NCBI RefSeq assembly: GCF_004341205.1
Contig: NZ_SLUL01000004.1
Coordinates: 186,001-250,000, forward strand
Reading direction: 5' to 3'
Length of the DNA: 64,000 bases
DNA from: Thermolongibacillus altinsuensis
GTDB taxonomy: Bacteria > Bacillota > Bacilli > Bacillales > Anoxybacillaceae
The notes under the pieces were generated by a model, which saw only the letters and a list, made by a program, of their open reading frames with translations, had not been told where the DNA came from and did not search any database. This document shows, piece after piece, positions 1-64,000 of the stretch. The stretch's first letter is position 1; each line of letters begins with the position of its first letter. A program made the position numbers and the translations under genes.

Positions 1-321
1 CGGGCGAAACATCGCGTTTGTTACTTGTGCAAATAGCTCATTCAAACGCTGTTCCGCTTGAATGAGCTTTCCTAATTTGCCATTTGCTTCGATTGATGCC
101 ATTGCCCGTTGTAATGCCTCTATTTCCCTCTCAGTTACTTCGAATCCGTTCATCTGTTTTGTCTGTATCTCCTGCTGCATCGATCGAAAATGCTCGAACA
201 TTTGCCTCGCTGCGCTGTCCCGTTGAATCTCCGCATACGCTTGACGAAGCTGCGCAAACGGTTGGCTGTGGCGAATCGCTTCTTCTAAATGTTTCGCTGC
301 TTCAAGAACGGTCATGGACAT
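1..321 (-). CDS. yheA: YlbF/YheA family protein, 3' end cut by the window
   Basis: The reverse strand reads without a stop from an ATG at 321 to the window edge (107 codons). The product is helical and charged and begins MSMTVLEAAKHLEEAI. I recognise it as the YlbF/YmcA/YheA family of small helical proteins; some members form the Y-complex for RNA processing, and the role of YheA itself is not established. A GGGAGG ribosome binding site lies 7 bases upstream of ATG 321, which fixes the start. It sits directly downstream of yheB on the same strand, as in B. subtilis. The last few codons lie outside the window. Confidence 0.85.
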   Translation of the reverse strand, partial: MSMTVLEAAKHLEEAIRHSQPFAQLRQAYAEIQRDSAARQMFEHFRSMQQEIQTKQMNGFEVTEREIEALQRAMASIEANGKLGKLIQAEQRLNELFAQVTNAMFRP

Positions 322-383
322 ACAAATGCCTCCCTTATTGTACTCTCCTCTTTACCTTATGAACCCAAATCCATTTGTATGCC

Positions 384-1520
384 TTATTGAATGACCATTC
401 CGATGATTCCTTGCAATAATCCAATGATCCCGCCTAACAAAGCTCCCACATATGTAATCATTTTAAATTCTCGTCGGGAAATCTCTAAAATCATCGCTTC
501 TAATCGTTCGACAGAAAACGACTCTACTTCCGTTCGCACAATCTCTTCTAACTGAAGGCGTTCCACCCACACATCCACTCGTTCTGTTAATGCTTGAATA
601 AACGAACGAACGAGCTTTGGAATCCATTCATTTCGTAAACGTTCATGATAAGGAAGAATAATCTGACCGATTGGTTTGGTAAGATATTGTTCAAAGCCGA
701 TGTTTGGAATGACTTTTTCCTTTAAGAAAACGACAACCGTTTCACGATCAATCCAACGCTCCAAGTCCGAAACGCGATACGTTTTTACTTTTTCCCATTC
801 TTGCATAAGCAAATTGAGCAATAATTGTTTTGCACCGTCACTGTGCAAAAATTTAATGATTTCTGGCTGCACTTTGTCGGCTAAACTGACATTGCCAAGA
901 AACATTTGAATCATATTTCCAAACATTCCGCGGCTTTGTAAAAATTCATTAATCATCGCATCAATTCGCTGCTTTCCTTCTTCGCTTTCAAAATACTCGC
1001 TTATTTTTGCCAAAATATAGCTCGCTACAGAAGGAATCGTTTCTTCTACTTTATACAATACCGATTGAGGAAATACCTCATGAATCGGACGATTTTGATT
1101 TCTTTCTGCTATTTCGCCATATCTTTTTTCCACATATTCGCCTATTTTTTCATTCATTTTTTTGATCGGTTGTTCAACGCCTACCTTTTCAAGCCATTCC
1201 GCAATCGTCCGTTCGCTTTGAAGCCACTTTTCAACTTCCTTTTGCGCTCCATTTACCATTTCTTGTATAAACTTCTCATCGTTCATTTTCCGGCGAATTC
1301 CTTCCGGTGTCAGTAAATGTTCAACAACCATTCGTCCAAGTTGCTGGGCTAATTCTTGACGTCGTTTTGGAATTAATCCAGGTGTAAACGGCAAACGCTT
1401 TCCGCCTATATAAATCGGTTTGTATGGTCTAAACAACATTTTAATCGCTAATGCATTCGTTACCCCGCCGATTAAAGCGCCGACAACAATCATAAACAAT
1501 AAATAGAAAAAAAGCCCCAT
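384..1520 (-). CDS. yheB: DUF445 family membrane protein YheB
   Basis: This 378-residue protein has one hydrophobic segment at each end: roughly residues 1-25 ([16 protein letters not shown]) and the last 20 ([22 protein letters not shown]). A long helical domain lies between them. The motif [13 protein letters not shown] near residue 24 and the [11 protein letters not shown] stretch are typical of DUF445 proteins such as B. subtilis YheB (similar length). The family is membrane-anchored and of unknown biochemical function, reported as spore-associated in Bacillus. yheA follows 60 bp downstream. The start lies inside a potential hairpin with an upstream leader (see findings). Confidence 0.9.
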
Positions 1521-1559
1521 AATGATCTCCTTTCTTTCAAAGGATTACCCTAAACATTC

Positions 1560-1588
1560 ATTATAGGGCTTGTCCGTAGGAAGCGCAA
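1560..1588 (-). promoter_or_regulatory. sigma-A-like promoter of yheB
   Basis: On the reverse strand a TTGCGC -35 (1583-1588) and a perfect TATAAT -10 (1560-1565) are separated by 17 bases. The predicted transcript starts near 1553, about 33 bases ahead of the yheB ATG. The -10 also forms part of one arm of an inverted repeat that includes the start codon. Confidence 0.6.
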
Positions 1589-1590
1589 AT

Positions 1591-1896
1591 TTAATCGTGA
1601 CGAATGCGCTGAATGAGCTGTTGAGCGGTATCCATACAATGAGTTAATAACTGAAGAAACATTTCTTTTTCCGTCTTATTTTTCGTATGAAGCAACGCTT
1701 GTTCATATAAACCAATTTTTCTTAACTCTTTGATCAATAAGTCAAAATCATTCAAATGGCTTTCATCTTTTTCGTTGTTTTGTTTTTCATAGTAATGTCC
1801 CGCATTCAACAAATAAATATACTGAAGAAACGCTTCCTCCTCCTTACTGAGCGCCTCATCTTGTTCCATTAAATTTCGTAACACTTGAACCATCAT
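1591..1896 (-). CDS. small helical protein of unknown function
   Basis: This predicted 101-residue acidic, helical protein (MMVQVLRNLMEQDEALSKEEEAFL...) has no transmembrane segment or recognisable catalytic motif. The ATG at 1896 is chosen because GAGGTG sits six bases upstream; a GTG three codons earlier is possible. It lies upstream of yheB on the same strand, with yheB's own promoter in the gap. I do not recognise a family with certainty. The long open frame and good ribosome binding site support it as a real gene. Confidence 0.6.
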   Translation of the reverse strand: MMVQVLRNLMEQDEALSKEEEAFLQYIYLLNAGHYYEKQNNEKDESHLNDFDLLIKELRKIGLYEQALLHTKNKTEKEMFLQLLTHCMDTAQQLIQRIRHD

Positions 1897-2062
1897 TGTT
1901 TTCACCTCTAAAATATATAAATTCGAATTGCCGATGACATTTTTGTTCGGGGGAAGTGGCAGAAGTTTATCACCTCTTTAAAAGAGCTATGCAACAGAAA
2001 CAGAAACGATGAATACTTTTTTCGACATCATCCACAATAACGGTTAAAAGGGGGGATCAAAT

Positions 2063-2233
2063 TTGAAGCGAAAAGACTCTTACTATGAAGGTCGAGAGCA
2101 ATATGAGATGGATATTGATCGAATGATTAATGAAGGAATGGCAGGAGGAAATGTCTACTCTTGTTACAATGCCACCAACATTGAAGAAGCAAGAGATTTA
2201 CCAGAACAACAACCGCCACATGAAATCAAATAA
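2063..2233 (+). CDS. small acidic protein, 56 aa
   Basis: A TTG start follows an AAGGGGGGAT ribosome binding site and opens a 56-codon frame: MKRKDSYYEGREQYEMDID... with a glycine-rich centre (NEGMAGGNVYS) and a proline/glutamine-rich tail. It ends 11 bases before a strong hairpin. The codon pattern and hairpin support a real short gene. It resembles small hypothetical proteins of thermophilic Bacillaceae, but I cannot name a function. No membrane segment or metal site is visible. Confidence 0.55.
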   Translation: MKRKDSYYEGREQYEMDIDRMINEGMAGGNVYSCYNATNIEEARDLPEQQPPHEIK

Positions 2234-2244
2234 ATCAAACACTG

Positions 2245-2273
2245 AAGCGGCAAGAGAACAACTCTTGCCGCTT
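2245..2273 (+). terminator. hairpin after the 56-aa gene
   Basis: A perfect 12-bp stem AAGCGGCAAGAG / CTCTTGCCGCTT with a 5-base loop. The T tract is short (TTTG), so termination efficiency is uncertain. Confidence 0.6.
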
Positions 2274-2286
2274 TGAATTGATATCA

Positions 2287-2317
2287 TTGACCTTAAAAGC
2301 GCTTTCTTTGATATAAT
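2287..2317 (+). promoter_or_regulatory. probable promoter of the PucR-type regulator
   Basis: TTGACC (2287-2292) and a perfect TATAAT (2312-2317) with a long 19-base spacer. A start near 2324 puts upstream ATG codons at 2316 and 2322 outside the mRNA and favours ATG 2355 as the true start. Confidence 0.45.
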
Positions 2318-2354
2318 GCATATGACGATGGGAGACGAAAGGAATTGGGGAATC

Positions 2355-3248
2355 ATGATCGAAAAATTGCGAGCACATTATAAAGATGCCATTGTCATTG
2401 ACGAACCAACAAACCATCCTGAACGATATGAATGGTTTTCATCCAAAAACGGGGAAGTCATCGGCATTCAAAAAGATCGATTGACCGTCAAAGAAAGAGA
2501 GCTTTTATCCATTTTCTTAACCCCTCTTGCTCAACCTTCCATATGGATGAACGATGAACAACGAATGTGGTATCGTTTTTTAATCCAAAAAGATCAAGAG
2601 GCGTTTGCCAAACTACCATCCAGTTTATATGATCGTTTTATTTATTTTCAGATTCAAAAAGCGGCCGTAGACCAACAAGATTTTACAGAAGCGCTGAAAG
2701 GATTATTTCCTCCTGATGTTGTCATCGTCTGGGAAGATGAGCATCAAGTGATTGTCATTGAGAAAAAAAGCGAAGAAGAGAACAACTTCTTTTCTCTCAG
2801 CGATCTCATTGATACGTTATGCAGCGATTTTTACATTCAGCTACGTGCCTATATCGGTCAAAAATGCCGACACTCTCCTGAGCTGTTGCATCTCTTTGCC
2901 GCAGAAAAGCGCTATTTTCAATTGGCCGCTGCCAACATACCAAAACAAAAAGTATACTCAATTGAAGATGTGTTTCCGCTTTTGTTGATGAAAAATTTCG
3001 ATTTATCGTACGCCACTTACTTTTTAAATGATGTAAAAGATGATCTACAACTTCTTGAAACCGTCAAAACATTTTTTGAATGTAACTTGAACGCATCGCT
3101 AGCAGCGAAAAAATTGTACATGCACCGCAACAGCTTACAGTATCGAATCGATAAATTTATTGAAAAAACAGGGGTTGATATTAAACAATTTAAAGGAGCA
3201 ATCGCCACCTATTTAGCCATTTTGTATAACGAACAAAATGATTTTTAA
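2355..3248 (+). CDS. PucR/CdaR-type helix-turn-helix regulator
   Basis: This protein of about 297 residues ends in the characteristic PucR C-terminal HTH: a segment near LLETVKTFFECNLNASLAAKKLYMHRNSLQYRIDKFIEKTG matches the HTH_30 pattern (NLN.S.AAK.L..HRN...YR). The upstream part lacks clear catalytic residues and probably senses a ligand. ATG 2355 is preferred over ATG 2316 because the latter overlaps the predicted -10 box. It is monocistronic: its own terminator follows, then msmX. Its target genes cannot be deduced from sequence. CdaR-like proteins elsewhere control sugar-acid or purine genes. Confidence 0.8.
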   Translation: MIEKLRAHYKDAIVIDEPTNHPERYEWFSSKNGEVIGIQKDRLTVKERELLSIFLTPLAQPSIWMNDEQRMWYRFLIQKDQEAFAKLPSSLYDRFIYFQIQKAAVDQQDFTEALKGLFPPDVVIVWEDEHQVIVIEKKSEEENNFFSLSDLIDTLCSDFYIQLRAYIGQKCRHSPELLHLFAAEKRYFQLAAANIPKQKVYSIEDVFPLLLMKNFDLSYATYFLNDVKDDLQLLETVKTFFECNLNASLAAKKLYMHRNSLQYRIDKFIEKTGVDIKQFKGAIATYLAILYNEQNDF

Positions 3249-3287
3249 GCACATTGCTCGAAAACGTTTTCTTTTTTTGTGCACACT

Positions 3288-3315
3288 GTCCATTTACGAA
3301 TGGACTTCTTTTTTT
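3288..3315 (+). terminator. intrinsic terminator of the PucR-type regulator
   Basis: Stem GTCCATT / AATGGAC with TACG tetraloop, followed by TTCTTTTTTT. Confidence 0.85.
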
Positions 3316-3331
3316 ATATGCTTAAAGCGAA

Positions 3332-3345
3332 TGTAAACGATTCCA
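3332..3345 (+). promoter_or_regulatory. candidate CcpA cre site before msmX
   Basis: TGTAAACGATTCCA fits the cre consensus TGWAANCGNTNWCA with one mismatch (position 12). It lies between the upstream terminator and the msmX ribosome binding site, a position where CcpA could block elongation. Confidence 0.45.
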
Positions 3346-3362
3346 TAAAGGAGGCTGTACAT

Positions 3363-4478
3363 ATGGCTGAACTTCGTTTAGAGCATGTGTATAAAATTTA
3401 CGATAATAATGTTGTTGCGGTTAAAGATTTTAACCTTCATATTAAGGATAAAGAATTTATCGTTTTCGTCGGTCCGTCTGGTTGCGGAAAATCAACAACA
3501 CTGCGCATGATTGCTGGACTTGAAGAAATTTCAAAAGGTGACCTTTACATTGATGGAAAACGAATGAATGACGTTGCTCCAAAAGATCGTGACATCGCGA
3601 TGGTTTTCCAAAACTATGCGCTTTATCCACATATGAGCGTTTATGACAACATGGCATTCGGTCTAAAACTGCGCAAATTCCCGAAAGACGAAATTGACCG
3701 CCGCGTTCGTGAAGCAGCGCGCATCCTCGGTCTTGAACAATACTTAGACCGCAAACCAAAAGCATTATCAGGTGGTCAACGCCAACGCGTAGCATTGGGA
3801 CGCGCAATCGTTCGCGATGCAAAAGTATTCCTAATGGACGAACCTCTTTCTAACCTTGATGCGAAATTGCGTGTACAAATGCGTGCAGAAATCGCAAAAT
3901 TGCATCAACGCCTAGGCACAACAACGATTTACGTTACACACGACCAAACGGAAGCAATGACAATGGCTACTCGTCTAGTCGTTATGAAAGATGGCGTTAT
4001 TCAACAAGTCGGTACGCCAAAAGAAGTGTATGAAAAACCTGAAAACATTTTCGTCGGCGGCTTCATCGGCTCACCAGCGATGAACTTCTTAAAAGGTGTC
4101 CTTCAAGACGGCGTATTTGTGATCGGTGATGTAAAAATTGCCGTTCCAGAAGGAAAAATGAAAACACTTCGTGAACAAGGATATGTCGGCAAAGAAGTCA
4201 TTTTAGGTATTCGTCCTGAAGATTTCCATGATGAACCTGTCTTCATTGAAGCATCACAAAACACAAAAATTACAGCTCATGTAGAAGTTGCTGAGTTAAT
4301 GGGTGCGGAAATCATGGTTTATTCACAGATTAACGGGCAAGAATTTGTCGCTCGTGTCGATGCGCGTACAGAAATTAAACCGGGGCAAACTGTTGAACTT
4401 GCATTAGATATGAATAAAGCGCATTTCTTTGATGTTAACACTGAATTACGCATCCGTTCGAACAGCGAAAAAGCATAA
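3363..4478 (+). CDS. msmX: multi-sugar ABC transporter ATPase MsmX
   Basis: A 371-residue ABC ATPase of the MalK/UgpC/MsmX type. Walker A GPSGCGKST is at 37-45, the Q-loop at about 83, signature LSGGQ at 135-139 and Walker B VFLMDEP at 155-161. A C-terminal TOBE-like regulatory domain of about 130 residues follows. In Bacillus one MsmX energises several sugar importers whose permeases are encoded elsewhere, which fits the lack of permease genes here. ATG 3363 is chosen over the upstream frame because AAAGGAGG precedes it. A candidate cre lies upstream and a strong terminator follows. Confidence 0.93.
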   Translation: MAELRLEHVYKIYDNNVVAVKDFNLHIKDKEFIVFVGPSGCGKSTTLRMIAGLEEISKGDLYIDGKRMNDVAPKDRDIAMVFQNYALYPHMSVYDNMAFGLKLRKFPKDEIDRRVREAARILGLEQYLDRKPKALSGGQRQRVALGRAIVRDAKVFLMDEPLSNLDAKLRVQMRAEIAKLHQRLGTTTIYVTHDQTEAMTMATRLVVMKDGVIQQVGTPKEVYEKPENIFVGGFIGSPAMNFLKGVLQDGVFVIGDVKIAVPEGKMKTLREQGYVGKEVILGIRPEDFHDEPVFIEASQNTKITAHVEVAELMGAEIMVYSQINGQEFVARVDARTEIKPGQTVELALDMNKAHFFDVNTELRIRSNSEKA

Positions 4479-4483
4479 ACAAA

Positions 4484-4510
4484 AACCCGTTCCACTTCTC
4501 GGAACGGGTT
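4484..4510. terminator. bidirectional terminator after msmX
   Basis: Stem AACCCGTTCC / GGAACGGGTT, 7-base loop, with A-rich and T-containing flanks. It separates msmX from the convergent zinc-ribbon gene, whose stop codon overlaps it. Confidence 0.75.
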
Positions 4511-4752
4511 TATTCATGGATGAATTTTATTTCGTCTTTCCCGCAATAATAACAATGAAACAAATGTGCACATTGATGACGGCTTTTTGTAGATGGATAT
4601 CCATCGACTTGTTTCATAAGGTCTATTTCCATGTAAGGGCTGTAATCATCAAAATAATCGGTTACTTTTCCTTCATCTTTCAACAAATGGCCACAATCCT
4701 CACATTCAAAAGAAATGGTTCGTAATCCATTACATAATGGGCAAATACTCAT
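4510..4752 (-). CDS. small zinc-ribbon-like protein, 80 aa
   Basis: The 80-residue product contains paired cysteine motifs CPLC (4-7), CEDC (17-20) with a nearby histidine, and CYYC near residue 69, preceded by CAHLFH. This pattern suggests two zinc ribbons, or one larger zinc-binding fold. Such small zinc-ribbon proteins are frequent in Bacillus, and I cannot assign a function. It converges on msmX and shares its terminator. The start is ATG 4752. Confidence 0.7.
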   Translation of the reverse strand: MSICPLCNGLRTISFECEDCGHLLKDEGKVTDYFDDYSPYMEIDLMKQVDGYPSTKSRHQCAHLFHCYYCGKDEIKFIHE

Positions 4753-4889
4753 GTCATCTTCTCCCTATCATTCATTCGCCATTTTCCATTATCTTGCCCG
4801 ATTCTCAATAAATTACCACAAACAAAAGAGAATAATAAAAAAATTTTTCACCAAAATAATAGTACAAAGCGCAACAACCATCACACTTC

Positions 4890-4960
4890 GATGGGTTAAG
4901 CCAAGATGGCAGCGTGAATATTCACGCATCGCTGGTGCAAGTCCAGCTAACCCAACCATC
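4890..4960 (+). ncRNA. candidate tRNA-like cloverleaf in the leader of the spore protein gene
   Basis: A closing stem pairs GGGTTA (4893-4898) with TAACCC (4948-4953), and GAT (4890-4892) can add to ATC (4958-4960). It encloses three hairpins: GCC/GGC around AAGAT (4900-4910), GCGTGA/TCACGC (4912-4927) and GCTGG/CCAGC with loop TGCAAGT (4931-4947). The last arm resembles a T-arm. The element ends with AACCA. It lies 11 bases ahead of the spore-protein ribosome binding site. It matches no riboswitch I know, and the anticodon-like loop is too short for a functional tRNA. Function is unknown. Confidence 0.45.
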
Positions 4961-4987
4961 AATCTAAAATGAGGAGATGAATTCACT

Positions 4988-5194
4988 ATGGCAACAAACA
5001 ACACAAATCAATTGTTAGTATACGGTGCGCAACAAGCAATCGACCAAATGAAATACGAAATCGCGCAAGAGTTTGGTGTAACTCTTGGTCCAGATGCAAC
5101 TTCTCGCGCGAACGGTTCAGTTGGTGGCGAAATTACAAAACGCCTTGTTACAATGGCACAACAACAACTTAGCGGACATTTCCCAACTAAATAA
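4988..5194 (+). CDS. alpha/beta-type small acid-soluble spore protein
   Basis: A 68-residue SASP. It has the germination-protease cleavage region YEIAQEFGV (residues 23-31) and the DNA-binding half with [16 protein letters not shown] near the C-terminus. These proteins coat and protect spore DNA and are degraded by Gpr on germination. AGGAG sits before ATG 4988. No clear sigma-G promoter was recognised, but an unusual folded element lies in the upstream region. A terminator follows immediately. Which ssp paralogue it represents cannot be told from one gene. Confidence 0.95.
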
Positions 5195-5211
5195 CATGGC
5201 TAAAAACAAAG

Positions 5212-5237
5212 CCCCAAGCGATTCGCTTGGGGTTTTT
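5212..5237. terminator. terminator between the SASP gene and tcyC
   Basis: Perfect stem CCCCAAGCG / CGCTTGGGG, loop ATT, then TTTTT on the plus strand. It probably also serves the convergent tcy operon, which stops at 5236. Confidence 0.85.
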
Positions 5238-5970
5238 ATTGAATCAGTTGCAAGAATTGTTTGGTTCGTTCATGCATTGGGTTTGTAAAGATTTGATTAG
5301 GATGGCCACGCTCGATTATTCTTCCTTGGTCAATAAAGATCACTTCGTCTGCCACTTCTCGTGCAAAACGCATTTCGTGTGTAACGACAACCATTGTCAT
5401 TCCTTCATTCGCGAGATCCTTCATCACCTTTAATACTTCTCCAACCAATTCAGGATCCAGTGCAGAGGTTGGTTCATCAAAAAGCATGACTTTTGGTTCC
5501 ATTGCAAGCGCTCGAGCAATGCCGACCCGCTGCTGCTGTCCTCCTGATAATTGAAAAGGATATAAATGCATTTGTTCGCCCAAACCAACTTTTACTAATA
5601 ATTCTTCTGCTTTACGTCTCGCTTCTTCTTTTGGCACTTGTTTGACTGTGACAGGTCCTTCCATGACGTTTTCCAATGCTGTCATGTGCGGAAATAAGTT
5701 ATAGCTTTGAAACACCATGCCGGTCAAACGACGAAAACGAATGAGATCTTTTTTTGATACTTGATTGGCAAAGTTTAATTCATGGTTATCAATCGTGATA
5801 ACCCCTTTTGTCGGTATTTCAAGAGCATTTAAACAGCGAAGCAAAGTCGTTTTCCCTGAACCAGACGGCCCAATAATAACAACAACTTTTCCTTTCTCAA
5901 CCTCTAAATCAATTCCTTTTAGTACATCGACATGCCCAAATTGTTTATGCAATCCCTTAACTACAAGCAT
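5236..5970 (-). CDS. tcyC: L-cystine ABC transporter ATP-binding protein TcyC
   Basis: A 244-residue polar amino acid ABC ATPase: Walker [10 protein letters not shown] near residue 35, LSGGQQQR signature, Walker [20 protein letters not shown], and the switch histidine in VVVTHEM. ATG 5970 is preferred because AAAGGAG lies eight bases upstream. It is the last gene of a three-gene operon with the permease and binding protein. The substrate call (cystine) comes from the binding protein, not from the ATPase. Such transporters usually feed cysteine metabolism and are commonly under CymR or S-box control, but no S-box was seen here. Confidence 0.85.
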
Positions 5971-5989
5971 GTTTTTTTCTCCTTTGTTT

Positions 5990-6691
5990 TTATCGCACAA
6001 TGTAACGGCTTAAACGCTTCTCAATGGCTCCTTGGACAATCGAAAGCAAAAAGCAAATCACCCAGTAAATCAAAGCCGCTTCCGTGTACAATAGTAAAAA
6101 CTCATAGTTGGTTGCCGCAATTTCTTGTGCCTTTCGAAACATCTCTGACACAAGAATAAGAGAAGCGAGAGATGTATCCTTCACTAAACTAATAAACGTA
6201 TTCGACAAAGGCGGAACGGATACTCGGGCCGCTTGCGGTAAAATAATTCGCTTCAACGCTTGAGCATAATCCATCCCTAACGAATAGGCCGCCTCCCACT
6301 GTCCTTTCGGAATCGATAAAATCGCAGCGCGAATAATTTCTGACGCATATGCGCCAACATTTAACGAAAAACCGATGATCGCAGCAGGAAGCGGATCAAT
6401 CGTAATTCCGACCGTTGGCAATCCGTAGAAAATAATAAATAATTGTACAAGAAGCGGCGTCCCCCGAATAGCAGAAACATAGATGCGAGCAATCATTTCC
6501 AAAAGCTTTATATTCGAAATCCGTGCCAATGCCGTACAAAGCGCCAATAGCAAGCCGATCGTAAACGTAATGATCGTAAGCGGAATAGTATACAGCAAAG
6601 CTCCCTTCAACAAAGGGAGAAGGGAACTTTCAGCAATGTTGATTAATCGCTCTAAACGTTGTGGATCGATCGAAATATTATTTAGATACAT
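5990..6691 (-). CDS. tcyB: L-cystine ABC transporter permease TcyB
   Basis: A 233-residue HisM/GlnP-type permease with about five transmembrane segments. The EAA-like loop is [31 protein letters not shown] in outline (roughly residues 145-175). The start is ambiguous: ATG 6691 is used here, while in-frame GTG 6697 and TTG 6700 are alternatives with no stronger ribosome binding site. It overlaps the end of tcyA by 14 bases and lies 19 bases ahead of tcyC, so translation is probably coupled. Confidence 0.85.
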
Positions 6692-7490
6692 CTTCACCAA
6701 ACCACTTCTTAGAAATTTTTAAGTATGTTCCATCTTCCATCATTTCTTTTAATGCTTTGTTAACTTCTTTAATTAGAGAATCGCTGCCTTTGCGGAACAT
6801 GAAACCGCTTTGTGACGCATCTTTATGCGTTGCAACGATTTTGATCGGAGCGTCTGGTTTTTGTTTTAATAAATCAAGCACTGGCAATTTATCATTAATC
6901 GTTACATCTACCCGTTTTGAATTTAATAACTCAATCGCTTGATTAAACCCTTCAACACCAACGATTTCCGCACCATACGAACGTGCTAAATCAGCAAAAT
7001 TGCTTGTCATTGATTGAGCAGCTTTTAATCCTTTGATGTCCTCAAATTTAGAAACTTGATTATTGTCCTTACGCGTCACTAATACGGCAGAAGATGTTGT
7101 ATATGGTACTGAGAAGTCATATTTTTTTTGACGATCTGGACGAATTCCTACTTGGTTTGCAATCATGTCAAATCGTTTTGCGTCTAAACCAGCAAACAAC
7201 GCATCCCATTGTGTCTCGACAAAGACAGGTTTTACACCAAGACGTTTGGCTACTTCTTTGGCAATTTCAACATCGAAGCCAGTCAATTCACCATTTTTGT
7301 CATGGAACGTAAACGGAGGATACGTTCCTTCGGTGCCGATACGTAACTCTCCCTCTTCTTTAATTTTGGTTAATAAATCGGTTGTTTCTGCTTTGTCTTT
7401 TGTCTGTTGTTGACTTTGGTCACCGCAGCCAGAAAGAAGGGCCCCAAAAATCAACAACAGCATTCCCAACAAAGTAAACGTTTTTTTCAT
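6678..7490 (-). CDS. tcyA: L-cystine-binding lipoprotein TcyA
   Basis: This 270-residue extracellular solute-binding lipoprotein has a lipobox LLSGC near residue 22 and a family 3 solute-binding domain ([25 protein letters not shown]). The C-terminal run [18 protein letters not shown] is nearly that of B. subtilis TcyA, which supports the cystine assignment. A GGGGGTT ribosome binding site precedes ATG 7490, and a consensus sigma-A promoter lies 45-75 bases upstream. It is the first gene of tcyABC. Confidence 0.9.
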
Positions 7491-7533
7491 ATGCTAAACC
7501 CCCATTATTCTTATCGGTTTTAATGCATACTTC

Positions 7534-7562
7534 ATAGTAAAGGAAAGGTGAAAAGATGTCAA
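7534..7562 (-). promoter_or_regulatory. sigma-A promoter of tcyABC
   Basis: Reverse-strand TTGACA (7557-7562) and TACTAT (7534-7539) with exactly 17 bases between. It sits between the upstream terminator and tcyA. Confidence 0.8.
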
Positions 7563-7571
7563 CAAAAAAGA

Positions 7572-7590
7572 AGAGCCGTATTCCAGCTCT
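7572..7590 (-). terminator. weak terminator after the CNNM gene
   Basis: Stem AGAGC / GCTCT with a 9-base loop followed on the reverse strand by TCTTTTTT. Confidence 0.5.
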
Positions 7591-7621
7591 CCTTCACTAT
7601 TTATAAACTTTCAGCTACCTA

Positions 7622-8887
7622 TTATACACTTTCGGCTACCGGTTCATGAATGCGGACGAGCACTTTACGAATTCGGCGATTTTCTACTTGCCGAACCGTT
7701 ACAGTGAATGACTCGTAATCAAACGATTCTCCAACGGTGGGAATTCGTTCAAACATTTCAAACACCCAACCGCCTAGCGTATGCGATGAACTTTCTAATT
7801 CATCAATATTCATAATTTCACAAAATTCATCAAGAGGCAATTCCGCATTAAACTCATACTCATACTCATTAATTTTTTGGAATGTTTTCACCGCTTCATC
7901 GTGTTCATCCCATATTTCTCCAACAATTTGTTCCAAAATATCTTCTAATGTAATTAATCCAGATGTTCCGCCAAACTCATCAATGACAATCGCCATGTGC
8001 ACTTTGCTCTTTTGTAATTCCGGTAAAAGCGTCGAAATTCGCATCGACTCAACAACAAATAACGGGGTCCGTAAAAGCTCGCGAACATTTACTTCTTTTC
8101 CTTGAACAAGCTGGCTAAAAAAGTCACTCTCTGATAAAATACCAATGACATGGTCAATATCCCCTTCATATACAGGAATGCGCGAATAACGTTCCCTTAA
8201 AAAAATATCGCGAATTTCCTCGATCGGCTGATTAACTTCTACAGCGACCATATCAATGCGCGGCGTGAAAATTTCACCAACTAAAATATCATTAAAATCT
8301 AGCGAACGATGGACAAGTTCTTTCTCTTTATTATCAATGACCCCTTCTTCTTCGCTTAGATCCACCATGACTTTAATTTCTTCTTCCGTTACCAAAGGAA
8401 TTTCTGATTTATGCCCAAACAATTTAGACACCATCTTTTTTAATAACATAAGAAGGGCATTGATCGGTTTGAACAATTGAATTAATGTATATAAAACGCC
8501 CGAAAACATAAGCGAAAATGTTTCAGCATTTTCCTTCGCAAATGATTTTGGTAAAACTTCGCCAAAAATTAAAATCAAAATCGTCATTCCCACCGTGCTG
8601 ATAACCAATCCTGTATTTCCGCCAAAAAGATCGGTAGCGACCTTTGCTGAAATCGATGCTGCCGCAATATTTACGATGTTGTTTCCGACTAAAATCGTCG
8701 ATAACGCTTGATCAAAGTTTTCTGTAATATAAAGGGCTTTTTTGCTTCCGCGTCTCTTTTCATCAACATAATTCCTTAAACGAATCTTATTGACGCTCGA
8801 AAAAGCAGTCTCCGCCGAAGAAAAAAAGGCCGATAAAACAATTAAAAAGAAAAGCAAAATAATCAAACTCAGAGGCAACTCTCCCAA
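7622..8887 (-). CDS. CNNM/CorC-HlyC family transporter (DUF21, CBS pair)
   Basis: A 421-residue protein with an N-terminal DUF21/CNNM membrane domain (about residues 1-180, four hydrophobic segments, FFSSAETAFSSVNKIRLR signature). A CBS pair follows (around residues 200-330, with IVIDEFGGTSGLITLEDILEQIVGEIWDEHD), then a C-terminal CorC_HlyC domain. Family members include magnesium-efflux proteins such as B. subtilis MpfA. The substrate here is inferred only. The start is TTG 8887, ten bases after GGAGAG; a downstream TTG is possible. A second paralogue, yugS, lies at 34.5 kb. Confidence 0.88.
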   Translation of the reverse strand: MGELPLSLIILLFFLIVLSAFFSSAETAFSSVNKIRLRNYVDEKRRGSKKALYITENFDQALSTILVGNNIVNIAAASISAKVATDLFGGNTGLVISTVGMTILILIFGEVLPKSFAKENAETFSLMFSGVLYTLIQLFKPINALLMLLKKMVSKLFGHKSEIPLVTEEEIKVMVDLSEEEGVIDNKEKELVHRSLDFNDILVGEIFTPRIDMVAVEVNQPIEEIRDIFLRERYSRIPVYEGDIDHVIGILSESDFFSQLVQGKEVNVRELLRTPLFVVESMRISTLLPELQKSKVHMAIVIDEFGGTSGLITLEDILEQIVGEIWDEHDEAVKTFQKINEYEYEFNAELPLDEFCEIMNIDELESSSHTLGGWVFEMFERIPTVGESFDYESFTVTVRQVENRRIRKVLVRIHEPVAESV

Positions 8888-8973
8888 CGAATATTCACTC
8901 TCCTGCGCAAATATTTGTTATTATTATCCAAACTTTCTATAACTATCATAGCAGATTTAAGCAAAAAAGAAAA

Positions 8974-8996
8974 CGACTGCAGTCAGCATGCAGTCG
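8974..8996 (-). terminator. terminator after the 27-aa membrane peptide
   Basis: Stem CGACTGCA / TGCAGTCG, 7-base loop, then TTTTCTTTTTT on the reverse strand. Confidence 0.85.
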
Positions 8997-9000
8997 CATC

Positions 9001-9084
9001 TTAAGAATCGATGATAGCCGTTCCGATAAAAAATGACAAGATTAGGAAAAATGTGATGTTTAACGTAATTGAAAGCTCTTCCAT
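9001..9084 (-). CDS. 27-residue single-pass membrane peptide
   Basis: AAGGGGGAG lies six bases before ATG 9084. The 27-codon frame encodes MEELSITLNITFFLILSFFI followed by GTAIIDS: a charged N-terminus, then one hydrophobic segment. A textbook terminator begins four bases after the stop. Such a complete small transcription unit is unlikely by chance, so I call it a gene although it is far below usual length limits. The function is unknown; membrane mini-proteins often modulate larger membrane complexes. The next upstream unit on this strand is the thiD operon, separated by the structured repeat. Confidence 0.6.
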   Translation of the reverse strand: MEELSITLNITFFLILSFFIGTAIIDS

Positions 9085-9229
9085 TTTTTCTCCCCCTTCG
9101 CCGATGAAGCGCACAATTTTTCCTTGTTTTCATTTTAACAACCTTTTTTATAGTAAAACGAAACAAATCGCACAATTTTTTGTCGGAGAAGTGAACATTT
9201 TATGAACAAATATATGTGATAAACCTAAT

Positions 9230-9400
9230 TTTCCGACATGAACAAGCTTTTCTGCCAATCCTCCCGAACGAAAACGCCATCAGAAATGCCATGCGTTTTA
9301 CGTTCGGGATCGGCACGCTAGAAGCATGCCTAGGCGGCAAGATTTTTCTTGCCGCTAGGCAGAAAAGCGGTCTCCTATTCATGATGAGATATGTCGGAAA
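9230..9400. repeat. structured repeat element, full copy A
   Basis: The outermost stem is TTTCCGACAT (9230-9239) / ATGTCGGAAA (9391-9400). Inside it is CTTTTCTGCC / GGCAGAAAAG (9247-9256, 9358-9367). The inner part holds three hairpins: CCCGAACG..CGTTCGGG extended by AAAACGC/GCGTTTT, GGCA..TGCC, and GCGGCAAG/CTTGCCGC. A second copy with the same fold but changed pairs is at 31861-31989. It contains no believable gene. It could be a MITE-like element or a structured RNA. Confidence 0.75.
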
Positions 9401-9426
9401 CTCAACTTGAATCTATCCTATATAGA

Positions 9427-10224
9427 TCAACGTTGGCGGCGACGGAATGCCCAATGATTCGTTGGACCGTGGCCTTGACCAATTCCTAATTCATCTTCAA
9501 TGGCCGCTTGGATAAACTGTTTTGCCGTGTCAACTGCTTCATAAATGGTTTTTCCTTTTGCCAATTGCGCTGTTATAGCTGCTGCAAACGTACAACCTGT
9601 CCCATGTGTATGTTTCGTTTCGATTCGCGGACTCACCCACTCATAGAAACGAACTCCGTCATATAGCAAGTCCACAAGCTGCTCGCCGTCTCCATGTCCG
9701 CCTTTCATGACGACGTAGTTGACTCCTAACTGATGCAATGCTTTTGCCGCTTCTTTTCGATCATCGATTGTGCGAATTTCCATCCCTGTCAATACTTCTG
9801 CTTCTGGAATGTTTGGCGTGATCACATCGGCGAGCGGCAACAATTCGCTTTTTAATGACGCAATTGCTTCTTTTTGCAATAATGGCGCACCGCCTTTGGC
9901 AATCATGACAGGATCCACAACGATGTTTTGTAATTGATGCTCTTTTATTTTGCTGGCTACTAGATGAATGATGCTGCTGCTAAATAACATTCCTGTTTTG
10001 ACTGCATGTGGACGCAAATCAACAACAACCGAATCAATTTGCTGAGCCACTGCTTCAAGCGGAAGCGGATAGACCCCTTGCACCCCTAGCGTATTTTGCG
10101 CCGTCACAGCCGTAATCGCTGACATACCAAACACTTCTAGCTCTTGAAATGTTTTTAAATCTGCTTGAATTCCTGCTCCCCCACCGCTATCTGAACCAGC
10201 GATTGTCAACGCTTTATAGACCAT
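9427..10224 (-). CDS. thiD: HMP(-P) kinase / pyridoxine kinase ThiD
   Basis: A 265-residue ribokinase-fold kinase. It has the N-terminal AGSDSGGGAGIQADLKTF signature and a C-terminal ETKHTHGTGCTFAAAI anion-hole motif. It phosphorylates hydroxymethylpyrimidine and HMP-phosphate for thiamine synthesis; Bacillus homologues also accept pyridoxal. Because it is the last gene of a TPP-riboswitch operon with tenA and ykoEDC, a thiamine role is favoured. ATG 10224 is chosen (GGTGA six bases upstream); TTG 10227 is adjacent. The gap to ykoC is 89 bases. Confidence 0.9.
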   Translation of the reverse strand: MVYKALTIAGSDSGGGAGIQADLKTFQELEVFGMSAITAVTAQNTLGVQGVYPLPLEAVAQQIDSVVVDLRPHAVKTGMLFSSSIIHLVASKIKEHQLQNIVVDPVMIAKGGAPLLQKEAIASLKSELLPLADVITPNIPEAEVLTGMEIRTIDDRKEAAKALHQLGVNYVVMKGGHGDGEQLVDLLYDGVRFYEWVSPRIETKHTHGTGCTFAAAITAQLAKGKTIYEAVDTAKQFIQAAIEDELGIGQGHGPTNHWAFRRRQR

Positions 10225-10313
10225 CAATCTTCACCCCAACTCCTTCTTCTGTTTCGTTTTCGTACGACGTTCGATTGCTCCTACAAGATGAAAAAATGAC
10301 ATAAAATTCGCAT

Positions 10314-11108
10314 TTAACGCACATCCTTAATCAAAAGATACGGATGAGCAATGGCCAAATAATAAGCGATTAAAGTTACAATCAACACATATAAAAAGAA
10401 AAGAACGTCATACTTACTTAATTTCATCTCGTAATAAAACGTCCGCTTCCTTTCATTCGTAAATCGCTTTGCTTCCATCGCCACCGCAATTCGCTGCGCA
10501 CGGCGAATGCTTTGCGACAGAAGCGGAATGGCGTATCGTTTCATAAGCTCTAACTTTCCGCGAATGCCACGCTCATCGGCAACTCCTCGCACTTTCAATG
10601 CTTGATGAACGGTTTGAAATTCCTCAATCATAATCGGAACAAGACGCACCGCCGCTAAAAAGCTATACGCATATTTCGGCTTTAACTTTAGCTGCTGCAT
10701 CAAAGAATAAAACAAATAAACCGGTCTGGTTGTCAGCGCAAAAGTCAGACCAAGGAGTGCAAAAATAAGAGCGCGAAATCCGAGATGCACACCGCGATAA
10801 AAACTTTCCTCTGTAATATGAATCACTCCCCAACGAAACCAAGTCGTTTCTCCATTACCGAATAAAATCATGGAAGAAGCGGTCGAAATAAAAATAAAAA
10901 GAAAAGGGAGGAAAAAGAGCATGACGTACTTTAACGGATATCCTGTATAGGCGATAAACAAGATGAAAAATCCAATCGTCAAGTTGATGAGCACGTTCGG
11001 ATTATGAATAAATACGACTGCAACAAATAGAACAAGCAACAGAAGCAATTTTACACTCGGATTTGTATGATGAAGCCATGTTTCCCGATGAACAATGTTG
11101 ATTCTCAT
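10314..11108 (-). CDS. ykoC: ECF transporter T component YkoC (HMP/thiamine precursor)
   Basis: A 264-residue EcfT-type membrane protein with five or six hydrophobic segments. The cytoplasmic coupling motifs appear as KVRGVADERG and QSIRRAQRIAVAMEAKRF (the A-R-G family pattern). It joins the YkoD ATPase to the YkoE substrate-binding subunit. GTG 11129 would overlap the ykoD stop but lacks a ribosome binding site. ATG 11108, preceded by GGGAGG, is preferred. Confidence 0.88.
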   Translation of the reverse strand: MRINIVHRETWLHHTNPSVKLLLLLVLFVAVVFIHNPNVLINLTIGFFILFIAYTGYPLKYVMLFFLPFLFIFISTASSMILFGNGETTWFRWGVIHITEESFYRGVHLGFRALIFALLGLTFALTTRPVYLFYSLMQQLKLKPKYAYSFLAAVRLVPIMIEEFQTVHQALKVRGVADERGIRGKLELMKRYAIPLLSQSIRRAQRIAVAMEAKRFTNERKRTFYYEMKLSKYDVLFFLYVLIVTLIAYYLAIAHPYLLIKDVR

Positions 11109-11125
11109 CTCTTTTCCGTCCTCCC

Positions 11126-12580
11126 TCACTTGCTGAAAACGACGTCCGCCTTTTCTTCGGATACGAGCTGCTCATCTGCAATTAAACGTCCATTTTCAAT
11201 TTTCCATCTTCTTGTCGCAAAATGTTTCACAATTTGTTCATCGTGCGTAACCATCACGATCGTTGTTCCTCGCTGGCGATACATCTCTAACCACTCTAAT
11301 AAGGCGAACGTATTTTTCGCATCTTGTCCAAACGTCGGTTCGTCGAGCAAAAGAAGTTTGTGCTTATTAATGATGGAGGCAGCGACGCTTAAACGGCGCT
11401 TTTGCCCCATCGATAATTGGTATGGGTGCTCATCTTTTTGTTCCGTTAAGTGAAACAGTTGCAATAGTTCGTTCACTTTTTCATTCACTTCATGTTCTGA
11501 ACGCTTTTCAAGGCGAAGGGAATACGCCATTTCATCATAAACCGAATGGGTCACAAATTGAAATTCTGGATTTTGAAAAACAAACGCAACTTCTTTCAAC
11601 AGTTGCTTTTCGCTTTGAAGCGGTTGTCCGCACCATTCAAACGTTCCATCTGTCGGGATTAATTTCATCATCGCTTGGAGAAGCGTGCTTTTCCCTGCAC
11701 CGTTTTCACCCGTCACTGCGATCCATTCACCAGAATGAATCGTGATATGTTCGACATAAATTTTTTCTTGTTTTTGGCGATAGCCGCGCAAGTGTTCAAT
11801 GCGCAATAACGGAACAGGAGAATGAAATGGTTGCTGCGCAGTTATTGGTTTTTTGTACTCTTCCCATATGTTTGGATACCAAATGCCTTGTTCCGCAATC
11901 ATTTGCTTATATACGGTGAAAACCTCATGCGCGTTTCCATCTGCCACAATTTCGCCATCTTCGTTAAACAGCACAATGCGATCGACAAAATCTAAAACAT
12001 ACTCAATTTTATGCTCTACGATAATAACCGTTCGATCAGCAGCAAGTGTTTTAATCGTTTGCCAAATGGCTTTTGTTCCTTCTTCATCAAGCAAAGCGGT
12101 CGGTTCGTCTAAAAACAAAACGTCAGGTTCAAGCGCTAAAACAGAGGCAATAGCTAACCTTTGCTTCATTCCGCCTGACAATGTTTGTATGTTTGTATGC
12201 GGCGTTTCAAGCGATAAATGAACAAGGTTTAAAAGATCGTGAATGCGTTCGTTCATTTCATGACGCGGAACGCATAAATTTTCTAGAACAAACGCAATTT
12301 CTTCATCAACATACGGCATACAAAATTGTGAATCCGGATCTTGAAAAACGTAACCGAACCGTTCTGGAATTTTGATTTTTTTCGCTTTCATCGGCACTTC
12401 AATGGAATGAGGAATCAACCCTGCTAGCACTTGTAGCAAGGTTGATTTTCCGCATCCAGACGGTCCGAGCAACAACACTTTTTCTCCTTTCGCAAAGGAA
12501 ATGGACAAATCTTTAAAAAGCAGTCTCTCTTTTCCCGGAAATTTCAGACGCAAATTTTCAACGTATGCGACCCGTTCCAA
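11126..12580 (-). CDS. ykoD: duplicated ECF ATPase YkoD
   Basis: A protein of about 484 residues with two fused ABC ATPase domains. The first has Walker A GPSGCGKST, signature LSGGMKQR and Walker B VLFLDEP. The second has Walker A GENGAGKST, signature LSMGQKRR and LLLLDEPTFGQD. The fused pair takes the place of separate EcfA and EcfA' in the ykoEDC transporter for hydroxymethylpyrimidine. TTG 12580, six bases after AAGGTG, is taken as start; GTG 12589 is possible. It overlaps the operon tightly on both sides. Confidence 0.88.
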   Translation of the reverse strand: MERVAYVENLRLKFPGKERLLFKDLSISFAKGEKVLLLGPSGCGKSTLLQVLAGLIPHSIEVPMKAKKIKIPERFGYVFQDPDSQFCMPYVDEEIAFVLENLCVPRHEMNERIHDLLNLVHLSLETPHTNIQTLSGGMKQRLAIASVLALEPDVLFLDEPTALLDEEGTKAIWQTIKTLAADRTVIIVEHKIEYVLDFVDRIVLFNEDGEIVADGNAHEVFTVYKQMIAEQGIWYPNIWEEYKKPITAQQPFHSPVPLLRIEHLRGYRQKQEKIYVEHITIHSGEWIAVTGENGAGKSTLLQAMMKLIPTDGTFEWCGQPLQSEKQLLKEVAFVFQNPEFQFVTHSVYDEMAYSLRLEKRSEHEVNEKVNELLQLFHLTEQKDEHPYQLSMGQKRRLSVAASIINKHKLLLLDEPTFGQDAKNTFALLEWLEMYRQRGTTIVMVTHDEQIVKHFATRRWKIENGRLIADEQLVSEEKADVVFSK

Positions 12581-12592
12581 TGAATTCACCTT

Positions 12593-13177
12593 CTAGCGCT
12601 CTAGCGAATCGTAATCTTCTTTTGATGCAGGGCGCACCATTTGTGTCACGCCTGTCGCTTCCAATGCTTTCACTAATGAATAAGCAAACACACCTGCAAT
12701 CAAAATCGCTCCAATAAAGCGTGCTCCAATGAATAACGTTAAGTTCCATACGGCTAATTGTTCAATATATCCTTTGTAAAAATCAAGCACTAATGAGCCG
12801 ATCGTTGAAGCTGCTGCTGCGAGTGAAACAACAAAAACATCAAAACGTTTATAGCGAAAAGCAGCAAAAACAAGCTCGGCTAACAATCCTTGAATAAGTC
12901 CATAAAACAATACTTCCAATCCCCATTCGGAACCAGCAATAAATTCACCTGAAGCAGCAGCCGTTTCAGCAAGCAGCGCCACCCATGGCTTACGAATAAT
13001 TAAAAATGCTACCGTTGCCGCAATAAACCACATCCCATAAATCAGTTGATCGAGATGAAGTCCAAACGGTTTTACAAAGTAATAAAACGGTCCCCACACT
13101 TTGTACACAATTCCAAATACAATCGCAATGACAACGGTCGTTAACACATCAGCTAGTTTTAATCCTTTCGTTTGCAT
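12593..13177 (-). CDS. ykoE: ECF substrate-binding subunit YkoE
   Basis: A 194-residue membrane protein with about six hydrophobic segments (starting LADVLTTVVIAIVFGIVYKVWGPFYYF). Length and sequence match the YkoE family, the S-component thought to bind hydroxymethylpyrimidine or a thiamine precursor. ATG 13177 is used; GTG 13180 has an equally good AAGGAG spacing. It overlaps the tenA end by about 29 bases, which suggests translational coupling. Confidence 0.9.
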   Translation of the reverse strand: MQTKGLKLADVLTTVVIAIVFGIVYKVWGPFYYFVKPFGLHLDQLIYGMWFIAATVAFLIIRKPWVALLAETAAASGEFIAGSEWGLEVLFYGLIQGLLAELVFAAFRYKRFDVFVVSLAAAASTIGSLVLDFYKGYIEQLAVWNLTLFIGARFIGAILIAGVFAYSLVKALEATGVTQMVRPASKEDYDSLER

Positions 13178-13859
13178 CACATTCTGTCTCCTTTCTTTGA
13201 ATCGGCCATGTTTCTAAACGATAGGCCATGTCCCAAAATAAATACTCATATTGGCTGCTAATCCAAAAGTGTTGTTTCATCCGTTCGCGTTCCACTTCTG
13301 TGACGGTTTCAGCGATTTCATCGAGTCGAGCGATTTGCTCTTCAACTAATTCACGAAACCAATCCGAACCGTATGCTGCAATCCATTTTTGATAAATCGG
13401 CTCTTTTGGGCGACACTCTTTTAGTTTTTCACCAATTTCGTAATACAACCAATAACAAGGCAAAATCGCAGCTAAAATATCGCCAAAATGACCAGCAAAG
13501 GCGGCGCGGTACATATGCGAAACATACGCATAGGCGGTTGGTGCAGGAACGAATGAAGCTTTTTCTTCATCCGTAATGCCTAGTTGTTTCATAAAATTTT
13601 CATGCAAACTGAGTTCGGCTTCATACGTACTTTGTGCATGATGCGCCATGCGCGCCGTCATTTTTAAATCATTTGCCATCGCCGCCCCAAGCGCCTGCAC
13701 TTTCGCAAAATGAGTTAAATAATACGAATCTTGTAAAACGTAATAGCGAAAACAACGTAAATCAAGCGTCCCTTCTCCAAGTTCCTTTACAAATGGATGA
13801 TGGAAACTCGCTTTCCAAATCGGATCGACTTCCTTTCGCAATTGCGCTGAAAACGACAT
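13149..13859 (-). CDS. tenA: aminopyrimidine aminohydrolase TenA
   Basis: A 236-residue TenA-class protein. The catalytic cysteine lies in ILPCYWLYYEIGE (Cys135), with Asp44 in YYVLQDSYYL and a conserved glutamate near the C-terminus (SSQYEYLFWDMAY region). TenA hydrolyses degraded thiamine (aminopyrimidine) to HMP for salvage. It is the first gene after a TPP riboswitch, and the downstream HMP transporter and kinase complete a salvage pathway. ATG 13859 follows GGGGGAGAG. Confidence 0.93.
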   Translation of the reverse strand: MSFSAQLRKEVDPIWKASFHHPFVKELGEGTLDLRCFRYYVLQDSYYLTHFAKVQALGAAMANDLKMTARMAHHAQSTYEAELSLHENFMKQLGITDEEKASFVPAPTAYAYVSHMYRAAFAGHFGDILAAILPCYWLYYEIGEKLKECRPKEPIYQKWIAAYGSDWFRELVEEQIARLDEIAETVTEVERERMKQHFWISSQYEYLFWDMAYRLETWPIQRKETECDANERIKTS

Positions 13860-13891
13860 ACTCTCTCCCCCACTTTTGAATATTTGAATAA

Positions 13892-13934
13892 ATAAAAAAA
13901 CCACTTTCTTTACAAAGGCGTAAAGAAAGTGGTT
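13892..13934 (-). terminator. riboswitch-controlled intrinsic terminator
   Basis: A 14-15 bp stem (ACCACTTTCTTTAC pairing with GTAAAGAAAGTGGT) with a short loop. On the reverse strand it is followed by TTTTTTT. It lies between the TPP aptamer and tenA. Confidence 0.88.
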
Positions 13935-13978
13935 ACAAACGATGTGAAAAATGAAAATACGCGTCTATTTCGCACCGT

Positions 13979-14072
13979 CTCCACTTCCCTACGCTGGTAT
14001 AACCCAGATCAGGTTCTAAGGGTCTCAAAGGCACACTTTGATCTCAGCCTATCTAAAGGCCCCCCTAGTGGA
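13979..14072 (-). promoter_or_regulatory. TPP riboswitch (THI element)
   Basis: The reverse strand carries the THI-box hallmarks in order: GGGG...CTGAGA near 14040-14068, ACCCTTAGAACCTGATCTGG near 14003-14023, and the closing GCGTAGGGAAG near 13985-13995. With the terminator downstream it should switch off tenA-ykoEDC-thiD when thiamine pyrophosphate is plentiful. Confidence 0.97.
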
Positions 14073-14164
14073 TTTCACGATTTATTCTTATTCACTTTTA
14101 TTGGCTTGAGTCTATCATAACCATGCTTTAAAATCATTGTCAAGAAATTTTATACAATTTCTTT

Positions 14165-14488
14165 TTACTCTTCTACAACAACTGCCGTGCCATAAGCTAA
14201 AATTTCGGATGTATTTGCCATAATCGCTGCGGTTGTCAGCTTTGTTCCAATAATCGCGTTAGCTCCTTTTTGCTTGGCTTCTTCTACCATGCGCCCAATC
14301 GCAATTTGCCTCGCTTCATCCATCATTTGCGTATACTCTTTAATTTCACCGCCAACAATGGTTTTAAAGCTTGCCATAAGATCTTTACCGATATGTTTGG
14401 ATTGAACGGTATTTCCTTTAACAAACCCTTTATATTCTTTAATTTCTTTTCCTGGCACATAATCAGTAGTCACGATAATCATGTTCAT
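14165..14488 (-). CDS. UPF0145/YbjQ family protein
   Basis: A 107-residue YbjQ-like protein. The family core is visible as GFVKGNTVQSKHIGKDLMASFKTIVGGEIKEYTQMMDEAR and KGANAIIGTKLTT. These proteins form pentamers; they have been labelled heavy-metal binding, but function is not established. ATG 14488 follows AAGGAG. The gene overlaps the end of the preceding small membrane protein gene by 26 bases, so the two are probably co-transcribed. Confidence 0.85.
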   Translation of the reverse strand: MNMIIVTTDYVPGKEIKEYKGFVKGNTVQSKHIGKDLMASFKTIVGGEIKEYTQMMDEARQIAIGRMVEEAKQKGANAIIGTKLTTAAIMANTSEILAYGTAVVVEE

Positions 14489-14666
14489 CCATCTCCTTCT
14501 TTTCTTGTTGACGTTCTTTTATTAAGATTACGATTAGCCAAACGAAGGCAACCCCATCACATGCAAAAAAGATCGCCGCAAGCACGCGGTTAAAAAACAA
14601 TAAAGCAATCCCCATCAACTGCCCAATGATCGCAATCATAAGCAATATGTATTTTAACTTCGTCAA
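14463..14666 (-). CDS. small two-segment membrane protein
   Basis: A 67-residue protein with two hydrophobic helices (YILLMIAIIGQLMGIALLFF and a second near residues 30-48) and a charged C-terminal tail rich in lysine and glutamate. A TTG start at 14666 is used; the ribosome binding site is weak (AAGGATG/GTGATG region). It overlaps the YbjQ-family gene. No family is recognised. Confidence 0.6.
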   Translation of the reverse strand: MTKLKYILLMIAIIGQLMGIALLFFNRVLAAIFFACDGVAFVWLIVILIKERQQEKKEMDEHDYRDY

Positions 14667-14803
14667 TGATTCATCACATCCTTGCTTATATTATGAGCAC
14701 TACACAAAATATATGTCCCCTTCATTACATCGTTAACCATTGCTTCTTTCTCTTCGATTATGTATGCTACAATAGTGAGACTATACATATTGGAGTTGAG
14801 AAC

Positions 14804-15988
14804 GTGGCAAAAGTATTTCTAAAGAGAAAACGGAAAAAGCGGCTCGAACAAGGTCACCCATGGATTTTTCAAAGCGAAGTGGATTATATTGAAGGAGATT
14901 TTGAACCAGGAGACTTCGTTGACGTATATAACCATCAAAAGTTCTTTTTAGCCAAAGGCTACATCAATCCAAAATCGCAAATGATTGTACGCGTATTGAC
15001 GCAAAATCCAAACGATGAATTAAATGAAGCGTTTTTTATCGAACGGATTCGCAGAGCATGGGCGTATCGCGAACGAATGATTCCTGGCGTTCGCTCCTGC
15101 CGAGCGATTTATGGAGAAGCGGACTTTTTACCGGGCCTCATTGTTGATAAATACGAAGATGTGCTCGTTGTTCAAATTCTTTCGCTTGGAATGGAGAAAC
15201 GAAAAGATTGGATTTTAAAAGGATTGCTTGAGGTATTTAATCCGAAAGCCATTTACTTGCGTAATGACGTATATGTTCGTGAATTGGAAGGATTGAAGCA
15301 GGAAAAAGGATTTTGGTACGGAGAATGCGACACCGAAGTGCAAATTGAAGAAAATGGCGTCAAATATATTGTCGACATTGAAAATGGACAAAAGACGGGC
15401 TTTTTCTTTGATCAACGCCAAAACCGTGCAGCAATTAAACCGTTAATTACAAAAGATTCAACGGTGCTCGATTGCTTTACGCATACAGGTTCATTTATGT
15501 TAAACGCATGTTTATATGGCGCCAAACATGTAACAGCTGTTGACATTTCCGAACATGCCATCGAAACGGCGAAACGAAATGCGGCTTTAAATGGATTTAC
15601 CAACGTCGACTTTGTTGTTGCCAATGCGTTTGACTACTTACGCGAATGCGTAAAACAAGGAAAAAAATGGGATGTCGTCATCATTGACCCACCTGCTTTC
15701 GCAAAATCCGCCCATGCTGTTCCAAAAGCGCTGGCTGGATACAAAGACATTAATTTAAACGGATTAAAACTTGTGAAAGACGGCGGCTTTTTCGTAACCG
15801 CAAGCTGCTCTTATCATGTTCATGCAGATCTTTTCAAAGAGATGATTGCTGAAGCTGCTTTTGATGCGAAGAAAATTTTACGCCAAATTCATTGGAGCGG
15901 TGCAGGATATGACCATCCGAAACTAATGGCAGCAGATGAAGGAGATTACTTGAAGTTTGCCATTTATGAAGTATATTCACGTCGATGA
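14804..15988 (+). CDS. ywbD: 23S rRNA SAM-dependent methyltransferase, RlmI/YwbD type
   Basis: A 394-residue protein: an N-terminal PUA-like RNA-binding domain (AKVFLKRKRKKRLEQGHPWIF), an EEHY-like middle, and a C-terminal class I methyltransferase domain with the SAM loop VLDCFTHTGSFMLNA and catalytic DPPAF motif. It matches B. subtilis YwbD in length and belongs to the RlmI family that methylates 23S rRNA. GTG 14804 is preferred over the longer frame: an extended -10 TGCTACAAT at 14765-14773 would start transcription near 14780, and TGGAG lies eight bases before the GTG. A clear terminator follows. Confidence 0.9.
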   Translation: MAKVFLKRKRKKRLEQGHPWIFQSEVDYIEGDFEPGDFVDVYNHQKFFLAKGYINPKSQMIVRVLTQNPNDELNEAFFIERIRRAWAYRERMIPGVRSCRAIYGEADFLPGLIVDKYEDVLVVQILSLGMEKRKDWILKGLLEVFNPKAIYLRNDVYVRELEGLKQEKGFWYGECDTEVQIEENGVKYIVDIENGQKTGFFFDQRQNRAAIKPLITKDSTVLDCFTHTGSFMLNACLYGAKHVTAVDISEHAIETAKRNAALNGFTNVDFVVANAFDYLRECVKQGKKWDVVIIDPPAFAKSAHAVPKALAGYKDINLNGLKLVKDGGFFVTASCSYHVHADLFKEMIAEAAFDAKKILRQIHWSGAGYDHPKLMAADEGDYLKFAIYEVYSRR

Positions 15989-15992
15989 AAGG

Positions 15993-16022
15993 GAAGGCTG
16001 TAAACGAACAGCCTTCTTTTTT
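15993..16022 (+). terminator. intrinsic terminator of ywbD
   Basis: Perfect stem GAAGGCTGT / ACAGCCTTC, 6-base loop, followed by TTTTTTT. Confidence 0.9.
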
Positions 16023-16089
16023 TATGCAACGATTTCCACACAAAAAGTTCATATTTATTTGCACCATTCACGATGATTTTGCCGTATAC

Positions 16090-16109
16090 TATAATTGAAA
16101 ACGTTTTCT
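16090..16109 (+). promoter_or_regulatory. -10 box overlapped by a cre-like site
   Basis: TATAAT (16090-16095) is followed at once by TGAAAACGTTTTCT, which fits the CcpA cre consensus except at the last base. A CcpA complex there would cover the transcription start of the small CXXC protein gene. The -35 is not clear. Confidence 0.5.
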
Positions 16110-16138
16110 TTATTTTGTTTAGAAAGGGGGAGAAATTC

Positions 16139-16282
16139 ATGGCGTTGAAAACGATTTGTCCAAAATGTCTCGGTAAAAAGAAAATAAAAATTTGCCTATC
16201 CATCCATAAAAAATGTTCGCTCTGTGACGGAACAGGGAAATTGCAAAAATATCCGGCGAAAACGGCAAAGAAAATTAGCTAA
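16139..16282 (+). CDS. small two-CXXC zinc-binding protein, 47 aa
   Basis: AAAGGGGGAG precedes ATG 16139 and a 47-residue basic protein (MALKTICPKCLGKKKIKIC...). It has CPKC and CSLC motifs plus DGTG, reminiscent of half a DnaJ-type zinc finger (CxxCxGxG-like). A terminator closes the unit. It is probably a small metal-binding or RNA-binding protein. The specific role is unknown. A cre-like site overlaps its promoter, so carbon control is possible. Confidence 0.65.
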   Translation: MALKTICPKCLGKKKIKICLSIHKKCSLCDGTGKLQKYPAKTAKKIS

Positions 16283-16322
16283 AAAGCACCCGAATGACCG
16301 AAACGTCAAACTGGTGCTTTTT
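16281..16322. terminator. bidirectional terminator
   Basis: AAAAAGCACC pairs with GGTGCTTTTT. The loop holds a small TGAC/GTCA stem. It lies between the CXXC gene and the convergent PepSY gene. Confidence 0.75.
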
Positions 16323-16325
16323 ATT

Positions 16326-16838
16326 TTATGCCGTCAATCTTCTCTGTTTTGCTTTTGCTTGCGCTCGTAAAATTTTAGCCGATAAATAAATTCCTGTTCC
16401 TGTCAAAATGATGATGCTAATAGCAACTGCATCAATCATGATGCGATTCCAAATCCCAAGACTTCCAACATGAACCGACCGCACAAAAGAAGAAAATGCA
16501 TTCGCTTCTTTGCTTACTACTGTTCCATCTGGTGCAATGGTCACCAACGTTCCTTTGTCGTCGTTTAATCTGACCATGTACATTCCATGATTCATCACAA
16601 CGCCGACTTCATCCATTGAAAACGCCCCCGATTTACTCGCTTTTTTCACCGCATCGATCATGCTTAGTTTGCCATGGTGATGGTGAGCGTGATCTCCTTC
16701 TCCATGCGCTCCGTGAGAATGGCCCTTCATTCCCATCAACCAACGCTCCGTTAATAAAAGCCCTGTTGTTGCTTCAAGTAAAAGAAATACAGAACAAATC
16801 AATCCGATCCATAAATGAAGATTGCGCGTTTTTTTCAT
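16326..16838 (-). CDS. PepSY-associated membrane protein with a histidine-rich loop
   Basis: A 170-residue protein: TM helix near residues 7-30, then a histidine-rich stretch (HSHGAHGEGDHAHHHH, about 41-56), a PepSY-like domain (MIDAVKKASKSGAFSMDEVGVVM, then YMVRLNDDKGTLVTIAPDGTVVSKE) and a second TM helix near residues 135-158. The layout matches PepSY_TM proteins, often linked to iron or copper/heme redox. The histidine cluster suggests metal binding, but no partner gene is adjacent. It appears monocistronic. Confidence 0.8.
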   Translation of the reverse strand: MKKTRNLHLWIGLICSVFLLLEATTGLLLTERWLMGMKGHSHGAHGEGDHAHHHHGKLSMIDAVKKASKSGAFSMDEVGVVMNHGMYMVRLNDDKGTLVTIAPDGTVVSKEANAFSSFVRSVHVGSLGIWNRIMIDAVAISIIILTGTGIYLSAKILRAQAKAKQRRLTA

Positions 16839-16928
16839 TTTATCCCTCCGACATCAGCAAATTTCACTCTCACTCAATATAAAAAGACAAAATGAGAAAA
16901 GAATGAGGAAAATGTGAAAAATAGACGA

Positions 16929-16964
16929 AAAGCCCTTTTCAGCGAAACCGCCGAAAAGGGCTTT
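16929..16964 (-). terminator. terminator of the glucosidase gene
   Basis: 12-bp stem AAAGCCCTTTTC / GAAAAGGGCTTT with a 12-base loop just past the stop. The T tract on the reverse strand is short. Confidence 0.65.
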
Positions 16965-16967
16965 ATG

Positions 16968-18632
16968 CTACTTCATCAAATAAACGCGCGCTTCGTATGG
17001 TCTTAACTTGAAACGTGTCGCATTTTTGTGCGGTTTGACATCATAGTTTTGCAGCACCAGTTGGTCTGAAGACAATTTCAGCGCATCATAGCGATATAAT
17101 GCTGGTTTGTCGGTTAAATTGACGATAATCACCGCTTTTTCGTTGCCAAGCGTACGCGTGTAAGCGTAAATCGCTTTGTCCTTTTCTAAAATTAAATCGT
17201 ATGTTCCGTAAACAAACACCTCATTCTCTTTACGCAGACGAATCATTTTTTTATAAAAATTCAAAACAGAGTTTGGATCTTTCAACTGTTTTTCGACGTT
17301 AATTTCTTTATAGTTTTCATTCACACCCATCCACGGTTTTCCTGTCGTGAATCCCGCATTTGGCGCATCGGACCATTGCATCGGCGTTCTAGAATTGTCA
17401 CGCCCTTTTTTCCAAATAACTTCCATAATTTCTTCATGCGGACGACCTTTTGCCCGCTCAATGCGATAATAATTTTTCATCGCAACATCATCATATTCAT
17501 CAATCGTCTCAAACCGAACGTTTGTCATCCCAATTTCTTGTCCTTGGTAAATAAACGGTGTTCCTTGCATTAAAAAGTACATCGCTCCGAGGGCTTTAGC
17601 GCTTTCAACCAGATATTCACGGTCATTTCCCCATGTCGAAACCGAGCGCGGCTGATCATGGTTTTCAAGGAATAGAGCGTTCCAACCGATATTTTCCAAT
17701 CCTTTTTGCCATTTCGTTAATACTCGTTTTAATTTGCGAACATCCACCCCGCCATCCGTTCCCTTTTCCCAAAGGCCGAGATGTTCAAATTGGAAAATCA
17801 TATTGAAAATACCGTTCTCTTCGCCAACCCATTCTTCCGCCTGTTCCACTTTTACTCCGTTTGCCTCACCGACTGTCATAATGTCATATCGTGCAAACGT
17901 TTGCGCTTTGAGCTCACGAAGATACTCCATAATTCCTTCTTGGTTCATATGCCCATCAAATGACGGAACGTAATCAAGTCCCTTTGGATTTGGCAAATCA
18001 GGAAGCCCTTCTTTTTTCTTAATATGTGAAATTGCATCGACACGGAATCCATCAATTCCTTTATCCAGCCACCAATTAATCATGTCATAAAGCGCTTGGC
18101 GAACTTCTGCGTTTTCCCAGTTTAAATCAGGCTGCTTTGTCGCAAACACATGCAAGTAGTATTGGCCTGTTTTTTCGTCATACTCCCAAGCCGAACCACC
18201 GAAAATGCTTTCCCAGTTATTCGGTTCTTTCCCATTTTTCCCATCGCGCCAAATGTACCAATCGCGTTTTGGATTATCTCGGGAAGAGCGCGATTCAATA
18301 AACCATGGATGCTCATCGCTCGTATGATTAATGACGAGGTCTAAAATGACCTTCATTCCACGTTTATGAATTTCCTCAAGCAATTGATCAAAATCTTTCA
18401 TCGTTCCGAATTCTTCCATAATGTCATGATAGTCGCTAATATCATATCCATTATCTGCATTTGGCGACTTATAAATTGGACAAATCCATATGACATCGAT
18501 TCCAAGGTCTTTTAAATAATCAAGCTTTTGAATAATTCCTTGCAGATCACCAATTCCGTCTCCGTTTGAATCCATAAAACTTCTCGGATATATTTGATAC
18601 GCAACCGCTTCTTTCCACCAAGCTTTTTTCAC
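16968..18632 (-). CDS. GH13 alpha-glucosidase / oligo-1,6-glucosidase
   Basis: A 554-residue GH13 subfamily 31-type enzyme. The conserved regions are DLVINHTS (98-105), nucleophile Asp199 in GFRVDAISH, acid/base Glu256 in VGEANG and Asp326 in FLENHDQPR. It has no signal peptide, so it is cytoplasmic and should hydrolyse isomaltose or short malto-oligosaccharides taken up by ABC importers such as those energised by MsmX. The start is GTG 18632 after GGAGG. A one-mismatch cre site lies about 30 bases upstream. Whether it prefers alpha-1,4 or alpha-1,6 bonds cannot be decided by eye. Confidence 0.92.
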   Translation of the reverse strand: MKKAWWKEAVAYQIYPRSFMDSNGDGIGDLQGIIQKLDYLKDLGIDVIWICPIYKSPNADNGYDISDYHDIMEEFGTMKDFDQLLEEIHKRGMKVILDLVINHTSDEHPWFIESRSSRDNPKRDWYIWRDGKNGKEPNNWESIFGGSAWEYDEKTGQYYLHVFATKQPDLNWENAEVRQALYDMINWWLDKGIDGFRVDAISHIKKKEGLPDLPNPKGLDYVPSFDGHMNQEGIMEYLRELKAQTFARYDIMTVGEANGVKVEQAEEWVGEENGIFNMIFQFEHLGLWEKGTDGGVDVRKLKRVLTKWQKGLENIGWNALFLENHDQPRSVSTWGNDREYLVESAKALGAMYFLMQGTPFIYQGQEIGMTNVRFETIDEYDDVAMKNYYRIERAKGRPHEEIMEVIWKKGRDNSRTPMQWSDAPNAGFTTGKPWMGVNENYKEINVEKQLKDPNSVLNFYKKMIRLRKENEVFVYGTYDLILEKDKAIYAYTRTLGNEKAVIIVNLTDKPALYRYDALKLSSDQLVLQNYDVKPHKNATRFKLRPYEARVYLMK

Positions 18633-18660
18633 GTAAAATCCTCCTCTAACCCATACGATT

Positions 18661-18674
18661 TTAAAACGCTTTCA
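18661..18674 (-). promoter_or_regulatory. candidate cre site of the glucosidase gene
   Basis: On the reverse strand TGAAAGCGTTTTAA matches the cre consensus at all but one position. It lies 29 bases upstream of the GTG start. Confidence 0.6.
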
Positions 18675-18836
18675 AAACCACATTCATATACATGTTAATA
18701 TACGGAACGTTTTGTTTAAAGAGGAATTGCATATTTTTCACAAAAAATTTCGTTTATCTTGCGCAAACGGTTGATTATTCATCCTTCCTTCTCTTTTTCT
18801 CATTTAGATTGAACAGTATAACGTTTATAAATATAT

Positions 18837-18867
18837 ATGACGAGATATGTTGGAAATTCAACTTAAA
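18837..18867 (+). repeat. solo 31-bp tail of the structured repeat family
   Basis: This 31-base segment matches 9381-9411 (tail of repeat copy A) with only four differences, all transitions. Its pairing partner (TTTCCGACAT-like) is not visible upstream, so it seems a truncated copy. The rest of the 18633-18923 interval holds the cre site and nothing else I can support. Confidence 0.55.
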
Positions 18868-18923
18868 AAGCGCAAAGTGCCAAAAGAATCACGCCCGCGA
18901 TCCGCGAATGAGACGAAACAATA

Positions 18924-18956
18924 AAAAGCAATCTCAACTCTCGTGAGATTGCTTTT
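18924..18956. terminator. terminator of the VOC protein gene
   Basis: Perfect 13-bp stem AAAAGCAATCTCA / TGAGATTGCTTTT with a 7-base loop. On the reverse strand it serves the gene ending at 18968. Confidence 0.85.
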
Positions 18957-18967
18957 AGAATCATCCA

Positions 18968-19330
18968 TTATCCTTTCAACACAAACTCGTTGCCATCTAA
19001 ATCTTTAAAAATGGCGAACGTGCCCCATGGCATTTTTTGTGGTTCTCCTGAAAATTCCACTCCATTTGCTTTCATTTTTTCATACGTACCAAAGATGTCA
19101 TCTGTTTCAAATACAATGGAAGCTTTCTTTTCGTTCCAATCTTTCATCATGCTTTTCGGATAAAGAACGAGAGCAGATTGAGCTCCTTTTGGTGCCACCT
19201 CGATCCAAAAAGCATTTGGTCCCATCGGATGCTCAGCAACCACATCGAATCCGACTTTTTCTGTCCAAAACTCTTTTGCTTTTTGTTGATCTTCTACATA
19301 CACTGCAACCGTAGCGATCCGCTTGATCAT
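18968..19330 (-). CDS. VOC (glyoxalase/bleomycin resistance) superfamily protein
   Basis: A 120-residue single VOC-fold protein: the beta-alpha-beta repeat starts IKRIATVAVYVEDQQKAKEFWTEKVGFDV, and the second half ends GTFAIFKDLDGNEFVL. The family includes dioxygenases, glyoxalases and antibiotic-binding proteins; the substrate is unknown. ATG 19330 follows GGAGGGATT. It sits 15 bases after the end of the MFS efflux gene and may belong to the same MarR-controlled operon. Confidence 0.85.
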   Translation of the reverse strand: MIKRIATVAVYVEDQQKAKEFWTEKVGFDVVAEHPMGPNAFWIEVAPKGAQSALVLYPKSMMKDWNEKKASIVFETDDIFGTYEKMKANGVEFSGEPQKMPWGTFAIFKDLDGNEFVLKG

Positions 19331-19345
19331 GTCAATCCCTCCAAA

Positions 19346-20956
19346 TCATTCAATCGAACTTGGTTTACGCCCACTTCTTGAAATCGCAATGTTGCCAATA
19401 AAGAATGCAAGAAGGAAACCAATCGCTACGAATATTAGACCATAAAGGAAGACATTGCTCAAGGCTTCCACTAATGTTTGTTTTAAGACAGGTACAAACA
19501 TTTGCTGCATGGCTTGCGGAATCTTTTTCAATGTATCTGGATTCAAGATCATCGAATAGACCCCTTGCGGATTTGATTCAATCATTTGTTTAAATGCCCC
19601 CATCATTTCATGCGCTTGCGGCGGCATTTTTTCTAATAATGGAACAAATTTTTCATTCAATAAGTCTTTGGAATGATGGTTCATGACCGCTCCTAAAATC
19701 GTCGCACCGAACGTACCGCCGATTTGACGGAAAAATTGGCTCGAAGAAGTGACGACTCCGAGCTGTGATTTCGGAAATGCTTCTTGTAAGGCAAGCGTAA
19801 TCACTGGGGTAACAAATCCAAGGCCAAATCCTAAAACAGCCATAAATCCCATCGCTGTGAGTTTTTTCGTATCTACATCCATCGTCGACAACAAGAAAAA
19901 GCCGAGGCCGACTAAAATCATGCCACCAATAATTTGACGGCGTACGCCAATTTTTTGAACGAGTCTTCCGCCAATCATACTTGCGATAATGAGCGCAAAC
20001 ATCATCGGAAACATCATCGTTCCTGATTCAGAAGGACTCATTCCGATAATTCCTTGCATAAACAACGGAACGAACATGATCGCCCCAAACATTCCAACTG
20101 ACATAAAGAAGCCGACGCTGTTTAACACGACAAACGTTTTATTTTTCAACAAATGAATCGGTAAAATTGGCTCTTCTGCTTTCCGTTCAATCATGACAAA
20201 CAAAGCAAAAAATAAAACGGAACTAGCAAACAACGATAAAATTTGCCACGACATCCAAGCATACTTGTCGCCGCCAAACGTCAATGCAAGCAACAGCGAT
20301 ACAACGCCTGCAACCATCGTAAACATTCCGCCAAGATCGAGTTTGACTGGACCAGCCACACGATGATTTTGAAGTCCGATCGCAATTAAAACAACCGCAA
20401 GCATTCCTACAGGAAGGTTAATGTAAAAAACCCATCTCCAATTTAATGAATCGACAATCCATCCCCCTATTTGCGGGCCAAGAATGGATGCTAAACCGAA
20501 TACTCCGCCAAACACCCCTTGCCATTTTGCACGCTGTTCACCGGTGAAAATATCCCCAATCACGATCATCGCCATCGGCATCATCACACCGCCGCCGATT
20601 CCTTGGATCGCTCGGAACACAATCAATTGATTCATCGAATCGGCCATACCGCAAAGGGCTGAACCGACAATAAAAATAATCAATCCTGATACGTAAACGG
20701 ACTTTCTTCCTAATAAGTCCGCTAACTTCCCGGCAATCGGCACAACAGCTGTGGAACTGAGCATATAAGCCGTTGTTAACCACGCCATCATTCCTAATCC
20801 TCCAAGTTCTCCCACAATGCGTGGCAGCGCTGTCCCGACAATCGTTCCGTCCAGCGCTCCAAATAACATCGCCACAAGCAATCCTGTAATTAAAATTCCC
20901 CGTCTTGATTGCTCTTGATTTACACTCAATGCTGCACTGACTTGTTGATCGTTCAT
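19346..20956 (-). CDS. DHA2-family 14-TMS MFS drug exporter
   Basis: A 536-residue EmrB/QacA-type transporter. It has motif A LADLLGRKSVY near residue 77, motif C-like GGWIVDSLNWRWVFYINLPVG (positions about 160-180) and about 14 hydrophobic segments. It should expel hydrophobic drugs by proton antiport. ATG 20956 is taken as start (AAGGTGG ten bases upstream). The MarR gene lies 25 bases upstream on the same strand, giving a standard marR-efflux operon; the VOC gene follows. Confidence 0.92.
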   Translation of the reverse strand: MNDQQVSAALSVNQEQSRRGILITGLLVAMLFGALDGTIVGTALPRIVGELGGLGMMAWLTTAYMLSSTAVVPIAGKLADLLGRKSVYVSGLIIFIVGSALCGMADSMNQLIVFRAIQGIGGGVMMPMAMIVIGDIFTGEQRAKWQGVFGGVFGLASILGPQIGGWIVDSLNWRWVFYINLPVGMLAVVLIAIGLQNHRVAGPVKLDLGGMFTMVAGVVSLLLALTFGGDKYAWMSWQILSLFASSVLFFALFVMIERKAEEPILPIHLLKNKTFVVLNSVGFFMSVGMFGAIMFVPLFMQGIIGMSPSESGTMMFPMMFALIIASMIGGRLVQKIGVRRQIIGGMILVGLGFFLLSTMDVDTKKLTAMGFMAVLGFGLGFVTPVITLALQEAFPKSQLGVVTSSSQFFRQIGGTFGATILGAVMNHHSKDLLNEKFVPLLEKMPPQAHEMMGAFKQMIESNPQGVYSMILNPDTLKKIPQAMQQMFVPVLKQTLVEALSNVFLYGLIFVAIGFLLAFFIGNIAISRSGRKPSSIE

Positions 20957-20981
20957 TCTTTCTCTTCCACCTTTCATTCCT

Positions 20982-21413
20982 TTAATTCATTTGAACAATT
21001 TTTTCCAAAATATAGACGAACTGTTTGAGCTCCTCAAACTCTAAATGGCTTAAATAACGTTCAATGATTTTTCTACGTTCGGATCGCGCTTTTTCTAGCG
21101 CCTTCATCCCTTCGTCCGATAATTGAACATACACTACTCTTCGATCCTCTTCATCGCGTTCGCGCAACACCAGACCACTTTTGTACAAACGATCGATCAT
21201 CGTTGTAATCGCACTTGGCTTGACAAACATTTCATCAGCCAACTCGCTTACCGTACATTTCCCTCTTTTAGAAAGAAGATTCAAAACGAAAAACTGCGGT
21301 TTCGTCAACCCTATTTCCTGCTTGGCTAAATCGGCTGCTAACTTCCTGGCCACCAGCGAAAAAGCATTCTCAAGACGATCGACATATACAGAAAACTCTT
21401 TTTCGTTCATCAT
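20982..21413 (-). CDS. MarR family transcriptional regulator
   Basis: A 143-residue MarR protein. The winged-helix core runs from about residue 33 to 100 (CTVSELADEMFVKPSAITTMIDRLYKSGLVLRERDEEDRRVVYVQLSDEG), with the DxRxxxxxLT-like wing. It is first in the operon with the MFS exporter. Two AT-rich palindromes lie just upstream and are likely operators. The start is ATG 21413 or 21410 after AGGTGAGGG. Confidence 0.93.
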   Translation of the reverse strand: MMNEKEFSVYVDRLENAFSLVARKLAADLAKQEIGLTKPQFFVLNLLSKRGKCTVSELADEMFVKPSAITTMIDRLYKSGLVLRERDEEDRRVVYVQLSDEGMKALEKARSERRKIIERYLSHLEFEELKQFVYILEKIVQMN

Positions 21414-21441
21414 TCCCTCACCTTTTTAGTTATCACCATAA

Positions 21442-21482
21442 ATATTTAACAGTGTTAAATATATAACAAATTAAATATTTAA
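21442..21482 (-). promoter_or_regulatory. likely MarR operator region
   Basis: ATATTTAAC-AGT-GTTAAATAT (21442-21462) is a perfect palindrome around a 3-base centre. A second palindrome TTAAATATTTAA follows at 21471-21482. Both lie 30-70 bases upstream of marR. Confidence 0.6.
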
Positions 21483-21522
21483 TCAACAAATGATTCCTTA
21501 CGTATCAAAATTTCTCTCCTTT

Positions 21523-21530
21523 CATACATT
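21523..21530 (+). promoter_or_regulatory. sigma-E-like -10 element of spoVR
   Basis: CATACATT exactly fits the sigma-E -10 consensus CATACAMT and lies 30 bases before the spoVR start. The matching -35 is weak. Confidence 0.45.
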
Positions 21531-21559
21531 GTGATAAGGAGAAAAAAGGGGGGAGATTG

Positions 21560-22975
21560 ATGCGACAAGATCATTTAAACGCACTTGAACGTGCCATTGA
21601 AGAAATTACGGAAATCGCCAAAGGATTCGGTTTAGATTTTTACCCGATGCGATACGAAATTTGCCCGGCTGACATTATTTACACGTTTGGTGCATACGGA
21701 ATGCCGACACGTTTTTCGCATTGGAGTTTCGGTAAACAATTTCATAAAATGAAACTTCATTATGATCTCGGATTAAGCAAAATTTATGAATTAGTCATTA
21801 ACTCTGATCCGTGTTACGCTTTTTTGCTCGACACAAACACATTGATTCAAAATAAACTCATTGTTGCGCATGTATTGGCCCATAGCGATTTTTTCAAAAA
21901 CAATTTTCGTTTCAGCAACACGAAACGCGATATGGTCGAAAGCATGGCCGCAACAGCCGAACGCATTAAACATTACGAACATCAATACGGCAAGCAAGAA
22001 GTGGAAAAATTTCTAGATGCGGTATTAGCGATTCAAGAACACATCGATCCTTCCCTGCTTCGTCCAAAACTTTCGTGGACACTTGAAGATACGGAAGTTT
22101 ACGAAGAGGAAGAAACGATCAATCCGACACCATACGATGATTTATGGTCATTAGAAAACAGAAAAAAATCTACTCCGCCGAAAAAAAAGAAAAAGAAATT
22201 CCCGCCTCAACCAGAAAAAGATTTGCTGTTGTTTATCGAAGAATACAGCCGCGAGCTTGAAGAATGGCAACGCGATATTTTAACGATGATGCGCGAAGAA
22301 ATGCTCTATTTTTGGCCGCAGTTGGAGACGAAAATCATGAACGAAGGCTGGGCATCTTACTGGCATCAGCGCATCTTGCGCGAGATGGACTTAACTTCTG
22401 ATGAAGCGATTGAATTTGCGAAGTTAAACGCAGGAGTCGTCCAGCCATCACGCACAAGCATTAATCCATATTATTTAGGCTTAAAAATTTTTGAAGACAT
22501 CGAAGAACGTTGGAACAATCCAACGGAAGAAATGAAAGAGCGCGGCGTGAAACCAGGGTCAGGTCGTGAAAAGATTTTTGAAGTGCGCGAACTGGAATCG
22601 GATATTTCCTTCTTGCGCAACTATTTAACAAAAGAACTCGTGATGCGCGAAGATATGTACTTGTTCCAAAAACAAGGCAAAGACTACAAAATCGTCGATA
22701 AAAATTGGGAAAACGTGCGCGACCAACTCGTGAGCATGCGCGTCAACGGAGGATTCCCGTACATCACCGTCAATGATGGCGATTATTTCCGAAACGGCGA
22801 ACTATACTTAAAACATTGGTACGAAAGCGTTGAACTAGATATTAAATACCTAGAAAAAGTGCTTCCATACATTTATCAGTTATGGGGACGCGCCGTGCAT
22901 ATCGAAACGATGATCGAAAATAAGCCAATGCTGTTCACCTACGATGGACGGACAGTGCAAAGGAAGTATTTATAA
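21560..22975 (+). CDS. spoVR: SpoVR family stage V sporulation protein
   Basis: A 471-residue SpoVR homologue recognisable by [36 protein letters not shown] near the N-terminus, [11 protein letters not shown], and [10 protein letters not shown] in the middle. SpoVR is needed for normal spore cortex formation in B. subtilis. Its gene elsewhere is often linked with prkA and yhbH homologues (ycgB, yeaG, yeaH in enterobacteria). Here those two lie 25-29 kb away. A sigma-E-like -10 element precedes it. ATG 21560 is taken over TTG 21557. It is divergent from marR. Confidence 0.93.
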
Positions 22976-23073
22976 TGTTATTCCTCCTTCTTTAAAAAAG
23001 CAGATTAGTTGAACAAGGGAATCTCATTCTTAACGAGAAATATTAAACAAAATCTTTAAAGGGGGAAACGACT

Positions 23074-23586
23074 ATGTCCAATAATCAGTCTGTAGCCTCG
23101 GAATATTTAAGGGTTGTTAAGGCACGGTTTGAAGATATGAAAAAGACAGCAGAAAAGACATTTGAACAACTTGATGATCAACACTTATTTTGGTTTCCTA
23201 ATGATCATTCCAACAGTATAGCGGTCATTGTGAAGCATATGAGTGGAAATATGGTTTCACGATGGACAGATTTTTTACATTCAGATGGTGAAAAGCCATA
23301 TAGAGATCGGGATGGCGAATTTGAAAATACCATTTCAAGCCGTGAAGAGTTATACGAAGTTTGGAATAAAGGATGGGATGTATTCTTAAAAGCTTTAGAA
23401 TCGTTGAAAGAAGAACATCTCCTTCAGATCATTTATATTCGAAGCGAACCTCATACGGTGATCGAGGCTATTGAAAGACAAATGTACCATTATTCTTATC
23501 ATATTGGGCAAATCGTCTATATCGCGAAACAGCTTAAATCTAGTAACTGGAAAAGCTTAACGATCCCGAAAAAAATCAATCATTGA
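23074..23586 (+). CDS. DinB-like DUF1572 family protein
   Basis: A 170-residue four-helix-bundle protein of the DinB/YfiT type. Three histidines expected for metal binding appear in VIVKHMSGN (about residue 49) and MYHYSYHIGQIVYIAKQL near the C-terminus. Family members include metal-dependent thiol transferases (bacillithiol linked); the actual substrate is unknown. AAAGGGGG precedes ATG 23074, and its own terminator follows. The region from here to 25.7 kb is more AT-rich than the surrounding genes and looks accessory. Confidence 0.8.
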   Translation: MSNNQSVASEYLRVVKARFEDMKKTAEKTFEQLDDQHLFWFPNDHSNSIAVIVKHMSGNMVSRWTDFLHSDGEKPYRDRDGEFENTISSREELYEVWNKGWDVFLKALESLKEEHLLQIIYIRSEPHTVIEAIERQMYHYSYHIGQIVYIAKQLKSSNWKSLTIPKKINH

Positions 23587-23616
23587 TTTTGTTTTACAAA
23601 CAAGAGTACAGTCCAT

Positions 23617-23649
23617 AAAAAAGCATCAGTTTGATCCTGGTGCTTTTTT
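23617..23649 (+). terminator. terminator after the DinB-like gene
   Basis: AAAAAAGCATCAG pairs with CTGGTGCTTTTTT (one G-T pair), loop about 7 bases. Confidence 0.8.
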
Positions 23650-23756
23650 AATGTTATTCGGTTTGTTATTTTAGTGACAAATTTAGTTTAAGAATAAATA
23701 TCAGAAAAATAATAATTGTTATATAATTAACAAAAAAGATCAAGGAGATGGAAAAA

Positions 23757-24212
23757 TTGAGGGATAACGTAGTAATCAGACCAACAATTAAGCAAGATAT
23801 TTCTGAATTATATGAACTAATGATGCTGTATATCGTTGGTTTTTATAACCAACCCGCTCCTAAAGAGAATGACTTGAAAGGGTTGATCAATCACTTACTT
23901 GAAAATCCTTCAACTGGTATTCAATTTGTTGCTGAACATCAAGGAAAATTATTAGGTTTCGCTACTTTATATTTTACTTTTAGCACTTTAAAAGTGAAAA
24001 GACAGGCAATTTTAAATGACTTATTTGTCATTCCAAATGCAAGAGGAAAGAAAATTGGGGAAAAACTATTTCAAGCTTGTTTAGAATACATACGAGAAAA
24101 CGAGTTTGCATCTATGACATGGGAAACTGCAAAAGATAATAAAGTAGCCCAATCTTTATACAACAAAATGGGTGGAAAATTATCAGAATGGTTATTTTAT
24201 GAAATCAGCTAA
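23757..24212 (+). CDS. GNAT family N-acetyltransferase
   Basis: A 151-residue GNAT protein with the acetyl-CoA loop region VIPNARGKKIGEKLFQACLEYI (motif A, R/QxxGxG/A type) and motif B WETAKDNKVAQSLYNKMGG. The substrate is unknown. AAGGAG lies nine bases before TTG 23757; ATG 23748 would leave no spacing to the same site. A TATAAT-like box precedes it at about 23720. It resembles small spermidine or antibiotic acetyltransferases, but that is not decisive. Confidence 0.85.
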   Translation: MRDNVVIRPTIKQDISELYELMMLYIVGFYNQPAPKENDLKGLINHLLENPSTGIQFVAEHQGKLLGFATLYFTFSTLKVKRQAILNDLFVIPNARGKKIGEKLFQACLEYIRENEFASMTWETAKDNKVAQSLYNKMGGKLSEWLFYEIS

Positions 24213-24244
24213 TATGAACATTTTTCAATCCCATGGAAGAATAA

Positions 24245-24361
24245 AATTTCTTTCATAATCTTTGGTGCTGCAGAGCAACGCATGAGTGGCTAACAGAAAG
24301 TAATATTGCAATATTCAAAGAAGAAAATGGGAATATGAATCAAGTGGGAGATTATATTTAG
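24245..24361 (+). pseudogene. remnant of a protein-coding gene (C-terminal fragment)
   Basis: One frame stays open from a stop at 24242 to TAG 24359-24361. It ends with a protein-like stretch THEWLTESNIAIFKEENG and MNQVGDYI. There is no start codon or ribosome binding site. It looks like the surviving C-terminus of a deleted gene that once preceded the TPR-like gene. The parent family is not recognised. Confidence 0.4.
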
Positions 24362-24453
24362 AGAGGAGCGAACACAAGCTTGAATATATATCCGACTTAA
24401 TACAATCGGCTAAAAAATGCCGTCTAGAGGGCGATTTACAAAGTGCATATGAT

Positions 24454-24858
24454 TTGCTCATTCCATTAGAAAAAACCGAAGCCGACAACCCCTTTGTTCA
24501 GTTAGAAATTGGTTTAACTTTAGATTCTATGGGTAAAGAACAAGATGCGATACCTTACTACGAGAGGGCACTGTCTCTTGGATTACCTGCTGAACAACGC
24601 TGCATAACATTATTATGTCTAGGTTCAAGTCTTAGAAACGTAAGGCAGTTAGAACATTCAAAACAAATTCTTAAGAGTGCAATAGACGAATTTCCAAATC
24701 ATATTGGAATACGTTGTTTCTATGCCTTAACTCAATATAGTGCGGGGGAGTATGGAGAGTCTGTGCACACACTCATAAATGCAATACTGCTTCTTTCCCC
24801 TGAAAGTGTAAAACCTTTTGCACGAGTTCTTCAGTATTACGCAGAGGAATTAAAATGA
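24454..24858 (+). CDS. tetratricopeptide-repeat-like protein with a damaged start
   Basis: The product shows helix pairs in TPR style: FVQLEIGLTLDSMGKEQDAIPYYERALSLG, then RCITLLCLGSSLRNVRQLEHSKQILKSAI, then YALTQYSAGEYGESVHTLINAILL. The only in-frame standard start is TTG 24454, but protein-like sequence continues upstream (LEYISDLIQSAKKCRLEGDLQSAYDL). Just upstream, GAGAGGAG and TTG 24380 form a proper initiation site that is one base out of frame. A single-base loss after the original start codon is the simplest reading. A perfect hairpin follows. Confidence 0.55.
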   Translation: MLIPLEKTEADNPFVQLEIGLTLDSMGKEQDAIPYYERALSLGLPAEQRCITLLCLGSSLRNVRQLEHSKQILKSAIDEFPNHIGIRCFYALTQYSAGEYGESVHTLINAILLLSPESVKPFARVLQYYAEELK

Positions 24859-24893
24859 ATCAGCATTAGGAACTCAGTGTCCTAATGCTGATT
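24858..24893 (+). terminator. terminator after the TPR-like gene
   Basis: Perfect 14-bp stem AATCAGCATTAGGA / TCCTAATGCTGATT; the T tract is weak. The remaining interval to 25169 contains only an orphan repeat at 25060-25120. Confidence 0.6.
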
Positions 24894-25059
24894 TATAAAA
24901 AGAAATGTTGTCGTATATTCTTGTTTCGGATAGTTAACTTGTTCCGGATATAGCAGTTCTAATTTTGTTCATTTTCATTAGGTTCGGTGTTATTAACATT
25001 GAGTCCGAAGCTTATCTGATTATATCTGAATTTCTCTATAGATTTTTTTATTTATTATC

Positions 25060-25120
25060 ATGAACCTCTCCCACCTACACTTCGTTTAGAGGTGAGAGAC
25101 TTCTCGGTGAACATGTTAAA
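25060..25120 (-). repeat. orphan IS605/omegaRNA-like hairpin repeat, copy 1
   Basis: A 61-base element shared with 55911-55971 with four differences in total. On the reverse strand it runs from TTTAACATGTTCACCGAGAA to a hairpin ending GTAGGTGGGAGAGGTTCAT. That terminal hairpin resembles right ends / omegaRNA scaffolds of IS200/IS605-group elements in Bacillaceae. No tnpA or tnpB is nearby. Confidence 0.5.
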
Positions 25121-25169
25121 CATGGTACAAAGCCTTGCTGCTGTTCTTTATGAAGCAAAATGAATTTTT

Positions 25170-25730
25170 TTATCTTTTGGCAAACATTTTTTGTATAGAA
25201 CAAATGAAAACAATACTTGAAACAAAGATGATATACGTATAAGCATTAATATAAAAAGTATTTGTATATTGGTTGATCCAGCTAAAACGGTATATTTTGG
25301 AATTTACGTTAGATGGAGACCCTCCGAGTTGTTTAATTAAGTCTATAACATATGCAGCTTCCAAAACAGCGCTTATGATTAAAGTGCAGAATGAACCAAT
25401 GCTTATAAACAGCCAACCTCTCTTTGCAATGTTCATATGATTAAGGACTTTCCATAATTCCATTCCAAAAAATAAAAATGAAAATACAGCGAACATAACC
25501 ATCAAAAGCCCCGGGTTTCCGTTTCCTGAAATCACGTGAGCCTCTATCGTAAAAACTTCCGTTAAATATAGCATCCATAAACAAACTAAAAAGGATATGA
25601 CCAACCGCTTAGAGAATAGCCCCAATCTCATTCTCCCCTTATCCATTTTTCCAAATTGACATTGAATCAACATATATTCATCATGTGTCGCCATAATCAT
25701 TATCCATCTTATACCAAAATTATTGAACAA
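25170..25730 (-). CDS. four-helix membrane protein of unknown function
   Basis: A protein of up to 186 residues with about four transmembrane segments (RLVISFLVCLWMLYLTEVF, LLMVMFAVFSFLFFGMEL, GWLFISIGSFCTLIISAVLEAAYVI in outline, and YTYIIFVSSIVFICSIQKM near the C-terminus). The start is uncertain: TTG 25730, ATG 25700 and ATG 25631 are all possible, and none has an ideal ribosome binding site. It belongs to the AT-rich accessory patch. I do not recognise the family. Confidence 0.55.
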   Translation of the reverse strand: MFNNFGIRWIMIMATHDEYMLIQCQFGKMDKGRMRLGLFSKRLVISFLVCLWMLYLTEVFTIEAHVISGNGNPGLLMVMFAVFSFLFFGMELWKVLNHMNIAKRGWLFISIGSFCTLIISAVLEAAYVIDLIKQLGGSPSNVNSKIYRFSWINQYTNTFYINAYTYIIFVSSIVFICSIQKMFAKR

Positions 25731-25859
25731 CGTCTATTAAACCAATTATATCGAGAAACAAATTAAATATGGTTGTTAAAATTCGAAACTTTTTTTATCT
25801 TTCTGCGTATTAAATAGCAACACGGACCTATCGTTTTAAAAGGAAGGAGAAATCGGTGG

Positions 25860-26819
25860 ATGTTTAAAAATGCTCGCAATATTTATATGTTTGTCGCAGC
25901 TGGTCTTGTCGGGATTGTTGTAGTCATTGCTGGCTTGACGACATGGTATACCGTCGATGAATCAGAACAGGCCGTCATTTTAACATTCGGAAAGATCGAC
26001 GAGGAAGTCAGCACTCCTGGGCTACATTTCAAATTGCCGTGGCCGATACAATCCGTAAAGAAATTGTCAAAAGAAACATTTAGCTTGCAGTTTGGATATA
26101 AAGAGGAAGGCGGGAAAGTGGTAGAAGAATATCAAAAAGACACAAAGATGATTACGGGGGACGAAAATATCGTTCTTGCGGATATGGTGGTGCAATGGAA
26201 AATTACAGAACCATCGAAATTTTTATACCGTTCCTATGAACCAGAGAAAATCTTGTATAACGCGACATCCGCTTCGTTAAGAAGCGTGATTGGCAGTTCG
26301 AAAATTGATGATGCATTGACATCCGGAAAAGCACAAATTGAAGCAGAAGTAAGAGAGCTGTTAACAACGTTAATGAAAAAGTACGATATTGGCATCTCGA
26401 TATTGGCTGTTAAATTGCAAGATGTGGATCTGCCAAATGATGAAGTGCGAAAAGCCTTTACGAATGTGACCGATGCAAGAGAGACCATGAACACCAAAAT
26501 TAACGAAGCGAATAAATATCGAAATAAACGCACGAAAGAGGCAGAAGGAGAAAAAGATGCACTTATTTCACAAGCAGAGGGAGACAAAGTCGCTCGGATC
26601 GAGAAAGCACGTGGAGATGTCGCCAAATTCAATGCATTATACGAAGAGTATAAAAATTCCAAAGAAATCACGAAACATCGTTTAATGCTTGAAACGTTAG
26701 AAGAAGTGTTACCATACACGCAAATTTATATTATGAACGACGATGGAAACACAATGAAATATTTACCAATCAATCCGATGCCGAAAACATCCTCACAGAA
26801 AGGAAGTGACGGTCAATGA
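25860..26819 (+). CDS. hflK: FtsH protease modulator HflK
   Basis: A 319-residue protein with one N-terminal TM helix (residues 9-30) and an SPFH/band-7 domain (ESEQAVILTFGKIDEEVSTPGLHFKLPWPIQ). A charged coiled-coil follows (about residues 205-265, rich in Lys/Glu/Ala). HflK and HflC form a large membrane cage around FtsH in E. coli. Its stop overlaps the hflC start (ATGA), so the pair is translationally coupled. B. subtilis lacks this pair, so it is a lineage-specific feature. Confidence 0.9.
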   Translation: MFKNARNIYMFVAAGLVGIVVVIAGLTTWYTVDESEQAVILTFGKIDEEVSTPGLHFKLPWPIQSVKKLSKETFSLQFGYKEEGGKVVEEYQKDTKMITGDENIVLADMVVQWKITEPSKFLYRSYEPEKILYNATSASLRSVIGSSKIDDALTSGKAQIEAEVRELLTTLMKKYDIGISILAVKLQDVDLPNDEVRKAFTNVTDARETMNTKINEANKYRNKRTKEAEGEKDALISQAEGDKVARIEKARGDVAKFNALYEEYKNSKEITKHRLMLETLEEVLPYTQIYIMNDDGNTMKYLPINPMPKTSSQKGSDGQ

Positions 26820-27754
26820 CAACGTCCAACGATTCAACAAACATCGTTTCTCTTGATGAGAAGAAACCAAAACAGCCGAAGCTATTTCGATTCGTTATTT
26901 GGATCGTATTGGCGATCATTTTACTCGTCATTCTTCTCAGCAACGTTTACATCGTTAAGGAAAACGAATATAAAGTCGTTCGCCAATTTGGAGAAATTGT
27001 GCGCATCGATCAACAGCCCGGCTTATATTTTAAAATTCCGTTTATCCAATCCGTTACAACATTGCCAAAAGCGCAAATGTTTTACGATGTAGCCGAAGCG
27101 GAAATTAATACGAAAGACAAAAAACGAATACTCGTGAACCACTACGCGGTATGGGAAATTAAAAATCCGAAAGAAATGATTCAAAACGCTCGTACATTAG
27201 AAAATGCCGAGTCAAAGATGGATGAGTTTATTTTCTCCATTGTTCGGACCGAGCTCGGAAGATTGAACTATGATGAAATTATTAACGACGAAAAATCATC
27301 AAGAGGCAGCTTAAACGATCAAATCACAGAAAAAGTGAACGAACTTTTAGAACAAGATCGCTACGGCATTAACGTCGTCGATGTCCGAATTAAACGAATC
27401 GATCTCCCAGCTGAAAATGAGAAGTCCGTATATAAGCGCATGATTTCGGAGCGCGAATCAAAAGCGCAAGAATACTTATCGATGGGAGATGCGCAGAAGC
27501 AACGCATTATCGCCCAAACCGATCGAGAAGTAAAAGAGATGCTAGCGAAGGCACAAGCGGATGCCGAGCGGATTCGCGCATTCGGAGAACGGGAAGCGGC
27601 CCGCATCTATAATGAAACGTTCGCAAAAGATCCGGATTTTTATCAATTTTATCGGACGTTGGAATCGTATAAAAAGACGATTGGCGAAGACACCGTCGTC
27701 ATTCTTCCGGCCAACTCTCCATACGCGAAATGGTTGCTTGGCAACATGAAATAA
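26816..27754 (+). CDS. hflC: FtsH protease modulator HflC
   Basis: A 312-residue SPFH protein with a TM helix at about residues 24-46, the HflC-type motif VKENEYKVVRQFGEIVRIDQQPGLYFKIPFIQSV, and the coiled-coil QRIIAQTDREVKEMLAKAQADAERIRAFGEREAARIY. The closing segment FYRTLESYKKTIGEDTVVILPANSPYAKWLLG is typical of HflC. It partners HflK encoded immediately upstream. A strong terminator is shared with the convergent ogt. Confidence 0.92.
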   Translation: MTTSNDSTNIVSLDEKKPKQPKLFRFVIWIVLAIILLVILLSNVYIVKENEYKVVRQFGEIVRIDQQPGLYFKIPFIQSVTTLPKAQMFYDVAEAEINTKDKKRILVNHYAVWEIKNPKEMIQNARTLENAESKMDEFIFSIVRTELGRLNYDEIINDEKSSRGSLNDQITEKVNELLEQDRYGINVVDVRIKRIDLPAENEKSVYKRMISERESKAQEYLSMGDAQKQRIIAQTDREVKEMLAKAQADAERIRAFGEREAARIYNETFAKDPDFYQFYRTLESYKKTIGEDTVVILPANSPYAKWLLGNMK

Positions 27755-27764
27755 GTAAGAAAAG

Positions 27765-27792
27765 AGCTGACTTTGACTGATCGAAGTCAGCT
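27765..27792. terminator. bidirectional terminator between hflC and ogt
   Basis: AGCTGACTT / AAGTCAGCT stem, 10-base loop, followed by TTTTCTC. The ogt stop codon lies in it. Confidence 0.8.
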
Positions 27793-28245
27793 TTTCTCAT
27801 GCCTTAACAACCATTCTTTCCGTTGCGTTCCCCAAGCGTATCCGCCTAGTTTGCCGCCTGCACGAACGACCCGATGACAAGGAACAATAATGCTAATCGG
27901 ATTTTGTCCAACAGCGTTTCCGACCGCCCTTACCGCTTTTGGATGATTGATGCTTTTTGCAATCTCCCCATAAGAAATCACTTCGCCATAAGGAATTTCT
28001 AAAAGTTTTTTCCATACACGTTTTTGAAATTCTGTTCCGTTTAAATGAAGAGGGACCGAAAATGTTGCTCGTTTCTTTTGAAAATACTCGTCCAATTCCA
28101 TTACGCATTGCTTGATGCACGAAGGAATATTTTCGCTCGATGGTTGCGGTTTTTCTACAAAGTAAATGCCTCCAATTCCTTCGTCTGTGCCTTGAATTTC
28201 GATCCATCCAATCGGTGACTCATAATAAGCGACGAAATTACTCAT
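27787..28245 (-). CDS. ogt: methylated-DNA-protein-cysteine methyltransferase
   Basis: A 152-residue suicide DNA repair enzyme. The acceptor Cys123 lies in IIVPCHRVV, with the recognition helix RAVGNAVGQNP and the terminal KEWLLRHE. It transfers the alkyl group from O6-alkylguanine to itself. It is a single-domain type without the Ada regulatory part. Terminator sharing with hflC shows a convergent arrangement. Confidence 0.93.
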   Translation of the reverse strand: MSNFVAYYESPIGWIEIQGTDEGIGGIYFVEKPQPSSENIPSCIKQCVMELDEYFQKKRATFSVPLHLNGTEFQKRVWKKLLEIPYGEVISYGEIAKSINHPKAVRAVGNAVGQNPISIIVPCHRVVRAGGKLGGYAWGTQRKEWLLRHEKS

Positions 28246-28351
28246 AGTTTCTCCTCCATTTGCATTGCCAATTCACACAACATTTACAGTGAAAAAAACA
28301 GCGTATTCATCGCAAACTAATGATATCTCCTCACGATAAGGAGGCCCAACC

Positions 28352-28606
28352 TTGAACACCATTGATTATGACAAAGCGCTATACTACACGTACCGCTCAG
28401 AATGGGATAATTTACTTATTCTAATGGTGCGGACAAAAGATGATTTACTTTCCAAAAAAATCGAACACTTTCTTCATGCATATAATTTCGAGAAGGACTA
28501 TTCGATCGTCCAGAAACGTCTAAATGCTCTGTTGCGCTATATCGAACATGCGCTTGAAATAGGCGAAGAAGAAACAACGATCGAACCCCATGTTTATTAC
28601 CGTTAA
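28352..28606 (+). CDS. yhdB: YhdB-like protein
   Basis: An 84-residue protein beginning MNTIDYDKALYYTYRSEWDNLLILMVRTKDDLLSKKIEHFLHAY in outline, characteristic of the small YhdB family confined to Bacillaceae. AAGGAGG lies seven bases before TTG 28352. There are no membrane segments or metal motifs. The function is unknown; conservation of neighbourhood is the main reason for the name. Confidence 0.75.
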   Translation: MNTIDYDKALYYTYRSEWDNLLILMVRTKDDLLSKKIEHFLHAYNFEKDYSIVQKRLNALLRYIEHALEIGEEETTIEPHVYYR

Positions 28607-28649
28607 CAAGTGAAAAGGGAGGGAATGGCCCCTGCCTTTTCACCTTCTT

Positions 28650-29372
28650 TTAAGCAATCGGATACTTTTGAATAAGCGGATGCAAAACAATTTCATCAAT
28701 GAGCATATGTTTCGGCGCACTCGCCATATAAACAACGGCATCAGCGATATCCTCTGCTTTTAACCAATCTTGTTTCTCTGGAGCTCCTTGCACCGAATTG
28801 GCAAAGTATGTATCAACCATTCCCGGATTAATCGTTCCAACCCGAATTCCGTATTCACGCACCTCTTGTGCAAGCGAACCGGAAAAACCTTGAACCGCAT
28901 ATTTCGTCGCTGTATAAGCGGCACCATTCGGGATCGTATAACGTCCAACATCTGAAGAAATGGTAATAATCGTACCTGATTTTTGTTTTTTCATGTGCGG
29001 CAAGACCGCTTTTGTTCCGATAAATACTCCTTGCACATTTACTTCAAACACTCTTTTCCACTCATCGATCGTTGTTTCTTCAACAGGTTTGAAAAAGCCA
29101 ATTCCTGCATTGTTGACAAGAAGATCAATTCGTCCAAACTTCTGAATCGTTTCGCTCACCATACGATTCATTTGTTCTTCGTTTGCGACATCGACTTGAA
29201 ATGTTTCCACATCAACAAATCCTTGCTTTTTCAATTCTTCGCCTGTTTTATGAATTTCTTCAGAACTTCCAACGAGCGCTAATTTCGCACCTTTCTCAGC
29301 TAATTTATGCGCAATCGCTTTGCCAATTCCACGTGAAGCTCCTGTAATGATTGCGACTTGACCTTTTAACAT
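28650..29372 (-). CDS. short-chain dehydrogenase/reductase (FabG-like)
   Basis: A 240-residue classical SDR: cofactor motif GASRGIG (11-17), NNAG in LVNNAGIGFF, catalytic serine in ITISSDVGR and YTATK active-site motif. It resembles 3-oxoacyl-ACP reductase-type enzymes such as B. subtilis YoxD; the substrate is not determined by the sequence. ATG 29372 is selected because AAAGGGTG lies upstream; the longer frame lacks support. It lies 80 bases downstream of pgcA on the same strand. Confidence 0.88.
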   Translation of the reverse strand: MLKGQVAIITGASRGIGKAIAHKLAEKGAKLALVGSSEEIHKTGEELKKQGFVDVETFQVDVANEEQMNRMVSETIQKFGRIDLLVNNAGIGFFKPVEETTIDEWKRVFEVNVQGVFIGTKAVLPHMKKQKSGTIITISSDVGRYTIPNGAAYTATKYAVQGFSGSLAQEVREYGIRVGTINPGMVDTYFANSVQGAPEKQDWLKAEDIADAVVYMASAPKHMLIDEIVLHPLIQKYPIA

Positions 29373-29451
29373 GAACAACACCCTTTCACAAATCTTTGAC
29401 AACGATTTCATCTTACCGATTGTTTTGAAAAAAAACAACCGATAAGGCGTT

Positions 29452-31203
29452 TTATGCCTTACCAGCTGTTTCGTTCAACAATGCCTGAACTTGTTCCATT
29501 ACGGATGAAGTAAGAGTTTGTAATTGTTGTTTGCCAGCTTCAAGCGAATTTCCTTTTATCCCAAAATAAAATTTCACTTTCGGCTCCGTTCCCGATGGTC
29601 GAATGCAAAACCAAGAACCGTCCTCTAAAATGTATTTTAATACGTTCGATTTTGGCAACGTAATCGCACCTTTCGTTCCCGCATGGACATCCGTACGCTC
29701 GCTCGTTTTATAATCTTCGATGATGACTACTTTTTTACCTGCGACAGTGGTTGGCGGATTCATACGAAAGGCAGCAAGAAGAGCCTCAATTTGCTCAGCG
29801 CCTTCTTTTCCTTTTAACGTTAATGATTGTAAACCTTCCTGATAATATCCATACTGCTCAAATAAATTCATTAATGCCTCATATAAAGACAGCCCTTGTT
29901 TTTTATAAAACGCGCACACTTCAACAGCTAACAACGCAGCTTGCACAGCATCTTTATCTCGCGCAAAATCACCAATTAAATACCCATAGCTTTCTTCATA
30001 ACCGAATTGAAATGCATATTGTCCTGTTTGTTCATACTCCTTCATTTTTTCCCCGATAAATTTAAAACCTGTTAACGTATCGATCGTCTCTAACCCGAAC
30101 GATTGAGCGATGGCGCGGCCAAATTCAGATGTGACAATGGTTTTTAAAACAACACCGTTTTTCGGCAATTGCCCTTTTTCTTTCTTTTGGGAAAGAATGT
30201 AGTGAAGAAGCAGTCCGCCTGTTTGATTGCCTGTCAGGACAACGTATTCCCCGCTCTTATCTTTCACCGCGATCCCTAGTCGATCCGCATCAGGATCGGT
30301 GGCAATCAATAAATCCGCATCAACTTCATGACCAAGGAGAATGGCCAGCTCAAAAGCTGCATGTTCTTCTGGATTTGGTGATTTCACCGTTGAAAAATTC
30401 GGATCTGGTTTCTCTTGTTCTTTCACGACAAATACATTTCGATAACCTAATGCTTCCAATCCGCGCCGCACAGGTTTGTTTGCTGTCCCATGCAACGGCG
30501 TAAATACGATTTTTACATCCACTTCCTGCGCCAACTGTGGATTTAACGAAATCGTTTTTAACTTTTCTATGTATGCTTTGTCAATCTCTTCTCCGATGAT
30601 GCGAATAAGCCCTTTTTCTTTTAAAGTCTCTTCCGATTCAACATGAATGGCCAATTCATTTTCTACTTCATTGACGTATTGGATCACTAAATCAGCTGTT
30701 TGCGGCGGAAGCTGTCCCCCATCTTCTCCATATACTTTATATCCGTTATATTCAGGCGGATTATGGCTAGCTGTAATGACAATTCCGGAAAAAGCATGTA
30801 AATGACGAACGGCAAAAGATAATTCCGGCGTTGGTCGCAATTCATCAAACACATACGTTTGAATTCCGTGTGTCGCTATCGTTTTTGCCGCCTCCATTGC
30901 AAACTCTGGAGATTTATGCCGAGAATCGTAAGCGATCACGACCCCTCGTTTTTTTGCCTCTTCCCCAAACGATTCAATATATCGAGCTAATCCTTTTGAC
31001 GCTTTCCGAACCGTATAGATGTTCATTCGATTCGTACCTGGTCCGATTTCGCCGCGCATTCCACCTGTTCCAAATTCTAAATTTTTATAAAAACAATCTT
31101 CGAGGAGCTTTTCATCATGTTCCATTGCTTCTAATTGCTCTTTCAATTCTTCGTCTAAATGTTCCGCTTGTTTCCATTGGTTATATGTATGTTGCCAACT
31201 CAC
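29452..31203 (-). CDS. pgcA: alpha-phosphoglucomutase PgcA
   Basis: A 583-residue phosphohexomutase. The phosphoserine loop is [15 protein letters not shown] (Ser about 146), the metal loop DPDADR, the sugar-binding [14 protein letters not shown] and the phosphate-binding RPSGTEPK near the C-terminus. It interconverts glucose-6-phosphate and glucose-1-phosphate for UDP-glucose and wall glycolipid synthesis. GTG 31203 is chosen, seven bases after GGAGG, and gives the length of B. subtilis PgcA; the longer frame from 31230 would overlap the ribosome binding site. Confidence 0.94.
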
Positions 31204-31319
31204 GATTATCCCTCCATAATATTCGATCATTTTAACCTATTCGTTAAAATGCCAACAAATTCCTCCCCTTTATAAAGAAAGAGAGCTTTCACACTTGGGT
31301 GAGAAAGCCCCCTCCACGT

Positions 31320-31751
31320 TTACGCGTTAGGTTGAGAAGGTTCGGAAATGTTGGATAACGCTTGTTCAGCTTGCTGATCATAAGCATTGTTTGTCGCGAT
31401 ATCCCCTAAAGCAACAATTCCGCATAGTTGATTGTTTTGAACAATTGGCAAACGGCGAATTTGATTTTTGGACATCATTTTCGCTGCCTCGTCTACGCTC
31501 ATGTTTGGCGTGCCTGTAATCACGTTACTCGACATCACTTGTGAAACGGAAGTCGAAGAATTTAATCCTTGTGCCGTTGAACGAAGCGCGATATCGCGGT
31601 CCGTTAAAATTCCTTTTACTTGACCATTTTCCACGACTGGAATCGCTCCAACATTATGTTGACTCATCAGTTGGGCAGCTTCTTGCACCGTTTGATTCGG
31701 TGTAACGGTTGCCACTTGTTTTGTCATAATGTTTTCAATCGTATTGTTCAA
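31320..31751 (-). CDS. yhcV: two-CBS-domain protein YhcV
   Basis: A 143-residue protein made of a CBS pair: IMTKQVATVTPNQTVQEAAQLMSQHNVGAIPVVE...GILTDRDIA and VMSSNVITGTPNMSVDEAAKMMSKNQIRRLPIVQ...GIVALGDIA in outline. CBS pairs usually bind adenine nucleotides. TTG 31751 follows AAAGGAGAGG. The longer frame upstream runs through the structured repeat and is not coding. yhcU and yhcT are close by, as in B. subtilis. Confidence 0.88.
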   Translation of the reverse strand: MNNTIENIMTKQVATVTPNQTVQEAAQLMSQHNVGAIPVVENGQVKGILTDRDIALRSTAQGLNSSTSVSQVMSSNVITGTPNMSVDEAAKMMSKNQIRRLPIVQNNQLCGIVALGDIATNNAYDQQAEQALSNISEPSQPNA

Positions 31752-31860
31752 TGCAATCCTCTCCTTTCGCCCCTTATTATTTACGTTTTTTATCTTGTTA
31801 TGGCTAGCAAATATGTCCTCGAGCGGAAGGAAAGGGGACTGAGTAAAATGTTTATGGTAA

Positions 31861-31989
31861 TTTCTGCCACTTTTTCCGAACGAGAACGCCATCGGACAAA
31901 TATATTTGTCCGTGGAGCGTTCTTCGTTCGGATTGGCATGCGGTTCGCATGCCCAGTCTGCCAAATTCTTTGGCAGACCGTGGCAGAAA
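31861..31989. repeat. structured repeat element, copy B
   Basis: Outer stem TTTCTGCCAC / GTGGCAGAAA. Inner hairpins: CCGAACG..CGTTCGG extended by AGAACGC/GCGTTCT with an added GGACAAAT/ATTTGTCC hairpin, then GGCATGCG/CGCATGCC, and GTCTGCCAAA/TTTGGCAGAC. Compared with copy A at 9.2 kb the loops and several stem pairs differ, but the pairs change together. It lies between the divergent yhcV and bdbC. Confidence 0.75.
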
Positions 31990-32040
31990 AGAAGGAAGAG
32001 GCTCCTACAAAACTTGACTCACACAGAAAAAAGGGATTCA

Positions 32041-32069
32041 TTTACACCATTTCTTTTCTTGACTATAAT
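32041..32069 (+). promoter_or_regulatory. sigma-A promoter of bdbC
   Basis: TTTACA (32041-32046), 17-base spacer and perfect TATAAT (32064-32069), about 37 bases before the start codon. Confidence 0.75.
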
Positions 32070-32105
32070 GGATAAGGAAACGATGCATAAAAGAAGGTGC
32101 TTTGG

Positions 32106-32528
32106 ATGAATCGAAGGGAAAATTATTTGTTAGCAGCATGGGGAGTTTCTCTTATTGCGACACTAGGGAGCCTTTACTTTTCTGAAATTATGAAATTTAT
32201 TCCTTGTGAACTTTGCTGGTTTCAGCGCATTTTTATGTATCCGCAAGTCATTTTGCTCGGAATGGCATTTGTTCGAAAAGACTTTAACATGGCTCGCTAT
32301 AGCCTTGTCTTATCCATCATTGGCGGAACGATCTCTACTTATCATTACCTTATTCAAAAAGTTCCGTTCTTTAAAGAAAATGCTCCATCATGCGGCATGA
32401 TTCCATGCACAGGACAATATATTAACTGGTTCGGCTTTATTACCATTCCATTTCTTGCTTTAACGGCATTTATTTTAATTATCTTGCTCAGTTATTTCAT
32501 TATTCGCACAGAGAAAGAAGGGAAATGA
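32106..32528 (+). CDS. bdbC: thiol-disulfide oxidoreductase BdbC (DsbB-like)
   Basis: A 140-residue DsbB-like quinone-linked oxidase with four TM helices and two redox cysteine pairs: CELC (34, 37) and Cys96/Cys101 (PSCGMIPCTG). It reoxidises a partner thiol oxidase at the membrane's outer face. ATG 32106 has AAGGTG six bases upstream. Its stop overlaps the start of the downstream thioredoxin-fold gene (ATGA). Confidence 0.93.
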   Translation: MNRRENYLLAAWGVSLIATLGSLYFSEIMKFIPCELCWFQRIFMYPQVILLGMAFVRKDFNMARYSLVLSIIGGTISTYHYLIQKVPFFKENAPSCGMIPCTGQYINWFGFITIPFLALTAFILIILLSYFIIRTEKEGK

Positions 32529-32995
32529 CATTGAAAAAATTAATCATTTTTGGATCGATTATTGTCGCTCTGTTTGCTGCGCTTGCATTTATTACATCTT
32601 ATCAACAAAAAGAAAAAGCAAAAGGGAATCCGTTTCATAAAGATGAATTACATCCAGCGACGATCGAACAACTAGATGACCCAAATTATCAAAACATCAT
32701 CTTGCCAGATGAATTAGAAAAAGCTCTTGCCAATAAAGAAACGATGACGATTTATTTTTACAGTTCCACTTGCGAATACTGTAAAAAAACAACACCGATC
32801 GTCGTTCCGCTTGCAAAAGAAATGGGAATTGATTTAAAACTGTTTAACCTTCTTGAATTTGAACAAGGTTGGGATACCTATAAAATTGAAGCGACACCAA
32901 CCATTGTTCGTTACGAAAACGGAAAAGAAGTAGCACGCATACAAGGTTATTACGAAGAGCCGGTATTTCGTAAATGGTTTGAAAAACTTCAATAG
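32525..32995 (+). CDS. membrane-anchored thioredoxin-fold protein (BdbA-like)
   Basis: A 156-residue protein with an N-terminal signal anchor (residues 5-25) and an extracytoplasmic thioredoxin domain. The CEYC active site is at 83-86 and the cis-proline motif is IEATPTIVRY. With BdbC just upstream it probably makes a disulfide exchange pair for exported proteins. The exact counterpart (BdbA, StoA or ResA-like) is uncertain. Confidence 0.88.
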   Translation: MTLKKLIIFGSIIVALFAALAFITSYQQKEKAKGNPFHKDELHPATIEQLDDPNYQNIILPDELEKALANKETMTIYFYSSTCEYCKKTTPIVVPLAKEMGIDLKLFNLLEFEQGWDTYKIEATPTIVRYENGKEVARIQGYYEEPVFRKWFEKLQ

Positions 32996-33018
32996 AAGCC
33001 TTCGAATCGAAGGCTTCT
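32994..33018. terminator. terminator between bdb operon and yhcU
   Basis: Perfect 11-bp stem AGAAGCCTTCG / CGAAGGCTTCT, loop AAT, then TTTAC. Confidence 0.8.
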
Positions 33019-33411
33019 TTACATTACCCATGAATGAAGCGGTTTTTTATAGATGCTTATATACTCATCTTTTTTTTGCTTAAAATGATCAATGGTGAGC
33101 GGAAAACTAATTCCATGTTTTTCTAATAGAGCGACATTTCGTTGAAAAAGCGTTTGATAGCGCATTGGAATTTTTTCAGACGGCAGCGATTCAATAATCG
33201 CCATTAATGATTGCAAAGAAGAAATAATGGAAAACGCCTCTTTTAATGTGCCATTATACATATCTGGATTAAATGATAGGACGCCTAAATTTTCTAAATT
33301 AAAAATTTCTTGATCGGTAAAATAATTAGGAAAAATGTTTGTATAAAATTGCTCAATTAACGAGTGAATATAATCTTTTTGCCCTTGTGTTGCTGCATAT
33401 ACCGTTCTCAA
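33019..33411 (-). CDS. yhcU: YhcU family protein
   Basis: A protein of about 130 residues, soluble and helical (TVYAATQGQKDYIHSLIEQFYTNIFPNYFTDQEI...). Size and position next to yhcT and yhcV point to YhcU of Bacillus, which has no known function. Two starts compete: TTG 33411 behind GGTGAGGGAG (used here) and ATG 33432 behind AGGA. It is convergent with the bdb operon. Confidence 0.72.
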   Translation of the reverse strand: MRTVYAATQGQKDYIHSLIEQFYTNIFPNYFTDQEIFNLENLGVLSFNPDMYNGTLKEAFSIISSLQSLMAIIESLPSEKIPMRYQTLFQRNVALLEKHGISFPLTIDHFKQKKDEYISIYKKPLHSWVM

Positions 33412-33537
33412 TTCTCCCTCACCTTTTTCCATTTTTCTTCCTAATTTCTAGGAAGATTGTATCATAATCCATCACTCTTTTGCTTTAGTAATTATTTGTA
33501 AATTTTATTTATATAAACAAGAAAGAAGGAAAAAACG

Positions 33538-34443
33538 ATGAATATATTCAAAAAAGGGGAATGGCTAGATATTCAAGTCCCTGAAAGATGGAATGCATTG
33601 TCGCTTGAATACATACTAAAAAACGTTTGGCAAGTACCAAAAAAAATACTCCATGATTGGAAAATGACCAACGGTATTAAATTAAACGGAAATCATGTTC
33701 ACCTACAAACGTTATTAACAACAAACGATCGACTGCAACTTCATGTTTTTAAGCCCGAACCGCTTGACATCGAACCAACGTGGATGCCGCTTGACATTTT
33801 ATTCGAAGATGATCACGTGCTCGTCCTTAATAAGCCAGCCGGAATCGATGTTCATCCAACCGATTCGCATCAAAGTCATACGTTAGCCAACGCAGTCGCT
33901 TTCCACTTTCAATGTGAGGGAATTACTAGGAAAGTCCGTCACATTCATCGGTTAGATCGCGATACAAGCGGTGCGATTTTATTTGCAAAGCATGCGTTAG
34001 CTGGCGCGATCCTTGATCGTTTATTAGCGGAAAGAAAAATCAAACGAACGTATATCGCTCTCGTTCACGGAAAACTAAAAAAGAAAAAAGGAACGATTAA
34101 CGCACCGATCGGTCGCGACCGTCACCATCCAACGAAAAGAAGAGTGTCCAAAACTGGACAACCTGCTATCACGCACTATGAAGTTTTACAATATGATCAA
34201 AATCAAAATGTTTCTCTCGTTCGATTGCAACTCGATACGGGACGTACCCATCAAATTCGCGTTCATCTGAGTTACCTTGGCCATCCTTTAGTAGGAGATG
34301 TATTGTATGGAGGAGATCCTTCTCTTCCAAGACAAGCTTTACATGCCATCTCCCTTTCCTTCCCTCACCCATTTACAGAGGAGCAAATCGAGTGCACAGC
34401 ACCGCCAAACGATTCTGTTTTCGATTTGATCAAAAAAGCATAA
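33538..34443 (+). CDS. yhcT: RluA-family pseudouridine synthase YhcT
   Basis: A 301-residue enzyme: an S4-like N-terminal part (residues 1-75) and a catalytic domain with HRLDRDTSG (catalytic Asp140), NKPAGIDVHPT at 98-108, and QLDTGRTHQIRVHLSYLGHPLVGDVLYG near the C-terminus. It isomerises uridine in rRNA or tRNA; the site is unknown. AGAAAGAAGGA precedes ATG 33538. A strong terminator is shared with yugS. Confidence 0.92.
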   Translation: MNIFKKGEWLDIQVPERWNALSLEYILKNVWQVPKKILHDWKMTNGIKLNGNHVHLQTLLTTNDRLQLHVFKPEPLDIEPTWMPLDILFEDDHVLVLNKPAGIDVHPTDSHQSHTLANAVAFHFQCEGITRKVRHIHRLDRDTSGAILFAKHALAGAILDRLLAERKIKRTYIALVHGKLKKKKGTINAPIGRDRHHPTKRRVSKTGQPAITHYEVLQYDQNQNVSLVRLQLDTGRTHQIRVHLSYLGHPLVGDVLYGGDPSLPRQALHAISLSFPHPFTEEQIECTAPPNDSVFDLIKKA

Positions 34444-34451
34444 AAAAAAAC

Positions 34452-34484
34452 AGAGGCTGCTCTTTCGTTTAAAGAACAGCCTCT
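34452..34484. terminator. bidirectional terminator between yhcT and yugS
   Basis: AGAGGCTGCTCTTT pairs with AAAGAACAGCCTCT (one mismatch), loop CGTTT, with A and T runs on either side. Confidence 0.85.
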
Positions 34485-35806
34485 TTTACTTCGTTTTCTT
34501 GCTCTTCTTTTATTTGTAAATCTTTTATAATTTCTACTGTTTCCACATGATGCCCATCCATCTCAAGCACGGTAAAACAATAATCGCCTATTCGAACACT
34601 CTCACCAGGTTGAATGTCATAACGCTCCGTCAAGATCCATCCGCCGATTGTATCGACATCGGTATCATCAATCGTTAATCCAAACAAATCGTTAATTTCG
34701 CTAATGAGCACCTTTCCATCGACAATCGCTCGCTGTTCATCAATGATTTGAATGAGCGGCTTTTCATCTGTATCGAATTCGTCTCGAATTTCACCAACAA
34801 TTTCTTCAAGAATATCCTCGACCGTAACAAGTCCAGATGTACCGCCATACTCATCAACTAAAATAGCCATATGAATGCGCTCTTTTTGCATTTTTACAAG
34901 CAAATCATGAATCGCAATGGATTCAATGACTTGAATAATCGGGCGAATGTAGTCCCTCATTTCTTTTTGCTGCGATGGGTTGGTTACTAAATCCGTAAAC
35001 ACTTCTTTAACATTAATCAACCCTAACACATGGTCTTTATCGCCATCAATCACTGGATAGCGCGTATATTTTTCCTCTTTAATAATTTCTAAGTTTTCTT
35101 TAACAGAGCGATTAATATCAAGCGCAACAATTTCTTTGCGCGGCACCATAATTTCTTTGGCGACGCGGTCATCAAAACGGAAAATGTTATTCACATATTT
35201 ATACTCAGTCTGATTAATTTCGCCGCTTTCATAGCTGGCAGATAAGATTAGTCGCAACTCTTCTTCTGAATGTGCTAATTCATGTTCATTTGACGGCTTT
35301 AATCCAAACATGCTCGTCACTAAACGTGAAGATTGGTTTAACACCCAAATAAACGGATACATGACGCGATAAAATAAAATAAGTGGTCGAGCCGCCCATA
35401 ACGTAATCGTCTCAGCTTTTTGAATGGCGAGCGTCTTCGGCGCCAACTCTCCAACGACGACGTGTAAAAAAGTAATCGTTGCAAAAGCGATGGCAAATGA
35501 AAAAACATGAGAAAGTGAGCCCGATATCCCCGCTTTTTCAAAAAGAGGGAGAAGCATTTTCTCAACCGTTGGTTCCCCTAACCAACCAAGTCCGAGCGAA
35601 GTCATCGTGATGCCGAGTTGGTTGGCTGATAAATATTCGTCTAGATGCGTAATCACTTGTTTCGCCGAGACCGCCTTTTTATTTCCTTCAGCGACAAGCT
35701 GATCGATACGTGAGGGACGAACTTTCACAATAGCAAATTCAGAAGCAACGAAAAACCCGGTAAGTGCAATGAGTAAAGCGACTATAAGCAAACTAAATAT
35801 GTCCAA
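34469..35806 (-). CDS. yugS: CNNM/CorC-HlyC family protein YugS
   Basis: A 445-residue protein: CNNM domain (FFVASEFAIVKVRPSRIDQLVAEG, GWLGEPTVEKML), a CBS pair (around 205-335; ILVDEYGGTSGLVTVEDILEEIVGEIRDEFD) and a CorC_HlyC domain at the C-terminus. The family is implicated in magnesium or cobalt export. Its upstream neighbour is yugP, the same pair as in B. subtilis. The start appears to be TTG 35806: its only strong Shine-Dalgarno (AGGAGGTG, 35840-35847) is separated from it by a 9-bp hairpin (see separate entry). Confidence 0.88.
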   Translation of the reverse strand: MDIFSLLIVALLIALTGFFVASEFAIVKVRPSRIDQLVAEGNKKAVSAKQVITHLDEYLSANQLGITMTSLGLGWLGEPTVEKMLLPLFEKAGISGSLSHVFSFAIAFATITFLHVVVGELAPKTLAIQKAETITLWAARPLILFYRVMYPFIWVLNQSSRLVTSMFGLKPSNEHELAHSEEELRLILSASYESGEINQTEYKYVNNIFRFDDRVAKEIMVPRKEIVALDINRSVKENLEIIKEEKYTRYPVIDGDKDHVLGLINVKEVFTDLVTNPSQQKEMRDYIRPIIQVIESIAIHDLLVKMQKERIHMAILVDEYGGTSGLVTVEDILEEIVGEIRDEFDTDEKPLIQIIDEQRAIVDGKVLISEINDLFGLTIDDTDVDTIGGWILTERYDIQPGESVRIGDYCFTVLEMDGHHVETVEIIKDLQIKEEQENEVKEAVL

Positions 35807-35813
35807 CGAATTT

Positions 35814-35847
35814 CCGCACGCAAAAATGCGTGCGGGTTACACCTCCT
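35814..35847 (-). promoter_or_regulatory. hairpin between Shine-Dalgarno and start codon of yugS
   Basis: On the reverse strand AGGAGGTG (35840-35847) is followed by a perfect 9-bp hairpin CCGCACGCA / TGCGTGCGG with TTTT loop (35814-35835), then seven bases to TTG 35806. An in-frame TAA sits two bases after the SD, so translation must begin after it. The hairpin would shorten the effective spacing to about 13 bases. Confidence 0.55.
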
Positions 35848-35863
35848 ATAAGATGGATTATTT

Positions 35864-36550
35864 TTAATCCTCATTATTTCCTTGCACAAATATAAGCACA
35901 TACTTAATTAACTCGAGAACCGAAATGAGAGCAGCAGCAACATAAGTCAACGCCGCAGCGTTTAATACTTTATTCACGCCGCGTTCTTCTTCGTTGCGGA
36001 TAATTCCTTCCGCAATCATGAAATCTTTTGCACGGGAACTTGCGTTAAATTCCACTGGTAATGTAATGACTTGAAATGCGACCGCAAACGAAAACAAAAT
36101 GATTCCGAGTCCAATCAATGAGAGTTGCTGCATTAAAAATCCGCCGAGAAGCAAAAATGGTGCAACTCCTGATGTGAAGTTAACGATTGGAAACATGCGA
36201 TGACGCAATACGAGCGCACCGTATGCTTGCTGATGTTGCACCGCATGACCTACCTCATGCGCAGCAACAGAGATCGCCGCAATGGAACGGCCATAATAAA
36301 CAGGCTCTGACAACCGAACCGCTCGTGCAATCGGATCATAGTGGTCCGTCAAACGTCCAGGCACAAGCTCTACCGGCACATCATACAACCCGTTGCGGTC
36401 AAGGATCATTCGTGCGACCTCTGCTCCTGTTAATCCTGAAGAAGCAGATACTTGTGACCATTTGTTGAAGTTTCCTTGCACTTTAAACTGTGCCCAAATG
36501 GATAAACCAAAGGCGATTAAAATAAGGAAATCCATTGGATGAAAGAACAT
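35864..36550 (-). CDS. yugP: zinc metallopeptidase YugP
   Basis: A 228-residue membrane protein with TM helices at the N-terminus (3-20) and around residues 125-165 and 200-222. It carries the zinc-protease motif HEVGH (98-102) with VQHQ. It is a neutral zinc metallopeptidase family (Zn_peptidase_2) of unknown substrate. ATG 36550 is preferred since GGAGGG abuts ATG 36559 but lies nine bases from 36550. The yugS coding region begins 57 bases downstream. Confidence 0.9.
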   Translation of the reverse strand: MFFHPMDFLILIAFGLSIWAQFKVQGNFNKWSQVSASSGLTGAEVARMILDRNGLYDVPVELVPGRLTDHYDPIARAVRLSEPVYYGRSIAAISVAAHEVGHAVQHQQAYGALVLRHRMFPIVNFTSGVAPFLLLGGFLMQQLSLIGLGIILFSFAVAFQVITLPVEFNASSRAKDFMIAEGIIRNEEERGVNKVLNAAALTYVAAALISVLELIKYVLIFVQGNNED

Positions 36551-36700
36551 GTCATACATCCCTCCATATATTTTATTTTAAATCATAATTGGATAAAACA
36601 AAATATTCAGATGCAAAATTATTTACTCCATTATCTTGCCCACTTTTCACACTTATCTAATACGATTATATTCTCTAGGAGGTTTCATCGAAAAATAAAA

Positions 36701-36721
36701 AACCTCGCTTTTTGCGAGGTT
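36701..36721 (-). terminator. terminator after yrkE
   Basis: AACCTCGC / GCGAGGTT stem with TTTTT (AAAAA) loop. The reverse strand continues TTTTTATTTTTC. Confidence 0.85.
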
Positions 36722-37202
36722 AAATGAACAAATTGACTTTCCCTTCTGTAGCATCCCCTAAGTACGCAGCGACTCCGCCAAGTTCAACTCCATCCATAAG
36801 CTCTTCTTTCTTAATTCCTAATAAATCCATTGTCATTGTGCATGCGACTAATCTCACACCTTGTTCTTTCGCCATTTCGATTAGTTGCGGCAACGGCATT
36901 GCATTATGTTTTTTCATGACATGTTTGATCATTTTTGGTCCTAATCCACCCATATTCATTTTCGATAATCCTAATTTTTCTGCCCCTTTTGGCATCATCC
37001 AGCCAAACATTTTTTCAAGAAATCCTTTTTTGACAGGAACAGATTCTTCCTTACGCAAAACATTTAATCCCCAGAATGTGAAAAAGATCGTCACTTCATG
37101 ATCATACGCAGCCGCTCCGTTTGCGATAATAAAAGCCGCCATCGCCTTATCTAAATCTCCGCTAAAGAGAATAATCGTCGTCTTATCTTTCTTTTCTGTC
37201 AT
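36720..37202 (-). CDS. yrkE: DsrE/DsrF/DrsH-like protein YrkE
   Basis: A 160-residue member of the DsrE/F/H-like group: TTIILFSGDLDKAMAAFIIANGAAAYDHEVTIFFTFWGL at the start. The probable sulfur-carrying cysteine is in RLVACTMTMDLLGI (about residue 117). Such proteins relay sulfane sulfur. It lies downstream of the rhodanese-dioxygenase gene in a sulfur cluster that parallels B. subtilis yrkEFHIJ. AAGGAGG precedes ATG 37202. Confidence 0.88.
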   Translation of the reverse strand: MTEKKDKTTIILFSGDLDKAMAAFIIANGAAAYDHEVTIFFTFWGLNVLRKEESVPVKKGFLEKMFGWMMPKGAEKLGLSKMNMGGLGPKMIKHVMKKHNAMPLPQLIEMAKEQGVRLVACTMTMDLLGIKKEELMDGVELGGVAAYLGDATEGKVNLFI

Positions 37203-37268
37203 GTTTTCCCTCCTTAAAAATCATCGCTTTCAAACGAAATCCCCCATCGATTTGGGGTATTTCGTCCA

Positions 37269-38402
37269 TTAATGTGTATGGTGAACGGCACAACGATTTG
37301 GTCCAATTTCTAATTCTTGTTGTTGTTCAGGTGTTGCCTCTTTTACACCACGGTTAATCGCAATAATATCTTCAAAGTTTGGCGGTGTTTCAGCAGAAGC
37401 TGATTGCGCAACATGCTCAACAAATTCTTCTTCCGTTTTTCCTTGCATGATTTCGTTCATTTGACGAATGTTTCCTAACGTGTTGCCAATATAGCCTTTT
37501 TCATTTACTTCTTCATCAAAATTCGCATAGTGTGCTGGAAGAACAATGACGTCATCAGCAATTTGCGCCACCTTATTATAGACGGTGTCATACAAGTCTT
37601 TTGCCCATTCTCTTGCCTTTCCGCCGAGGTCTGGACGGCCAAGACCGCTTACAAAAATCGTATCACCAGAGAATAACAACTTGTTGTTTACAAAGAACGA
37701 TACGCTTCCTGGTGTATGTCCTGGTGTTTTAATGGCTAATACTTCTAAGCTGACTTTTTCAAATTCAATGCGATCATGGTTTTCAAGCGGCTCGAATTCA
37801 AATACGGCTCCTTCACTTTTCATTAAGTAGTACTTTGCTCCTGTTTGTTTCGCCAATTCATATCCGCCTGAAATATGGTCTGCATGCAAATGCGAGTCAA
37901 CGATATGAGTAATCGTTACATTTTCTTTTTCTGCCACTTGTTTATACACATCGATAAAACGAGAAGGATCAACGATAAGCGCTTCTTTTCCTGAAATAAC
38001 CATGTAAGATAAGCAGCCTTTGCCGACACGAATGAATTGATATACTTTCATATCATCATCTTCATAAGCGATAACCGGATATAAATATTCGCTCCACGCT
38101 TTCATGCCGCCTTTTAAATAAAACACTTCTAACCCTTTCTCAACCAACATTTCAGCCACTAACTTAGAAGAGCCTTCTTTCGCACAAACAACAACGATTT
38201 TTTGATTGTTTGGCAACCGATCTAATACAGGCTCAACCCCATCAATCAATTCAAAATAAGGAACATTTAAGTAAGAGATGTTTTCCCCTTCAATCTTCCA
38301 ATCAGCAAAATCTGATTCATTTCGAACATCGAATAAGAAAAACGGTTCTTTATTCACAATCATTTCATTTAATTGTTCAGCTGTCATTGGATACATCGCC
38401 AT
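37269..38402 (-). CDS. yrkH: rhodanese-MBL fold persulfide dioxygenase (YrkH/CstB-like)
   Basis: A 377-residue fusion. The N-terminal rhodanese domain (1-110) has Cys73 in VVVCAKEGSS; the C-terminal metallo-beta-lactamase domain has HLHADH (171-176), His229 in TPGHTPGS, Asp247 in FSGDTIF and His291 in LPAHY. These are the ligands of ETHE1/persulfide-dioxygenase enzymes. It should oxidise low-molecular-weight persulfide and pass sulfur on. The order (rhodanese first) differs from S. aureus CstB, where the dioxygenase comes first. A CstR-like operator lies 20 bases upstream of the start. Confidence 0.9.
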   Translation of the reverse strand: MAMYPMTAEQLNEMIVNKEPFFLFDVRNESDFADWKIEGENISYLNVPYFELIDGVEPVLDRLPNNQKIVVVCAKEGSSKLVAEMLVEKGLEVFYLKGGMKAWSEYLYPVIAYEDDDMKVYQFIRVGKGCLSYMVISGKEALIVDPSRFIDVYKQVAEKENVTITHIVDSHLHADHISGGYELAKQTGAKYYLMKSEGAVFEFEPLENHDRIEFEKVSLEVLAIKTPGHTPGSVSFFVNNKLLFSGDTIFVSGLGRPDLGGKAREWAKDLYDTVYNKVAQIADDVIVLPAHYANFDEEVNEKGYIGNTLGNIRQMNEIMQGKTEEEFVEHVAQSASAETPPNFEDIIAINRGVKEATPEQQQELEIGPNRCAVHHTH

Positions 38403-38421
38403 GACCCATCCACCTCTCCTT

Positions 38422-38437
38422 ATACTATATAGGGTAT
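38422..38437 (-). promoter_or_regulatory. CsoR/CstR-like operator 1 (yrkH)
   Basis: Reverse strand ATACCCTATATAGTAT, one of four related 16-mers in the sulfur cluster, just upstream of the yrkH ribosome binding site. Confidence 0.6.
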
Positions 38438-38452
38438 TTTCAAAACCAAAAA

Positions 38453-38686
38453 TTAATGTTGCAACAATTGCATAATGCTTTGCGGATCAAATCCAATAAC
38501 CCAACGTCCATCAATTTCCGTTTGCGGAACACCTAATTGTCCTGTCGAACGAACAACATAATCAACCGCTTCAGGATGTTGATGAAGATTCACTTCTTTA
38601 AATGGAATTCCTCTTTCGCTTAAAAAGTTTTTCAATAATGTACAGTATGGGCAGGTTGTTGTTGTATAAACCGTTACTTGTTTCAT
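38453..38686 (-). CDS. glutaredoxin-like protein
   Basis: A 77-residue single-domain glutaredoxin with CPYC (12-15) and the cis-proline segment GQLGVPQTEIDGRWVIGFDP. It probably reduces mixed disulfides or persulfides made by the neighbouring sulfur enzymes, with bacillithiol or another thiol as electron source. AAGGAGGGG precedes ATG 38686. It is preceded by a CstR-like operator of its own. Confidence 0.92.
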   Translation of the reverse strand: MKQVTVYTTTTCPYCTLLKNFLSERGIPFKEVNLHQHPEAVDYVVRSTGQLGVPQTEIDGRWVIGFDPQSIMQLLQH

Positions 38687-38712
38687 ATAATCCCCTCCTT
38701 ACACCGAATCTT

Positions 38713-38728
38713 ATACTCCTATGGGTAT
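38713..38728 (-). promoter_or_regulatory. CsoR/CstR-like operator 2 (glutaredoxin)
   Basis: Reverse strand ATACCCATAGGAGTAT, 27 bases upstream of the glutaredoxin start. It is the best conserved of the four sites. Confidence 0.65.
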
Positions 38729-38776
38729 TATAACAAATTGATTGAAATATTCAACAGTTTTTACAAAAACATTTAA

Positions 38777-39553
38777 TCATAAAATATCGATCCAAATTTT
38801 GATCGCGGTTGCTACGATTAATGCCGCTAAAATAAACTGCAATGCTTTTGTATTCACCTTTTTCCCAACATTTGCGCCCATTGGGGAAGCGATTAAACTA
38901 GCAATGACCATGATCAAAGCAGGTAAAAAATCAACTTGACCAGTTGTGATTTTTCCTATGGTTGCTCCAATGGATGAAATAAATGTGATCGCTAACGAAG
39001 TGGCAATCGTCATTCGCGTTGGAATTTTTAAAACGACAAGCATGATCGGTACGAGGATAAATGCCCCGGCTGCTCCGACAATTCCTGCGCTAACACCAAC
39101 AATAAAAGCGAGCAAAGCCGCAAGCCATTTGTTAAACTTCACTTGATCCAGCGGAATATCGTCGATCCCCTTTTTCGGAACAAACATCATGAGTGCAGCG
39201 ATGGTGGCTAAAACTCCGTAAACAATATTAATGGCACCTTCACTCATGATTTTTGAGCCGTATCCACCAATAAAGCTGCCAAGCAAAATGCTGCTTCCCA
39301 TGTAAACGATCAGCGTTTTGTTTAAATATCCTCCTTTGCGATAAGCCCATACGCCGCCGATCGTCGCAAAAAAGACTTGCACAGCGCTAATTCCTGATAC
39401 TTCATGAGCGCTGAACGCAGCGTATCCTAAAAGTGGAGGAATGTAAAGCAACATCGGATATTTAATGATCGATCCACCAATTCCGACCATTCCTGAAATA
39501 AAGGAACCAATGAATCCGATTAGAAAAATGGTGATCATAAAACCAATTTCCAT
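38777..39553 (-). CDS. yrkJ: TauE/SafE sulfite exporter family protein YrkJ
   Basis: A 258-residue membrane protein with about eight hydrophobic segments and the glycine-rich TauE motifs [21 protein letters not shown] (N-terminal half) and [20 protein letters not shown] (second half). It probably exports sulfite or thiosulfate produced by the persulfide dioxygenase. ATG 39553 lies six bases after GAGGTG. Its neighbours are tusA upstream and glutaredoxin downstream. Confidence 0.88.
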
Positions 39554-39573
39554 CTTCTCCACCTCTTTATACC

Positions 39574-39611
39574 GTACCAGGTATCAAAAGAAACAAATCG
39601 ATACCTGGTAC
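39574..39611. promoter_or_regulatory. 12-bp inverted repeat between tusA and tauE
   Basis: GTACCAGGTATC (39574-39585) pairs perfectly with GATACCTGGTAC (39600-39611) around a 14-base loop. There is no T run, so it is more likely an mRNA stability or processing hairpin, or a protein site, than a terminator. Confidence 0.5.
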
Positions 39612-39621
39612 AACAAATGAA

Positions 39622-39849
39622 TTATCCTTTACGGATCCAAAACTTCAATACATCGCCTTCCTCAGCCATTTGAATCATTTCGTGTCCAGCTGACTTCGCC
39701 CAAGCGGAAAGATCGTTTTTCGCCCCTTTATCTGTCACATGAATTTCTAAAACTTGACCAGATTGTAATCCATCCATTGCTTTTTTTGTACGAACAATTG
39801 GCATCGGACACGCTAAACCTTTTGCATCTAACACTTGATCTGCTTTCAT
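39622..39849 (-). CDS. yrkI: TusA-like sulfur carrier YrkI
   Basis: A 75-residue TusA-family protein with sulfur-accepting Cys14 in LACPMPIVRTKKAM. It accepts persulfide sulfur from rhodaneses and hands it on. AAGGAGG precedes ATG 39849. It is nearly a repeat of the N-terminal domain of the TusA-rhodanese fusion upstream (both carry GLACPMPIVRTKKAM), which suggests domain duplication. Confidence 0.92.
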   Translation of the reverse strand: MKADQVLDAKGLACPMPIVRTKKAMDGLQSGQVLEIHVTDKGAKNDLSAWAKSAGHEMIQMAEEGDVLKFWIRKG

Positions 39850-39869
39850 TATCTTTTCCTCCTTGCTTT

Positions 39870-39956
39870 TTAGAATGTTAATGTCACATCGGCATCTTTG
39901 GCAAAATCAAGGAATGTCACCGCTCCGCCAATATCAATTCCGTCAACAAATTGTTC
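39870..39956 (-). pseudogene. DsrE-like C-terminal remnant in frame after yrkF
   Basis: Directly after the TAA of yrkF the same frame continues for 28 codons (EQFVDGIDIGGAVTFLDF then AKDADVTLTF) to the next stop. The sequence resembles the C-terminal end of DsrE/F-like proteins. It has no start codon of its own. It is either the stump of a deleted dsrE gene or an extension reached only by readthrough. Confidence 0.5.
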
Positions 39957-40526
39957 TTATCGTTTTACTGTTGTACCTTTCCATTCCACCATGCCTGGAA
40001 TAACGTTGATTACTTTTGAAAAGCCTTTCGCTGTTAGTTGTTGTGCTGCTAAATCGCTGCGATTTCCTGTACGACAAATGACGTAAATCTCTTCATCTTT
40101 ATCTAATTCATCGATGTGTTGCTCTAATTCTCCAAGCGGAATGTTGATCGCTCCTGGAATGTGGCCAAACGCATACTCCGCTTCTTCACGCACATCAAGA
40201 ATCAAAATTTTCTCGTTATTTTCTACCTTCTTTTGCAATTCTTCTAACGGAAGAACATGTGGATGTTTCGTTTCTTCTTTCGCTTCCGAAGGATTGGCTT
40301 TACGGAGATAATGTTTCAACACATTTCCTTCTTCAATCGTACCAATGTATTGATGGCCTGTATTTTTGGCCCATCCTTGAATATCCGCTAAAGAACCTCT
40401 GTCTGTTGCCTGTACTTCTAGCACTTGACCTGGTTCTAATTCTTCCATCGCTTTTTTTGTGCGAACGATTGGCATCGGACATGCCAATCCTTTTGCATCG
40501 ACAACCTTATCGACTTTAATTTCCAT
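39957..40526 (-). CDS. yrkF: TusA-rhodanese fusion YrkF
   Basis: A 189-residue two-domain protein: TusA domain (1-75, Cys16 in LACPMP) and rhodanese domain (90-189, Cys151 in VICRTGNRS). It can move sulfane sulfur between carriers within one chain. ATG 40526 follows GGAGG; the longer frame overlaps the upstream rhodanese gene. It sits in an operon with the single-domain rhodanese upstream and probably tusA downstream. Confidence 0.92.
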   Translation of the reverse strand: MEIKVDKVVDAKGLACPMPIVRTKKAMEELEPGQVLEVQATDRGSLADIQGWAKNTGHQYIGTIEEGNVLKHYLRKANPSEAKEETKHPHVLPLEELQKKVENNEKILILDVREEAEYAFGHIPGAINIPLGELEQHIDELDKDEEIYVICRTGNRSDLAAQQLTAKGFSKVINVIPGMVEWKGTTVKR

Positions 40527-40539
40527 TTTCAAATCCCTC

Positions 40540-40839
40540 CTATTTTTCAACTTCACCTGTCCATTCAAGCATTCCGCCAACCATGTTCACGACGCGATAT
40601 CCATGTTCCTCAAGAAACTGACATGCTGTGCTACTGCGACCACCTGAACGGCAGACAATAATATGTTCAATGTCTTTTTCAATTTCGTTCATTCGCTCTG
40701 CTAATTGACCAAGCGGAATGTGACGAGCACCAGGAATTTTCCCAAGCGCTACTTCTTCATCTTCACGGACATCGATGATGCTTAATTTTTTGCCTTCCTT
40801 CAACAGTTGTTCTACTTCTTGCGGTAAAATTTGTTTCAT
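40540..40839 (-). CDS. single-domain rhodanese
   Basis: A 99-residue rhodanese-like sulfurtransferase with active-site Cys63 in IVCRSGGRSS and DVREDEEVALGKIPGARHIPLGQL. It is first in the operon with yrkF. GAGAGGTG precedes ATG 40839. Two CstR-like operators lie 20-90 bases upstream, so the whole cluster is probably induced by persulfides. Confidence 0.93.
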   Translation of the reverse strand: MKQILPQEVEQLLKEGKKLSIIDVREDEEVALGKIPGARHIPLGQLAERMNEIEKDIEHIIVCRSGGRSSTACQFLEEHGYRVVNMVGGMLEWTGEVEK

Positions 40840-40857
40840 GCTTTCTCACCTCTCTAT

Positions 40858-40873
40858 ATACTCATAAGGGTAT
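40858..40873 (-). promoter_or_regulatory. CsoR/CstR-like operator 3 (rhodanese)
   Basis: Reverse strand ATACCCTTATGAGTAT, 19 bases upstream of the rhodanese start codon. Confidence 0.6.
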
Positions 40874-40915
40874 ATTTTTGTTTAAAAAATTTTTTCTTAA
40901 ACAACATTATTACCA

Positions 40916-40931
40916 TTACCTCTATGGGTAT
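40916..40931 (-). promoter_or_regulatory. CsoR/CstR-like operator 4 (rhodanese, distal)
   Basis: Reverse strand ATACCCATAGAGGTAA, a weaker copy 43 bases above operator 3. Confidence 0.5.
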
Positions 40932-40983
40932 ACTACAAAATAAAAATGCATTTGTCAACCTTGTTTTTTTATTTATTAAAAAA

Positions 40984-41014
40984 TAAGGCTTAGGCGTTTA
41001 GAGCCTAAACCTTA
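40984..41014 (-). terminator. terminator of dctP
   Basis: TAAGGCTTAGGC pairs with GCCTAAACCTTA (one G-T pair on the reverse strand), 7-base loop, then TTTTTT on the reverse strand. Confidence 0.8.
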
Positions 41015-41027
41015 TAAAAATACTTTG

Positions 41028-42293
41028 CTATTCCGCAATTGTCATTTTCGGATCATATGATTTCATCTCTACAGAAGGATGAAATTCGTTCTCCATTTTT
41101 GAAACAACCACTGTCGCCACGCCGTTGCCGATTAAATTCGTAATGGCACGCGCTTCCGACATGAAACGGTCGACACCGAGAAGCAAAGCTAATCCTTCAA
41201 CCGGAATCATTGGAAAAGCTGCCAATGTGGCTGCTAATGTAATGAATCCCGAACCTGTAACTCCAGCTGCTCCTTTCGACGTTAACATTAAAACTCCTAA
41301 CAACGTGAGTTCTTGCCAAATCGTTAAGTCAATTCCATACGCTTGGGCGATAAACATAGCTGCCATGGAAAGATAAATGGATGTACCATCCAAATTAAAT
41401 GAATATCCCGTTGGAATGACAAGACCGACAACAGATTTGGAACATCCGTATTTTTCTAACTTCTCCATCATTTTTGGAAGCGCTGATTCCGATGAAGACG
41501 TACCTAGCACAAGTAAAATTTCTTCTTTGATATAAGCGATAAACTTGAAAATATTAAATCCATAAAATTTCGCAATCGCTCCTAAAACAATCACGATAAA
41601 GAAGAACATCGTAATATATACAGAAGCCATTAATTTTCCTAGTGACACTAAAGAACCTAAACCAAATGTTCCAATCGTATAAGCCATTGCGCCAAAAGCC
41701 GCAATTGGTGATACTTTCATAACCATATTAACGATGCCAAAGAAAATATCCGTTAACTGTTCAAAAAGTTTAATGACCGGTTTCGCTTTGTCCCCTAACG
41801 CAGCTGTCGCCAATCCGAACAGAACAGCAAAGAATAAAATTGGCAACAGTTCTCCTTTTGCCATCGCTGCCACGACATTATCAGGAATAATGCCAAGTAG
41901 AAACTCGATCGCACCGTGGCTGGCTTCTTCTGCCTGTTTCGTATATTGAGAAATGTCACCGCCTTTGACTGCTTCCGTATTAAATCCTACCCCTGGTTTG
42001 ACGAGATTCACAACAACAATCCCGATCGCTAGGGCAAATGTTGTCACAATTTCGAAATAAATCAACGCTTTACCGCCAATTCGGCCAACCTTTTTCAAAT
42101 CTCCCATGCTTCCGATACCGATGACAACCGTAAAGAATATAATTGGCGCAATCACCATTTTAATTAATTTAATAAACGCATCGGCAAGCACCTTGAGCTT
42201 GGATCCAAACTCAGGAAATAAAAAACCAACTGCAATTCCTAAAATGATTCCGATAATGACACGCACCGTTAAATTTTTAAAGTTAATCCGCAT
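41028..42293 (-). CDS. dctP: C4-dicarboxylate/cation symporter DctP
   Basis: A 421-residue DAACS-family carrier (eight TM helices plus two hairpins). Signatures are [34 protein letters not shown] and a [13 protein letters not shown] segment. It imports succinate, fumarate or malate with protons or sodium. ATG 42293 gives the same length as B. subtilis DctP; GGAGGGAGAGGGAG lies upstream. A perfect cre overlies the leader, and the dctB/dctS/dctR sensor genes lie upstream, so the gene is both induced by dicarboxylate and repressed by glucose. Confidence 0.93.
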
Positions 42294-42314
42294 TTCTCCC
42301 TCTCCCTCCATTTT

Positions 42315-42328
42315 TGACAACGCTTTCA
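42315..42328 (-). promoter_or_regulatory. perfect cre site upstream of dctP
   Basis: Reverse strand TGAAAGCGTTGTCA fits every position of TGWAANCGNTNWCA, 22 bases before the dctP start. Confidence 0.75.
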
Positions 42329-42433
42329 AAACCCCTTTGTAAATTTCATGTTAATATAACATTTAGAAAATTTTAATATTATGGTGATAATGGTCTTTTT
42401 GTTCATTTTGGTCAATAGAAAGATGATGAAGAA

Positions 42434-42451
42434 TGTCTATTGTTGTAGACA
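42434..42451. promoter_or_regulatory. palindrome upstream of dctP, possible DctR site
   Basis: TGTCTA and TAGACA are separated by six bases, 141 bases upstream of the dctP start. A CitB-family regulator such as DctR could bind here. This is inference from position only. Confidence 0.35.
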
Positions 42452-42575
42452 ACGAAAAATACTTGGATGAAGATACTTTCCACTAAATGCACCTGTCTCA
42501 TTCAAGCAGCAAGCTGGACATCAAGAAAAACAAAAGCGCCACGATTAGCTCTTGGAATCAATGTGATATAAAAAA

Positions 42576-42595
42576 GCCGAGGGATTTCCCTCAGC
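42576..42595 (-). terminator. terminator of dctB
   Basis: GCTGAGGG / CCCTCGGC on the reverse strand (one G-T pair), loop AAAT, followed by TTTTTTAT. It overlaps the dctB stop codon. Confidence 0.8.
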
Positions 42596-43637
42596 TCCCT
42601 CCGTTTTGAATTTGTCGTAAAAGCTTGTCGCCAAATTCCATTTCAAATTCTTCATATAGAGGCGCAAACTTTTGTTTCCATTTTTCCCTCTCTTTATTTG
42701 TTAGCTCATAAATATGAATCTTATTATTTTGCTTGATCTTGGCAAGATCTTGCTCATTTTGCCTTTTCGACTGCTTTAAATTCCAGATCGTCGTTTCCTT
42801 CATCGCTTCAGTTATTTTTTGCTGAATCTCTTTCGGTAAACGCTCCCAAAATGATTGATTCACGATCACTGCATAACCAAGATAACCATGATTACTAATG
42901 GTCAAATACGGTTGAAACTGATAAAACCCTTTTGAACAAATATTGGAAATAGTATTTTCTTGGCCATCAAACTCATGTTTTTCCAATGATTGATAAACGT
43001 GATTAAAAGGAACAATGATCGGTTCGGCTCCCAACAACCGAAATTGTTTTTCGAGAATTTCGCTTGGCATGACGCGAAACTTAAGTCCGGAAAAGTCCCT
43101 CGGTTCAATCAAAAGATGGCGATTGCTTATCATTTGTTTAAAACCGTTGCTCCACAACGCCAACCCTTTCATCCCTTTTTTCTCTAACATCGCTAATAGC
43201 TGTTTGCCGGCTTCCCCCGTAAACACCTTCTCGACATCATGATAGTCCTCGAAAATAAACGGCAAATCGAGAACTTGCCATTCGGGAATTAATTCCGTCA
43301 CCTTTGAAAATGAAGGAGCAATCATTTGCACGTCGCCCCGCATAAGCGCATCGATTTCTTCTTCATCAGAGTATAAAGATCCATTCGGAAACACTTCCAC
43401 TTTGACGCGGCCGTTTGTTTTTTCTTCAACAAGCTGGGCGAATTTTTGTGCCGCCAATCCTTTTGGTGTATTTTCCGCAACAACATGACTGAAATAAATG
43501 ACAATTTGTTTGTTCAATCCCTTTTGTTCATCATCATAAACGATATTCCGCTCGGAAAAATATCGCTTCATCATAAAAATCACGCTACCGAGCAATGCAA
43601 AGAGTAAAACCGTTATAATCAACCATCGCTTTCCCAT
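42591..43637 (-). CDS. dctB: C4-dicarboxylate-binding protein DctB
   Basis: A 348-residue DctP/TRAP-type solute-binding protein with an N-terminal signal anchor (residues 4-23). The family signature is around ISNRHLLIEPRDFSGLKFRVMPSEIL, with the DGQENTISNI and WERLPKEIQQKI segments. No TRAP permease genes are present. As in B. subtilis ydbE, it probably presents dicarboxylate to the DctS sensor and DctP rather than working as a TRAP transporter. It diverges from dctS. Confidence 0.88.
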   Translation of the reverse strand: MGKRWLIITVLLFALLGSVIFMMKRYFSERNIVYDDEQKGLNKQIVIYFSHVVAENTPKGLAAQKFAQLVEEKTNGRVKVEVFPNGSLYSDEEEIDALMRGDVQMIAPSFSKVTELIPEWQVLDLPFIFEDYHDVEKVFTGEAGKQLLAMLEKKGMKGLALWSNGFKQMISNRHLLIEPRDFSGLKFRVMPSEILEKQFRLLGAEPIIVPFNHVYQSLEKHEFDGQENTISNICSKGFYQFQPYLTISNHGYLGYAVIVNQSFWERLPKEIQQKITEAMKETTIWNLKQSKRQNEQDLAKIKQNNKIHIYELTNKEREKWKQKFAPLYEEFEMEFGDKLLRQIQNGGS

Positions 43638-43732
43638 TTTTCACACACCGCTTATTTCTAGATTTTAAGAAAATTCTAGCACATTATGAGAGAAATGATA
43701 AAATAAATGTTGAACAATCCCATCACTTAAAA

Positions 43733-43775
43733 TTAAAGCGATTTCATCATCATTCGATGAAGCCCTTCGCTTTAA
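43733..43775. promoter_or_regulatory. long imperfect hairpin in the dctB-dctS divergent region
   Basis: TTAAAGCGA (43733-43741) pairs with TCGCTTTAA (43767-43775), and inside it TTCATC pairs with GATGAA. It sits about 67 bases ahead of the dctS start. It may be a regulator site or leader structure. Confidence 0.4.
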
Positions 43776-43841
43776 TGAAAACGGGAAGCTTCTCGCCTAT
43801 TTAAAAATCAAATCATGAACAAAAAAGAGGTACTTGTATTC

Positions 43842-45419
43842 ATGCGTCGGTTATCAATTCGTTGGAAAATTACCGCACTCATTTTCTTTATTATCAGTTT
43901 TTCCTTGCTTCTTGGCGGCATCATCATCGTTGGAAACTTCATTCATACAAAAGAAGAAGAGTTAAGACAACGCGCTTTATTGACCGCACGTACCGTTTCT
44001 GAACTGCCGGAAATTAAACATAAAATCGTTGGAACCAAACATGAACGAGATACGATTAATGCCATCGTCGAACGTCTTCGTGTCATTCACGGAGCGGATT
44101 ATATCGTCGTTCTTGATATGAATAAAATCCGTCTTTCTCATCCTGTCAAAGAGATGATCGGTCATAAATCGAATGGAACAGACGAAGGCCCTGCGTTTGC
44201 CGAACACACATACACATCGAAAGCGCGGGGAGAAATCGGAACAGTGATTCGCGCTTTTGTTCCAATTATGAATAGCGATCATAAGCAAATCGGCGTTGTG
44301 ATCGCCGCCTATAAACGACCAGATTTCATCGAAGTACTTCTCTCCTTGAAAATCGAAATCTTTGTAACTGCCAGCTTTTCGTTGTTGTTTGGCGGGTGGG
44401 GGGCATGGCTACTTGCCTCACATATTAAACGACAGATGTTTCATCTTGAGCCACATGAAATTGCGAAACTGTTAGTCGAACGGACGGAAACATTTAACGC
44501 GATGCACGAAGGAGTCATCGCAATCGACACAGACGAAAAAATTACTATTTTTAACGATAAAGCGAAACAAATGCTTGGAATTAACGGAGACGTCATTGGT
44601 CAACCGATTCGTTCTGTCATTCCCGATACTCATTTGCCAGAAATACTAGAAATCAATCAACCGATTTACAACAAAGAACTGCAAATAGGAAATTTAACAA
44701 TTTTAAGCAACCGTATTCCGATCAAAGTAAATAATCAAACCGTCGGTGCTGTAGCGGTTTTCCAAGACCGAACGGAAGTAAAAAAGCTGGCTGAAGAATT
44801 AACAGGAGTAAAGGCGTTCGTTAGCGCCCTCCGCGTCCAAACCCATGAATATATGAATAAATTGCATACCATCGCTGGCCTTATCCAACTCGGACATAAA
44901 GAAAAAGCGTTGGAATATGTATTCAAAGTAACAGAAGAACAAGAAGAAATAACGCAATTTTTAAGTAAAAATATTAAAGATGAAAGCATTTCCGGCCTTC
45001 TTTTAAGCAAAATTAGCCGCGGAAAAGAATTAGGAATTCATGTCACCATTGACCGCCATAGTCAATTAAAAAAATTCCCAAAATATTTGGACCATCACGA
45101 CTTTGTTGTGATTCTTGGAAATCTCATTGAGAATGCGTTCGACTCCTTTCAAACCGTTATCGGCCGAAAAAAAGAAGTATACATCAGCATTGAACAAAAC
45201 GATGAAATTCTTTCCCTCTCTGTTGAAGATAATGGCTGCGGCATCGATGAGCAAAATATAGATCGCATTTTTGATGAAGGTTTTTCGACAAAAGGAGCAA
45301 ATGACCGAGGCATTGGCTTATACTTAGTGAAACAAATTGTGGAGAAAGGAAAAGGCCAGATTCGCGTCGAGTCTGAGAAAGGAAAAGGAACGATTTTTAC
45401 AATTACATTTGAAATGTAA
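43842..45419 (+). CDS. dctS: dicarboxylate sensor histidine kinase DctS
   Basis: A kinase of about 525 residues of the CitA/DcuS type: TM1 (about 10-30), an extracytoplasmic PAS-like domain with the ligand-contact region ADYIVVLDMNKIRLSHP, TM2 (about 170-195), a cytoplasmic PAS domain (GVIAIDTDEKITIFNDKAKQMLG), phosphoacceptor His in LRVQTHEYMNKLHTIAGL, and an HATPase domain (NLIENAFDSF, DNGCGI, GIGLYLVKQIV). AGAGG lies ten bases before ATG 43842; ATG 43815 is an alternative. It is co-transcribed with dctR. Confidence 0.93.
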   Translation: MRRLSIRWKITALIFFIISFSLLLGGIIIVGNFIHTKEEELRQRALLTARTVSELPEIKHKIVGTKHERDTINAIVERLRVIHGADYIVVLDMNKIRLSHPVKEMIGHKSNGTDEGPAFAEHTYTSKARGEIGTVIRAFVPIMNSDHKQIGVVIAAYKRPDFIEVLLSLKIEIFVTASFSLLFGGWGAWLLASHIKRQMFHLEPHEIAKLLVERTETFNAMHEGVIAIDTDEKITIFNDKAKQMLGINGDVIGQPIRSVIPDTHLPEILEINQPIYNKELQIGNLTILSNRIPIKVNNQTVGAVAVFQDRTEVKKLAEELTGVKAFVSALRVQTHEYMNKLHTIAGLIQLGHKEKALEYVFKVTEEQEEITQFLSKNIKDESISGLLLSKISRGKELGIHVTIDRHSQLKKFPKYLDHHDFVVILGNLIENAFDSFQTVIGRKKEVYISIEQNDEILSLSVEDNGCGIDEQNIDRIFDEGFSTKGANDRGIGLYLVKQIVEKGKGQIRVESEKGKGTIFTITFEM

Positions 45420-45436
45420 GGAAGGGAAGCAAACCG

Positions 45437-46108
45437 ATGTATAAAGTGTTGTTAATAGAAGATGATCCAATGGTGCAAGAAGTGAACCGGCAATTTATTG
45501 AACAAGTAGACCGCTTTACCGTGATCGGAACAGCGGGAAACGGTATGGAAGGAATCGAAATGATCAGAAAACTTCAACCCGATTTAGTCATTATCGATAT
45601 TTACATGCCTCACCAAGATGGACTTGAAACGTTACAACAAATTCGTACGGAAGGACATACCATTGATGTCATTGCGATTACGGCAGCAAGCGATATTGAA
45701 ACGGTGCGGCGCGTTTTACAAAACGGTGCATTTGACTATATTATGAAACCGTTTAAATTCGAAAGACTGAAACAATCGCTCGAAAATTACCACGCTTTTC
45801 AACAGAAATTAAAAGAGAAAGAAAAACTCACCCAAAAGGAATTGGACGCCCTTTTGCAGTCCAATGAAATAGAGACACGCAATAAGCTGCCAAAAGGATT
45901 AAACGATATTACGCTACAAAAAATCGTTCACTATCTTCAAGAACAAACAGAGCCCGTTTCGGCAGAGGAAGTGGCAGAAGGAGTTGGTCTTGCTCGAGTC
46001 ACAGCACGTCGCTATTTAGAATATTTAGAAAAGATTCAAAAAGTAGAAATCGATATTCAATATGGCGGGGTCGGCCGACCAATCAACCGGTACATCATGA
46101 AAAAATGA
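45437..46108 (+). CDS. dctR: dicarboxylate response regulator DctR
   Basis: A 223-residue CitB-family regulator: receiver domain with phosphoacceptor Asp54 in LVIIDIYMP and Lys in YIMKPFKFERL, then a C-terminal HTH (EPVSAEEVAEGVGLARVTARRYLEYLEK). It is activated by DctS and expected to switch on dctP. Its start lies 17 bases after the dctS stop, with AGGAAGGGAAG upstream. Confidence 0.94.
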   Translation: MYKVLLIEDDPMVQEVNRQFIEQVDRFTVIGTAGNGMEGIEMIRKLQPDLVIIDIYMPHQDGLETLQQIRTEGHTIDVIAITAASDIETVRRVLQNGAFDYIMKPFKFERLKQSLENYHAFQQKLKEKEKLTQKELDALLQSNEIETRNKLPKGLNDITLQKIVHYLQEQTEPVSAEEVAEGVGLARVTARRYLEYLEKIQKVEIDIQYGGVGRPINRYIMKK

Positions 46109-46156
46109 GACCATAAAAGGTGCACATCAATCAATGCTTCCTTCTATATTCGTTCG

Positions 46157-47131
46157 CTATACCGATGAACGTTCGATGAGCCGAACCTCTAATTTTTCTG
46201 CTTTTACAGTTTCATTGTTTTGAAAGGAATGATAAATCATTCGAAACGCTTTTTTTCCCATAATCGAAAGCGGCAAATCCATTGTTGTAATTTGAAGCGC
46301 TTCGGAAATCGGATGATTATCAAAACTTAGGATGGCGAGGTCTTCCGGTATTCTCCAGCCTGCGCTTTGTCCCCATAAAACAATTCCAGCCGCTACTTGG
46401 TCGCTCGATACTAACAGGGCCGTCGGCTTTTCCCGCATAGCAAGCAATTCGTTGACGACTCGTTTTCCATCCTCAATATACAAACAATGGTCAAAAATCC
46501 ATTCTTGTCTTGGGGATTCATTGATTTTTCGTAAAGCGTCACGGTAAGCAGCTTCGCGGTCTTTGCTATTGGTTCCGGTCGTTCTGCCAATGCAATATCC
46601 GATTTTTCGGTGTCCTTTTTCGATTAAATACTCCATCCCGAGCATAAACGCTTCATAATGATTAATATAAACGGACAAAAGATCCCTTCCTTTTACATCC
46701 TCACACAAGACAATCGGACCATATTCTTTATATGCCTCGATAAATTTCCACCCCAATGTACGCGAACAAATAATCATCCCATCCACTTGTTTCATCTTTA
46801 ACATCTCAAGCGCTTCGATTTCTTTTTTTTCTTCGTAGTTCGTTTGAAACAAGAGAAGATGATAACCATAACGAAGCGCTTCGATGGAGATTCCCTCTAC
46901 GATCGTGCTAAAGTACGGATGATTCACATATGGCAACACAACACCGATAATCGATGTTTTCCCTTTCGCTAAATGAACAGCATTAATATTTTTTGTATAA
47001 TTCAGCTTTTCAACTGCTTCCCAAACCGCGTTCCGCTTTTCTTCCTTCACATAAGGATAACCGTTTAACACTCTTGACACCGTAGCGACAGAAACGCCCG
47101 CTATTTTTGCAATTTCCCGAATGTTTGCCAT
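46157..47131 (-). CDS. LacI family transcriptional regulator
   Basis: A 324-residue LacI/GalR regulator: HTH at the N-terminus (IREIAKIAGVSVATVSRVLNGYPYVKEEKR), a linker, and a periplasmic-binding-like effector domain. ATG 47131 is chosen with AGGTGAGGGGA upstream. The closest well-known relative may be DegA-like, but the target genes are not evident: the flanking genes are dctR (convergent) and a 48-residue membrane protein (divergent). A palindrome upstream may be its own operator. Confidence 0.88.
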   Translation of the reverse strand: MANIREIAKIAGVSVATVSRVLNGYPYVKEEKRNAVWEAVEKLNYTKNINAVHLAKGKTSIIGVVLPYVNHPYFSTIVEGISIEALRYGYHLLLFQTNYEEKKEIEALEMLKMKQVDGMIICSRTLGWKFIEAYKEYGPIVLCEDVKGRDLLSVYINHYEAFMLGMEYLIEKGHRKIGYCIGRTTGTNSKDREAAYRDALRKINESPRQEWIFDHCLYIEDGKRVVNELLAMREKPTALLVSSDQVAAGIVLWGQSAGWRIPEDLAILSFDNHPISEALQITTMDLPLSIMGKKAFRMIYHSFQNNETVKAEKLEVRLIERSSV

Positions 47132-47174
47132 TCCCCTCACCTTTTCAAACAAAATCGCAAAAAATTGATTGCAT

Positions 47175-47188
47175 TGAAACGCATTTCA
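47175..47188. promoter_or_regulatory. possible LacI-type operator
   Basis: TGAAACGCATTTCA: perfect TGAAA/TTTCA arms around a 4-base centre, between the divergent lacI-type gene and the 48-aa gene. It fits a LacI-family half-site pattern but not the cre consensus. Confidence 0.4.
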
Positions 47189-47234
47189 TACATTATAGTC
47201 ACTTTAAAAATAACACAAGGAGGTAAAAAAATAT

Positions 47235-47381
47235 ATGAGTGGTATTTTTGTTTTGATTTTCCTATGCGCTCTAGAACTATTTGGAGCGCACATCGCTTTA
47301 AAGGCCTCCCCCAAATCATTGAAAGAATACTACAACGAAAATGACCCATTTCAAATGTTATTTCGACAAAAAAACAACTAA
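47235..47381 (+). CDS. 48-residue single-pass membrane protein
   Basis: AAGGAGGT precedes ATG 47235 and a 48-codon frame (MSGIFVLIFLCALELFGAHI...). It has one hydrophobic N-terminal helix and a polar tail with KEYYNENDPFQMLFRQKNN. It is divergent from the LacI-type regulator, with a palindrome between, so it may be that regulator's target. No family is recognised. Confidence 0.6.
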   Translation: MSGIFVLIFLCALELFGAHIALKASPKSLKEYYNENDPFQMLFRQKNN

Positions 47382-47510
47382 TTCGGCTTTTTAACAGCGC
47401 ATGAAACAAGATTTTCCGCTTATATAACTGTTAGACGATCACGCATGATGCCAAAAGATGATGTTCGTCTCGTCAAATTTCTTGCGCCGGCAAGGATGGT
47501 TTTGAAAAAC

Positions 47511-47540
47511 AAAAGCCAGCCGGTTATACGGCTGGCTTTT
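47511..47540. terminator. strong hairpin terminator
   Basis: Perfect 12-bp stem AAAAGCCAGCCG / CGGCTGGCTTTT with loop GTTATA. It can serve yhbH (reverse strand) and the 48-aa gene. Apart from this and the repeat fragment, 47382-47625 holds nothing I can support. Confidence 0.8.
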
Positions 47541-47564
47541 GCATGATATTTTCCTAACCCATAG

Positions 47565-47608
47565 AACTGAGTTTTCAACCGATCTCGTCATGAATAGAAA
47601 ACCGCGTC
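47565..47608 (-). repeat. 3' fragment of the structured repeat family
   Basis: The reverse strand reads GCGGTTTTCTATTCATGACGA and continues to GAAAACTCAGTT. This parallels the tail of repeat copy A (GCGGTCTCCTATTCATGATGA, 9368-9388 region) with a few changes. The cloverleaf part is missing. Confidence 0.5.
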
Positions 47609-47625
47609 TATTTTAAGATGTGCCA

Positions 47626-48786
47626 TTATACAAATGCCTTATTTTCTTCTTTTCGGAAGAAACTTTTCATTGCCTGTAACACGTCTGATTTTTGTTTTAA
47701 AATGTAGTAACGGAATTTTTCATCTTTTATATGCCTGTAAGCAGACATTAAGGTCGAATGCCGATTGTACTGATTCACTTCCCCATAACCAAACATATTG
47801 GACACTTTCATTAATTCCTGCACAAGTTTTACACAACGTGCATTGTCAGACGTTAAATTGTCACCATCAGAAAAATGAAAAGGATAAATATTATACCGTG
47901 ACGGAGAATATCTCGTTTCAATAAGCTCCAATGCTTTTCGATACGCTGAGGAACAAATCGTTCCGCCGCTTTCTCCTTTTGTAAAAAACTCCTCCTCACT
48001 TACAACCCTTGCTTCTGTATGATGAGCAATAAAGGCAATTTCAACCGTTTCATATTTGGTTCGCAAAAAACGCGTCATCCAAAAGAAGAAACTTCTTGCC
48101 ATATATTTTTCCCATAATCCCATAGATCCGCTCGTATCCATCATCGCAATCACAACGGCTTTTGAATCCGGTTTCACGACTTCATTCCACGTCTTAAATT
48201 TTAAATCTTCGGGATAAATAGGATAAAAGCTTGGATTCCCGCTGATGGCATTTCTCTTAAATGCCGCCATCATCGTTCGTTTTTTATCAATATTTCCCAT
48301 AAGGCCCGTGCGTCGAATATCATTAAATTCAATGTGCTCAAGCACGTTTTGATCGGCTTCTTTTCTTTTTAAGTCAGGAAGCTCCAATTGGCTAAACAAC
48401 GCCTCTTCTAGCTCCATTAGCGACACTTCGGCTTCATAATAATCTTGACCTGGAAGATCCCCTGCTCCTTGCCCTTTTCCCGGTCCTTGTTTCCCATCTC
48501 CGGAGCCGTCCCGAGCAATAACATCTCCAACCTGGCTGTCTCCATCCCCTTGGCCAACATGCTTATTTTTATCGTAGTTATAACGAATTTTATATTCATC
48601 TAAAGAACGAATCGGTATTTTTATAACATCACGGCCATTCGACATAATGATGCTTTCCTCTGTAATCAAATCCGCAAGATTGTTTTTAATAGCCTCTTTT
48701 ACTTTTTCTTGATGTCTTGTTTGATCATCGTGGCCTTTGCGATGGAGGGACCAATCTTCTTTTGACACAACAAAATTACCACTCAT
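47626..48786 (-). CDS. yhbH: sporulation protein YhbH (DUF444)
   Basis: A 386-residue DUF444 protein: a basic N-terminus, a glycine/aspartate-rich linker near residues 77-105, and a VWA-like C-terminal domain with MIDAS motif MMDTSGSMG and a conserved GGTICSSAY. It is needed for normal sporulation in Bacillus and paired functionally with PrkA and SpoVR. GAGGAGGGG precedes ATG 48786, and a sigma-E-like promoter lies 50-80 bases upstream. Confidence 0.93.
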
Positions 48787-48839
48787 CTTTTCCCCTCCTC
48801 AAATGAAATAATGGTGCACATTTTAACCGATTGTTGCAT

Positions 48840-48867
48840 ATACTATGTTTGGCTTATGAAAATATAA
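48840..48867 (-). promoter_or_regulatory. sigma-E-like promoter of yhbH
   Basis: Reverse strand TTATATT (48861-48867), 13-base spacer, CATAGTAT (48840-48847), close to sigma-E consensus KMATATT / CATACAMT. Confidence 0.5.
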
Positions 48868-49025
48868 GCTTGAATGGTTGGTTACTTTATCCTATGCAAA
48901 AAACAAAAATAATTGACAAATAATTTAGTAAATTCGACGCCCTTTCTTTTATTGGACAAGCCTATCCCTTTTACTTAATAGCTGATTTAAAGCGAAAATT
49001 TTCTTAATTTCTTAAGGATAAAAAA

Positions 49026-49050
49026 AGCATGCCAAGTTTGAAGGCATGCT
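49026..49050 (-). terminator. terminator of prkA
   Basis: AGCATGCC / GGCATGCT stem, 9-base loop, TTTTTTT on the reverse strand. Confidence 0.85.
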
Positions 49051-50944
49051 AGCGATTTAAAAGACTACCAACGTAGCGAAGCAATTCATTAGCTGAAGTA
49101 GAATTGTAACCATACTCATCAATTAACCGAGCCACGACTTCATTAATTTTCTTTAAGTGTTGTTCATCTGGTGTTTTGGTCGAAGTTGTAATCTTCACGA
49201 TGTCTTTTAAATCGGCAAATAGTTTCTTTTGGATCGCTTCGCGTAATCGTTCGTGGGAGTTGTAGTCAAATCGCTTTCCTTTGCGAGCATAGGCAGAAAT
49301 GCGAATTAAAATCTCTTCACGAAACGCTTTTTTCGCATTTTCAGAAATGCCGATTTGCTCTTCGATCGAACGCATTAATTTTTCATCCGGATTCATTTCT
49401 TCCCCTGTCAGTGGATCACGTAATTTTGTTTTATTGCAGTAAGCTTCCACATTATCTAAATAATTGTCCATTAATGTTTTTGCTGACTCCTCATATGAAT
49501 ACACAAACGCCTTTTGCACTTCTTTTTTCGCAATCTCGTCGTACTCTTTTCGAGCAACCGAGATAAAATTCAAATACCGTTCCCGATCTTCATTGGAGAT
49601 CGAAGGATGTTGGTCAAGCCCCTCTTTAAGCGAACGTAAGACGTCAAGTGCGTTGATCGATGGCACTTCTTTACGGATAATGCACGAAGAAATACGGTTA
49701 ATGACATAGCGCGGATCAATTCCGCTCATTCCTTCGTCTGGATATTCTTTTTTCAGCTCTTCTACATCGACCGCGTTGAAGCCTTCGACCGCCTCTCCAT
49801 CATAGAGGCGCATTTTCTTCACCAAATCAATGTCGCCTCGTTTCGGTTCTTTCAAACGCGTTAAGATGGTAAACATTGCTGCTACGCGAAGGGTATGCGG
49901 AGCTATATGAACATCGGCTACATCGCTTTCCCGAATCATTTTTTCATAAATTCGTTCTTCTTCAGAAACCTTTAAATTATATGGAATCGGCATCACAATA
50001 ATCCGTGAATGGAGCGCTTCATTCTTTTTATTGGAAATAAATGAGCGATATTCTGTTTCGTTTGTATGCGCCACAATTAATTCATCGGCACTAATTAACG
50101 CAAATCGCCCTGCTTTAAAATTCCCTTCTTGCGTCAAAGAAAGCAAATGCCATAGAAATTTCTCATCGCATTTGAGCATCTCTTGAAACTCCATCATTCC
50201 GCGGTTCGCCTTATTTAACTCGCCGTCGAAACGGTAGGCGCGCGGATCCGATTCAGAACCATATTGAGCAATGGTGGAAAAATCGATGCTTCCTGTTAAA
50301 TCTGCAATATCTTGTGATTTTGGATCCGATGGACTAAACGTCCCGATGCCCACACGTTTATCTTCCGAAAAGAAAATGCGCTCAACCATTACATCTTCAA
50401 TTCGTCCGCCATACTCTTTCTCCAGCCGCATCATATTCAATGGTGAAAGATTTCCCTCAATCCGAATGCCATATTCTCGATAAAAATCTTCACGTAAATG
50501 ATTCGGAATGAGATGTAAAGGATCTTCATGCATCGGGCATCCCTTAATCGCGTATACAGCGCCGTGATCCGTGTGCGAATAAGCCTCTAATCCCCTTTTT
50601 AACATCGTCACTAACGTTGATTTTCCGCCGCTGACAGGACCCATCAATAACAAAATTCGCTTTCGAACATCCAACCGCTTCGCAGCAGGGTGAAAATATT
50701 CTTCGACTAATCTTTCCAAAGCCTCTTCAAGCCCAAACAATTGACCGCTAAAAAAGTTATATCGTTTTTTCCCGTTTACTTCTTCAACCCCTGCATCTTT
50801 AATCATGTTGTAAACACGAGAATGGGCGGACTGGGCAATCCACGGTTTTTCTTTCACAATTTCCAAATACTCCGCAAACGTTCCTTCCCATTTTAACTTC
50901 TGTTCTTCTTCTCTATATTTTTGAATTTTTCTTAAAATGTCCAT
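49049..50944 (-). CDS. prkA: PrkA family serine protein kinase / AAA protein
   Basis: A 631-residue PrkA: N-terminal AAA-like core with P-loop LLMGPVSGGKSTLVTML (about residues 95-110) and a C-terminal kinase-related PrkA domain. Internal landmarks are GCPMHEDPLHLIP, NRGMMEFQEMLK and ALISADELIVAHTNETEYR. It acts early in the mother cell during sporulation. GGAGG precedes ATG 50944, and a candidate sigma-E promoter is upstream. yhbH follows on the same strand after a terminator, so the two are separate transcription units. Confidence 0.95.
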   Translation of the reverse strand: MDILRKIQKYREEEQKLKWEGTFAEYLEIVKEKPWIAQSAHSRVYNMIKDAGVEEVNGKKRYNFFSGQLFGLEEALERLVEEYFHPAAKRLDVRKRILLLMGPVSGGKSTLVTMLKRGLEAYSHTDHGAVYAIKGCPMHEDPLHLIPNHLREDFYREYGIRIEGNLSPLNMMRLEKEYGGRIEDVMVERIFFSEDKRVGIGTFSPSDPKSQDIADLTGSIDFSTIAQYGSESDPRAYRFDGELNKANRGMMEFQEMLKCDEKFLWHLLSLTQEGNFKAGRFALISADELIVAHTNETEYRSFISNKKNEALHSRIIVMPIPYNLKVSEEERIYEKMIRESDVADVHIAPHTLRVAAMFTILTRLKEPKRGDIDLVKKMRLYDGEAVEGFNAVDVEELKKEYPDEGMSGIDPRYVINRISSCIIRKEVPSINALDVLRSLKEGLDQHPSISNEDRERYLNFISVARKEYDEIAKKEVQKAFVYSYEESAKTLMDNYLDNVEAYCNKTKLRDPLTGEEMNPDEKLMRSIEEQIGISENAKKAFREEILIRISAYARKGKRFDYNSHERLREAIQKKLFADLKDIVKITTSTKTPDEQHLKKINEVVARLIDEYGYNSTSANELLRYVGSLLNR

Positions 50945-50988
50945 AAGGGACCTCCTCTAACTTTGATGTCTAACATTATGATTAATAC

Positions 50989-51017
50989 AATGTATGCGAG
51001 GATGTCCGTAATCATTC
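50989..51017 (-). promoter_or_regulatory. sigma-E-like promoter of prkA
   Basis: Reverse strand GAATGAT (51011-51017), 14-base spacer, CATACATT (50989-50996), a perfect -10 for sigma-E with a partial -35. Confidence 0.55.
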
Positions 51018-51125
51018 GTTAAATAATAACGATGTAATTGCTTACAATTTCCTTTCAAACCACTATAAACATAGGCTATAATAAATTTATGTACATGGGC
51101 ACTTTATAAAGGAGGAGAAAAAACG

Positions 51126-51218
51126 ATGAGAACACTTCTTGTCATGGGCGTCATCATCGCATTTTTAACAGCCATTTTCACAGCTGGATACAATGATAAG
51201 CCAGAAGTGAAAAATTAA
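51126..51218 (+). CDS. 30-residue membrane mini-protein
   Basis: AAAGGAGGAG precedes ATG 51126. The frame encodes MRTLLVMGVIIAFLTAIFTA followed by GYNDKPEVKN: one hydrophobic helix and a short charged tail. A TATAAT box lies at 51077-51082 and a perfect terminator starts three bases after the stop, so the transcription unit is complete. It diverges from prkA. The function is unknown. Confidence 0.65.
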   Translation: MRTLLVMGVIIAFLTAIFTAGYNDKPEVKN

Positions 51219-51220
51219 AA

Positions 51221-51255
51221 AAATCGAGCGACTTTCTTAGAAAGTCGCTCGATTT
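51221..51255. terminator. terminator between the mini-protein gene and trmL
   Basis: Perfect 16-bp stem AAATCGAGCGACTTTC / GAAAGTCGCTCGATTT, loop TTA; bidirectional. Confidence 0.9.
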
Positions 51256-51727
51256 AAAATACTCCAGGAAATCCTTGTTGTCTTAACGCTTCATAGACAA
51301 GAATGGCGGCTGTATTGGACAAGTTGAGAGAACGAACTTTGTCGTTCATCGGAATCCGCAGACAGCGCTCCATGTTATTTTCAATAATCTCCTTCGGCAA
51401 TCCGCTTGTTTCTCGTCCGAAAACAAAAAAATAGTCTTTATTTACATCGCTATAGTCAAACGAAGAATAATATTTTTTCCCAAATTTCGTAATAAAATAA
51501 AATTCGCCTTCTTTGTATTGATCAAATACTTCTTGTAATGAATCGTAATATTTTACATTGACATATTGCCAATAATCAAGTCCCGCACGTTTCAGCATTT
51601 TATCATCCGTTGAAAACCCCAATGGTCGAATCAAATGCAATGTCGTATCCGTCGCCGCGCAAGTTCGCGCAATATTTCCCGTATTTGCAGGAATCTCTGG
51701 TTGATATAAAACAACGTGTAAAGCCAA
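51254..51727 (-). CDS. trmL: tRNA (cytidine/uridine-34-2'-O)-methyltransferase TrmL
   Basis: A 157-residue SPOUT methyltransferase: VVLYQPEIPANTGNIARTCAATDTTLHLIRPLGF, FGRETSGLPKE and IPMNDKVRSLNLSNTAAILVYEALRQ are the trefoil-knot motifs. It methylates the wobble base of tRNA-Leu isoacceptors. TTG 51727 follows GAGGTG by six bases; GTG 51736 is possible. The neighbours yhbB and queG match the B. subtilis cspR region. Confidence 0.92.
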   Translation of the reverse strand: MALHVVLYQPEIPANTGNIARTCAATDTTLHLIRPLGFSTDDKMLKRAGLDYWQYVNVKYYDSLQEVFDQYKEGEFYFITKFGKKYYSSFDYSDVNKDYFFVFGRETSGLPKEIIENNMERCLRIPMNDKVRSLNLSNTAAILVYEALRQQGFPGVF

Positions 51728-51783
51728 TGTCTTCACCTCAAACCGAATGTAGTTCTATGCTAAACGATATTATATCAATAATT

Positions 51784-52644
51784 TTAATGCCGATCGATAA
51801 TGTGAAAAAATTTGTATTGAATACTCGGAGTATACGCGGTTGAATCTTCGTACGACCAATATCTCATTCGACTATTGGATGTATGAGCATTGACCAGCGG
51901 CATCCCTTTTCGATCCTTCGCCACCACAATCGTTGTATGATCAAAACGCCCATCTCCTTGAAAATCATAACAAATGACATCGCCAAGAAACAACTCGTCT
52001 GGAGATTTTTTTTCAATGGTTTGTATTCCTGTTCGCGAACCGCTCAAATGCCAGCGAAACGAATGAGCAACTGCCCAGCTATGGCTCCATTGATTGTTTT
52101 TCATCCACCATCCTTTGATCCGGTTGGGATAGCCAGTCATTGGAATGCCGCCCGCATATAAACATTGAGAAATGAAATTGGTGCAATCGACCGCAAATTT
52201 TTTGAATGCCGGATTGTAATCATTCCACCACGTTTCCGCATAACGAACAGCAGCTAGACGGTCATATTGATAGCGGACCGGCTCGCCGATTTCTCTTTCA
52301 TTATTTTTCGTCGGCACATTCATCTCCATATTCGCAGAAACAACCTCATCCTTTACAAGCTCTCCGTTTTCAAATAAAGCTTGGCGCATTTCGATTTCCT
52401 CTTCAACGTACATCCAGCCGCTTTGCCGAATAAAAAATTCATAATGAACCACATAGTCAACAACCGTTTGCTGATGGATTTTCTTCTTTTGAATAATGTT
52501 TCCTTTCGCCTGACACTTGACGATTTCCGCATCCCGCTTTTTTAGCAATTGCTTTTTTCTTTCAAGCATCCAATCCTCTTTTTTTACATCGTAAACGAAA
52601 GAACGAACCCGATCATGTAATATTTTTTGCAAAACTTTTCTCAC
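51784..52644 (-). CDS. yhbB: amidase-domain protein YhbB
   Basis: A protein of about 286 residues. The N-terminal 120 residues are charged. The C-terminal Amidase_6-type domain (about 125-286) has catalytic-like Cys in FAVDCTNFISQCLYAGG, the RIKGWWMKN segment and His in GRFDHTTIVVAKD. Such domains resemble NlpC/CHAP peptidases and are predicted wall amidases. No signal peptide is evident, so its place of action is unclear. GTG 52644 is taken (GTGGTG six bases upstream); GTG 52656 is possible. Confidence 0.82.
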   Translation of the reverse strand: MRKVLQKILHDRVRSFVYDVKKEDWMLERKKQLLKKRDAEIVKCQAKGNIIQKKKIHQQTVVDYVVHYEFFIRQSGWMYVEEEIEMRQALFENGELVKDEVVSANMEMNVPTKNNEREIGEPVRYQYDRLAAVRYAETWWNDYNPAFKKFAVDCTNFISQCLYAGGIPMTGYPNRIKGWWMKNNQWSHSWAVAHSFRWHLSGSRTGIQTIEKKSPDELFLGDVICYDFQGDGRFDHTTIVVAKDRKGMPLVNAHTSNSRMRYWSYEDSTAYTPSIQYKFFHIIDRH

Positions 52645-52706
52645 AACGTTCACCACTTTTTTCTTTTTTACTACTTTACTACCTTATGTGATGAACGAAG
52701 GAAAAA

Positions 52707-53846
52707 CTACTTGATCTCTTGAAGCATATGGATTCCTTTTTCAATTTCTTTGATGACTTCTTCATCCTTCTCTTCTTGCTTTGCCTTTTTCAATTCATCG
52801 ATGACGCGCTTATTTCCGATTTTCCCTAAAGCCCAAGCAGCTGTTCCGCGAATGACTGGACGCGGATCTTCTTTTAATAGCTTCAATAAATCATCAATCG
52901 CCGTTTCATCTTTATAATGGGCCAATGCTAAAATGGCATTTCGCTGAATCGGCTTTTTGCCTCGCCATGCTCCTGAAAGATGCCCAAATTTTTCTTTAAA
53001 CTCACGATTGCTCAAATGAAGCAAAGGTTTTAACTTCGGCTTCGCAATCTCTGGATCTGGTTCCATTTCCGGATGAAGATGAAAGTCTTTCCCTTTGTTT
53101 TTTGGGCAAACGAGCTGACATGTATCGCATCCATAAAGACGGTTTCCAATTTTTTCACGAAATTCATCCGCAATAAATCCTTTTGTTTGCGTTAAAAAAG
53201 CAATACAGCGTTGGGCATTCAGTTGCCCTCCTTGCACAAGCGCACCCGTCGGACACATTTCTACACATTTATTGCACGTCCCGCATTGATCCTCGATCGG
53301 AGTATCAGGCGGAAACGGGATATTCGTGATCATTTCCCCTAAATATACATAAGAGCCAAACTCAGGTGTAATAATGGAACAGTTTTTTCCGCTCCACCCG
53401 ATTCCAGCCCGTTCGGCCACCGCTCGATCGACCAATTCGCCTGTATCCACCATGGATTTCAGTTTCGCATTCGGAACTCTTTCTAAAATAAACTGTTCCA
53501 GTTTTTCTAAACAATCGCGCAAGATACGGTGATAATCTTGTCCCCAAGAAGCGCGGCAAAAAATCCCTCTTCTTTCTTCTCTCGTGCTTCTTGGCGCATT
53601 TTTCATTTTGGATGGATAAGCAAGAGCGATCGCAATAATCGAACGAGCATGAGGCAAAAGGAGCGAAGGGTTTGTCCGCTTCTCAATATCAGGCTCTTCA
53701 AAACCCGATTGATATCCTAACTGTTGTTGCTGATAAAGCCGCTCTTTTAATTCTGTAAAAGGATCCGCGCTCGCAAATCCGATTTTATCAATTCCGATCG
53801 TTCGGCTATATTCAATAATTTCTTTTTTTAGTGCGGCTACATCCAT
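52707..53846 (-). CDS. queG: epoxyqueuosine reductase QueG
   Basis: A 379-residue cobalamin- and Fe-S-dependent enzyme: catalytic Asp134 in MVDTGELVDRAVAERAG, two 4Fe-4S clusters (Cys188/191/194/198 in CGTCNKCVEMC and Cys214/240/243/247 in CDTCQLVCP region), and C-terminal HEAT-like repeats (about 300-379). It makes the last step of queuosine synthesis on tRNA. ATG 53846 follows AAAGGAGG; the longer frame upstream has no support. Confidence 0.94.
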   Translation of the reverse strand: MDVAALKKEIIEYSRTIGIDKIGFASADPFTELKERLYQQQQLGYQSGFEEPDIEKRTNPSLLLPHARSIIAIALAYPSKMKNAPRSTREERRGIFCRASWGQDYHRILRDCLEKLEQFILERVPNAKLKSMVDTGELVDRAVAERAGIGWSGKNCSIITPEFGSYVYLGEMITNIPFPPDTPIEDQCGTCNKCVEMCPTGALVQGGQLNAQRCIAFLTQTKGFIADEFREKIGNRLYGCDTCQLVCPKNKGKDFHLHPEMEPDPEIAKPKLKPLLHLSNREFKEKFGHLSGAWRGKKPIQRNAILALAHYKDETAIDDLLKLLKEDPRPVIRGTAAWALGKIGNKRVIDELKKAKQEEKDEEVIKEIEKGIHMLQEIK

Positions 53847-53922
53847 CGTCCATCCCTCCTTTCGAAATGAGAATCCACTTGTGATAAAATTAAAAAAAAC
53901 AAAAAAATAAGGAGTGGAAAAT

Positions 53923-54585
53923 ATGTTGACTCTTTCTAACGAATTAAAAGAGAAGATCCCTACATTTAAAGTTGGAGTCATTACATACAAAGATATTATA
54001 GTCGGTCCATCGCCAAAAATGCTAAAGGGAAAACTTCATCAATTTCAAGAGTTGACTTACTTTGACTTGCAGGAAACATCGGTAACCGAATTAGAAGAAA
54101 TTAAAGAATGGCGATCTGTTTTTAAACAAGTAGGCACAGACCCAAACAGATATCGCCCTTCTTCCGAAAGTTTACTTCGACGCGTTCAAAAACAAAGCTT
54201 TATTCCATCGATTCATTCTGCTGCGGATGTGAATAACTTTTTTTCTTTATATTATAAACTCCCGATCGGCATTTATGACCTAGACCGCGTGTCTGGAAAC
54301 ATTTCATTGACAATCGGTTCCTCATCGGATGAGTATATCGGAATTAATGAGCGAACCATGAATTTTGAAAACAAACTCGTAACCAAAGATGAGCTTGGCG
54401 CATTTGGAAGTCCGATTGTTGACTCAAAACGAACAATGGTAACAACCGAAACAAAAAACGCGATACAAGTGGTCTATCTATGCCCATCGATGGATCGAAA
54501 CCAATCTGAACAAATCGTGGATGCGATTCAAAAGATGTTCATTCAAATTCACGGCGGAACCGCAAATGCGGAAGTAATCGAATAA
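53923..54585 (+). CDS. B3/4 (phenylalanyl-tRNA synthetase beta-like) domain protein
   Basis: A 220-residue stand-alone B3/4-domain protein: WRSVFKQVGTDPNRYRPSSESLLRRVQK and HSAADVNNFFSLYYKLPIGIYDLDRVSG are family hallmarks, with GEIGAFGSPI-like DELGAFGSPIVDSKRT further on. Such proteins resemble the tRNA-editing part of PheT, but their substrate is unknown. AAGGAG precedes ATG 53923 by eight to ten bases. It is divergent from queG. Confidence 0.85.
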   Translation: MLTLSNELKEKIPTFKVGVITYKDIIVGPSPKMLKGKLHQFQELTYFDLQETSVTELEEIKEWRSVFKQVGTDPNRYRPSSESLLRRVQKQSFIPSIHSAADVNNFFSLYYKLPIGIYDLDRVSGNISLTIGSSSDEYIGINERTMNFENKLVTKDELGAFGSPIVDSKRTMVTTETKNAIQVVYLCPSMDRNQSEQIVDAIQKMFIQIHGGTANAEVIE

Positions 54586-54600
54586 ACAAAATAAACAAAA

Positions 54601-54641
54601 AACGGGGATTGTGCACAAAACAAAAAACGCAATGCCCCGTT
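54601..54641 (-). terminator. terminator downstream of tRNA-Gly
   Basis: AACGGGGATTG pairs with CAATGCCCCGTT (one bulge). The reverse strand then reads TTTTTTG. It follows the tRNA-Gly gene on the reverse strand. Confidence 0.6.
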
Positions 54642-54680
54642 TGCCCAAGAAACGAAACACTGCGTTGTCCCCGTATGTAA

Positions 54681-54754
54681 TGGAGCGGGTGATGGGAATC
54701 GAACCCACGACATCAGCTTGGAAGGCTGAGGTTTTACCACTAAACTACACCCGC
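54681..54754 (-). tRNA. tRNA-Gly (anticodon TCC)
   Basis: The reverse strand folds as a full cloverleaf: acceptor GCGGGTG / CACCCGC, D-arm with TAGTTTAGTGGTAAAAC, anticodon loop CTTCCAA (TCC), T-arm GTGGGTTCGATTCCCAT, and encoded 3' CCA (54681-54683). It is the only intact copy; two extra 5' halves lie immediately upstream of it. Confidence 0.96.
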
Positions 54755-55087
54755 ACGTTATTCGGTTTTATAACCATCATTTTCATTTACGCACCTGTCA
54801 TGCCTCTTCCTCTGCCAGCTTACTCAAAGCAGCCGGATGCGTCGAGGCAACTCGTAGCCTATTCATGGCAGGTTCGCTCGTGGCTGAGGTTTTACCACTA
54901 AACTACACCCGCACGTTATTCGGTTTTATAACCATCATTTTCATTTACGCACCTGTCATGCCTCTTCCTCTTCCAGCTTACTCGAAGCAGCTGGATGCGT
55001 CGAGGCAACTCGTAGCCTATTCATGGCAGGTTCGCTCGTGGCTGAGGTTTTACCACTAAACTACACCCGCACGTTATTCGGTTTTAT
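54724..55087 (-). repeat. 158-bp tandem array carrying tRNA-Gly 5' halves
   Basis: The unit 54724-54881 is repeated at 54882-55039 (three differences in 158). A third partial copy runs 55040-55087 (48 bp, identical). The 48-bp core contains the first 31 bases of tRNA-Gly plus 17 bases upstream of it. The two spacers (54772-54881, 54930-55039) contain no gene I can support; forward-strand open frames across them are translations of tRNA sequence. This and the terminator at 55139 fill the gap up to the lipoprotein gene. Confidence 0.9.
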
Positions 55088-55138
55088 TGTCATTGAACGC
55101 GGAAAAAGTAGAATTTTGTCGAATGAACATTTAAAATA

Positions 55139-55161
55139 AAAAACAGGATCAAACCTGTTTT
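55139..55161. terminator. small terminator-like hairpin
   Basis: AAACAGG / CCTGTTT stem with loop ATCAAA, flanked by A and T runs. It lies between the lipoprotein gene (55267) and the tRNA array and probably ends the lipoprotein transcript or insulates the tRNA. Confidence 0.5.
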
Positions 55162-55266
55162 TAATGTCATTCCCTTACTGACACTAAAGATTATATAGTT
55201 AGTCTCATTTTGAGTCAATACTTTTTTATTTTTTTATTTTTTATAGTCTGTAATACCTACATTCTT

Positions 55267-55749
55267 TTATAGTGAAAAATTCGTATTTGGTATTTTACTT
55301 TTATCGCTCCAATCATGATCTACTAACCATTTTTCATCACTGTTAATCAACGTAATTTGACCTGTTTTATGAACGGAGTGTACTTCATTTCCATTTTGAT
55401 CTTTCAACAGAATCGTTACGTTGTAGTCATACATGACTCTGTTTTTTTCTTTCTTTTTCTCTTCAAGAGAAATGTCTTTTACTTCTATATTCACTTTCAA
55501 ATCTTTTGCTACATCTTGTGCCATGTATCCTTCACGATTGGTCCTAAATCGTTTCAATTGTTCAGGAGTGAGATATTTCTCCGCATTTTTCGCAATATCC
55601 GGGATGTTTTCATAGTCGTCTATTTGGTACTTGGCTGTAATGAATTGCTTCGCAACTTCTTTGGGTTCATCTTCTTGAGATTGACTACAACCGTATACTC
55701 CTATTAAAAGGAAGCTGATAATGGTTAGAAAGGAAATCATTTTTTTCAT
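55267..55749 (-). CDS. small lipoprotein of unknown function
   Basis: A protein of about 160 residues with a lipoprotein signal (KKMISFLTIISFLLIGVYGC, lipobox near residue 21) and a soluble domain with alternating strands (VNIEVKDISLEEKKKEKNRVMYDYNVTILLKDQNGNEVHSV), suggestive of an NTF2-like or DUF4878-type fold. AAGGGG lies nine bases before ATG 55749. It is monocistronic; no partner is evident. Confidence 0.75.
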   Translation of the reverse strand: MKKMISFLTIISFLLIGVYGCSQSQEDEPKEVAKQFITAKYQIDDYENIPDIAKNAEKYLTPEQLKRFRTNREGYMAQDVAKDLKVNIEVKDISLEEKKKEKNRVMYDYNVTILLKDQNGNEVHSVHKTGQITLINSDEKWLVDHDWSDKSKIPNTNFSL

Positions 55750-55910
55750 GTTGATCAACCCCTTAATTTTTATAATATTCAGTTTTTATTATACAATAAA
55801 ATCTATATTTAGAAAAATGTCCCCAGAGAATCCCCTACAAAATCCCCATTATTTTGCAATACCAAGCAATAGGATCCCAACCCCCAAATAAAAAACCGAT
55901 ACCTCAACCG

Positions 55911-55971
55911 ATGAACCTCTCCCACCTACACTTCGCTTAGAGGCGGTAGACTTCTCGGTGAACATGTTAAA
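55911..55971 (-). repeat. orphan IS605/omegaRNA-like hairpin repeat, copy 2
   Basis: A second copy of the 61-base element at 25060-25120, same orientation. On the reverse strand it starts TTTAACATGTTCACCGAGAA and ends GTAGGTGGGAGAGGTTCAT. No transposase is nearby. The sequence next to the GGTTCAT end differs completely between the copies, as expected for two independent insertions. Confidence 0.5.
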
Positions 55972-56021
55972 AATAACCAGTTCATGTATATATCAGTTGC
56001 GATCCTGATTCGATCATATCT

Positions 56022-56579
56022 TTATTCCGTTAAGGAAAAACCAAGATAAATCGCTGTCCCCCACATAACGATAGCCAAGATCTTATTAAGAACCACCATC
56101 AAACGCCCGGACTGATCTAAATGCCCTGTTATTCTTCCCACCAAAGCTAACCCTGTAAACCACAGCCAAGAAACAACAATACATGCTGCTGTGAATGCTA
56201 TTTTCTCCATTCCAGCATACCGCAATGAACTTGTTCCGATTACGCCTACGGTGTCCATGATTGCATGAGGATTGAGTAATGAAACAGAATCAGCAAAAGC
56301 CATTTGTTTTTTCGGTGTAAAGATTTCAGCGGATTCACCATTTCGATTAGGTTTACTCTTCCAAGTGATCCACCCCATATATATTAAAAATAAAATCCCC
56401 ACACCCATAAGCACTGTCTTGAACCAATAAGACTCCCATACGATGACAGACACTCCTAATACAGCTAACAAAATCAAAAAAGTATCACATATCGAAGCGG
56501 TAATAACGGCTGGTAATGCTTTGGCCAATCTCCCTTGAACTGCGCCTTGGTTAAAAACAAATACATTTTGTACTCCCAA
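56022..56579 (-). CDS. LysE/ArgO family exporter with a frameshift at the start
   Basis: A LysE-type amino acid exporter with five to six TM helices (GVQNVFVFNQGA, then SLLNPHAIMDTVGVIG). The frame from TTG 56579 lacks the usual N-terminus, but it stays open upstream and encodes the missing part (DGAIVHGFVLAFGLILPL) up to 56630. A good AGGAG and ATG at 56632 lie one base out of frame with it. A one-base deletion after the start codon would explain this. Either the gene is disabled, or it starts inside, or the sequence has an error. Confidence 0.7.
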   Translation of the reverse strand: MGVQNVFVFNQGAVQGRLAKALPAVITASICDTFLILLAVLGVSVIVWESYWFKTVLMGVGILFLIYMGWITWKSKPNRNGESAEIFTPKKQMAFADSVSLLNPHAIMDTVGVIGTSSLRYAGMEKIAFTAACIVVSWLWFTGLALVGRITGHLDQSGRLMVVLNKILAIVMWGTAIYLGFSLTE

Positions 56580-56789
56580 TGGTAGAATTAAACCAAAAGC
56601 AAGAACAAAACCATGAACAATTGCACCATCATATCGGCTCTCCTTTTTTATTGCTAAATGTTAATTTTTTACTTGACAGTATATCATTCTTCCAGTTTAT
56701 TTGCTATAAATGTCTTAAGAGAAACTTTAGAAAATTTAGTATAAAATCATACAACATTTCATGAACGGATTGGAATTGAGGGGATGATT

Positions 56790-57539
56790 TTGGAGACATC
56801 ATTTTTCTTGTTGACACTGATCGGCATTTTATCTTCTTTTGTAGGAACATTAGCTGGCGGTGCGGGATTGATTACGTTACCTGCTATGATGCTAGTAGGA
56901 ATTCCTATTCAAACCGGGATTGCAACGAATAAATTTTCTACTGGTTTTGCCTCGTTAACAAGCATATCGTATTTATTGAAAAATAAGGAATTGGATGTAA
57001 AAACCATCATCAGCACCATATTCCTTTCATTTATCGGCGGCGTGATTGGAGCGAGTGTTACTTCAAGTATCAGTGAAAAAACGATGAATTCAGTTGCTCT
57101 TGTATTGCTGATCTTTGCGCTGTTTGTCTCATTAAAAAATAAACAATGGGTCTCTTCTGTTCAAGTTCAAAAGAAAAAGCCAAACATGATCAGCAAATGT
57201 TTGTCGTTCTTGATCGCTGTATACGACGGAGGATTCGGACCTGGGTCCTCTACGTTTGCGATTTTGCATTATATGAGTCAACAACATACATATATAAAAG
57301 CAGTGCAGCTGACGAGAGTTTTCATTTTCGGAAGCTGCTTAGGAGCTTTTATTGTCTATTATCAAACCGGTTTTGTCCAATGGCACTATGCGATTGCGAT
57401 GGCGATTGGTTCCTCACTCGGCTCGCAGATTGGATTGCTTGCGTTGCCACGCATCCCTTTAAAAGTTGCCCAATTGATGCTTGTTTCGATTATTGTTCTA
57501 TTAATAGGTGAAATGCTTTATAAGCTTGCATCATCATAA
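56790..57539 (+). CDS. TauE/SafE family membrane protein
   Basis: A protein of about 249 residues with eight hydrophobic segments and TauE motifs GILSSFVGTLAGGAGLITLPAMML and YDGGFGPGSSTFAIL. It is a putative anion or organosulfonate exporter, distant from the yrkJ-type copy at 38.8 kb. TTG 56790 is six bases after GAGGGG; ATG 56784 abuts the same site. It is divergent from the LysE gene. Confidence 0.82.
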   Translation: METSFFLLTLIGILSSFVGTLAGGAGLITLPAMMLVGIPIQTGIATNKFSTGFASLTSISYLLKNKELDVKTIISTIFLSFIGGVIGASVTSSISEKTMNSVALVLLIFALFVSLKNKQWVSSVQVQKKKPNMISKCLSFLIAVYDGGFGPGSSTFAILHYMSQQHTYIKAVQLTRVFIFGSCLGAFIVYYQTGFVQWHYAIAMAIGSSLGSQIGLLALPRIPLKVAQLMLVSIIVLLIGEMLYKLASS

Positions 57540-57557
57540 GTCTATTCACAGTAAAGC

Positions 57558-57583
57558 ACCCCGCTGTTGATCGTTAGCGGGGT
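57558..57583. terminator. terminator after the TauE-like gene
   Basis: ACCCCGCT / AGCGGGGT stem, 10-base loop, T-rich downstream flank. Confidence 0.7.
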
Positions 57584-57606
57584 TGCTGTTATTGTGGTCT
57601 ATTCCA

Positions 57607-58455
57607 TTATGGAGTTAATTTTAAATCAGCCCAATGTGGATGTGCTTCAAGTCTACGTTCCATATCACGGAACGCTTTGAGTGAACGGCTTAGCTTACTG
57701 TAAGCATCGCCGCCTTCACTCCAGCCTTGGTAGCCAATCATTCCGTTATAACCCATCTTTTTTAACTGCCCAAGTAACGCAAAATTATCTAACTCCCCGG
57801 AGTCCAAAGGCTCGATTGTTGCCACTCCGCCAAAACCGTGTGGATTGCGGCGGCTGCCAGAAATGTTCACTTGTTTCAAGTAAGGGGATACCGCTTGAAG
57901 CGTAGCCGATAGATTGGTTCCATCCACTGCGTACCAATGGTAGCCGCAAAACACAATGCCGAGATTAGGATGATTGAGACGCTTGCAAAGTCTCACTGCA
58001 TCTTCATGGCGTTCAATCCAGAATGATAGGTGTGTGTAAAGCAAGATATTAATGTTTCTTCGCTCGGCAATCTTCAGTGCTTGTTCCAGCCACTTCACTG
58101 CGATGTCGTCCCCTTTAGGGTCTGAAGGGGGGATATGATGTCCGACAGATTGAATCGCCAGCTCGACTGTGGAGCATCCCTCCATAATCTCCAACATTTT
58201 TAAAATGCCCTTATTTCTTGGGTGTTCCTCACCTAGTGAAAGATCTAATACAACGTACACGCCAGCGACGTCCAGACCATATTTCTCCTTAACGTTTTTG
58301 AGCTTTTCTACATCTCTCCACCGTTCTCCGTGCCAGACGGATAAATGTGTTGCGTCATACCCGATCTCTTTTAACATTTCACACCGAGCTTCAAAGCTAT
58401 AAATGCCCATTGAGTTATAGAAAGCAAAATCCATTGCATAAAATTTGTAAGCCAT
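57607..58455 (-). CDS. sugar phosphate isomerase/epimerase (xylose isomerase-like TIM barrel)
   Basis: A 282-residue AP-endonuclease-2/xylose isomerase-like barrel. Metal-binding positions are suggested by the His in LSVWHGERW, the Glu in STVELAIQSVG, the His in LGIVFCGYHW and the closing GYNGMIGYQGWSEGG. The substrate is unknown. It is the third gene of a group with yhfK and the LLM oxidoreductase on the same strand (32-base gap to yhfK), so it may be part of the same catabolic operon. Confidence 0.82.
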   Translation of the reverse strand: MAYKFYAMDFAFYNSMGIYSFEARCEMLKEIGYDATHLSVWHGERWRDVEKLKNVKEKYGLDVAGVYVVLDLSLGEEHPRNKGILKMLEIMEGCSTVELAIQSVGHHIPPSDPKGDDIAVKWLEQALKIAERRNINILLYTHLSFWIERHEDAVRLCKRLNHPNLGIVFCGYHWYAVDGTNLSATLQAVSPYLKQVNISGSRRNPHGFGGVATIEPLDSGELDNFALLGQLKKMGYNGMIGYQGWSEGGDAYSKLSRSLKAFRDMERRLEAHPHWADLKLTP

Positions 58456-58487
58456 ATTTCTAATTTCTCCTTTTCATTGAATGTTCC

Positions 58488-59132
58488 TTACAGCGATTTC
58501 AACGCTTCAGCAATCTCTGTATCGCCTGACATTAAATCGAATGCTTTTTTATACGTATTTGGCTCATCAAGAGACTGAACGATTGTTCTTGCTACATCTT
58601 CACGTGGAATGCTCCCGCCATTTAAGTTCTCTGCTGCAGTAACCAACCCCGTGCCTTTTTCGTTGCGCAGATAACCAGGACGAATAATCGTATAATTTAA
58701 TCCGCTATTCATTAACATGCGGTCAGCATAATGTTTGGCGACATAATAAGGCTTAAGGTTTTCCGGCCAGTTCTCACGGTTGTGGGCTTGGAATGAGCTC
58801 ACCATGATAAATCGTTTAATTCCGACTTTTTCGGCAGCTTCCATTGCTTTTACAGCACCGTCTAAATCGACAAGCAATGTTTTATCTGCTCCTGTGTGAG
58901 CTCCTGAACCAGCGGAGAATACGATTGCGTCACAACCTTTGGCTGCTTCGGCAATTTCATCGACAGCACCTTCCAGATCAGCGAGTACCGCTTCAATTCC
59001 TTTTTTCTGAAAAGCCTCCAATTGCTCTTGTTTTCGAACCATCGCACGAACGGTGTGTTGTTCATGCGCATGAAGCATGCTCACCACTTGTCGACCTACT
59101 TGCCCGTTAGCGCCAATGACCAAAACTTTCAT
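58488..59132 (-). CDS. yhfK: NAD(P)-binding atypical SDR YhfK
   Basis: A 214-residue atypical short-chain dehydrogenase: nucleotide loop VIGANGQVGRQVV near residues 5-17, FIMVSSFQAHNRENWPENLKPYYVAKHYAD and IIRPGYLRNEKGTG. The length equals that of B. subtilis YhfK. The Tyr-x-x-x-Lys pattern is seen as YYVAK. GGGAGG lies before ATG 59132; the longer frame overlaps the upstream gene. The substrate is unknown. Confidence 0.86.
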   Translation of the reverse strand: MKVLVIGANGQVGRQVVSMLHAHEQHTVRAMVRKQEQLEAFQKKGIEAVLADLEGAVDEIAEAAKGCDAIVFSAGSGAHTGADKTLLVDLDGAVKAMEAAEKVGIKRFIMVSSFQAHNRENWPENLKPYYVAKHYADRMLMNSGLNYTIIRPGYLRNEKGTGLVTAAENLNGGSIPREDVARTIVQSLDEPNTYKKAFDLMSGDTEIAEALKSL

Positions 59133-59179
59133 CCCATATCCTCCCTCTCTTATATTGATGGCTTTAAGATTGTTTCTCA

Positions 59180-60124
59180 TCATGATAAAGCCGGAAAATG
59201 CGGAAGCACAAATTCACCTAATTCTTCAATCACTTCTTCTACTGGGCGTTGGCCATATTTTAAATTGATGATGACATGGTTCACACCTATATCTTGTAAA
59301 GCTGCAAGAAATTCGATAACGAAATTTCGCCCCGCACGGAATCCAAGATGAATCGGGATTGGTGCATGATTTGGGTCTTCTGTTAAATCAATATAAAGCG
59401 ATTGGGTAAATGGCTTAAATTCCTCTGTTAACGAACGCCAATTGTCGATTAATGTTTTTTGAAATTTGATTCCGCGTGGATAGTAAATCCAACCATCACT
59501 ATGTTCAGCAATCCATTCAGGAGACTGTCCGCTGTGGCCTGTCACCATTAATGGGATGTCTGCCAATTTCGGTTTTGGTAAAATATCTGCATTTGCCAGA
59601 TGCACTCGTGTAGAGTCAATGGTCGGAAAATGCTCTTTCCATGCTTTTCTTATGACAGACACTGCTTCTCGGAATAATTCGCTCCGATCTTCTGGATTCA
59701 CAGCGAACGCTGGAAACTCGATTGGCCGGTCCCCTGTTGCGACACCGAGAATGAGTCTCTCACCAGATAATCTATCTACAGAAGCTGCAGCCTTTGCCAC
59801 ATGAAGAGGGTGGCGCAGCGTTAAAATAATGCTTCCCGTTCCTAAGGCAATCTTTTCTGTGTTGGCCGCAACATATCCTAAATACGTAAACGGATCATAC
59901 ATTTGCCCGACATCACCGAAATTAGGATCGCGTAACGGTACATCCCTCACAAATAATGAAGCGAAATTGAGTTCTTCTGCTCGTTTTGCTAACTTCATTT
60001 GCTTTTCTATATTCATCTCAGGGACGTCACCCATATATGATTCAATCGGAAAGAACAACCCTAAAGTCAGTTTGTTTTCTTGATACATGCGTGAATACCC
60101 TTTGTGATTTTTGAATTTTTCCAT
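59180..60124 (-). CDS. LLM class flavin-dependent oxidoreductase
   Basis: A luciferase-like monooxygenase of about 314 residues with the TIM-barrel landmarks LGTGSIILTLRHPLHVAKAAASVDRLSGERLILGVATGDRP and PLMVTGHSGQSPEWIAEHSDGWIYYPRG. It uses reduced flavin to oxidise an unknown substrate. ATG 60124 has AAGGAG eight bases upstream. It is first of the three-gene group with yhfK and the isomerase. No flavin reductase is adjacent. Confidence 0.87.
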   Translation of the reverse strand: MEKFKNHKGYSRMYQENKLTLGLFFPIESYMGDVPEMNIEKQMKLAKRAEELNFASLFVRDVPLRDPNFGDVGQMYDPFTYLGYVAANTEKIALGTGSIILTLRHPLHVAKAAASVDRLSGERLILGVATGDRPIEFPAFAVNPEDRSELFREAVSVIRKAWKEHFPTIDSTRVHLANADILPKPKLADIPLMVTGHSGQSPEWIAEHSDGWIYYPRGIKFQKTLIDNWRSLTEEFKPFTQSLYIDLTEDPNHAPIPIHLGFRAGRNFVIEFLAALQDIGVNHVIINLKYGQRPVEEVIEELGEFVLPHFPALS

Positions 60125-60288
60125 TGTTACCACTCCTTAATCAAAAGGTGATCTATAGCTTAATTACGTTATGCCACACCTGAAAGCTTTAATGCTCACT
60201 GAAAACCTCTTCTGGATCTAGCCGATAATACAACACTGATATGAACGATATTTATCTTTTGTAAAAAACAAATATATTAACGATTTTT

Positions 60289-61407
<1,119 letters not shown>

Positions 61408-61467
61408 TCACCTCTCTTAAACTGAAATGTTTTTTGTTACAGTTATATTTAAAAAAAAATTTATTTT

Positions 61468-61496
61468 GCACAACTAACAAAAAGTATTAGTTGTGC
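61468..61496 (-). terminator. terminator of the Rrf2 gene
   Basis: Perfect 10-bp stem GCACAACTAA / TTAGTTGTGC with 9-base loop. The reverse strand continues AAAATAAATTTTTTTTT. Confidence 0.75.
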
Positions 61497-61504
61497 CTTT
61501 AAAG

Positions 61505-61915
61505 CTAACTATTATTGATTTCATCAACGATATCTTTAATCGTCACACCTTTTAAATAGTTTAAAAAGTGTTCTTCCGCATTGTGAAAAATGCGAATGAG
61601 TATATTTGATAAGTTTTTACCTATTGGACAATTCTCATTGGAATCAGGGCATTTCGGTACAAGCGTTCCCTCACTAGTGATTTTAAATATTTTGTCCAAC
61701 GTAATATGTTCAGGTGGATCGTTTAAAGAAAATCCGCCTTTTGCCCCTTCTTTGGAAGTAATAATATTTTCTTTCCTTAATATGCTCAAAATTTTCCTCA
61801 ACCTTACTGGGTGGACAGAAACGCTTTGAGCGATGTCTTCACTGGTCACTCGTTGGTTTTGCTTTTGGGCTAGATAAGCGACACAGTGAACGGCAATCGA
61901 AAAATCGCTATTCAT
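61505..61915 (-). CDS. Rrf2 family transcriptional regulator
   Basis: A 136-residue Rrf2 protein: winged helix (RVTSEDIAQSVSVHPVRLRKILSILRKENIITSKEGAKGGFSL), then a region with two cysteines, CPDSNENC (about residues 89-96). This is fewer than the three cysteines of iron-sulfur members such as NsrR or IscR, and closer to YwnA-like proteins. It may be thiol- or redox-responsive. AGGAGG precedes ATG 61915, and a palindromic operator lies 20 bases upstream. Confidence 0.9.
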   Translation of the reverse strand: MNSDFSIAVHCVAYLAQKQNQRVTSEDIAQSVSVHPVRLRKILSILRKENIITSKEGAKGGFSLNDPPEHITLDKIFKITSEGTLVPKCPDSNENCPIGKNLSNILIRIFHNAEEHFLNYLKGVTIKDIVDEINNS

Positions 61916-61934
61916 AATGAACCTTCCTCCTAAA

Positions 61935-61953
61935 TGTAATAATAATGATTACA
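61935..61953. promoter_or_regulatory. likely Rrf2 autoregulatory operator
   Basis: TGTAAT and ATTACA separated by seven bases, 20 bases upstream of the rrf2-type gene start. Confidence 0.5.
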
Positions 61954-62106
61954 GTTTATATTGTCAACTCGTAATTAAGTGAATAAAGTTTTGTTTCCGC
62001 CCCCTCATGGCATGTACTCTTATTTTACTCCTTCTTTCAAGATTAATCTAATAGGTGTCCGATAAAGCAGTGGGCGTGTTGTCTTGTTGTCCACACTATA
62101 AACGAA

Positions 62107-62131
62107 AAAATCGGCCTCATGGACCGATTTT
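62107..62131 (-). terminator. terminator of the dynamin-like GTPase gene
   Basis: AAAATCGG / CCGATTTT stem, 9-base loop, TTTTTT flank on both strands. Confidence 0.8.
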
Positions 62132-62145
62132 TTCGCTAAATCTCA

Positions 62146-64000
62146 TTATGCGTGAAAAACTCCTTTTGCGGAAATGGTAATCCACTCGTATTGGCGGAGT
62201 TTTACTTCAAACAATGTTAGCGGATCGCGGTACGTTTCCGGATTCGATCTCATTTTCTCCAGCTCTTCTTCTTTTTCCTCGATTTCTTTTTTCGTTTCTT
62301 CTACAGCTTGATTCAATACGACAAACGGATTTCGGAAGAAGAACGAAATATCTCGTTCCAGTGATTTCTCAAACAATTCAAATGGCAGAAGCAACTGGTT
62401 CATAATGGATTCGGCAACGTCTAAATAATCCTGATTTTCAACAAACTGCTTGTATTTGTGATATAGCATCTCATTGTTTTGCTGGAAGACTCCAAACAAC
62501 CTGCCGGCACTTTTCAATAAAATTTGATACGGTGTACGGCGGAGAAAAATATTTACCTTCTCCATTTGCACGCCGCTCGTCATCCGGTCTGCATCACGGA
62601 GCCAGTCATCAAGCACTTTAAAGTCGCAATTCAGCTTAAGCCGCTCTTCCCCATACATCCCATTAAATCCATCGCTTATTTCATCCAGGAAAGATTGACA
62701 TTGATTCAGTTCATCATTTGCTTTTAAAATCCATTCCTGAAGAGAACGATAAAGTTCAGGCAAGACCTTATCAGTTACATAAGCATGTGCTCTCCGGTTC
62801 ATCTCATCATTTAGTTCAAAGTGAATGTTACGGAAATCACTGTCTTCTTGAATCAGATCAGAACATTCTTGTAAAATTTTTGGAATATTTTCCGATAGAT
62901 CCGCTCTGATTTCCTCCAAGACTTTACGGAACGTTCTCGTGATCATTCGCGTTTTTTCTTCTTTCAAATCAGTTAATTGATTGATTGCGCCACTTAGCTT
63001 TGTAGCCATTTCTTCATTCCATTTAATGGACTCGACCAGGCTTTTTTCCATTTCCGTCCATTTATCTAATAAATGCCTGATTAATTTACGAATAAAGATT
63101 AATATTTTTTCAATTCGATCCTCTTCAGCAATTGGTCGGTTCAAGTCTTTCAAGAACTCTGCTAGATCATTTTGTTGTTTTCTGCTTCTTAAATGTGATG
63201 AATAGGCAAACACCTGAGCACGAGGAAGAAATTCCCGAACTCTCGAACGAGTATCCTCAACAATTTGGGCAGCTTCTTGTTCATCGTAAATTTCATCAAT
63301 TTTATTGAGCAGAAAATGAATTGGAAGATTAGGCGCATATTTCCGAATCTGCATTATAATCTCTTGTTCTTTTTCGGTAAAAGGATCGTTCGCATCAAGA
63401 ACAAATAATAAACTGTCGGCAAAATGCAGATATTCCAACGCTTCGCCTTCCATACGATTACGGTCGCTAAATCCAGGCGTATCAATAAGAGCCAGCCTGT
63501 TTTCCTGCAAAATTGGCGATGGCAGAGAAAACTCAATAATCGCATTGTTAAAAGCCTTATTCAGCCGTCTATCTACTGCCTCCTGGAATTCATGGAAACC
63601 TGAAAATGTTGTTAATTCTTCATCGGATATTTTTCTAATCTCCGTCTCATCATCCCCCTTAAATACAATGACGGAAGATGTCGGAACGGTTAGGATATTT
63701 TCTCCGAGGACCGAATTGATAAAAGAAGACTTTCCATTTCCGGAAGTTCCAGCAACCAATAAATGATGTGTTTGAAAATCAACCAGTTCTCGGATGATCC
63801 ATCTGAAGCGGTGACCTGGATCAACATGCTGCTCCTCCGCCCATTTTACGATGGAATCGAATAATGTTAGGCTGTATTCCAAACCGTCTGTCTCATTGCG
63901 AGAATGGAAAATAAGATTTTCGGCATCATTGACAACCTCTGGGCTAATGCTGGATGGAAATTTCTCGCTCCACGCCAATACCGCCGCAGAAGCGAATAAA
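62146..64000 (-). CDS. dynamin-like large GTPase, N-terminus beyond the window
   Basis: At least 617 codons are open to the window edge. Numbering from TTG 63978, G1 is GTSGNGKSS (77-85), G2 lies in TVPTSS (97-102), G3 DTPG (166-169) and G4 NKID (225-228). About 350 residues of charged helix follow. The G1 motif with a second serine and the PTS switch resemble bacterial dynamin-like and YfjP-type GTPases. No transmembrane paddle is obvious. The frame continues upstream (FASAAVLAWSEKF), so the start is outside. Its partner and role are unknown. Confidence 0.8.
   Translation of the reverse strand, partial: LFASAAVLAWSEKFPSSISPEVVNDAENLIFHSRNETDGLEYSLTLFDSIVKWAEEQHVDPGHRFRWIIRELVDFQTHHLLVAGTSGNGKSSFINSVLGENILTVPTSSVIVFKGDDETEIRKISDEELTTFSGFHEFQEAVDRRLNKAFNNAIIEFSLPSPILQENRLALIDTPGFSDRNRMEGEALEYLHFADSLLFVLDANDPFTEKEQEIIMQIRKYAPNLPIHFLLNKIDEIYDEQEAAQIVEDTRSRVREFLPRAQVFAYSSHLRSRKQQNDLAEFLKDLNRPIAEEDRIEKILIFIRKLIRHLLDKWTEMEKSLVESIKWNEEMATKLSGAINQLTDLKEEKTRMITRTFRKVLEEIRADLSENIPKILQECSDLIQEDSDFRNIHFELNDEMNRRAHAYVTDKVLPELYRSLQEWILKANDELNQCQSFLDEISDGFNGMYGEERLKLNCDFKVLDDWLRDADRMTSGVQMEKVNIFLRRTPYQILLKSAGRLFGVFQQNNEMLYHKYKQFVENQDYLDVAESIMNQLLLPFELFEKSLERDISFFFRNPFVVLNQAVEETKKEIEEKEEELEKMRSNPETYRDPLTLFEVKLRQYEWITISAKGVFHA

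Follow-up and report, generated by a model that had tools for sequence, protein, structure and literature searches.

Two cloverleaf-forming repeats in a 64,000-nt stretch of the Thermolongibacillus altinsuensis genome (contig NZ_SLUL01000004.1, positions 186,001 to 250,000; hereafter, the window) are MITEs, and their structured core has probably been re-housed by several transposase systems. One homologous core occurs in at least four unrelated terminal-repeat shells (A and D, which are IS630-like; B, which is ISLre2-like; C; and E), and this core is mobile, widespread, covarying, and invertible. We found no account of these repeats in the literature searched.

Copies A and B and their shells

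Both copies fold into an outer stem (P1) followed by three hairpins (H1, H2, and H3). This is the architecture, in the same order, that a first-pass annotation of the window had described at 9230-9400 and 31861-31989, and the stem differences it had quoted as compensatory (e.g., AAAACGC/GCGTTTT in A versus AGAACGC/GCGTTCT in B) are correct. Single-strand folding of copy A (9211-9416) yielded -84.1 kcal/mol (z = -8.5), and that of copy B (31840-32010) yielded -82.1 kcal/mol (z = -9.7), with 0 of 200 shuffles equally stable in each case. The two cores, of about 135 bp, are 75% identical, whereas the ends of A and B are unrelated. The units extend beyond the stems, to about 9211-9425 for A and about 31838-32024 for B (Table 1). 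The additional 10-bp outermost stem that it had assigned to copy A (TTTCCGACAT/ATGTCGGAAA) exists, but it is the inner part of an imperfect IS630-type terminal inverted repeat of about 29 bp and not a stem of the cloverleaf. Copy B lacks this stem because it belongs to the terminal inverted repeat of A.

Table 1. Extent and parts of copies A and B (positions in the window)
Feature	Positions	Strand	Sequence	Basis or remark
Copy A, whole MITE (type A: IS630-type shell and cloverleaf core)	9211..9425	+		Similarity of other copies stops at 9211 and about 9416; TA-rich flanks kept in 51 copies
Copy A, left terminal inverted repeat	9211..9239	+	TATATGTGATAAACCTAATTTTCCGACAT	Matches terminal repeat CTATATAGATTCAGATTAATTTTCCGACAT of IS630-family IS in relatives
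Copy A, right terminal inverted repeat	9391..9425	-	ATGTCGGAAACTCAACTTGAATCTAT...	
Copy A, outer stem P1, 5' arm	9246..9256	+	GCTTTTCTGCC	Inverted-repeat pair, folding
Copy A, outer stem P1, 3' arm	9358..9368	+	GGCAGAAAAGC	Inverted-repeat pair, folding
Copy A, hairpin H1	9262..9309	+		Tip shortened: most of GACAAATNNATTTGTC, present in most copies, is missing
Copy A, hairpin H2	9312..9330	+	GGCACGCTAGAAGCATGCC	
Copy A, hairpin H3	9334..9355	+	GCGGCAAGATTTTTCTTGCCGC	
Copy B, whole MITE (type B: ISLre2-type shell and cloverleaf core)	31838..32024	+		Same end points in related copies of the genome
Copy B, left terminal inverted repeat	31840..31859	+	TGAGTAAAATGTTTATGG..	Matches TGAGTAAAATGTTTGTGGGA of a 1.6-kb ISLre2-family IS of Anoxybacillus pushchinoensis (L312:5832-7470)
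Copy B, right terminal inverted repeat	32003..32024	-	TCCTACAAAACTTGACTCACAC	
Copy B, outer stem P1, 5' arm	31861..31870	+	TTTCTGCCAC	
Copy B, outer stem P1, 3' arm	31980..31989	+	GTGGCAGAAA	
Copy B, hairpin H1	31875..31932	+		With full GGACAAATATATTTGTCC tip
Copy B, hairpin H2	31935..31953	+	GGCATGCGGTTCGCATGCC	Inverted-repeat pair, folding
Copy B, hairpin H3	31956..31978	+	GTCTGCCAAATTCTTTGGCAGAC	Inverted-repeat pair, folding

The annotation had presented the two copies, 22 kb apart, as a pair. Both are real, but they are not isolated: they are two of about 70 cores in the host genome (73 covariance-model matches), and they belong to different element types. A 221-bp query returned 40 scored near-full-length matches in this genome, including itself, and the others were 81-93% identical. 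The 21-nt left end of A, allowing up to three mismatches, occurred 62 times, compared with 0 for a reversed control. Aligned A copies share their left limit, TATATATGATAAGCTTAATTTTCCGACAT, and their right limit, ATGTCGGAAACTCAACTTGAATCTATATA, which form an imperfect terminal inverted repeat. TA was found at the outer ends of 40-48 of 51 type A copies; the target evidence for this type consists of the flanking TA, not of a duplication proved by an empty site. Copy B has about ten relatives in the genome, many of them partial. Type B ends are (GAC)TGAGTAAAATGTTTATGGGA and the imperfect inverse TCCCACAAAAACTTGACTCACAC, with candidate target duplications of 9-11 bp (L087 and L090). Short stretches that look like the right end of A (e.g., ATGTCGAAAAATTAACTTCAATCTATACAG) are found no more than a few hundred bp to the right of two B elements (L087 and L091) and are possibly A remnants.

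The ends of both types match those of full-length IS elements. In related genomes, CTATATAGATTCAGATTAATTTTCCGACAT ends like those of A flank IS elements of about 1.1 kb, whose 357-aa protein is an IS630-family transposase (DDE_3, PF13358; NF033545, E = 1.8e-79). Ends like those of B flank the 1.6-kb IS of A. pushchinoensis, which encodes an ISLre2-family transposase (PF06782; NF033529, E = 1.6e-89). Copy A thus combines the ends of an IS630-family IS with a TA target, as an IS630-type MITE does, and copy B has the ends of an ISLre2-family IS, as an ISLre2-type MITE does. Therefore, the two copies in the window belong to two unrelated systems.

The elements are about 187-250 bp long, multicopy, and bounded by terminal inverted repeats, and they carry no transposase gene. 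Overlap with an ORF longer than 200 aa was absent for 29 of 30 A copies and 70 of 71 C copies (type C is described below). Six A elements (L052, L053, L056, L057, L062, and L069) have intact ends and hairpins that are wholly or largely deleted, with breakpoints inside stems. Either the core is not strictly needed or it was lost from these copies after insertion.

The same core in shells C, D, and E

As the annotation had suggested, we built a covariance model from the A and B cores only (R1) and searched related genomes. The model matched 27 of the family's 41 genomes, covering 9 of 9 genera, with up to about 70 copies per genome; in all, the core recurs hundreds of times among these related thermophiles. 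Matches numbered 69, 40, and 38 in the genomes of A. tepidamans, A. amylolyticus, and A. voinovskiensis; the other matched species include Geobacillus thermocatenulatus, G. zalihae, A. calidus, and A. pushchinoensis. Two plasmid records, one from Anoxybacillus and one from Geobacillus, contained a match, and phage and viral contigs contained none. A pattern match in Listeria valentina was dismissed as chance, having neither hairpins nor a model match.

Most cores in the family genomes lie in a third shell, C (CACGAGTGTTGATTATCCATTATTTTAC ... GGTTTTTATTGGTTAATCAACACGCCTG), which R1 detects at 2.8e-25. Both C ends were present in standard order at 70 of 99 inspected cores. Target-site duplications, the sign of a mobile element that the annotation had named, were found at these sites: 52 of 89 distinct C sites had a perfect 9-bp duplication and 61 of 89 had one with at most one mismatch, compared with a shuffled mean of 0.8. 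We also found an empty site, where A. amylolyticus carries the uninterrupted target once (AAAAAGGAC) and A. voinovskiensis carries AAAAGGGGC on both sides of the element. Several features therefore support the MITE-like origin that had been offered as a possibility: the elements have terminal repeats, are intergenic, and are present in high copy number, A and B have matching autonomous IS elements, and type C has 9-bp target duplications and an empty site. For shell C, searches by end pattern in A. amylolyticus (G019) and in the whole family returned only MITEs and no autonomous IS or transposase. Two apparent 1.57-kb IS elements with C ends in A. amylolyticus (L190:242-1811 and L181:224-1802) are really C elements split by an ISL3-family IS (424-codon ORF, PF01610), the two halves together mimicking one IS.

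A fourth form, D, is common in Geobacillus (P1, TTCGACTGTC; H2, GTCACGC/GCGTGAC; ends, CTATATAGATGCAA...TTGCATCTATATAG). Its shell is IS630-like and related to shell A, and R1 scores one D copy at 2.4e-12. At L179:282-904, a type D-like cloverleaf apparently lies within a type C element, one mini-transposon nested in another. A second model (R2), built from 43 cores of A to D, matched 14 of 299 genomes of the order; one of them, from another family, gave at least 11 matches, C-type where read. Weak R2 matches in two further families represent a fifth form, E (P1, CTATTGGACCGT/ACGGTCCAATAG; H1 tip, GGACAAATTCATTTGTCC; H2, CTTCACGC/GCGTGAAG; H3, AACCAAGC/GCTTGGTT; ends, GGCTGTTTTCGTAAACTTTGTTG and GGCTCTTTTCTCAAAGGTTGTTGC), with 8-bp target duplications (TTGATATA and TTATTTTA). 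A third model (R3), based solely on E, detected a C copy in A. calidus (4.8e-10) and a D copy (2.7e-5). A class-wide search with R3 returned only family members, in at least 3 of 399 genomes, a figure that is no proof of rarity given the few candidates scored per genome. No transposase for shell E was seen. One type E copy (L349:1501-1651) contains a tandem duplication of part of H2-H3 and still folds as one long hairpin set.

Over about 140 alignment columns, cores A, B, and C share 73-75% identity, and they score roughly three to four times as high as the best among 300 shuffles. The shells of A, B, C, and E are mutually no better than shuffles (best local scores, P = 0.39-0.95); only A and D are alike. 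As judged from these alignments and models, homology is clear among the A, B, and C cores and recognizable for those of D and E. Homology of E to the other cores is likely, on the basis of its architecture, its H1 tip, and the cross-matching models.

The sequence shared by A, B, and C starts and stops at the outer stem, as would be expected if the cloverleaf were a mobile unit of its own that had inserted into several pre-existing MITEs. We regard such a nested transposon as unlikely. Nearly all cores with readable flanks have a shell (7 of 99 had no recognized end on either side, four of them type D), and we saw neither a target duplication where core and shell meet nor a shell of the same type that was undamaged yet lacked the core.

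Covariation and inversion of loops and core

We measured covariation on a MAFFT alignment of the 43 cores that was made without structure input. Paired cells amounted to 93.4%, compared with 85.3% in shuffled alignments and 34-44% with slid partners. Changes on both sides occurred in 27 of 50 pairs, compared with 14.9 in shuffles, and 0 of 500 shuffles reached any of these measures. Within families, single-sided stem changes dominated (96 versus 8 paired cells in A and 265 versus 31 in C): copies decay individually, and lineages are distinguished by paired changes. Stems had diverged by 2.2% in type A and 3.2% in type C, compared with 5-6% and 7% for the respective shells and 21-36% for loops. 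This low stem divergence may reflect structural selection on active copies, arm-to-arm repair, or, in part, ascertainment, as most copies were found via the core.

The loops occur in two states, each the exact reverse complement of the other. In type A, the H2 loop is TCT in 32 copies and AGA in 9, and the H3 loop is AAAA in 27 and TTTT in 14. In type C, the states are GTC (41) and GAC (13) or GTA (8) and TAC (3) in H1, GTACA (28) and TGTAC (5) in H2, and GAACC (21) and GGTTC (10) in H3. All four combinations of H2 and H3 loop states are present in type A; therefore, the flips have recurred or recombined. The core as a whole also inverts. Three genomes have one insertion in common upstream of hisG, and the entire cloverleaf in one of them (G012, L137) is inverted relative to the other two (G018 and G006, L131 and L143). 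This inversion spans outer stem to outer stem; outside it, the loci align over the full length of both shells and through the flanking genes. A further core, at L158, is flanked on its left by an end of the right type.

When a polymerase switches templates between inverted repeats, it is known to homogenize the arms and invert the spacer (PMC8604942); such switching can also give rise to stems and keep them intact, with compensatory changes arising in one step (PMC8794818). In the present elements, loops are inverted and stem changes are paired, as in these products; the published reports cover genes or single loci (PMC8604942, PMC8794818, PMC7202029), whereas here three hairpins and a whole cloverleaf are involved, in hundreds of copies. 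We infer that the inverted loops and core are marks of template switching during replication in vivo. The hundreds of copies constitute a natural data set for template switching that flips loops and makes compensatory changes in bacteria.

Copies A and B, as MITEs, are short non-coding transposons, probably moved in trans by the transposases of full-length IS elements. The core would fold as hairpins in single-stranded DNA, and polymerase template switching between arms would invert the loops and the core and homogenize the arms. Most tentatively, the core may have passed among shells by recombination, and it may persist because a compact folded center aids spread or tolerance with any transposase and independently of orientation. 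It is also possible, if doubtful, that the cloverleaf is a portable functional module, repeatedly acquired by non-autonomous transposons of unrelated systems across Bacillales, with a fold (as DNA or RNA) that promotes spread and with exchangeable ends.

Strong cross-genus covariation, conservation of the three-hairpin architecture and of the H1 tip, and lower divergence of stems than of shells are also properties of a functional structured RNA, which could be a MITE-borne sRNA or an mRNA element selected via its transcript. We consider this quite unlikely. A strand-specific structural RNA is expected to tolerate G.T (wobble) over A.C pairs, but single transitions in the A and C stems gave 53 G.T and 42 A.C distinct events (P = 0.30). 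Orientation relative to neighboring genes was unbiased (A, 12 ++ and 9 --; C, 27 ++ and 20 --), and the excess of single-sided over paired stem changes within families also argues against it. No Rfam 15 family matched at gathering or relaxed thresholds, with only chance matches below the cut-offs, so the earlier statement that no named family fits stands; omega-RNA (HEARO) and other known RNAs were rejected on the same grounds. A dedicated RNA is not supported, as neither an Rfam family nor a bias in strand or orientation was found. As to the selection on RNA or DNA structure that the annotation had suggested, a conserved structure with compensatory change, beyond recent copying, is borne out at the level of the family. 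Selection on RNA is not established, because loops are freely swapped for their reverse complements, the whole core is inverted at an orthologous site, G.T and A.C are equally common, and template switching yields compensatory changes unselected. These elements thus serve as a warning that strong covariation alone is no proof of a functional RNA.

Convergence, in which palindrome-rich MITEs evolve hairpins of this kind and coincidence plus template-switch repair accounts for the shared core, fits the stable stem-loops that MITE transcripts generally form (PMC10969869) and the creation and maintenance of stems by template switching (PMC8794818), but it is very improbable, being refuted for A, B, and C by their full-length alignment far above 300 shuffles and by the detection of C with a model of A and B, and possible only for type E.

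Relation to known elements

A MITE family is normally defined by one transposase system, and its members normally share ends and not the middle; classification rests on the ends, and a MITE is viewed as an IS element minus the middle. The present elements resemble IS630/Tc1-mariner-type and ISLre2-type MITEs in being short, non-coding, intergenic, and high in copy number, with terminal inverted repeats shared with IS elements and with target duplication. They differ in that one structured core lies in the shells of several systems and that only the ends, not the middle, match the IS elements. A conserved middle with interchangeable ends suggests how a non-autonomous element might survive when any given transposase is lost.

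REP/BIME elements with TnpA-REP (RAYT) and IS200/IS605-type palindromic elements are likewise hairpin-forming intergenic repeats. Such elements lack terminal inverted repeats and target duplication; the present elements have both, which rules out an IS200/IS605-type or RAYT palindromic element. The Bacillus stem-loop repeats Bcr1, Bant-1, and Bhal-1, of 70-170 bp, are found in Bacillaceae and, like the present elements, are interspersed and structured and have mobile-element features (PMC2267715). In the available part of that report, there is one repeat per species family, no cross-shell cloverleaf is described, and Geobacillus goes unmentioned (PMC2267715); the present core is set apart from these repeats by description only.

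Two further features of the window lie on its minus strand. The ORF to the right of copy A (9427-10227) looks, judged by eye only, like a hydroxymethylpyrimidine kinase gene, and a TPP riboswitch (Rfam RF00059) is located at 13969-14076.
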